Source of the DNA: Candidatus Daviesbacteria bacterium
GTDB lineage: Bacteria; Patescibacteriota; Microgenomatia; Daviesbacterales; UBA10151
NCBI GenBank assembly: GCA_030699125.1
Contig: JAUYKM010000006.1
Span: 1-33,155, forward strand
Direction: 5' to 3'
DNA length: 33,155 bases
Shown: one piece after another, positions 1 through 33,155 of the stretch
Numbering within the stretch: position 1 is the first letter of the stretch
Layout: each line of letters begins with the position of its first letter
Translations under genes and position numbers: made by a program
The notes under the pieces: model-generated
Seen by the model: only the letters and a program-made list of their open reading frames with translations
Database searches by the model: none
What the model was told of the DNA's origin: nothing

Positions 1-1
1 G

Positions 2-2488
2 ACTATATCCACCATTTCTTCTACCCCTGCCGGCAACTATACTATCTCAGTTAATGGCTCACCTTCTGCTGCTGCTAAAAATACCTGCACTCTCACTATT
101 CCCCCTCCCGGGTGCACACTTCCCACAGTAGATATTAAGGCCAATAGCTCTGACGGTCCTGTTAATATTGCTAATAACACTTCGGCAAATCTTACTTGGA
201 CTACTGGCAATTCTCCCACCTCATGTACTGCCTCCGGTGCCTGGTCAGGAGCAAAATCAGTCAGCGGAGGTTCTCAGTCATCTGGCAATCTCCCTGGACC
301 AAACAGCTATAATTTCACTATTACCTGTTCCAATACTTGTGGTTCCAATTCCGATGTAGTAACAATCAATGTCCCCTCACCGAGTACTAATTGCAGTTTT
401 GGCAGTCTCTCCAATCCGGACGGGATTTCCCCCAATCCTGTTCCCTACAACTCCTCCACCTCTACCTATTCTAATACTCAGATTAGCTGGAGCACCGCCT
501 CCTATAACAGCAGTAATGTCTACTATTATAATCCCGGCAGTTGTACTCTAAGTAATTGTCCGTCCAGCGGCTGGACTTTTATCACTTCTGCTCCCGCTGA
601 TGGTACCTGGGATTATGTCTGGAATCCCAACTCTTTTGGTCCCGCCCAAGGCTCTACTCACACCATTGGTATTACTGATTCCAACAATGTTTTAAGATGC
701 GTCAAAGATGTTACTTTTGGCTCCTCCACCCCTCCTCCAGCTTCTTCCAGCTGCACTGGTATTTCCGGACCAAATACCCTGCTTTTACAAGGCGGAAAAG
801 CCACAGGCACGTATGCTGCCAACTTTGGCGGTGATAGTACCAATTTAGTATTCCACTGGAGTGACAATCAAGGCAGTACTGATGATACAGTCGACAATGA
901 TGTGAATTGGACCTTCTATAATACCGGCTCCTATACCCTTTCTGCCACCTATTCCAATGCCACTGGTTCAGGCTCTTGCGGCTCAAAAAATATTCAGGTA
1001 GTCCAACCCAGTTCAATTTGTGCAGAATTTGATGTTACCCCAGATCCAACTTATGTTAATACAAATGCAATAATAAGACCTCTTGTTTCTAACTATTCTA
1101 TTATCTCCAGAATTGATGTTCGTTACTATAAATATCCCCAGCCAGCTGCTCCTCCATTTACAGAAAGTAATTGGCAATCAATAAAGACGCTTCAGGGTAC
1201 ACAACACTGTGTTAGCGGGCATGTAGTAGAATCCGATGGTGAACCTGATGAATTTATTTGTGATGTTTATGATCCAAATACTTTTGATTGGACTGAGAAT
1301 CAGAAAACTACTGATTGGAAAACACCTAATTACGAAGGATATTATTATTTAGGGATGGAGGTTTACGGTGCGGATGGTACTAAAATTGCCGGCTGGAACA
1401 GCGGTGATACCACAGACTGTACTGAGGTTATTCGTATTCGGGATGATAGTACCTGCATACAAAATAAACCTGTATACCCGGATAACCTTAACGCTTCTGT
1501 CATAAATGATGACGATGTACTGCTGCAATGGCAGATAAGAAATAGCAATGGTAGCGTAAACGACTCTGAACAAGCTTATATAAGCACTCAAGCAGGATTT
1601 ACCCCATCCTCCTCAAACAGGGTGGTTTCCCGTCTTAAAGCAGGCAGTAGTTTATCTGTTACAGATAGCTCTTCCACACTTTCCAATTTAAAAAATCCTG
1701 TCTTTTATAAAGTATCTGCTTTTAACAATGCTTCTCCTGGTGAATCTCCGTTCTCCTCCACTCAAGGTATGGCACCCTTACCTTTTGATACAGATACTTG
1801 TTCCTTAAGTAGTAGTCCAACAACAGCTACTAATTTTAATATCTCTGGTAGTACTTTTACCTGGAGGAAACCTTCTATTGCCTTTGCTACATATAGTGGA
1901 TGGAGAGTGGTAAATAATAATGGTTTAATCTTTGATGTCCCGGCTAGTGAGGTAACCGAAAGTTTTTATGACTCAAATAATAGGCAAATCACCTGGACCA
2001 TGCCCACTCTAATAGCAGGTACTTATTATATCCAGGCTTATGCCGTTTTATGTGATGGAAAAATGTATTTTGGACCAATCTCTAATACAGCTGTCTTAAG
2101 TACCTCAACTAGTGCTGCCTCAGCCCCCACCACAGCCCCATCAGGAGTTACTACCACCATGGGTGGAGGTTTTAAAGACCAACAACCTGTTATCACCAGC
2201 TGGACTGATACTAATACTAATGAAGCTGGTTTTCACCTTTATAGAAGTACAGAATCGTTAGATCCTGCAAAGAGAACAGCAGCTACAAATTATTCCCTTA
2301 ACAATGCTCTTTTTGAGAACCTGCCTGCCGGAACTTATTACCTGGCAGTTAAAGTGACTAATAATTGTGGGGTTGGCTGGTCAAATTATGTAAAAGTTGA
2401 TTTGACTTTGACCGTCAAGCCCTGGATTCAGACCACTGGCGGAGATGTCCATTCCAATGTTAGAATTAATACACCGGGAGGACCATGA
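2..2488 (+). CDS. Secreted/surface protein, Thr/Ser/Asn-rich with Ig/FN3-like repeats (5' truncated by window edge)
   Basis: Frame 2 is open without a stop from base 2 to the TGA at 2486-2488. The ATG at 902 in the ORF track is internal. Translation begins TISTISSTPAGNYTISVNGSPSAAAKNTC; an FN3-like stretch (DDVLLQWQIRNSNGS...VFYKVSAFNN) follows. Confidence 0.85.
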   Translation, partial: TISTISSTPAGNYTISVNGSPSAAAKNTCTLTIPPPGCTLPTVDIKANSSDGPVNIANNTSANLTWTTGNSPTSCTASGAWSGAKSVSGGSQSSGNLPGPNSYNFTITCSNTCGSNSDVVTINVPSPSTNCSFGSLSNPDGISPNPVPYNSSTSTYSNTQISWSTASYNSSNVYYYNPGSCTLSNCPSSGWTFITSAPADGTWDYVWNPNSFGPAQGSTHTIGITDSNNVLRCVKDVTFGSSTPPPASSSCTGISGPNTLLLQGGKATGTYAANFGGDSTNLVFHWSDNQGSTDDTVDNDVNWTFYNTGSYTLSATYSNATGSGSCGSKNIQVVQPSSICAEFDVTPDPTYVNTNAIIRPLVSNYSIISRIDVRYYKYPQPAAPPFTESNWQSIKTLQGTQHCVSGHVVESDGEPDEFICDVYDPNTFDWTENQKTTDWKTPNYEGYYYLGMEVYGADGTKIAGWNSGDTTDCTEVIRIRDDSTCIQNKPVYPDNLNASVINDDDVLLQWQIRNSNGSVNDSEQAYISTQAGFTPSSSNRVVSRLKAGSSLSVTDSSSTLSNLKNPVFYKVSAFNNASPGESPFSSTQGMAPLPFDTDTCSLSSSPTTATNFNISGSTFTWRKPSIAFATYSGWRVVNNNGLIFDVPASEVTESFYDSNNRQITWTMPTLIAGTYYIQAYAVLCDGKMYFGPISNTAVLSTSTSAASAPTTAPSGVTTTMGGGFKDQQPVITSWTDTNTNEAGFHLYRSTESLDPAKRTAATNYSLNNALFENLPAGTYYLAVKVTNNCGVGWSNYVKVDLTLTVKPWIQTTGGDVHSNVRINTPGGP

Positions 2489-4212
2489 TGGGAATTAGAA
2501 TCAAGCAACTGGAATTAAGAATTAAGGTCTTTTTAAGCTTTTTCATATTAGCTTTATTCTTTACTGCGACAGCAGGAGCTGTGCTCATTCTTTATTCTTT
2601 ATTCTATCACCCTACCTTTGCTCAAGTTCAAAGCTGCGGCTCAGTTACCACCCAGCCCAGGGCACAGGGACTGGTGTCCACACAAACTGTCACAGGCAAA
2701 TTTTATACTTCATCCGGGGGCTGTATTGTCGATGAAAGAGCTTCTTTTGTCTCATTCAGAATACCTGACTATGACAGATTAAAATCACTCTATTTTACTC
2801 AGGCTAAGGAAAGTGGTGCTTTAAAGAAAATTGCCATTACGGGTAATGCCACCCAGGGCAGTTTAAGTCTGACTACCAATACCGCAGCTCATATCAGTGG
2901 GAATATGAGCTTATCCGGCAATATCTCAGGTAGCGCCACCGGTATTATCTTTATTGACGGCAAACTGGATATTACCCAAAACTTCGCTTACGGCGGGGGA
3001 AATTACGGGGTAGTATTGGTGGTCAAAGGTAATGTGGTGATAGCTCCGACTGTCAACACGGTGAATGCGGTCATTATCTCCGAGGGGGTAATTTATACAG
3101 CCGGAGAATTTTGTTCCACCAGCTCCACCAACGCTCCTCAACTGACCATCAATGGCAGTCTTATTTCTCTTAATCCGGACAGCCGGATCAGGTTTTGCCG
3201 CAACCTGACAGACAACAGTCTGCCTGCTGAAATCATCAACCACCAACCAAAATATGTGGTCATTTTAAGAAATATCTTCTCGGAAAAGTTCAGAAAGTTT
3301 TCCGAAATTACCGGCACAGCTCTTCCAGCAACGTCTCCCTCTCCCACCACTCCTACTCCTACCCCAACTTCCACCCCAACTCCTACTCCTACCCCAACAA
3401 GCACTCCCACACCAGCCCCCACTTCTACTCCTACTAACTGTTCTGATAATGCAGGGGTAGTAACTTGCAACTATGCTGGTACTCAACAAACATGGGTTGT
3501 ACCAACTGGTGTAACTTCTATTAGTGTCGACGCCAAAGGTGCCCAAGGAAGTAATGGTAATCGAGGTGCAATTGGTGGAAAAGGGGCGCGTGTCATAGCA
3601 ACCATTAGTGTTACTGCAGGAGAGACTTTGTATATCTATGTAGGCGGACAGTCTCTTGGGAGGTCGGGTGGATATAATGGAGGAATGACAGGCGGCACAG
3701 ATCCATCAAGTGATCTTGCCGGAGGTGGCGGAGGTGCATCCGACATCCGTAAAGGCGGTACAGCGATTAATAATCGTGTTGTGATTGCGGGTGGCGGTGG
3801 TGGCGGCGGTTCGGAATGTTCCGCATGCTTAAACAGAGGAGGATCAGGCGGAGCTGGTGGCGACCCTCTAGGTAAGATTGGATCAAATGGAGCCGGAACT
3901 TATAGAGGATACGGCGGCGGTGGTGGTACTATGACTGGCGGCGGAAGCGGAGGTGCAAGCGGTGGGGGTGCTTCAACTGCAGGTTTTAGTCCTGTTAGTG
4001 CTGGTAGTGGTGGAACTGGAGGAAATGGCGCTGGCAACGGTGGCGGCGGTGGCGGCGGCGGTGGCGGCTATTATGGCGGTGGCGGCGGCGGTGGCGGTGA
4101 TAATGCCGGCAGTGCTGCTGGCGGTGGCGGTGGCGGTGGCGGATCCAGCTATGGTGATACATTTACCAGCGGCTATCAAAGTGGTAACGGTCAAATTATT
4201 ATCACATATTAG
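2485..4212 (+). CDS. Secreted protein: N-terminal TM segment, beta-rich domain, Pro/Thr linker, C-terminal ALK/LTK-like glycine-rich domain
   Basis: ATGA overlap with upstream CDS. Hydrophobic N-terminus VFLSFFILALFFTATAGAVLILYSLF; linker TPTPTPTSTPTPTPTPTSTPTPAPTSTPT; C-terminal WVVPTGVTSISVDAKGAQG...GGGGGASDIRKGG...NRVVIAGGGGGGG. Confidence 0.85.
   Translation: MMGIRIKQLELRIKVFLSFFILALFFTATAGAVLILYSLFYHPTFAQVQSCGSVTTQPRAQGLVSTQTVTGKFYTSSGGCIVDERASFVSFRIPDYDRLKSLYFTQAKESGALKKIAITGNATQGSLSLTTNTAAHISGNMSLSGNISGSATGIIFIDGKLDITQNFAYGGGNYGVVLVVKGNVVIAPTVNTVNAVIISEGVIYTAGEFCSTSSTNAPQLTINGSLISLNPDSRIRFCRNLTDNSLPAEIINHQPKYVVILRNIFSEKFRKFSEITGTALPATSPSPTTPTPTPTSTPTPTPTPTSTPTPAPTSTPTNCSDNAGVVTCNYAGTQQTWVVPTGVTSISVDAKGAQGSNGNRGAIGGKGARVIATISVTAGETLYIYVGGQSLGRSGGYNGGMTGGTDPSSDLAGGGGGASDIRKGGTAINNRVVIAGGGGGGGSECSACLNRGGSGGAGGDPLGKIGSNGAGTYRGYGGGGGTMTGGGSGGASGGGASTAGFSPVSAGSGGTGGNGAGNGGGGGGGGGGYYGGGGGGGGDNAGSAAGGGGGGGGSSYGDTFTSGYQSGNGQIIITY
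3337..3437 (+). repeat. Low-complexity (CC/A/T)ACT tract encoding Pro/Thr linker
   Basis: Tandem cctactcctaccccaacttccacc units. Confidence 0.8.
3718..4143 (+). repeat. GGY-rich low-complexity tract encoding polyglycine segments
   Basis: Runs of ggcggtggcggc encoding GGGGGGGGGG. Confidence 0.85.
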
Positions 4213-4232
4213 TTTACAGATTTAGGATTGCC

Positions 4233-4261
4233 ATCTTTACTTCCCAAAATTTCTTTTTTGG
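4233..4261 (+). repeat. TA-flanking repeat R1
   Basis: atctttacttcccaaaatttcttttttgg. Confidence 0.75.
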
Positions 4262-4280
4262 ATTAGAAATGGGAGTGAGA

Positions 4281-4952
4281 TTACGGTTTGATTTTAAGCA
4301 GCAGATTGCGGGAAAGATCCTGGTAGAATTTTACAAATGCCTCTCTGTTAAAAGGGGTATGCATTTTAGGAAAGGTTTTAAACTGTCCCACATCAGCAAT
4401 AACATTGGCAAAATATAACTCGGACAGTCCGGTGTCTTTTTGTTTGGTTTTCTCAAACATTTCATCAAAGCTTAACTCTGTTTGGGTGAAGATCATATAA
4501 AGGTCAATATAATCTTTTGGCTCAAGCCTGCCAAATACTGCCAGAATTTTATTCGTTGTAATATTAATAAGTGAATCAACTGCAATATTATCAACATGGG
4601 TAATTTCCCCGAAGTGAACCGGTTGTTCTTGTACAACATCAATTTTTTGCCTCCATCTATCTTTAGTATTTTCCAGATAAATCTCGCTGTATGTTTGAGA
4701 TCTTGCTTGGATACTCATTGTCGCATTGGTTTTATCCGCAATTTCCTGTATGGTAGTACGGAGTACCAAAGAGTCAAACGGCGAAAGGCTAAAAAAGTCC
4801 AAATCCTGACTTTCCCTATGAGCCAGATAAAAAGCAGCTAAACAGGTTCCTCCGGTGAAGAAAAACGTTTTAGCAAATTCTGAAGCAAAAAAAAGCTGCA
4901 AAATAGTAATCTGATGAGGTAGTAAAATTGAATTATCTTTAAGGCTGTACAT
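4281..4952 (-). CDS. AbiEii/AbiGii-type nucleotidyltransferase (toxin-like)
   Basis: FFFTGGTCLAAFYLAHRESQDLDFFSLSPF matches the AbiEii-type GG...R.S.DLDFF core. Internal Met at 4952 (MYSLKDNSILL) is favoured because the longer ORF overlaps the partner gene. Confidence 0.75.
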   Translation of the reverse strand: MYSLKDNSILLPHQITILQLFFASEFAKTFFFTGGTCLAAFYLAHRESQDLDFFSLSPFDSLVLRTTIQEIADKTNATMSIQARSQTYSEIYLENTKDRWRQKIDVVQEQPVHFGEITHVDNIAVDSLINITTNKILAVFGRLEPKDYIDLYMIFTQTELSFDEMFEKTKQKDTGLSELYFANVIADVGQFKTFPKMHTPFNREAFVKFYQDLSRNLLLKIKP

Positions 4953-5193
4953 GATATCCCCAAACCTGTAATGCTCTTTGCCAGGCGCTTTTAACAGTTT
5001 TGGGTAAGGATAACCTGGAAAAGTAACGTACAATATCAGAAACTGTCAGATATTTGAAAATGTCTTTATAGTGTGCATGGGTCAGAATACGTCCAATCAG
5101 CCACCTTTTTTCCACCTCATTTTTCCCCTTGAGGATGGCATGAATTTGTGCATCAGTCAGATCATAATCCCAAAGAAAATATGGTGTTTTCAT
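4939..5193 (-). CDS. Small partner of the AbiEii-like NTase (DUF6922-like, putative antitoxin)
   Basis: 84 aa (LWDYDLTDAQIHAILKG...RWLIGRILTHAHYKDIFKYLTVSDI), directly upstream of and overlapping the NTase start. Confidence 0.6.
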   Translation of the reverse strand: MKTPYFLWDYDLTDAQIHAILKGKNEVEKRWLIGRILTHAHYKDIFKYLTVSDIVRYFSRLSLPKTVKSAWQRALQVWGYHVQP

Positions 5194-5289
5194 ATCTATA
5201 ATTGTATCACATGCACATAAATAGTTGACCTTCCAATTCCTTCCTAAAATAATTCCCAGTTTTCAGTTGCCAATTTAGAAGCCTACCTT

Positions 5290-5314
5290 TTATTTCCCAA
5301 AATTTCGCTTTTGG
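5290..5314 (+). repeat. TA-flanking repeat R2
   Basis: ttatttcccaaaatttcgcttttgg. Confidence 0.7.
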
Positions 5315-5383
5315 TTTTGATAATTAAAACCCCGCAAGGCTAAACCTTGTACATCTGCTAGAAACCACTTATCCTTAAAATAT

Positions 5384-5617
5384 ATGACCAAAGTTGTCTA
5401 TTACATAACTACCAATAAAGAAAATCCAGTAAGTGATTTTTTAGATAGTCTAACTTCTTCTCAGCAAGCTAAAATATTACGCATAATTTTTTATTATGTT
5501 AATCTTCAACAGGATTCTGTTTTATTACTTCATGGTTTTATGAAAAAATCACAAAAGACTCCTGTTAAAGAAATAGAAAATGCACTTTACCGTCTTAGAG
5601 ATTGGTTAAGTGAATAA
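5384..5617 (+). CDS. RelE/HigB (Gp49-like) toxin family protein, apparently internally shortened
   Basis: N-terminal VVYYITTNKENPVSDFLDSLTSSQQAKILR and C-terminal VLLLHGFMKKSQKTPVKEIENALYRLRDWL match the family ends; the middle is missing. Confidence 0.65.
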   Translation: MTKVVYYITTNKENPVSDFLDSLTSSQQAKILRIIFYYVNLQQDSVLLLHGFMKKSQKTPVKEIENALYRLRDWLSE

Positions 5618-5645
5618 AAACTATCTATCTACACAAAAAGCTATC

Positions 5646-5674
5646 TTGACAAATGATATCATAAATGATATCAT
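5646..5674 (+). promoter_or_regulatory. HigA-like promoter TTGACA-N17-TATCAT with two ATGATATCAT palindromes; ATG 9 nt later
   Basis: Palindromes at 5653-5662 and 5665-5674. Confidence 0.75.
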
Positions 5675-5683
5675 TTTTGTATA

Positions 5684-5971
5684 ATGAAAAACAGATTAAT
5701 TTATACATTCCAAGAGGATCTTGCCAAAAGACTTAAAAATCCCAAGTTTAAAAAAGCTTGGGATGAATCTGAAGTAGAGTATCAGCTTGCTATCAAATTA
5801 ATAGAAACAAGATTGAAAAGAAAAATGTCTCAAAGAGAGCTTGCCAAGAAGGTGAGGACATCTCAAGCTGCAATCTCAAGAATTGAAGGAATGAACGGAA
5901 ACCCATCCTTACATCTACTTAAAAGGATTGCCCAGGCTCTGGGGGAAAAACTGCAAATTTCTTTATCTTAG
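5684..5971 (+). CDS. XRE/HigA-like antitoxin
   Basis: HTH RKMSQRELAKKVRTSQAAISRIEGMNGNPSLHLLKRIAQALG. Confidence 0.85.
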   Translation: MKNRLIYTFQEDLAKRLKNPKFKKAWDESEVEYQLAIKLIETRLKRKMSQRELAKKVRTSQAAISRIEGMNGNPSLHLLKRIAQALGEKLQISLS

Positions 5972-5991
5972 CCGCCAAAAAGTAAAGCGTC

Positions 5992-6016
5992 ACTTCCCAA
6001 AATTTCTTTTTTGGGG
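5992..6016 (+). repeat. TA-flanking repeat R3
   Basis: acttcccaaaatttcttttttgggg. Confidence 0.75.
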
Positions 6017-6053
6017 TTGACAAGTATGACGAAAATATGTAGTATTGTCATAC
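6017..6053 (+). promoter_or_regulatory. VapB-like promoter TTGACA-N17-TAGTAT inside inverted repeat GTATGAC/GTCATAC
   Basis: Inverted repeat arms at 6024-6030 and 6047-6053; ATG at 6055. Confidence 0.7.
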
Positions 6054-6054
6054 C

Positions 6055-6303
6055 ATGCAACAGGTTACAGTCGGTACTAAATATCAAATAGTCATCCCTA
6101 AAGAAGTCAGAAAAAAGGTTTTAGGTTTAAAACCAGGCACCAAAGTTGGCATATATGCAACTGATAAATCTTCTATCAGAATAGATGCTCAACCAAAAAG
6201 TTGGATAGATCGTACCCGTGGGATGATGAAAGAAGCGTGGAAGGATATTAATACTACAAAATACCTCGAGGATCTAAGGAATGAATGGGAACATAAATCA
6301 TAA
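6055..6303 (+). CDS. AbrB/SpoVT-type antitoxin (VapB-like)
   Basis: TVGTKYQIVIPKEVRKKVLGLKPGTKVGI. Confidence 0.85.
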   Translation: MQQVTVGTKYQIVIPKEVRKKVLGLKPGTKVGIYATDKSSIRIDAQPKSWIDRTRGMMKEAWKDINTTKYLEDLRNEWEHKS

Positions 6304-6715
6304 ATTGGTTGCTCTGGATAGTAATATTTTTATCTATAACCTTGAAGAAAATCTCGAGTTTGTAAAGTTCACAGACATAATTTTTCAAAACTTAAGTGCT
6401 AATAAACTAAAAGCTACTACAAGCATTCTTAGTCTAACTGAAATTTTATCCTACCCAAAAACAGAGAGTGTAGTTAAAGAAATTACCAGTGATTTTTTTA
6501 GTACACCCAATCTTTTAGTTTTAGAAGTTAATCGCGAGGTAGCACTGGAGGCAGCACGGATTAGAAGAAAATATGCCTATCGTTTACCAGATTCAATTCA
6601 GCTTGCCACTGCTTTAGTTACAAAAGCTACAGCTTTTATCACCAATGATTCCAGATTAAAACGCTTTAAAGAACTCAAAATCATCCTAACAAAGGATCTG
6701 ACAATCGAGAGCTGA
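6281..6715 (+). CDS. PIN-domain toxin (VapC-like)
   Basis: VALDSNIFIYNLE, TEIL, DSIQLATALVTKATAFITNDSRLKRF; overlaps the AbrB-like gene. Confidence 0.85.
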   Translation: MNGNINHKLVALDSNIFIYNLEENLEFVKFTDIIFQNLSANKLKATTSILSLTEILSYPKTESVVKEITSDFFSTPNLLVLEVNREVALEAARIRRKYAYRLPDSIQLATALVTKATAFITNDSRLKRFKELKIILTKDLTIES

Positions 6716-6716
6716 T

Positions 6717-6746
6717 ATCTTTACTTCCCAAAGTTGCGCTTCTGAG
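6717..6746 (+). repeat. TA-flanking repeat R4, overlapping the uppS 3' end
   Basis: atctttacttcccaaagttgcgcttctgag. Confidence 0.6.
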
Positions 6747-7428
6747 ACTGATACCAGCTAATAGCTTTTTTAAGTTCTTTTCCGTCAAAATCCGGCCATA
6801 AAGTTTTGGTAAAGTATAACTCAGAGTAGGCTGTCTGCCAGAGCAGAAAATTGGACATCCTAACCCTTCCTCCGGTTCTAATCACCAGTTCCGGATCTGC
6901 CTGACCATTAGTGTATAGGTGTTTTTCAATCAGTTTTTCATTAATTTTATCTACTTCCACCCCTTCTTTAACCATTTCCTTAATTGCCTCCACCAACTCC
7001 TTTTTACTGCCGTAATTTAGGGCAATATTAAGCTTAATTGATTCATTTTTAATATAAGTATTCCTGATCTCACCAATCAGTCTTTTGATCATACCCGGCA
7101 AACCTTGCAGCTCTCCTAAAACACTGATCTTAACCCCATTAGACATCAACCTCTTTAGCTTACTCTGATAAGCTATTCTCATTAAATTGAACAATCCTAT
7201 TACTTCCCTTTTGGCCCGTTCTCTAATATTCTCAGTGGACAGTGCATAAACAGTGATCGTATCCACACCTAATTTTTCTGCCTCCCCTACCACCTTATCT
7301 AAACTTTCCACCCCGGCTTCATGGCCTTTTAAATCAGGCAAACCACGCTTTCTGGCCCACCTACGGTTGCCATCCATAATAATGGCAATATGGGAAGGGA
7401 TATTTGATTTATCTAATCCAGTATCCAT
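6721..7428 (-). CDS. uppS: Isoprenyl (undecaprenyl) diphosphate synthase
   Basis: PSHIAIIMDGNRRWARKRGLPDLKGHEAG; RTGGRVRMSNFLLWQTAYSELYFT. Confidence 0.93.
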   Translation of the reverse strand: MDTGLDKSNIPSHIAIIMDGNRRWARKRGLPDLKGHEAGVESLDKVVGEAEKLGVDTITVYALSTENIRERAKREVIGLFNLMRIAYQSKLKRLMSNGVKISVLGELQGLPGMIKRLIGEIRNTYIKNESIKLNIALNYGSKKELVEAIKEMVKEGVEVDKINEKLIEKHLYTNGQADPELVIRTGGRVRMSNFLLWQTAYSELYFTKTLWPDFDGKELKKAISWYQSQKRNFGK

Positions 7429-7437
7429 AAGGTAGGT

Positions 7438-7466
7438 ATTTTATCAGGTTCAGTTAATATTGTAAA
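7438..7466 (-). promoter_or_regulatory. uppS promoter TTTACA-N17-TAAAAT, 9 nt before ATG
   Basis: Read directly on the minus strand. Confidence 0.7.
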
Positions 7467-7537
7467 AGATATACATTGATATACAGTGGAAACTCAATGG
7501 AAATACAATTGTATATCTATATATTTCTATCGTATAT

Positions 7538-8071
7538 CTACTTTATTTCTATAATCTCTTCTGCCGGACATACCCAAATTTGTGCTGTTCTTTCTCTGAT
7601 GGGGTTTTTACCTTTGCCATCCCTGCCATCAAACTCAAAAAGGGCAATCTGCTGGTATTTTCCTAATTCCAGATTACCCTTCCTATAGGGAACTATCACA
7701 CTGTTATGGGAAAATGACAGGGCTCGGATATGAGCTGCCGCATTATAATCCTCATCCACTTCATCACAAAAAGGATTATCCTGACATCTGTGCAGATAAT
7801 CTTTGGTGGGATGCTCATAGTTTGGGTGTACTCTGGTGGACCTTTTGTCCTCAGGTACTGAGGTTAAAGAATGATGCAAAATATCCTGTAGCAAATTTGG
7901 CTCAGCAATTTCTTGTACCACCACTCCCATGGTGGTATGTTTGGAGTTAATATAAATAAATCCGTCTTCAGTTTTACTCTTTTTAATGGCCTTTTCCACC
8001 TCAGAGGTGATGTCTTTTAAATAAGTATGAACAGTTGATTTGAACTTTAATTCTTTAAGGTATGCCTTCAT
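7538..8071 (-). CDS. YjbQ/UPF0047 family protein
   Basis: GFIYINSKHTTMGVVVQEIAEPNLLQDI, YNAAAHIRALSFSHNSVIVPYRKGNLELGKYQQIALFEFDG. ATGA overlap with the prenyl synthase. Confidence 0.85.
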   Translation of the reverse strand: MKAYLKELKFKSTVHTYLKDITSEVEKAIKKSKTEDGFIYINSKHTTMGVVVQEIAEPNLLQDILHHSLTSVPEDKRSTRVHPNYEHPTKDYLHRCQDNPFCDEVDEDYNAAAHIRALSFSHNSVIVPYRKGNLELGKYQQIALFEFDGRDGKGKNPIRERTAQIWVCPAEEIIEIK

Positions 8072-9117
8072 GAGCGTCTTTCAACCAAAAAGGAAGCCAT
8101 CTCAGTTAAAAGTTTATCCAGATCTTTATCCTGGGTAATCTCCGGGATGACTGCTTTGGCAGCTTTTACATATTTTACTGCCTTCGCCTTTGAATAATCA
8201 AGAGAGCCGGTATCTGTAAAAACCTGCCTGATTTGCTCTAATTTCTTATCATCTATCTTACCCTGACCATAATATTTAGCAAGAACCTCTTTTTGTTCCT
8301 GATTGACCCTCTTTAAAGCCTCTGTTATAAGCAGAGTATTTTTGCCCTCCTCAATATCTGAGGTAACAGATTTACCTAATTCCTTTTCCTCCCCAAATAC
8401 TCCCAAAATATCATCCTGAATCTGAAAAGCAATCCCCAAATTATCTCCATACTCACCCAAAGCATCCATTAAACTTTCTTCGGCACCACCCAAAATAGCC
8501 CCAATCATTAAAGGGCCGGAAATAGTATATTGTGCAGTCTTAAGATGCATAATTTTAATAACATCTTCTTCTTTTCTTTCTCCCCCCAAATGAGGCAATT
8601 CCACATCCAGAATCTCTCCCAGGCCCGTATCCATCATCATTTTACTGACAATTCCAATAGCTTGATTTTTCTCCTGATCCTGAAATTTTGATTTACTGAT
8701 AATTGATAAGCATAAAAAAAAGCCGATATCAGCAAGTCCTATGGCCTGGGATACACCATAATGATCTCCACCTAAAACTTGATAAAGAGTTTTTTGACCT
8801 CTTCTTAACTCGGATTTATCGATAATATCATCGTGAGCCAAGATTGAAGCGTGAAGTATCTCCAAAGCCGCTCCAACCCTTATTATGTCTGATGACTGAA
8901 GACTGACGACTGACGACTGATTTGCTATCTCATACCCTAACTTAACCAATGTTCCCCTAATTCTTTTACCCCCTTTACAGGCATTAATAAAAGCCAGGCT
9001 CAGCGGAATCAGCTTGGGATATTCTTTCTTAATACCTTCAAACCACTCACTCAGAGTCTGATCTACTGCCTCATCAATTTTGCCGGCATTAGCTTGTAGA
9101 TAAACCCTAAAATCCAT
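8068..9117 (-). CDS. Polyprenyl (geranylgeranyl/farnesyl-type) diphosphate synthase
   Basis: HDDIIDKSELRRGQKT (first Asp-rich motif) and AFQIQDDILGVFG (second). Confidence 0.92.
   Translation of the reverse strand: MDFRVYLQANAGKIDEAVDQTLSEWFEGIKKEYPKLIPLSLAFINACKGGKRIRGTLVKLGYEIANQSSVVSLQSSDIIRVGAALEILHASILAHDDIIDKSELRRGQKTLYQVLGGDHYGVSQAIGLADIGFFLCLSIISKSKFQDQEKNQAIGIVSKMMMDTGLGEILDVELPHLGGERKEEDVIKIMHLKTAQYTISGPLMIGAILGGAEESLMDALGEYGDNLGIAFQIQDDILGVFGEEKELGKSVTSDIEEGKNTLLITEALKRVNQEQKEVLAKYYGQGKIDDKKLEQIRQVFTDTGSLDYSKAKAVKYVKAAKAVIPEITQDKDLDKLLTEMASFLVERRS
8889..8920. repeat. GACTGA-type tandem repeat in the prenyl synthase gene
   Basis: ctgatgactgaagactgacgactgacgactga encodes QSSVVSLQSSD. 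Confidence 0.75.
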
Positions 9118-9126
9118 GTTCAGTCA

Positions 9127-9155
9127 ATCTTACATATCCCATTGAACTAATTCAA
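9127..9155 (-). promoter_or_regulatory. Prenyl synthase promoter TTGAAT-N17-TAAGAT, 9 nt before ATG
   Basis: Read directly on the minus strand. Confidence 0.65.
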
Positions 9156-9170
9156 CTCATATGTTAGAAT
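9142..9170 (+). promoter_or_regulatory. ispH-like promoter TTGAAC-N17-TAGAAT, 13 nt before ATG
   Basis: Read directly. Confidence 0.65.
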
Positions 9171-9183
9171 TATAACCTATAAT

Positions 9184-10296
9184 ATGTCCAGCGAATTTGT
9201 AGTAGAACAGATAGATGTAGTTGGCAACAGAGGGCTTTGTGGCGGAGTTAAGATGGCTTTTGAGGGAGCAGACCAAGCAAAAGCTATAGTAGATGAGTTT
9301 GGTAAGAGTTCAAGAATCATTTATTTGACTTGGGATCTAGTTAATAATGAGCCAGTAATGAATATGTATAGGGAAAGGGGCTTTAAAACTTTTGAGGATT
9401 TGGTTAAGGAAGCGCATGAAAACGGCACCAGATTCAATACAGCCTGGGATTTATTACCTAAAAGATCTGTAGTTTTAGGCTCAGCACATGGAGATCAACC
9501 AGTTTTTTTTGAAAAAGCTGCTAAAGGGGATCATTATTTTCTCAACTTGGCTTGCCAACTTGTCAAAAAGGTTAATAGACTAGCACTTGATGCTGATGTA
9601 AAAGGAGAGTTAGTCTTCTATGCTGGAAAAATCTATCCGGATGGCACAATCCATCCTGAAACAACTTCAAGTCTTTCCAGGATTAAATCGGAAAATCAGA
9701 TTTTACTTGATGAAACACAACTCAAGGACCTTTCTGATATAGATCTCAGAGCATATCTGAAAGGCTTAAATTTACCTAGAGAAAGAACAAAAGAAATTTT
9801 ATCTCAAACTACCCTCTCTCCTAGATATTTGGATCGATTATATGCTGCCGTGGCAGAGGTCTACCCAGAAACTATTTTTCGAGACCGAGAAAAAGGAGAT
9901 CTTTGTCCGGCGATGAGAAATCGATCCCTGGCCGCTTACCAAACACTACCTACTGTGGATATGTGGTTAGTGGTAGGTTCAAAACATAGTCATAACTCAC
10001 AAGAGTTAAAAGAATCTGGAACAGAACAGGGGGTACCTTCATATTCTATTGATTATCCCCATGAGTTAGATTTGGAATGGTTTAATCCAGCAGTAAAAAA
10101 AGTGGGTATTACTTCAGGAGCTTCTGTGCCAGATTGGGTACTCACACCAGTTATAGATAGACTTACCTCTATTAATCCGTCAGTAAGAATAAACTGGCTT
10201 GATCAGGTAGTCAAAGAACTAAATAAGACTTTTGTTTTACCCCAAAAAGAAATTGATGGATTAAAGGATTGGTTACTTGCTGAGGCTACTCATTAA
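9184..10296 (+). CDS. ispH: Divergent IspH/LytB-like 4-hydroxy-3-methylbut-2-enyl diphosphate reductase
   Basis: Three Cys contexts kept: NRGLCGGV, NLACQLVKKVN, KGDLCPAMRNR. Also GSAHGDQP, LSQTTLS, LVVGSKHSHNS, VGITSGASVPDWVL. Confidence 0.75.
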   Translation: MSSEFVVEQIDVVGNRGLCGGVKMAFEGADQAKAIVDEFGKSSRIIYLTWDLVNNEPVMNMYRERGFKTFEDLVKEAHENGTRFNTAWDLLPKRSVVLGSAHGDQPVFFEKAAKGDHYFLNLACQLVKKVNRLALDADVKGELVFYAGKIYPDGTIHPETTSSLSRIKSENQILLDETQLKDLSDIDLRAYLKGLNLPRERTKEILSQTTLSPRYLDRLYAAVAEVYPETIFRDREKGDLCPAMRNRSLAAYQTLPTVDMWLVVGSKHSHNSQELKESGTEQGVPSYSIDYPHELDLEWFNPAVKKVGITSGASVPDWVLTPVIDRLTSINPSVRINWLDQVVKELNKTFVLPQKEIDGLKDWLLAEATH

Positions 10297-10798
10297 TTAT
10301 ATTCCACTCTTTTAAAAACCAGGGGGTAAAATCTATTTTTTTCTCTTTTACCATTTCATTAACCTCCTCAATTTTAAAGAATTTTCCATCTGCCACTTCA
10401 TCTGGATCAAGTTTCATCTGACCATCATAGACTCCTTTATAAGTTTTTACTAACTCATTATCAAAATAACGGCTATATTTGGATTCAATTTTATGAATAG
10501 GAATAATTAATTCTAAGGCAAGTTCTACATCCAGCTCTTCTTTTAACCCTCTCTTAGCTGCTGCATCAAATTCCTCTCCGCTTTTGACATGTTCGGAGGC
10601 GCTTAAATCCCAAAAGAGTGGGTACTTTAGCTTTTTAGAAGATCTTTTATGTAAGAAAACTTCACCTTTAGAATTAAAAATGAAGATATTTACCCCTCTA
10701 TGGAGTAATCCTTTTTCATAACACTCTCCTCTGGTAGCTTGCCCAATTACCTCATTTTCTTCATTAACTATATCTAAAATCTCATTCAATTCACTCAC
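10286..10798 (-). CDS. NUDIX protein, IPP isomerase type 1-like (GTG start)
   Basis: HRGVNIFIFNSKGEVFLHKRSSKKLKYPLFWDLSASEHVKSGEEFDAAAKRGLKEEL; DFTPWFL tail. GTG at 10798-10796 preceded by GGGAGG. Confidence 0.75.
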   Translation of the reverse strand: MSELNEILDIVNEENEVIGQATRGECYEKGLLHRGVNIFIFNSKGEVFLHKRSSKKLKYPLFWDLSASEHVKSGEEFDAAAKRGLKEELDVELALELIIPIHKIESKYSRYFDNELVKTYKGVYDGQMKLDPDEVADGKFFKIEEVNEMVKEKKIDFTPWFLKEWNIINE

Positions 10799-11330
10799 TA
10801 AAAAATCCTCCCTTTTTTAAAACCTTAACTCCTTCTATTGCCCAGGGGGTGTAATTCTGAGGATTTTTTTCAATATCTTTTAGAAGTTTCCTTTTATCCT
10901 GCCATTTATATCCATATCCTACATCCTCACGCATTTTTACTTCACCATCATATTCTCCTGTCATCATGGCACAATATTCATTTTCACAATGTTTGTTCCA
11001 TTTAGCAAAATAATTAAATCCTCCCCAGTTTTTAAGATTTTTAACCTTACTTATTTGATATTCCTTCTTTAAACACCTTAAAGTTGCTTCTTTAAAATCC
11101 TCATTTCCACTTTCAAGATGATATAAATCTGTAGCTCCTGTTAGATCCAGTAACGCATCAAACCTTCTGTGTTTTCTTTTTTGGATAAGAACCTTCCCCT
11201 TGCTACTTATTAAAAGAACCGTAATAGCTAGATGATGATAACCATTACCTCTATGGCCTGTTTCTTTTGGAATATATTTTCCGGTAGGTTTACCTTTATC
11301 ATCACAAACTATAATTATTGGCTCATCCAT
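10791..11330 (-). CDS. NUDIX protein, IPP isomerase type 1-like
   Basis: HHLAITVLLISSKGKVLIQKRKHRRF...GNEDFKEATLRCLKKEYQI; CENEYC and YTPWAIEG resemble IDI-1 motifs. Confidence 0.7.
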   Translation of the reverse strand: MDEPIIIVCDDKGKPTGKYIPKETGHRGNGYHHLAITVLLISSKGKVLIQKRKHRRFDALLDLTGATDLYHLESGNEDFKEATLRCLKKEYQISKVKNLKNWGGFNYFAKWNKHCENEYCAMMTGEYDGEVKMREDVGYGYKWQDKRKLLKDIEKNPQNYTPWAIEGVKVLKKGGFFSE

Positions 11331-11338
11331 GGAGAATT

Positions 11339-11367
11339 ATTGTAGCTTGTTTAATGAGTGCCTTCAA
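11339..11367 (-). promoter_or_regulatory. NUDIX operon promoter TTGAAG-N17-TACAAT, 8 nt before ATG
   Basis: Read directly on the minus strand. Confidence 0.65.
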
Positions 11368-12127
11368 GGGAGGATATAGTTAGATAAATTACCAAAACTC
11401 CCAAAAATAGCATCACTGATTCCCAAAAAGCTATTCTTTTATTCTCGTTATTGTGTATTTCCGGAATTAAATTACTGGAGGCAATATAGATAAAAAATCC
11501 GGCTGTGAGGGCCAAAATTATAGGTACGATTCCTGCCAGGCTGTCTCTATAAATAAAGGTCAAAATGGCCCCAAGTATTGCAGACAGAGAAGAGAATAAA
11601 TTTATCCATAAAACCCTCTCTTTTTTTACTCCTTTAGAAAGCATCAAGCCAAAATCGGCAATTTCCTGGGGGATCTCATGGGCAGCCACAGCCAGAGTGG
11701 TGACAACACCTAACGGAATACTGATCAAAAATGTGGCGGCAATGGCCACCCCGTCAATGAAATTGTGCATAGTATCCCCCACTATAATCAACGGTACCAC
11801 TGCTTTTTTCTGTCCATGACCCTCACTCGAATCATGATGATGGATAAATCTCTCCAGCAGGAAAAAAGCTAAAACTCCCCCCAATACCCACATAAATATG
11901 TTAATCTCACCTACCATTCCCTCCTCCATTAAATGTTCCATTTCCTCAAAAGCCTCCGGTAGAAGATCAAAAAAGGATACCCCCAAAAGTGCTCCTGCGG
12001 CAAAAGCAGATAAATAATGGGAAATTCCCAAGGTAAATTTTTCGTTAATAAGTAGTAAAATTCCTCCCACCAAAGAAATCACACTGCCTATGAGGGTAAA
12101 AATTAAAATGTAGGATAGAATATCCAT
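11351..12127 (-). CDS. ZIP family metal transporter
   Basis: DTMHNFIDGVAIAATFL and AVAAHEIPQEIADFGLML. Confidence 0.92.
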   Translation of the reverse strand: MDILSYILIFTLIGSVISLVGGILLLINEKFTLGISHYLSAFAAGALLGVSFFDLLPEAFEEMEHLMEEGMVGEINIFMWVLGGVLAFFLLERFIHHHDSSEGHGQKKAVVPLIIVGDTMHNFIDGVAIAATFLISIPLGVVTTLAVAAHEIPQEIADFGLMLSKGVKKERVLWINLFSSLSAILGAILTFIYRDSLAGIVPIILALTAGFFIYIASSNLIPEIHNNENKRIAFWESVMLFLGVLVIYLTISSLEGTH

Positions 12128-12139
12128 ATTCAGAAGGGT

Positions 12140-12841
12140 TTACTCGGCCGTTTTCTCCGGACCCTGGTTATGGTGAGTTTCTATAAACTTTTTTATTCTT
12201 TCTCCATCAAACTGATTAAGCTTATCAATATATACCCAGGCTGTTAGAGCAATCCTGGAATCCAGACTTGGGCGGGGCACAATAATCAGTCTTTGGAACT
12301 GATCCAAAAAGGCTGACAGCTGATTTATTAGATTCTTACACTCCTCAGTTTGAAAATTTTCTGACAGTTCCACTTCCACCGGTGGTGGATTATCCGGCAT
12401 AAAGAAACTTGTGGCCGTATTTGCCGTCACCATCATCCTGGTTAATGGTTTAATCCCAGCCGAGTCTGTAGCCACATCATGAATCTCCACACTCTCTCCT
12501 TCATGTGCATATGCTTGTATGACGACTGACGACTGAGAGCTGACGACTTCTTTATCACAATTATATGAAATTATTACATATCCGTGTTCCAAAGAGTGGA
12601 TCAGATAACCATCAGATAAAACCCGATCATATACTCCTTTTTTGGCCCAGACAGGAAAGTGGGACCCGGATGTGGGAGGATTGGAATTGTATTCAAAATC
12701 TGAGATATCTGTAATATGTTCTCTGCCTAAATCTGCTATCTTCTCTCCAGGCAGAGGTTGGTTTGAGGCCATAAACAGCCAGACCAAAAACCCTCCGATT
12801 GCTAAAACTGCGATACCAATTAAAATAATTCTATTGTTCAT
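12140..12841 (-). CDS. DUF3105 family membrane-anchored protein
   Basis: NSNPPTSGSHFPVWAKKGVYDRVLSDGYLIHSLEHGYVIISYNC. Confidence 0.8.
   Translation of the reverse strand: MNNRIILIGIAVLAIGGFLVWLFMASNQPLPGEKIADLGREHITDISDFEYNSNPPTSGSHFPVWAKKGVYDRVLSDGYLIHSLEHGYVIISYNCDKEVVSSQSSVVIQAYAHEGESVEIHDVATDSAGIKPLTRMMVTANTATSFFMPDNPPPVEVELSENFQTEECKNLINQLSAFLDQFQRLIIVPRPSLDSRIALTAWVYIDKLNQFDGERIKKFIETHHNQGPEKTAE
12521..12549. repeat. GACTGA-type repeat in the DUF3105 gene
   Basis: gacgactgacgactgagagctgacgactt encodes EVVSSQSSVV. Confidence 0.75.
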
Positions 12842-13588
12842 TTATAGAAATTCTAACACAAATGCTCCTGAACCGAAAAGATCCAATAAATAACGGGATA
12901 GGGCTGAATAATGCCCGGTGATCAACAGTATCCCGATGATTATTATTAGTCCACCGGTAATTTTTTGAATTATTGGCAAATGCTGATATATTTTGGACAA
13001 CTTTGAGGCCAATTTATCAAAAAATAAAGCAATTAAAAGAAACGGCATAGCCAAGCCTATTCCAAATACTGCCATCAGAATAACAGCTGTGAGCATATTT
13101 TGACCCAGAGAAGAAACCAACAAAATAGTTGATAAAACCGGGCCGATGCAGGGAGTCCAGGCAAAGCCAAAAATCAACCCCAATAAAAATCCTGATATTG
13201 GTTTACCTCCTCTTAATCTACCTAAATGAAAAGCTCTTTCTTTGGAGAGAAAGGGAATCTTCAAAATATTTAATAAATATAATCCCAAGATTACCACCAG
13301 CACTCCCCCAATTGTATCAATATAGCTCCTGGAAGGACCCAAAGTTCTAGCCAATCCATTCACAGTCAATCCCAAAATCATAAAAATACTGATAAAACCT
13401 GCGACAAAAAATAATCCATTAAAAAAAGCCCTGGAGCGGGCAGCTTCTGAATGGCGTAAGTTATCTATAGTGGATCCTGCCAAAAAACCCAAATAAACAG
13501 GAACAACAGGGGCCAAGCATCCGGCAAAGAAAGTTAATACTCCGGCTGAGTAGGCAATAATTAAATTTAAAAGATTAATCTCAACCAT
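12842..13588 (-). CDS. CcdA/DsbD-type thiol-disulfide interchange membrane protein
   Basis: AGVLTFFAGCLAPVVPVYLGFLAG; GFAWTPCIGPVLSTILL. Confidence 0.88.
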   Translation of the reverse strand: MVEINLLNLIIAYSAGVLTFFAGCLAPVVPVYLGFLAGSTIDNLRHSEAARSRAFFNGLFFVAGFISIFMILGLTVNGLARTLGPSRSYIDTIGGVLVVILGLYLLNILKIPFLSKERAFHLGRLRGGKPISGFLLGLIFGFAWTPCIGPVLSTILLVSSLGQNMLTAVILMAVFGIGLAMPFLLIALFFDKLASKLSKIYQHLPIIQKITGGLIIIIGILLITGHYSALSRYLLDLFGSGAFVLEFL

Positions 13589-13591
13589 GAA

Positions 13592-14341
13592 TTAAGACTG
13601 CAGGAGGGAATCGACGGCGGATTTTAATTGTTCAAAAGGCACTGCTCCGGGAACTGAGACAGTTTTACCACTCTTGGTATCCAGTAGGATATTGCCGGGA
13701 GTACCATTAACACCTGCTTTTATACCGGACTGGTAATCATCTTCCACATATTGAGCATATTTGCCGGAATCTAAACAGGTTTTAAATTTAGTCTGGTCCA
13801 ACCCCACCTCAGTTGCCAGTTTAGGCAGATCATCTAAATTTAAGCCATTATTAGAAGGCGTCACTTCATAAATCTTATCGGTCAGTGCCCAGAAGCCATC
13901 ATTACCACCCAATTCATTGGCGCATTCTACTGCTTCAGCCTCCTTATCTGCCTTGGGGTGAAGTTGATCTAGCGGAAAATGCCTGTAAACCCAGGCCACT
14001 TGTCCATTGTATTGATCCAAGGCCTGCTGGGCTGTAGGATGAAACCTTTTACAGAAAGGGCATTCCAAATCAGAATATTCAATGAGAAGTATCCTGGCAG
14101 ATCTCTCTCCCTTAACATGATCATTATCTCTTAATTTCTCCACATCCCCGGCAGAACCTAATTGAGGTTGTTCCGGTTGAGTCGGTTGGGTAGGCTGAGC
14201 TGCGGTTGGTTGAGTGGCCGAGCCGGTAGTTAAATTACCTACCTTGATAATCCCCCCATGCAATAGAATGGCAATGGAGATCACAAATGATGATATTAGT
14301 ATAGCCACCGGGGTAGTTAGAAAAAGATTTGGTTTTTCCAT
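13592..14341 (-). CDS. DsbA-family thioredoxin-fold oxidoreductase
   Basis: EYSDLECPFCKRFHPTAQQAL, VNGTPGNILLD, N-terminal TM segment. Confidence 0.9.
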   Translation of the reverse strand: MEKPNLFLTTPVAILISSFVISIAILLHGGIIKVGNLTTGSATQPTAAQPTQPTQPEQPQLGSAGDVEKLRDNDHVKGERSARILLIEYSDLECPFCKRFHPTAQQALDQYNGQVAWVYRHFPLDQLHPKADKEAEAVECANELGGNDGFWALTDKIYEVTPSNNGLNLDDLPKLATEVGLDQTKFKTCLDSGKYAQYVEDDYQSGIKAGVNGTPGNILLDTKSGKTVSVPGAVPFEQLKSAVDSLLQS

Positions 14342-14349
14342 GTAAATTT

Positions 14350-14378
14350 AGTCTAAGCGGAAAAAAGATCTATGTCAA
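14350..14378 (-). promoter_or_regulatory. DsbA operon promoter TTGACA-N17-TAGACT, 8 nt before ATG
   Basis: Read directly on the minus strand. Confidence 0.65.
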
Positions 14379-14386
14379 TATACCTC

Positions 14387-14460
14387 TGTCATCCCGTACT
14401 TGATACGGGATCCATAAATAATATTTATTAATTGGATCCCCGCCTACGCGGGGATGACAT
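14387..14460. repeat. Palindromic TGTCATCCC...GGGATGACA element (intergenic)
   Basis: tgtcatcccgtacttgatacgggatcc...ggatccccgcctacgcggggatgaca. Confidence 0.85.
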
Positions 14461-14466
14461 TACATG

Positions 14467-15042
14467 TCAATTAAACTGATTTTGGGCCTTTTCCAGACCC
14501 TTCTCTAAAATAAGCTCTAAGGCTTTGATGGATTGTTTGATCATGTGTTTCACTTGAGATTTTTCCGAATGTATAAAGGATTCTAAAACAAATCTTTCCG
14601 CTGAAACATGTGCTTTTTTATGTTCTGAGCTCTGAGTTTTAACATTACCAATACCCAGTCTTACCCGGATAAATTGATCTGTTCCCAGCTCTTTAATAAT
14701 TGATTCCACCCCGTGATGTCCGGCAGCAGCTCCCCCCAGCCTTACTTTGATCTTTCCCAATGGCAAATCCAGCTCATCATGAATAATAATTACATCAGTA
14801 GCAGGTATTTTATAGTAGCTACTCAGCAGTCTGACAGCCAACCCAGATTGATTAACAAAAGTCTGGGGTTTAGCCAAAATCAACTGATCAGATTTAATAA
14901 TTTCTGCTTTGAATTTATCTTCAAAGTTCCAATCCACTAAGTTGAGTTTTTTGATAAGCTCATCCAAAACATCAAAGCCTAAATTATGCCTGGTCCCGGC
15001 ATATTTTCCTTCAGGATTACCTAAACCCACTATTAGTTTCAT
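14467..15042 (-). CDS. pth: Peptidyl-tRNA hydrolase
   Basis: MKLIVGLGNPEGKYAGTRHNLGFDVLD; AKPQTFVNQSG; GGAAAGHHGVESI. Confidence 0.95.
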   Translation of the reverse strand: MKLIVGLGNPEGKYAGTRHNLGFDVLDELIKKLNLVDWNFEDKFKAEIIKSDQLILAKPQTFVNQSGLAVRLLSSYYKIPATDVIIIHDELDLPLGKIKVRLGGAAAGHHGVESIIKELGTDQFIRVRLGIGNVKTQSSEHKKAHVSAERFVLESFIHSEKSQVKHMIKQSIKALELILEKGLEKAQNQFN

Positions 15043-15818
15043 AATTTTAATGCCTCCAAGATCTGGTCATGGATTATGCCATTTGATGCTATCACATTTA
15101 ATCTTTCTTTTGTCCAATCAGGCTCTTTACCTTCAAAATCAGTTACCTTTCCTCCTGCTTCCCGAACAATCACTGCCCCTGCCATAAAATCCCAGAGGTA
15201 TGCATAATTTACATAAAGATCTAATACCCCTTCTGCTACCAACCCCAATGAGGCTACTGTTGATCCGAATGAATAAATATAACCTACTTTGTTGATTAAT
15301 TTATTAACGTAAAGATCTAACTTATATTGTCTTTTTATATTATGCCCAAAATCTAGCGATCCGACAGATTCATTCAAACTCTTTTTCTGACTCACACTAA
15401 TTGCTTTTCCATTCAAGTATGCTCCATGCCCAGTTTGAGCCCAATACAACTGCTTAAAACTAATATTATAAACAACTCCTAAAATCGGCATTCCTTCTTT
15501 TAAAAGACCAATTGAAACAGAGAAATACGGCACTCCTTGGGCAAAAGAAATACTGCCATCCAGAGGATCAATCACCCAGGTATACTCTGATTTTCTATTA
15601 ATATTAGTCTGCTCTTCAGCTAATATATTATGGTCGGGAAAACTAGCAGTTAGGATTTTAACTATGATTTTTTCTGCTTCAATATCAGCCTCAGTGGCAT
15701 AATCTGTGGGATCCTCATGCTTAACATTTTTATGCTGATCCTTACCAGAATATTTTTGGATTACTTTCCCAGCTTCTAAGGCTGCTTGTTTGGCTACTTT
15801 TAAAAAGTTATCTTCCAT
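15039..15818 (-). CDS. Inositol monophosphatase family protein
   Basis: ILAEEQTN, WVIDPLDGSISFAQGVPYFSVSI, YLWDFMAGAVIVREAGG. The upstream Met at 15833 lies in a palindromic repeat, so MEDNFLKV at 15818 is preferred. Confidence 0.85.
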   Translation of the reverse strand: MEDNFLKVAKQAALEAGKVIQKYSGKDQHKNVKHEDPTDYATEADIEAEKIIVKILTASFPDHNILAEEQTNINRKSEYTWVIDPLDGSISFAQGVPYFSVSIGLLKEGMPILGVVYNISFKQLYWAQTGHGAYLNGKAISVSQKKSLNESVGSLDFGHNIKRQYKLDLYVNKLINKVGYIYSFGSTVASLGLVAEGVLDLYVNYAYLWDFMAGAVIVREAGGKVTDFEGKEPDWTKERLNVIASNGIIHDQILEALKL

Positions 15819-15827
15819 AGATTCTTC

Positions 15828-15898
15828 TGTCATTCCTGCGAAGGCAGGACTCTATACCAATAATTATTTATGGATCCCGCATCAAGTGCGGGATGACA
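15828..15898. repeat. Palindromic TGTCATTCC...GGGATGACA element at a gene junction
   Basis: tgtcattcctgcgaaggcagga...ggatcccgcatcaagtgcgggatgaca. Confidence 0.85.
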
Positions 15899-16511
15899 AC
15901 AATTGTATCACTTCTTCATCCCTCACTTCCGTAAATTCCTGATAAAATTCTCCTACAGCACGGAAAAGCCTGGGAGTTTCTAAAATTATCAGCTCATCCA
16001 CCTCACTTTTCAACTTTTCAGCTGATTCTTTAGAGGCCACAGGTACTGCCAAGACAATCTTTTTTACCTCATGCCTTTTCAGATAATTTATGGCTGCTAA
16101 AGCGGTTGCACCTGTGGCAATGCCATCATCTGTAAGGATGACCGTTTTATTTTCCACATTTAAGGATTTTCTTCCTTGCCTATAAACCTTTTCCCTTCTG
16201 ATAATTTCCTGCTTTTGCCTTTCTAATTCTTCCCTTAATTCATAATTCTTAATTCTTAATTCTTGCTTCAAATTCTCATCCCAAACTACCTCCCCATCTC
16301 TATCAACTGCTCCCAATGCCAATTCAGGTTGCATAGGAGCTCCAATTTTTCTGGTTACTATAATATCTAAAGGCAGCTTTAACTCTTTTGCAACTTCATG
16401 TGCTACCATCACCCCACCTCTGGGAATAGCCAGCACTAAATCTGCACCTTTATCTTTTAAATGCTTGGCCAAAATCTTTCCTGCAGATTGTCTGTTTTTG
16501 AAGATCTTCAT
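15882..16511 (-). CDS. Phosphoribosyltransferase
   Basis: LVLAIPRGGVMVAHEVAKEL...IVTRKIGAP; VILTDDGIATGATALAAI. Confidence 0.9.
   Translation of the reverse strand: MKIFKNRQSAGKILAKHLKDKGADLVLAIPRGGVMVAHEVAKELKLPLDIIVTRKIGAPMQPELALGAVDRDGEVVWDENLKQELRIKNYELREELERQKQEIIRREKVYRQGRKSLNVENKTVILTDDGIATGATALAAINYLKRHEVKKIVLAVPVASKESAEKLKSEVDELIILETPRLFRAVGEFYQEFTEVRDEEVIQLLSSRT
16224..16268. repeat. AATTCTT tandem repeat in the PRTase gene
   Basis: cataattcttaattcttaattctt encodes ELRIKNYELREE. Confidence 0.75.
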
Positions 16512-17882
16512 TTAATCAAACAATCCTAACTGCGGAGCTTCTCTTTTTTCTTCTTCCATAGTCTTTTCTCCATGATTCCAAATCTTCACCACTCCATAGA
16601 CTCCATCATAGCCCGGATCTATTACTAAATTTCCTCCTCTTACACGATCCACTCCTTCTGCTATCCTCTCCCCTGAGATTTTAGCTATCTCATCTATGGA
16701 AATTTTGGTTAAAACCTTAATTTCTCCACCTAAAGTAGTTACTAACTTTTTATACTCATTTAGCACCCTTTGGCTTGTTGGAGCATTACCAAACGCCTCT
16801 GCTATTACCTGATGCAGCGGCACCAGCATTCTATATCCTGGTCTATTAGGATACTTTGTGGATTTAATGATTCCTTCCTCATTCCTAGTTCCTAGTTCCT
16901 CATTCGATCGCCCTGCGATCTTCTCCACCCTTTCCATCACCCCCACTGTTAATCCTCTTTTACAGACAGGGCAGATGGTTCCCTTAAGCTTAGTATCATC
17001 CGGAGTATATTTAACATTGCAATTCCGGTGGCCGGTATAGTGATATTTACCCTCTTCCGGATAAAACTCGATGGTCCCAACCACCTTGTCATCCCCGCGT
17101 AGGCGGGGATCCAATTCCGAACTAGACCCTGTTAATTGGATTCCTGCATTCGCAGGAATGACACTGGGTTTAGCTATTGCTCTCCAGAAACCATCATAAG
17201 TAAATTCTCCTTCAAATACTGTAGACTCCCGCCCTAAATTTGGTAAAGAGTGCGCATCGGAAAAAGAGACAATGGAACGGTTATCTAACTCCTTAATCCG
17301 CCAATTCATGGCCGGATCAGATGACAAACCTGTTTCCACCCCATATATGTACTGCGTTAAATCCTCAAAACACTCCTCCAGAGAGTCGTATCCGGATTCA
17401 GATCCAAATATGCCGAACCAGGGAGTCCAGGCATGACTAGGCACAAAAATAGCCTTATCTGATGCCTCCAGAGCCAATCTCAATAATTCTTTAGAAGGAA
17501 TTCCCACAATAGGCCTGCCATCTGATCCCAATGTTGCCCTTCTTACCAGAAGTGATTTTTGGAAGACTTGGGCTGAGGCAAAATCAGGCATAAAAATTAG
17601 GTTATGCACTCTTCTTCCTCTACCATTTTGAGAATACATGGAGGCTATCTCCACTGTTAAAACAAACTTTATTTCAGATCCATCTTGGGTTAGGAATCCA
17701 GATCCATCCTCTGTCAGATCCTTTTTCAGTTCGGCAAGCCAAAGCGGGTGTAAAAAATCCCCAGTCCCTAAAACATTAATTCCTTTATACTTTGCCCATT
17801 CAACTAAATTTGGGATATTAAGTTGCGGTGAACAGGCTCTGGAATATCTAGAGTGAATATGTAAATCAGCCACATAGGACAT
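16512..17882 (-). CDS. PHP-domain protein resembling Endonuclease Q
   Basis: MSYVADLHIHSRYSRACSPQLNIPNLVEWAKYKGINVLGTGDFLHPLW; CNVKYTPDD...CPVCKRGLTVGVMERVEKIAG. Start set at the second Met (17882) because TAAAAT lies 7 nt before it. Confidence 0.75.
   Translation of the reverse strand: MSYVADLHIHSRYSRACSPQLNIPNLVEWAKYKGINVLGTGDFLHPLWLAELKKDLTEDGSGFLTQDGSEIKFVLTVEIASMYSQNGRGRRVHNLIFMPDFASAQVFQKSLLVRRATLGSDGRPIVGIPSKELLRLALEASDKAIFVPSHAWTPWFGIFGSESGYDSLEECFEDLTQYIYGVETGLSSDPAMNWRIKELDNRSIVSFSDAHSLPNLGRESTVFEGEFTYDGFWRAIAKPSVIPANAGIQLTGSSSELDPRLRGDDKVVGTIEFYPEEGKYHYTGHRNCNVKYTPDDTKLKGTICPVCKRGLTVGVMERVEKIAGRSNEELGTRNEEGIIKSTKYPNRPGYRMLVPLHQVIAEAFGNAPTSQRVLNEYKKLVTTLGGEIKVLTKISIDEIAKISGERIAEGVDRVRGGNLVIDPGYDGVYGVVKIWNHGEKTMEEEKREAPQLGLFD
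17087..17163. repeat. Palindromic element in frame in the EndoQ-like gene
   Basis: Encodes VIPANAGIQLTGSSSELDPRLRGDD. Confidence 0.9.
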
Positions 17883-17955
17883 GTTTTGCATTTTAACATA
17901 AGCTTACCTCTGTTGACAGCCACAAGGGAAATATGTATTGTGTAGTCCATTTAAT

Positions 17956-19140
17956 ATGCTCTGCATAGAAAAAGAACGCAGCAGAAGAGACTTTAGCAAA
18001 ATGGCTGGTGGTGGCTTACTACTACTGGCTCTACTACAACTTTCCGGGAAAAGTTTACCTTCACAAATACTAGACATAGTCCCAGAAGATAAAAATCCTA
18101 CTGAAAAACCTAAAGGCTTAGGTTTTACTTTTAGTACTAAACAGTGTCAGAACCTAGGCATGAACGAACAACAAACTCACGATACCTTAGAAAAACTTTG
18201 TTCCTTAAATTTTGACATAATCAGAATTTGTAGCTATTGGGATGAGATAGACAAAGAAAGCTATTTTGATTTTACCAAGCTGGATTGGCAACTGGAGATG
18301 GCACAAAAATACGGAAAAGAGGTAATTTTAACTGTCGGCATTAAAAGCCCCAGACATCCTGAATTCTATTTCCCTGATTGGATTTTGAGAAAATATCCTG
18401 AAGTAGAAAGTAAACCTAATCCGGTCGAGAGTTTCCCCCTAGTTGGGGAATTTGCTCTGGAGTATATTCAGGGAACTGTCATACATACCCGTGATTATTC
18501 TGCTATTTCTCATTATCAGGTTGGGAACGAATCTCTCAATCAAATAAATGCGAAATCTTTAAGCTTATCTTTTTTCAAAAGAGAACTTGCTCTAGTCAGA
18601 TCTTTAAAAAAAATGAATCAAAAAATACTTTTAACTAATGCCTTAACAGACCCTTCAGAAGATATAAAAGTTGATGAGATTATAAATTTAAGACCTGATG
18701 CTTTTGGAACCAACGTTTATTACGGAGTTCCTAATGAATATGGAGGTATTCCAATTCCAATTCAAACTTACCGTAATATCTTTTCTGACAATGTGGAGAT
18801 GTTAGCCAGGTGGCACGACAGATTGCAAGCTCTTAAAATAGCAGCATTTGCCACAGAGCTCCAAGGAGAACCCTGGGAATTATGGAAATCAGGTAAAGAA
18901 ATATTAGATCAAAGGGAGTTCCGTAGCGCCAACCCCAAAGACTCAATTGATTTGGCAATTAAACTAAAACGGTTGGGTTACTTACCTTTGTTTTGGGGAG
19001 CAGAATATTGGGTCGCTCACCACTTAAAATACGGTGGAGAATATTGGCTTAAACCAATGGCAGATTTTGCAAATGGATTTACGCTTAGCCCCTCACTTGT
19101 ACCAGCTGGAAATAATTTCCATCCGGATCCTCAAATGTAG
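17956..19140 (+). CDS. Twin-arginine-signal protein, clan A (TIM-barrel) glycoside hydrolase-like
   Basis: ERSRRDFSKMAGGGLLLLALLQL (S-R-R-x-F-x-K plus hydrophobic segment); YQVGNESLN and FATELQGEPW as candidate catalytic Glu sites. The track's TTG start at 17938 is an alternative. Confidence 0.65.
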   Translation: MLCIEKERSRRDFSKMAGGGLLLLALLQLSGKSLPSQILDIVPEDKNPTEKPKGLGFTFSTKQCQNLGMNEQQTHDTLEKLCSLNFDIIRICSYWDEIDKESYFDFTKLDWQLEMAQKYGKEVILTVGIKSPRHPEFYFPDWILRKYPEVESKPNPVESFPLVGEFALEYIQGTVIHTRDYSAISHYQVGNESLNQINAKSLSLSFFKRELALVRSLKKMNQKILLTNALTDPSEDIKVDEIINLRPDAFGTNVYYGVPNEYGGIPIPIQTYRNIFSDNVEMLARWHDRLQALKIAAFATELQGEPWELWKSGKEILDQREFRSANPKDSIDLAIKLKRLGYLPLFWGAEYWVAHHLKYGGEYWLKPMADFANGFTLSPSLVPAGNNFHPDPQM

Positions 19141-19462
19141 CAATGTATCCATATCCTTCAACATGATAAATTTCAGCCACACATTTGATCCCGGCATCCT
19201 TTAATCTTTTTACCTCTTTCTCTATATCATCTACCTCAATGTTAAGCATGATTCTGGCTCCACTGGGATTTTTACCCTTAACTTGATCATGAGGCAAAAT
19301 TGTTAAACCAGTACTGCCTACCTTAAACATAAAGCCAGCCTCCCCTTTCTCTCCATATTCAAACTCATCCTCAAACTCTAGTCCAACTTTATCTTTATAA
19401 AAATCGGCTAAAACCTTTGGATTTTCAGAACTTATTAAAACTGCATCTAATCCTTTAATCAT
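19085..19462 (-). CDS. Glyoxalase/bleomycin-resistance (VOC) family protein
   Basis: MIKGLDAVLISSENPKVLADFYKDKVGLEF...YIATFEDPDGNYFQLVQ; AGGGGGTGA ribosome-binding site upstream. Confidence 0.88.
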   Translation of the reverse strand: MIKGLDAVLISSENPKVLADFYKDKVGLEFEDEFEYGEKGEAGFMFKVGSTGLTILPHDQVKGKNPSGARIMLNIEVDDIEKEVKRLKDAGIKCVAEIYHVEGYGYIATFEDPDGNYFQLVQVRG

Positions 19463-19476
19463 AATGTCACCCCCTT

Positions 19477-21180
19477 TCACTTTTTAAATTGTTGTTGGTA
19501 CATTTCTATTAACTCTTTCACTGTTGTGGCATCTTCGGCCATTTTATCAGAACCCCGGAATTTTACCAGTCTGGGAAACCTTAGGGCATAATGAGCTGTG
19601 TGAGTTGGAGATCTGGTAATCTCATCTGCCAAAACCTCAATCACAATCTCCGGAGCTATCCAAACCGAAGGAGTCAAAATAGAATTTACCCTGGCGGGTT
19701 TGTGATCAACCTTAATTTTATCTGCTCTTTTGTGAATCTCTCTCCATTCCTCATCTGTTAATCCTGTACCAATCTTAGAAACTGTGACAAATTCATCCTT
19801 TTTATCATCATAAACCCCCACCAAAAGCGCCCCGGCACCAAAGCTGGATCTTTTACCCTTACCAAAAATATATCCTAAAATTACACAATCAATTGTATCG
19901 GAAAGCTCACCGCTGGAGTGTCTTTTTAGCTTAACCCAGTTAAAATTCCTTCCCCCGGCCTCATATTTGCTATCAGGCCTTTTAACAATTAATCCTTCCA
20001 GTCCTTTTGTGAGTGCATCATCAAAGAGTTCCTGTATCCGGTCAGGCGAATCTGTTATTTCCCCGGGTTGAGATATCAAAACTTCTTCACCTATAATGCT
20101 TGATTCTAGCTTCTTGATTCTAGCTTCTAATGGCAAATCCATTAAAGATTTTCCATTCAAATACATAATGTCAAACACAAAAGCTTTCAGAGGAAGTTTG
20201 GCTGCCATCTCCTCTATCCCATATTTTCTTCTTCTTTTGGTGGTTTCCTGAAAAGGTAAAAACTCCTCAGAAACAGGATTAAAAGCCAAAGCTTCTGAAT
20301 CTAAAATTATACTTTTTGCTTTAACCTGGGACAGCACTCCTTTGATAATGTCCGGAAACATGAGGGTTGTTTCCTCTAAATTTCTGGAAAACAGCCGCAC
20401 TTTATCCCCATTTTTGTGAATCTGGACTCTAAATCCATCTAGTTTATTTTGAATATGTGCAGATCCTGCAAACTTTTCCAAAATAGTTTTAGGATCTGGT
20501 AGTCTTTCAGCCAGCTGTGAGCGGATCGGCCTTCCAACGCTAACTTCAAGTTTAGCTACTGCTTTTTCTCCTCCACTCCATAAAGTCTCACCTAATAATC
20601 CTAAATCCGAAACTTTATTGTAGGCCCCTTCCAAACTCTTCCTCTTGCTTCTGTCCCCTAATTTAGATTGCGCAAAGCCATCTAAAATTGTTGGATCTCC
20701 AATACCTAATCTTGATGCTCCCAAAGGAATCCTGACTAAATGTTTTGCCCCTACTCCATCTACTTTTTGTAAAAGTCCAGCCAAACTGGTTACTTTTTTT
20801 TCTACTGTTCCAACACCGGAAAGTTTAGCAATACCAAGGAGTGTCTCAAAAACCTCATCCACTTTTAAATTGCCTTCTTTAGATTTTGATAATTTCTCAG
20901 CAACCACCCCTAAATCCCCTAACTTTCCATACTCTTTCAAAACTTGCTCACGACCCACCCCATATGCCCTTGCTAAAGAGGCAGCAACCAGTTTCTCACT
21001 CATGCCAATTTCAATTGGTTCATAAAATGGGGCCACCCGGCCCTGCAGCAGATAAACAACCTGGGTTATTTCTTGAGCTTTTACTTCATCAAATAACTTA
21101 GACATGATGTCAATTAAAGACAGGCGGGAGGAGGTAGATTCTAATTTTTCAAAATACTCAGCCAATTTACCAAATATCAT
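19477..21180 (-). CDS. ATP-dependent DNA ligase (archaeal/LigB-like)
   Basis: NKLDGFRVQIHKNG (KxDG adenylation motif), FSRNLEETT, EGLIVKRPDSKYEAGGRNFNWVKLK. Start set at MIFGKLAEYF; the track's 32-aa N-terminal extension is not family-like. Confidence 0.9.
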   Translation of the reverse strand: MIFGKLAEYFEKLESTSSRLSLIDIMSKLFDEVKAQEITQVVYLLQGRVAPFYEPIEIGMSEKLVAASLARAYGVGREQVLKEYGKLGDLGVVAEKLSKSKEGNLKVDEVFETLLGIAKLSGVGTVEKKVTSLAGLLQKVDGVGAKHLVRIPLGASRLGIGDPTILDGFAQSKLGDRSKRKSLEGAYNKVSDLGLLGETLWSGGEKAVAKLEVSVGRPIRSQLAERLPDPKTILEKFAGSAHIQNKLDGFRVQIHKNGDKVRLFSRNLEETTLMFPDIIKGVLSQVKAKSIILDSEALAFNPVSEEFLPFQETTKRRRKYGIEEMAAKLPLKAFVFDIMYLNGKSLMDLPLEARIKKLESSIIGEEVLISQPGEITDSPDRIQELFDDALTKGLEGLIVKRPDSKYEAGGRNFNWVKLKRHSSGELSDTIDCVILGYIFGKGKRSSFGAGALLVGVYDDKKDEFVTVSKIGTGLTDEEWREIHKRADKIKVDHKPARVNSILTPSVWIAPEIVIEVLADEITRSPTHTAHYALRFPRLVKFRGSDKMAEDATTVKELIEMYQQQFKK

Positions 21181-21187
21181 TGATTGG

Positions 21188-21216
21188 ATTGTAATAGATT
21201 CCCAATATATTGTAAA
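21188..21216 (-). promoter_or_regulatory. Ligase promoter TTTACA-N17-TACAAT, 7 nt before ATG
   Basis: Read directly on the minus strand. Confidence 0.65.
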
Positions 21217-21238
21217 TCTCAAGCTCTTCTTGTAAAAT
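21210..21238 (+). promoter_or_regulatory. Promoter TTGTAA-N17-TAAAAT, 8 nt before ATG 21247
   Basis: Read directly. Confidence 0.6.
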
Positions 21239-21246
21239 ATCCTACT

Positions 21247-21558
21247 ATGAGTTACTCTAAAGAAGTTATGGAACAAGGAGAAGGCACACCTGGAAAGTTT
21301 ATTCCTCTCCCTCCTCTAATGGATAAAGTTGCATTTCAAGGCTGGTTAAATACTTATATTATCAGACCATTCGCTGGATTTGAAGACTTAAAACATGAGG
21401 ACGGAACCCCATATTCTCTTGATGAACAGCTTCAGGCCACCAGAAAACAATGTTTTGATTCAGGTTATTCTGAAATTGAAAAAAATCCCAAATATAAAGA
21501 ACGGATAATAAAGTGGCTATATCAAACTGCAGTTGATCAAAATAAACCAAAAACTTAA
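21247..21558 (+). CDS. Hypothetical protein, 103 aa
   Basis: ATG at 21247 (MSYSKEVMEQGEG) preceded by TTGTAA-N17-TAAAAT-N8; conserved function not recognised. Confidence 0.55.
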   Translation: MSYSKEVMEQGEGTPGKFIPLPPLMDKVAFQGWLNTYIIRPFAGFEDLKHEDGTPYSLDEQLQATRKQCFDSGYSEIEKNPKYKERIIKWLYQTAVDQNKPKT

Positions 21559-21567
21559 TATCTTTAT

Positions 21568-22644
21568 TTACTTCAATATATAGATAGCTTTTTTGGTGCC
21601 GCCGGACTTCTTAATTAAACCCTTCTGCCGTAAAAACTTAAGCTCTCTTAAAACTGTATCATCGGAAAAATCCGGAAAAATTTTCCTAAAATCCTTATTA
21701 GACATGCCCTTGTGCCTATGCAAATATTCCATAATCAACATTTGCCTTTCGTTGAGCATCACCTGTCCTCCCAGCTTATCTTTAACTTTGACATCAACAG
21801 AAATCCTTTGTACTTTTTCCTTGACCCGATTTAGCTCAATTGCCACCCCTTCTGTAAAATATTCCAGCCAGGGACTCAGATCCCGCTCATGAGTATCCAA
21901 CACCAGCTGGTTGGATACAGATTGCAAAGTTAGATAATATTCCATGGGCTTTTCATCAAAATATTCCTCAAAAGAGAAAAACTTTCTAATATCATAGTTA
22001 TCCAAAAACATCACCAAGGTAGCCACAGCCCTGGCTACCCGGCCATTACCATCCACAAAAGGATGGATTCTGGCTAACTCATAATGGATAATTCCTGTTT
22101 TAATAACAGGGTGCACCCCTTTGGCCTCATCTGAGTTGATCCAGTTAACCAAATCTTCCACCAAATATGGTACTTCCACTGCCGGAGGAGGCGTATAAGA
22201 AATTTGTCCAGTTTTAGTATTTCGGATTACTACCTGGCGCACTCTGAATTTTCCGGATGATTCTTCAGGTAAAATTTTATCAGTAGTCAGATGGTGCATC
22301 TCTAGGATAGTTTCAATGGTAAAACTGTAGCTGCCGGAAGCACCAATTTGAGCTTGAACCTCATCAATAAATCTTAAAACATTTCGATAATTTAGAATCT
22401 CCTGAATGTCCCGATCCCGGGCCACCACCTCTTCCCCATCTAAAACATCCTTTACCTCTTCCTCTGACAGCGGATTTCCTTCTAAGTGAGTACCATGGTG
22501 GATAGTTCTCTCCATGGCCTCTTTTCTAAACTTGGCCTCCCAGGCAGGCACCAAGGGAGCATTCATAATCACTTCCCTCGCCGCCTCCACAATGCCAATA
22601 TCTCTTAAGATGCGATTGGTAATGGTGTATTTGGGAATAAACAT
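21568..22644 (-). CDS. Fic/DOC family protein
   Basis: ARIHPFVDGNGRVARAVATLV (Fic core) and THLEGNPLS. Confidence 0.92.
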   Translation of the reverse strand: MFIPKYTITNRILRDIGIVEAAREVIMNAPLVPAWEAKFRKEAMERTIHHGTHLEGNPLSEEEVKDVLDGEEVVARDRDIQEILNYRNVLRFIDEVQAQIGASGSYSFTIETILEMHHLTTDKILPEESSGKFRVRQVVIRNTKTGQISYTPPPAVEVPYLVEDLVNWINSDEAKGVHPVIKTGIIHYELARIHPFVDGNGRVARAVATLVMFLDNYDIRKFFSFEEYFDEKPMEYYLTLQSVSNQLVLDTHERDLSPWLEYFTEGVAIELNRVKEKVQRISVDVKVKDKLGGQVMLNERQMLIMEYLHRHKGMSNKDFRKIFPDFSDDTVLRELKFLRQKGLIKKSGGTKKAIYILK

Positions 22645-22649
22645 AAAAT

Positions 22650-22728
22650 AGCTATCAGCTGCCAGCTTTCAGTCATCAGACAAAATAAGTCTGATAGCTG
22701 AAGACTGATGACTGACGACTATTTTATT
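22650..22728. repeat. Inverted pair of GACTGA-type repeats (intergenic)
   Basis: Centre atcagac-aaaataa-gtctgat at 22675-22695. Confidence 0.75.
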
Positions 22729-22751
22729 CTTGCACATTTCCCGCAAAAAAT

Positions 22752-25700
22752 CTAATTTTTAAGATACTCATCCCAGGATTTGATTCCTAAATCCTCTATT
22801 TTTTTGGAAGATATTGCAGAAATTAACAGTTCTGCAGATTGCAGGTTTGTGATCAGGGGAATTCCCAAATCAATGCAGCTTCTTCTGATTAAATAGCCGT
22901 CAGTCTCCCCTTTTTGAGAGCCTCCCTCAGAAATATTAATGGCCAGATCAATTTCTCCTTTTTTTAACAAATCCAAAACCGAGGGATATTTTTTCTCTGA
23001 TATCTTATAAACCCGAATATTCTTAATACCGGCAGATTGCAAGAATTGGTAGGTATGATCTGTGGCATAAATTTTTAAACCAATTGAGGTTAAATCAATC
23101 ATTGATGATAATATTTTTATCTTATTTTTATCCCCTCCCACTGATAAAAAAACTGATTTTTGGGGAATTTTAAATCCGGTGGCAATCATAGATTTTAGAT
23201 ATCCTTCTGCCAAATCTTCACCAAATGTGGCCACTTCCCCGGTGGAGGACATCTCCACCCGAAGTCTGGGGTCAGCTCCTTTGATTCTATTAAAAGAGAA
23301 CTGTGGTGCTTTAACAGCCACATAATCTAAATCTATGGTTTTAAAATCTCCCTCAAGTCTTTCTCCCAGCATCACCCGGGTAGCCATTTGGACAAAATTA
23401 TAGCCTGTTACCTTGGAAACAAAAGGGAATGAACGGGAAGCTCTTAAATTAAGCTCAATTACTAAAATTTCATTATCAATGGCCAAAAACTGAATATTAA
23501 ATGGCCCGTTGATGTTTAACTCTTTTAAAATCTCTCTGGTGGCATCTTTTATTCTCCTGACAGTTTCCAGATAAAGTCTTTGGGGAGGCAAAACCATCGT
23601 GGCATCACCGGAGTGAACGCCGGCATTCTCAATATGCTCGGAAATAGCATAAATCAATAATTCCCCATCCTGTGAGACTCCATCAATCTCAATCTCTTTG
23701 GCGCCCTCAATAAACTTGGAGATAACCACCGGATGCTCACTTGATATATCTGAGGCCTGTTTCAAATACTTTTTCAGATCAGTCCCTCCATAAGCCACAT
23801 TCATGGCTGAGCCTGATAAAACATACGATGGTCTGATTAAAACCGGATAGCCGATTTTTTTGGCAAACTTTAAAGCATCCTCAACAGCTTTTAAACTCAT
23901 CCATTCAGGCTGTTTTATTTTAAGTTTATCTAAAAGAGCAGAGAATTTATGTCTATCTTCTGCCCTGTCAATGGAGATTGGGGAAGTACCTAGAATTTTA
24001 TATCCTGCTTGAAAAGCTTTTAGGGCCAAATTATTGGGGACTTGTCCCCCAAATCCCAACAGAAGTGCTCCTTTTTCAATATCATAAATATCTGAAACTC
24101 TCTCAAAGGTTAATTCTTCAAAATATAATTTGTCTGCTAAATCATAGTCAGTAGAAACTGTTTCAGGATTACAGTTAATCATGATAGTTTCCAAACCTTT
24201 TGCTCTTAAACTTTGAGCTGCAGTCACCGCACACCAGTCAAACTCAACAGATGAACCAATCCTGTAAGGCCCAGAACCCAGGACAATTGCTTTGTGTGCA
24301 TTGTCATCCCGCCGAAGGGCGGGATCCAATTCCGACCGTGACTCATTTAATTGGATTCCTGCCCCTCGGTCCTGAGGACCTCGGGATCGAAGGACTTTCG
24401 CGGGAATGACATTTGGTGTCACTTCACTTTCTTCACCGTGATAAGTTAAATACAGATAGTTCGTTTTGGCCGGAAATTCTCCTGCCAAAGTATCAATATG
24501 TTTAACTCTAGGTACAATTCCCCATCTTTTTCTAAATTCCCTAATCTTTTCTTCACTTACTTTCAGATATTTTCCAATTATCTTATCTGAAAATCCCAAC
24601 TTTTTTGCTTCTAATAACTTGTTACTTGTTACTTGTGTCTTGTTACTTTGTAGATTTTTCTCAAAATCTACAATCTCCCTTATCTGGTACAAAAACCATG
24701 GATCAATCCCGGTTTGGCGATAAATCTTGTCCACCGAATCTCCCTTGGAAAACCTTTTGGCAATGGAAAATAATCTCTGTGATGTTGGCAACAGCATAGT
24801 ATCATCTACACTATTGGTAAGTAATCCATCTTGAGAGGTTTCCAGACTTCTAATGGCTTTTTGTAGGGCTTCAGGAAAATTTCTGCCTATGGCCATTACT
24901 TCTCCCACTGATTTCATTTCTGATCCAATCAAATGATGGGCTCCTACAAACTTCTGCAGATCCCACCTGGGAATTTTTACTACAATATAATCCAAAGCCG
25001 GTTCAAAAAAGGCAGAGGTTTTCTCTGTCACAGAATTTTTGAGCTCCGGCAGGTTGTATCCCAAACCTATTTTGGCCCCAATATAGGCCAGCGGGTAGCC
25101 CGTGGCTTTGGAGGCTAAAGCTGATGAGCGAGACAGTCTGGCATTAACTTCAATCACCCGGTAATCGTTGTTTTGAGGATTTAGGGCAAACTGGATATTG
25201 CACTCTCCCACAATCCCCAAATGTTCAATCACCTGTAAAGATAACTTGCGCAAAAATTGATATTGATAATTGTTTAGAGTTTGAGATGGAGCCACCACAA
25301 TGCTTTCCCCGGTGTGGATCCCCAACGGATCAAAATTTTCCATGTTGCAAACAGTGATCTTATTGTTGGCATTATCCCTCACCACCTCATACTCTATCTC
25401 TTTCCAATGTTTTAAATATTCCTCGCAAGCCACTTGAGGCGCATTCTTTAGGGCAGTGGAAACCATCTTGATTAGTTCATCCCGATTATGAACCACCCCT
25501 GAGCCTAAACCGCCTAAAGAAAAACCTAATCTAATAAGCAGCGGATAGCCCGATTTTTCAGCAATTTTTAAAGCTTGAGAGGTAGTTTTGGCAAATCCGC
25601 CTTTGGGTACTTTGACCTTAATTTCAGCCAAAGTCTTAGCAAATAATTCCCTGTCTTCAGTTGCTTCTATACTTTGAACAGGAGCACCCAAAACACGAAC

Positions 25701-26018
25701 CCCATATTTTTTAAATACACCAGCTTTTTGTAGGGCCAATCCGCAATTTAAGGCAGTCTGTCCGCCAAATGACAAAAATATTCCATCCACTTTTTCTTTT
25801 TTTACCACCTGTTCCACAAAATAGGGATTTACCGGTAAAAAATAAATCTTATCTGCCAACTCCTTGGAAGTTTGGATAGTGGCAATATTGGGATTAATTA
25901 AAACACTCTCTATGTTTTCTTCTTTCAAAGCCTTTAAGGCCTGTGAACCGGAATAATCAAATTCCCCAGCTTCACCAATCTTTAATGCACCGGAACCTAG
26001 GACTAAAACTTTTTTCAT
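22752..26018 (-). CDS. carB: Carbamoyl-phosphate synthase large subunit
   Basis: [34 protein letters not shown]; second half [43 protein letters not shown]. Confidence 0.96.
   Translation of the reverse strand: [1088 protein letters not shown]
24302..24411. repeat. Palindromic element in frame in carB, with a nested repeat
   Basis: Encodes [36 protein letters not shown]. Confidence 0.88.
24614..24649. repeat. TTACTTG tandem repeat in carB
   Basis: aacttgttacttgttacttgtgtcttgttacttt encodes NKTQVTSNK. Confidence 0.75.
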
Positions 26019-27088
26019 AGGTAATCCAAAAATTCATCAAACAAATATCCGGCGTCAACCGGGCCGGGTGAGGCTTCCGGATGAAATTGCACTGCTAAAA
26101 ATGGTTTGCTCTTATGTCTGATACCCTCATTTGTGCCATCATTTAAATTAACAAACCACTCAACCCACTCCGAACTCATACTTTTCATATCCACGGCAAA
26201 ACCGTGATTTTGAGAAGTGATGATGGCTTTTTTGTTTGTCACATCTTGAACTGGCTGATTCTGACCTCTGTGGCCAAACTTTAATTTGTAGGTATCTCCC
26301 CCTGCTGCCAAAGCCAAAATCTGTGAACCCAGACAAATTCCAAAAATGGGAATGCCTTTTCTTAAAACTTCTTTAACATTTTTAATAGTTTCTCCTGCCT
26401 GTTTTGGGTCCCCGGGGCCATTGGAAACTACTACTCCATCAAAATCTACCCTGTCATTCCCGCGAATGCGGGAATCCATAAATTTTAAAGGATTAAAATT
26501 CCAGGGAACTCGAGTCACTCTTACTTTCCTTTTTACCAGGGATCGCAATATGTTTTCTTTTACTCCGCAATCAATCAGGACAATGTTTTTATTTCCTCTT
26601 CCATACACTTCAATCTTTTCTGTGCTCACCATCGGCAAAACATTTTCTGAATTAGGATCATATTGTCTGATAGCTGATAGCTGATGACTGATGACTATCC
26701 GACCCAGCATTACTCCATGTTCCCTTAATTTTATGGTGAGTTTTCTGGTATCTACTCCTTGTAGGGCTGGAATTCCCTCCTCCTTAAGCCACTGCCCCAA
26801 AGTTTTTTCCGATTCAAAATGTGATGGATTATTAATATAATTTTGCACAATTAAACCCTTAACTTGAATCTTTTTTGATTCCCAGAAATCTTTTTTAGGT
26901 ACTCCGTAATTGCCAACCAGAGGATAAGTTAAAACCAAAATTTGTCCAAAGTAGGAAGGGTCAGTAAAAGATTCAGGATATCCTACCATGCCGGTATTAA
27001 AAACCACCTCCCCTGAGGTGGATAAGGTGGCTCCAAAGGATTCGCCAACCATGGTTGTCCCGTCGGACAAAATTAATTTTCCCATCAT
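26015..27088 (-). CDS. carA: Carbamoyl-phosphate synthase small subunit
   Basis: VVVSNGPGDPKQAGETI, FGICLGSQILALAAG, AVQFHPEASPGP. ATGA overlaps with carB and pyrB. Confidence 0.95.
   Translation of the reverse strand: MMGKLILSDGTTMVGESFGATLSTSGEVVFNTGMVGYPESFTDPSYFGQILVLTYPLVGNYGVPKKDFWESKKIQVKGLIVQNYINNPSHFESEKTLGQWLKEEGIPALQGVDTRKLTIKLREHGVMLGRIVISHQLSAIRQYDPNSENVLPMVSTEKIEVYGRGNKNIVLIDCGVKENILRSLVKRKVRVTRVPWNFNPLKFMDSRIRGNDRVDFDGVVVSNGPGDPKQAGETIKNVKEVLRKGIPIFGICLGSQILALAAGGDTYKLKFGHRGQNQPVQDVTNKKAIITSQNHGFAVDMKSMSSEWVEWFVNLNDGTNEGIRHKSKPFLAVQFHPEASPGPVDAGYLFDEFLDYL
26452..26483. repeat. Half palindromic element in frame in carA
   Basis: tgtcattcccgcgaatgcgggaatccataaat encodes FMDSRIRGND. 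Confidence 0.8.
26665..26698. repeat. GACTGA-type repeat in carA
   Basis: gtctgatagctgatagctgatgactgatgactat encodes IVISHQLSAIRQ. Confidence 0.75.
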
Positions 27089-28020
27089 TTTATTCTTCCT
27101 AAAATTAATGCCAGTAACGCCTCTCTAACATACAACCCATTTCTGGCCTGTTTAAAGTAAACGGCATTGGGATGAGCATCCAAAACAGGGTCAATCTCGT
27201 TGACTCTGGGCAGAGGATGCATCAATTTTAATCCTTTATCCAAATACTTAATAAAATCTTTCCCCAAAATAAATTGATCCTTAACTCTCTTATATTCCTT
27301 TAAATTATTAAATCTTTCTTTTTGGACCCTAGTCTGATAAAGGAAATCTGCCTTAAGGCGAGCTGGTAAATTATCAAATTCTTCATATTCCACTCTTCTT
27401 TCCTTTAAAATCTTGATAAATTCTTCCGGCATTTTAAGAGAAGGGTGGGAAATAAAAATTTGTTTAACTTTGAAATGAGAAAGAGCTATAGATAGAGCAT
27501 GCACGGTCCTGCCATATTTTAAATCCCCCATCAAGGCAATTGTGATATTCTCCAATTTAGCTGCCTCTTTGAGTATGGTGTAAAGATCAAGCAAGGTTTG
27601 GGTGGGATGCTGGTTTGGTCCATCTCCCGCATTAATGACTGGAATCTCCGCCACATCTGCTGCTTGCCTGGCAGCACCGCTTTCGGGGTGTCTAATAATT
27701 AAACAATCTGCATATGAATCCATAATTCTGATGGTATCGGAAAAGCTCTCGCCTTTATGAATAGAGGTAGATTCTGGATCATTAAATCCAATAATGCCCA
27801 TCCCCACCCTTTGAGCAGCTGAGCGGAAGGATTGTTCTGTACGGGTGGATTGTTCAAAAAAAAGGAGCCCGGCAATTTTGCCTCTTAAAAGTAAGTAGTT
27901 GGATCTTTTTCTTCTGACATATTGGGGGTCAAATTTTTTAGCCAGTTTGAGAATAAAAAGGAGCTCCTCTTTGGAGAAATCATTAATATCAATTATATCC
28001 CGTCCTTTAAAGGGGCCCAA
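27085..28020 (-). CDS. pyrB: Aspartate carbamoyltransferase catalytic subunit (TTG start)
   Basis: FEQSTRTEQSFRSAAQRVG, HPTQTLLDLYTI, MHPLPRVNEIDP. First codon on the minus strand is TTG. Confidence 0.93.
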   Translation of the reverse strand: MGPFKGRDIIDINDFSKEELLFILKLAKKFDPQYVRRKRSNYLLLRGKIAGLLFFEQSTRTEQSFRSAAQRVGMGIIGFNDPESTSIHKGESFSDTIRIMDSYADCLIIRHPESGAARQAADVAEIPVINAGDGPNQHPTQTLLDLYTILKEAAKLENITIALMGDLKYGRTVHALSIALSHFKVKQIFISHPSLKMPEEFIKILKERRVEYEEFDNLPARLKADFLYQTRVQKERFNNLKEYKRVKDQFILGKDFIKYLDKGLKLMHPLPRVNEIDPVLDAHPNAVYFKQARNGLYVREALLALILGRIK

Positions 28021-28029
28021 ATTATCGCC

Positions 28030-28058
28030 AGTTTAGTGATAAAGAAATTATCTGTCAA
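28030..28058 (-). promoter_or_regulatory. pyrB operon promoter TTGACA-N17-TAAACT, 9 nt before TTG start
   Basis: Read directly on the minus strand. Confidence 0.7.
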
Positions 28059-28134
28059 TCCCTCAAAATATCGGGGTTGTATGCTAAAATGATTTTGTGG
28101 CCAAACAACTGATTCAAGAGAAGAGCTCTCCCGC

Positions 28135-28236
28135 TTAGCCTCCAAATTTAACTCTCACTAATTCACCGTTTTCCACTCTTAAAATCCTGCTCTGGTCTAG
28201 GAAATTTTTGGGATATTTTCTAATTCTACTTTACAA
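28135..28236 (-). pseudogene. Relic of a recF C-terminus (frameshifted)
   Basis: Minus strand: gtagaattagaaaatatcccaaaaatttcctagaccagagcaggattttaagagtggaa. Compare intact recF: gtagaactggaaaatattcccaaaagtttcctggatcagagtaggattttaagggtggag. One base is missing relative to recF. Confidence 0.8.
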
Positions 28237-28614
28237 TTAGTTTTGGAGTTTCTTTTTCTTAAATCTCACTGCTAATTTCCCTTGTTTTTCTGTGACAGTA
28301 ACAAATTTATTTATTAATTTTTTATCAGAATAAATAGATAAAAACCATCTAAGAGTATTTATTGTGTTATCTTGTGTTTGATTCTCAAGCCTAAGAAAGA
28401 GTACCCCGCTATGTGGTTTCCCTTCTTTAAATATTAGTTCCCCGTAATCTTTATCTAAAGTTACGATAATAGACCGTTCATTAACTGCTAATTCCAAAAC
28501 CTGATAATCTTCCATTCCTGGGTTAATTTCCTTAACCCTTAAAACAATGTGTCCAAGTTGAGTTAAAAATTTTGCAGTAAGCTTACTGATGTTTTCGTCT
28601 AGTAAAAATTTCAT
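28237..28614 (-). CDS. DUF5615 (PIN-like) putative toxin
   Basis: MKFLLDENISKLTAKFLTQLGHIVLRV...SIIVTLDKDYGELIF. Confidence 0.8.
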   Translation of the reverse strand: MKFLLDENISKLTAKFLTQLGHIVLRVKEINPGMEDYQVLELAVNERSIIVTLDKDYGELIFKEGKPHSGVLFLRLENQTQDNTINTLRWFLSIYSDKKLINKFVTVTEKQGKLAVRFKKKKLQN

Positions 28615-28837
28615 GGGCTACTGCCATTTGTGGAGGAGAGTTCTTAGTTACTTCTTTTTTGGCATAATTTATTGCTGCTTTAACCTGATCTTCAGTTATT
28701 TCATAATCCTCTGTTATTTGAGGGATTGTTTGACCATGTTCAACTAAATTTAAAATAAACTCCACAGTCAGTCTAGTCCCTTCTATGGTGGGCTTTCCAA
28801 CCATAATTTTAGGATTTCTCACAATTTTTGCTTTCAT
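28583..28837 (-). CDS. DUF433 putative antitoxin
   Basis: NPKIMVGKPTIEGTRLTVEFILNLVEHGQTIPQITEDY; overlaps the DUF5615 gene. Confidence 0.82.
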   Translation of the reverse strand: MKAKIVRNPKIMVGKPTIEGTRLTVEFILNLVEHGQTIPQITEDYEITEDQVKAAINYAKKEVTKNSPPQMAVAHEIFTRRKHQ

Positions 28838-28862
28838 ATTGAGTTTATTATATCATGAATTT

Positions 28863-29495
28863 ATGTCTCAAAAAGGAATTAGTCCGCTAATTATTACCAT
28901 CATAGTGGCAATTGTGGCTATAAGCGTGGGAGGATTTATTGCCACCCAGACCAATATCTTTCCTTCCCCTAAATCTTCCCCCCAACCCTTCGACTCCGCT
29001 CAGGGCAAGCCAACCACTCAACCTTCCCCTACTACTAACCCCACTGCCAATTGGAAAACATACATAAATAATAAATCTGCTTATAAGTACCAAGTTAAAT
29101 ATCCATCAAATTGGCAATTACAAGAAACTAGTCCAGAATATGTAACTTTTTATCCTCCTGAGGTAAATTTAAATGCAGAGGGCGTAGGGACAATTGGAGC
29201 ACCTCCTAAGATTGGTATTCAAGTTTCAACTATGTCGATGAGTGAGCGTCCTACTGGAAATGAATCTAGACAAGGAATTGATTTTGTTACTGATTGGAAG
29301 AGGGTAAATGTTGATAGTGTAGATGGCATCTATTATCAGACTCACCAATGCGCACCACAATGTTCTTCGAATACTGTTTTACCTTTAAATAATGGTCAGC
29401 AATCTTTGGTAATAGCTATCTCTTCAGAAGCTCAAAGGCAAGGATATGCGCAAATTTACAACCAAATCCTTTCCACCTTTAAATTCCTACCTTAA
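28863..29495 (+). CDS. Membrane-anchored protein with pilin-like N-terminus and PsbP-like domain
   Basis: MSQKGISPLIITIIVAIVAISVGGF; YQVKYPSNWQLQETSPEYVTFYPPE. The track's upstream start (28785) runs through the divergent DUF433 gene. Confidence 0.65.
   Translation: MSQKGISPLIITIIVAIVAISVGGFIATQTNIFPSPKSSPQPFDSAQGKPTTQPSPTTNPTANWKTYINNKSAYKYQVKYPSNWQLQETSPEYVTFYPPEVNLNAEGVGTIGAPPKIGIQVSTMSMSERPTGNESRQGIDFVTDWKRVNVDSVDGIYYQTHQCAPQCSSNTVLPLNNGQQSLVIAISSEAQRQGYAQIYNQILSTFKFLP
28986..29006. repeat. CCCTTCGACTCCGCTCAGGGC repeat in orf28863
   Basis: Encodes PFDSAQGK. Confidence 0.75.
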
Positions 29496-29543
29496 TAACT
29501 TAATTTACCTTTATTTACGCACGTAAGGTCTCACCTTGCGAGG

Positions 29544-30671
29544 CTAAATAATCTTCCCATCCTCCACCCTTAAAATCCTACTCTGATCCAGGAAACTTTT
29601 GGGAATATTTTCCAGTTCTACTGTGGCAATAATGGTCTGTTGTTTACCTACTATTTCCACCACATGAGCTCTGTGGTTTGCATCCAGTTCTGAGAATACA
29701 TCATCAAGCAGTAGAATTGGCCTTTTCCCCAGGATTTTAGCCATATATTCCAGTTGGGCCAGCTTAAAAGCTAAAGTACCTGTTCTTTGCTCACCTCTGG
29801 AGCCATAGTGAGCCAAATTGCGCCCACCTTCCACTGTCATCCCCGACTTGATCGGGGATCCATTATTTGTATAGATTCCCGCTTTCGCGGGAATGACATT
29901 ATCGTAGATGACAATATCAAAATCATCCCTGTGTGGCCCAATTAAGGTAGCTGCCGCTGCCACCTCTCTTCCGTTTGTTTCAGCTAATTTTTCCACAGTT
30001 ACTAAACTTGGTAGATATTCAAATTTGAACCCACCTAGGGGAGTTTCTAAACCATTAATAAATTCAAAAAAATCTTGTCGCTTATCACTTATCACTTTGC
30101 CCTTGCTCACTAATTCTTCTGTCCAATACTCCAACTCGTCCACCCTTGCCTTTCCTTCCCTGATCTTTTTTAAAATCCTGTTTCTGGCTGTTAAGAATTG
30201 CTCATACTGAGTCAGTGATTTTTTATAATCAGGATCGACTTGTGCCAATCCTAAATCCAGGTGCCATCTCCTTAGAGATGGTGAACCTGTCACCATATTA
30301 ATATCCGAGGGATAAAAAATCACAGCCGGCAAATTTCCTATAAAATCAACTACTCTTCTTCCTATTCCATTAATCATCACCTTTTTTCTGAATGTCACTT
30401 CCTCACTTGGTTCATTGATAATAATTAAAAGTTCTGTCTCCGGATCATCCAAAAGCCCTTCCACTTTACAAAACTTTTCTCCTTCTTTAATTAATTCATC
30501 CTCTGTATCCACTCTTTGGGATTTGGTAGTAGATAGAAGATAAATGGCCTCCAATAAATTAGATTTACCTGCCGCATTATTTCCCACCAAAATAGTAGGA
30601 CGTTGGTCAAAATCTAAAGTAAGGGCAGAATAATTTCTGAAATTAGTTAAATTGATTTGCTTTAAAACCAT
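29544..30671 (-). CDS. recF: DNA replication/repair protein RecF
   Basis: VGNNAAGKSNLLEAIYLLST (Walker A), YGSRGEQRTGTLAFKLAQLEY, PILLLDDVFSELDANHR. Confidence 0.95.
   Translation of the reverse strand: MVLKQINLTNFRNYSALTLDFDQRPTILVGNNAAGKSNLLEAIYLLSTTKSQRVDTEDELIKEGEKFCKVEGLLDDPETELLIIINEPSEEVTFRKKVMINGIGRRVVDFIGNLPAVIFYPSDINMVTGSPSLRRWHLDLGLAQVDPDYKKSLTQYEQFLTARNRILKKIREGKARVDELEYWTEELVSKGKVISDKRQDFFEFINGLETPLGGFKFEYLPSLVTVEKLAETNGREVAAAATLIGPHRDDFDIVIYDNVIPAKAGIYTNNGSPIKSGMTVEGGRNLAHYGSRGEQRTGTLAFKLAQLEYMAKILGKRPILLLDDVFSELDANHRAHVVEIVGKQQTIIATVELENIPKSFLDQSRILRVEDGKII
29835..29898. repeat. Palindromic element in frame in recF
   Basis: Encodes VIPAKAGIYTNNGSPIKSGMT. Confidence 0.88.
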
Positions 30672-30696
30672 AATCCATAATTCTAGATTCTTAATT

Positions 30697-32067
30697 CTAA
30701 TTTTCCCAGTGGCCCAGGCCTAAAAATTCCCTGACATGATAGGACAGGTGTGCTTTCTTAAAAAATAAAGATGGTTTTAAACCAAACAACCCCACCAGAA
30801 AGATGATTATTCCCAAACCTAAAAATATGGGATTGGTCCCAAAAACATCAGCCAGAATCCCTGTTAGAAGAACCGGGATTAAGGATAACCCGGCCATAGC
30901 CACTCCCAAAGTGGCAAAGACTTTTCCCCGATCCTGGTTGGAAGTATTTTCCTGCAAAACCGTCTGGGAAGGAACTAAAATCGAAACCATAGCCACTCCC
31001 ATTAAAAATGATCCTACAATTAACACCGCCGATAAAGGTGGTTGGGTAATAAAAGATAAAGGTCTACTGTGAGGCAGATATTTGATAGCAGGTGAAACAA
31101 TAGGAGCAATTCCCACCAGCATAAATAGCAGTCCGCTAAAAACAATGGCCTTAGATACCACCACTCTTCTGATGATGCTGTGGCCGAACTTACCTAAGAT
31201 AAATCCACCCAAAACAATTCCCACCCCGACAGGGATAACCATAATATATGAGGCATCAGTAGCCCGAATATGTAACACCCTTTCCAAAAAGGAAGGTATT
31301 AAAACAGCCAAAACCCCCACCACCATCTGCACGCCTCCCAAAATTAATATAGAAGTCACAAGCGGCAACTTACCCCTAATCATCCTGATGGTTTGTAAAA
31401 TTTCCCATAAACCTACTTCTTTAATCTGAAGATAGTTCTTATTTAAGATGGCAAAAATCAGCTTCTTACCTGCCCTAGTTGGCCTGGCATAGATGGTGGG
31501 AAAAAGAAAAGATAGACCAAAGGCAGTAAAAAGAATAAATCCACCCAGTAAAAATATAAAATTTATACCAAAGTGATTAATTAAAAAGCCGGATAAACCA
31601 AAACCAACCAAAAATGTAGTGTAGAGAGTGGTTGAAATTATGGAATTGGCAGTAATTAACTGTTTTCTTTTAACAATCATGGGGACGGCTGAGGCTTCAG
31701 TAGGTGCATAAAATTGGCCCAATGCATTGATCAAAAAAGCTACTACTAAAATTGCCGGATAAAATTCCTTTAAAAGGATTAGGCTTAAAAAAAGCAGACA
31801 AAGCATCATATCAATCAGCATGATGATTTTTTTCTTATTAATTAAATCAACTAAAACTCCGCTAAATAGCCCCAAAATAACTGCCGGTAAATAGATAAAG
31901 AAGAGCAGAGTAGCTACAGCAATATTTGAACCTGTTAACTTAAATACCCAAAGAATGAGAGTAAAATTTAAGGCATTATAGGAAAGTTGCACTAAAATCT
32001 GATTGATCCATAAATTTAAAAATCCCCGGTTTCTAATAACCGAGGTGAAGCTTACTCTCTCAGCCAT
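30697..32067 (-). CDS. Major facilitator superfamily transporter
   Basis: About 12 hydrophobic segments; LFSGVLVDLINKKKIIMLIDMML; GILADVFG. Confidence 0.88.
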   Translation of the reverse strand: MAERVSFTSVIRNRGFLNLWINQILVQLSYNALNFTLILWVFKLTGSNIAVATLLFFIYLPAVILGLFSGVLVDLINKKKIIMLIDMMLCLLFLSLILLKEFYPAILVVAFLINALGQFYAPTEASAVPMIVKRKQLITANSIISTTLYTTFLVGFGLSGFLINHFGINFIFLLGGFILFTAFGLSFLFPTIYARPTRAGKKLIFAILNKNYLQIKEVGLWEILQTIRMIRGKLPLVTSILILGGVQMVVGVLAVLIPSFLERVLHIRATDASYIMVIPVGVGIVLGGFILGKFGHSIIRRVVVSKAIVFSGLLFMLVGIAPIVSPAIKYLPHSRPLSFITQPPLSAVLIVGSFLMGVAMVSILVPSQTVLQENTSNQDRGKVFATLGVAMAGLSLIPVLLTGILADVFGTNPIFLGLGIIIFLVGLFGLKPSLFFKKAHLSYHVREFLGLGHWEN

Positions 32068-32076
32068 ATCTACAGG

Positions 32077-33012
32077 CTATTCTACACCCTTTTGGCACTT
32101 GGGGCAAAAATATGTGCCGCGGCCCCCCAGTTGAATTTTTTTAATGTCGGTGGAGCAGACCTTGCACTTATGCTTATCTCTTCCGTAAACATAAGCATAG
32201 TCTAAAAAGTAGCCTTTATGGCCTTCAGCATCCACAAAATGGGCTCTGGTGGAACCCCCCTGTTTGATACCTTCCTTGATTACCCTAATCACCCCTTGAT
32301 GTAATTTTTTAAACTCCCTATCTCCCAAATCTCCCACTTTAATTCTGGGATCAATCTTGGCTGCAAAACAGGCCTCATTTGCATAAATATTACCCACTCC
32401 AGAAACCACACTCTGATCCATTAAGGCTACTTTTATGGGCATAGATTTATGCTTGAGTAGATTCTCTTTTAAAATCTGCCAGCTAAATTCCTTCTCCAAA
32501 GGCTCAGGTCCTAAGCTTTTAAATAACTTGTTACTTGTCACTTGCTCGCCTCGCTTCGCTGGCGAAGCGGGTGCCTTGTCACTTACCCGTATCCATCCAA
32601 ATCTCCTCTGGTCATTAAAATAAAGGTGTGAACCATCACTAAAGCCAAAAATAACCCTAGTATGAGGGTTTGGCAGAGGCCCCACCATATCCTCTGTGGG
32701 ATGACCACCTATGAAACGACCTGCCCTGAGCTGACCTATCCTGAGTGGAATCGAAGGAGTCGAAGGGTTCCCATCATCATAGATAACCTGACCGGTCATT
32801 TTAAGATGAAAAAGTAAACTGGTATTACCAGTTAATTCCATACCTAAATATTTGGCTTTTCTCCAAATATTGAGTACTTTTTTACCCTGGGCTTTATTAG
32901 GGTTTCCAATGAAGGATTTAGGAGATAAAACTTGGATTTTGGTAATCTTTAATCCAATAATCTTCTTTTGCAGGCCTAATTTAATAACTTCAACTTCTGG
33001 TAACTCCGGCAT
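32077..33012 (-). CDS. mutM: Formamidopyrimidine-DNA glycosylase
   Basis: MPELPEVEVIKLGL; FHLKMTGQVIYDDG; C-terminal zinc finger CKVCSTDIKKIQLGGRGTYFCPKC. Confidence 0.95.
   Translation of the reverse strand: MPELPEVEVIKLGLQKKIIGLKITKIQVLSPKSFIGNPNKAQGKKVLNIWRKAKYLGMELTGNTSLLFHLKMTGQVIYDDGNPSTPSIPLRIGQLRAGRFIGGHPTEDMVGPLPNPHTRVIFGFSDGSHLYFNDQRRFGWIRVSDKAPASPAKRGEQVTSNKLFKSLGPEPLEKEFSWQILKENLLKHKSMPIKVALMDQSVVSGVGNIYANEACFAAKIDPRIKVGDLGDREFKKLHQGVIRVIKEGIKQGGSTRAHFVDAEGHKGYFLDYAYVYGRDKHKCKVCSTDIKKIQLGGRGTYFCPKCQKGVE
32523..32584. repeat. TTACTTG repeat in mutM interrupted by a 30-nt palindromic element
   Basis: cttgttacttgtcacttg-ctcgcctcgcttcgctggcgaagcgggtgc-cttgtcactt. Confidence 0.8.
32720..32767. 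repeat. CCCTTCGACTCC/TCAGG-type repeat in mutM
   Basis: cctgccctgagctgacctatcctgagtggaatcgaaggagtcgaaggg. Confidence 0.7.
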
Positions 33013-33032
33013 AGAGCTATCGGTATGTACAC

Positions 33033-33155
33033 TTAAATATCCGACACTTGATACTGTTTCAAAAACTCATTCGGTGTCTTCATGTTTAAACTCATATGAG
33101 GCCTCTTAGTATGATAATACACCAAATAATCTGTTAGTTCTCTACTTAGGTTTGG
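33033..33155 (-). mobile_element. C-terminal fragment of an integrase-core transposase (continues past window edge)
   Basis: Minus-strand translation PNLSRELTDYLVYYHTKRPHMSLNMKTPNEFLKQYQVSDI* matches the YNTKRPH..L..KTP..F signature. Not in the supplied ORF list. Confidence 0.8.

Follow-up and report, generated by a model that had tools for sequence, protein, structure and literature searches.

The closest known system to the locus described here is that of restriction-modification genes inserted with long target duplication. Nobusato, Kobayashi and colleagues are said to have reported such insertions of restriction-modification genes in Gene in 2000. The same mode of insertion, as proposed for restriction-modification genes, is described in PMC1643837 and PMC3031569. 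As in that system, the present locus shows selfish addiction-type gene pairs that have no recombinase of their own and lie between long, variable direct repeats of the target sequence, and a single-copy empty allele occurs in about 25 relatives, all of them at the family level. On the other hand, duplicates of a resident target should be identical at birth, whereas the copies here differ mostly at synonymous positions and exist in three versions; the modules are toxin-antitoxin (TA) pairs, the repeats are mostly the ends of housekeeping genes, and one gene end has been used repeatedly, giving an array.

SCC elements and other islands restore the 3' end of the gene at which they insert, for example rlmH, tRNA, trmE, or dusA. 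The resemblance of the present array to SCC lies in insertion at the 3' end of a conserved gene, restoration of that end, and tandem arrays delimited by copies of it; unlike SCC, the array has no recombinase and cassettes of only 0.7-1 kb, and there are many target genes with repeats of unfixed length instead of one fixed att site. The dif (pdif) modules of Acinetobacter plasmids are likewise small and tandem, include many TA pairs, and are delimited by short sites without a recombinase of their own, but those sites are fixed 28-bp XerC/XerD sites, whereas the delimiter here is a coding gene end, present in one orientation and specific to the locus. Integron cassette arrays have IntI and attC sites. 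The present array resembles them as a series of small, often TA-bearing cassettes that appears to grow at one end, but the TA genes seem to have their own promoters, abiE is opposite in orientation to the other two pairs, neither IntI nor an attC-type site was recognised, with no integrase seen among those ORFs of the array that were inspected, and a gene end serves as the delimiter. The likeness to SCC arrays, dif modules, and integron cassettes would seem to be one of outcome, not of machinery. Word searches of the literature returned no paper describing a gene-end insertion pattern for TA pairs.

The uppS array and its genes

The window is a stretch of 33,155 nucleotides from a Candidatus Daviesbacteria bacterium (GCA_030699125.1, contig JAUYKM010000006.1), in which a first-pass annotation had noted four copies of a repeat of about 25 nt at the boundaries of three TA modules. 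All four copies were recovered, three by a pattern search allowing up to 3 mismatches (4239-4261, exact; 5292-5314, 3 mismatches; 5992-6014, exact), for which the chance expectation was 0.00 in 100 shuffles, and the fourth at 6717 ff. The same search across the whole genome (1.13 Mb in 19 contigs) gave these three, R1-R3, as its sole matches at that threshold. Two candidate explanations were rejected: a chance origin, by the shuffles and by reversed-pattern controls, and a genome-wide repeat family, by the lack of further copies in the genome. R1 and R4 both carry ATCTTTACTTCCCAAA, as had been said, and R4 diverges past it, with 5 differences in 21 coding nt, since this copy, on the minus strand, codes for the UppS end itself.

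On the minus strand, the repeat spells the final 7-10 codons of uppS. In R4 these codons form the functional end of the intact gene. The other three copies, R1-R3, are uppS ends in displaced positions, each in frame with a stop codon, (YQN)QKRNFGK-stop, and each marking the uppS-distal edge of one cassette (vapBC-, higBA-, or abiE-like). The first-pass description needs adjusting in that the functional unit reads on the minus strand and R2 is longer, at 33 nt. The features of the locus are as follows.

2485-4212, plus strand: convergent glycine-rich surface-type gene (PF12810 match)
4237-4260, minus strand: R1, displaced uppS end, CAAAAAAGAAATTTTGGGAAGTAA, QKRNFGK-stop; 5 synonymous, 0 nonsynonymous differences
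4261-5289, minus strand: cassette 3, 84-aa partner ORF (4939-5193) and AbiEii-like nucleotidyltransferase ORF (4281-5033; PF08843, E 5.5e-17)
5290-5322, minus strand: R2, displaced uppS end, TATCAAAACCAAAAGCGAAATTTTGGGAAATAA, YQNQKRNFGK-stop; 6 synonymous, 2 nonsynonymous differences from the uppS end
5323-5989, plus strand: cassette 2, higBA-like, Gp49/HigB-like ORF (5384-5617, 77 aa; PF05973, E 3.3e-8) and HTH antitoxin (5684-5971; PF01381, E 2.2e-12)
5990-6013, minus strand: R3, displaced uppS end, CAAAAAAGAAATTTTGGGAAGTGA, QKRNFGK-stop; 5 synonymous, 0 nonsynonymous differences from R4
6014-6720, plus strand: cassette 1, predicted VapBC-like pair, MazE/AbrB-type antitoxin (6055-6303; PF04014, E 2.3e-11) and PIN toxin (6281-6715; PF01850, E 1.8e-11)
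6721-6744, minus strand: R4, current uppS 3' end, CAGAAGCGCAACTTTGGGAAGTAA, QKRNFGK-stop; C-terminus type conserved in family relatives
6721-7428, minus strand: uppS, undecaprenyl diphosphate synthase, an essential cell-wall gene and the anchor of the array (PF01255, E 2.2e-75; TIGR00055)

R1 and R3 have identical coding nucleotides, and three versions of the uppS end are present at this one locus. R1, which adjoins the ancestral neighbour, is read as the oldest end. The first-pass module boundaries stand, the modules being an AbiEii (PF08843) pair, a Gp49/HigB-like ORF with HTH_3, and MazE/AbrB with PIN. Only TA genes lie between the repeat copies and no recombinase was found within or near the array; three PF00589 proteins are encoded in the genome, all on other contigs. 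In cassette 1, the antitoxin and PIN toxin genes are adjacent and overlapping, as in VapBC pairs, a promoter-like TTGACA-17-TAGTAT occurs at 6017-6045, and only a few nt separate the stop codons of vapC and uppS. In cassette 2, the HigB-like ORF matches the Gp49 profile at positions 46-89 of 90, in the C-terminal half only; this toxin is possibly shortened and may be internally deleted and dead, with the antitoxin retained. The 84-aa partner ORF of cassette 3 has no family match in Pfam, NCBIfam, or PADLOC. Similar ORFs of 66-87 aa, with a W-D-Y-D-like start, are found upstream of AbiEii-type toxins in the window and at L045, L062, L211, L230, L231, L232, L234, and L236, the L062 copy having no Pfam match; these tiny ORFs are possibly an undescribed antitoxin family.

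The uppS end in relatives

The region downstream of uppS was fetched for those family relatives in which uppS was found. The surface-type gene is the usual direct neighbour of uppS there, a compositionally similar gene following uppS in most of them, and QKRNFGK or a close variant is the UppS C-terminus across these relatives; in several genomes, the pattern search likewise located exact copies, or copies with 1 mismatch, at the end of uppS. In about 25 of these relatives, which are related at the family level only, nothing separates uppS from the surface-type gene and there is a single end, the empty state of the site. In three others, one cassette (VapBC, AAA/DUF4143, or Phd-VapC) is present, with one displaced uppS end beyond it. 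G006 reads uppS, VapBC, displaced end GAAAAGAGAAATTTTGGGAAATAA, and surface gene, G044 reads uppS, AAA/DUF4143 gene, displaced end TCAAAAAAAACTTCGGGAGGTAG, and surface gene, and G031 reads uppS, Phd/VapC, and a longer displaced uppS tail of ~48 nt. These three and the window ranked top when each uppS tail was aligned to its own downstream region, and a uppS-end profile search found G031, the window, and G006, the G044 copy being weak (E 2.3). The earlier view of a cassette-like array is supported with respect to the boundary repeats and the single-copy empty sites, but the repeats are uppS 3' ends rather than generic spacers, and growth was probably by end swapping rather than by the recombination between equal repeats that the first pass envisaged.

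In two further relatives, G003 and G025, uppS is followed by decayed AbiE-like genes, with no recognisable second end. Near-matches to the repeat pattern lie away from that genome's uppS on G009:C44 and inside uppS on G004:C26. A scan of genome contigs with UppS returned distant relatives only (best 53% identity), and a uppS-end search across other families of the class gave no clear additional case.

Displaced ends and flanking repeats at other loci

The gene gap (GAPDH) is a second anchor. Displaced gap tails accompany Phd/ParE pairs (this genome and G021), a VapBC pair (G013), and a ParE pair (G017), the G017 tail having an internal stop; in G004, G020, and G024, TA pairs follow gap with no visible tail. 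The displaced tail of G013 differs from the current gap end and shows the GKSS-stop end and radical-SAM-like neighbour that are found after the first gap copy of G017, which indicates that the old end stayed with the old neighbour. The gap locus of this genome (L281, G000:C15:3000-19000) is itself a second array, consisting of Phd/ParE, a displaced gap tail, and another ParE-type toxin. In G017 (L284, G017:C6), two similar gap genes flank an insert of two genes, one radical-SAM-like and the other for a small exported-type protein; the ParE cassette and gap tail come next, making this a whole-gene version of the gene-end pattern.

The 1.5 kb on either side of PIN, AbiEii, and ParE toxins were compared across the family and class, counting direct repeats that scored at least 38 and did not lie inside one ORF. 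With this threshold, set after a first look, and a non-random sample of best-scoring hits, mostly one per genome, flanking direct repeats were found at 24 of 74 TA loci (PIN 6/25, AbiEii 10/23, ParE 8/26), compared with 8 of 211 random positions and 1 of 27 uppS-centred ones (Fisher p ~7e-10, TA loci versus random positions). Some of the repeats at random positions are intragenic, belonging to surface proteins. Two thirds of the TA loci have no such repeats. Each locus has its own repeat, in most cases the adjacent gene's 3' end and occasionally the 5' end (a thioredoxin gene in L198), and the same TA families are found at many gene ends whose repeats, 23-136 nt long, are unrelated. Repeat length is 21-33 nt and ~48 nt at uppS, 62-80 nt at gap, and up to 136 nt elsewhere, a variability expected of homology rather than of a fixed att site. 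A phylum-wide AbiEii sample gave weaker repeats at 4 of 25 loci. Outside the phylum, long flanking direct repeats were seen at 4 of 23 PIN loci, a count that stands without a random background from those genomes; the PIN toxin loci L301, L312, L314, and L299 there have direct repeats of 43-198 nt.

Intact and displaced copies were further compared codon by codon for 13 gene-end pairs, restricted by choice to clear gene ends and not all independent (R1 and R3 share their coding nucleotides), giving 83 synonymous and 17 nonsynonymous differences where site counts predict a synonymous share of 0.19 (p ~1e-43). The repeats of L255, L219, L236, and L258 were left out of this set, not being simple gene-end pairs; a wider, less clean set that includes them gave 119 synonymous and 95 nonsynonymous differences (dS 0.62, dN 0.13). 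A decaying duplication should give mostly nonsynonymous change in the displaced copy and the opposite was seen, so the copies most likely come from different functional genes, their ends stemming from different lineages and joined by recombination.

Origin of the array and its alternatives

The in-frame uppS ends, their mostly synonymous differences, the relatives with a single cassette or an empty site, and the same architecture at other gene ends are all directly observed. Because the repeat is the uppS 3' end, R4 is functional, and the other copies are different functional versions, the array points to growth at the uppS end by gene-end swapping, and we consider it probable that the three integrase-free TA cassettes were built by serial, additive insertion at the uppS 3' end. 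From these data we infer the order of insertion, a step of incoming DNA, and a recombination pathway. DNA arriving from a related bacterium would carry a TA pair behind a uppS 3' end; with the uppS end as its anchor, recombination would fuse the foreign end to the resident gene, keeping uppS whole, and the resident end would be displaced to the far side of the cassette. Three such rounds would give uppS(R4)-vapBC-R3-higBA-R2-abiE-R1-old neighbour, in which the newest cassette adjoins uppS and R1-R3 preserve the ends that uppS had before. Two routes would lead to this product alike, namely single crossover of a circle and homology on one side combined with end joining. The account starts from a donor end already joined to a TA pair, the first joining lying outside it. 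The presence of a ComEC-type gene in the genome counts in favour of this account.

Some findings count against additive recombination. RecA normally needs more than the 21-33 nt of diverged uppS sequence available here, and PF00154 has no match in this genome, rated 100% complete, whereas all 14 control genomes match, although an incomplete draft or a shortcoming of the model may account for the missing match. Neither a circle nor a donor fragment was seen as an intermediate, and two thirds of the TA loci lack such repeats. The uppS-type copies in several cases start near the same codon, as a site-specific system would also produce.

Such a system, in which a trans-acting tyrosine or serine recombinase would use the uppS 3' end as attB for cassettes with matching attP, as for SCC at rlmH or dif modules, typically restores gene ends and forms tandem arrays. 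The short inverted repeat of the core, CCAAAA-AAGAAA-TTTTGG, the nearly coinciding boundaries of R1, R3, G006, and G044, and the three PF00589 proteins of the genome are consistent with it. We nevertheless regard it as unlikely, as the absence of a recombinase from the array and the varying length and sequence of the repeats between loci, with unrelated repeats at the many gene ends used by the same TA families and differing lengths even within gap, speak against one integrase; R4, the current end, is not palindromic, and the PF00589 genes lie on other contigs. Strict long target duplication, whereby a staggered break at the uppS end would be filled in and the resident end duplicated around the TA pair, matches the architecture and variable repeat length known for restriction-modification genes (PMC1643837, PMC3031569), but copies identical at birth followed by neutral decay would hardly give the observed excess of synonymous differences or three coexisting versions of the end at one locus, which makes this a distinctly improbable explanation.

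The repeats might alternatively be functional elements, shared terminators or regulators that merely resemble the uppS end, and a shared terminator had been one of the first-pass readings, along with hairpins at R1-R3. R3 can indeed fold into a reasonably stable hairpin (-13.9 kcal/mol, z -3.5), but R1 and R2 fold weakly, as does R4, which has no hairpin on the plus strand, and a terminator scan found no terminator-like site at any copy, so the shared-terminator reading is not supported. Such elements would leave unexplained why the copies match the uppS coding sequence in frame, down to the stop codon, and relatives with a single copy do without them; we give this explanation very little credence.

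It has long been asked how TA pairs on chromosomes move in the absence of transposases. The same pattern behind other housekeeping genes in relatives suggests a simple, recombinase-free way for TA pairs to spread. More tentatively, and with a likelihood we would place a little short of even, TA pairs in Microgenomates-type Patescibacteria, and probably in other bacteria, may spread largely as gene-end cassettes, in which a foreign housekeeping-gene end travels with a TA pair and enters by short-homology recombination without a recombinase of its own. If so, essential gene ends would serve as anchors, and arrays would be a stack of former gene ends. Gene-end-anchored recombination offers a testable route and would explain why TA pairs often lie just behind housekeeping genes. 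The scars can be read here, with the new gene end to one side of a cassette and its predecessor to the other, and about one third of the sampled TA loci have flanking repeats; displaced gene ends may be a simple signature for finding more mobile cassettes. In G002 (L355) and G049 (L356), gap is followed after 145-199 nt by a second gap tail, and the interval has no TA genes; these tails are perhaps remnants of lost cassettes.
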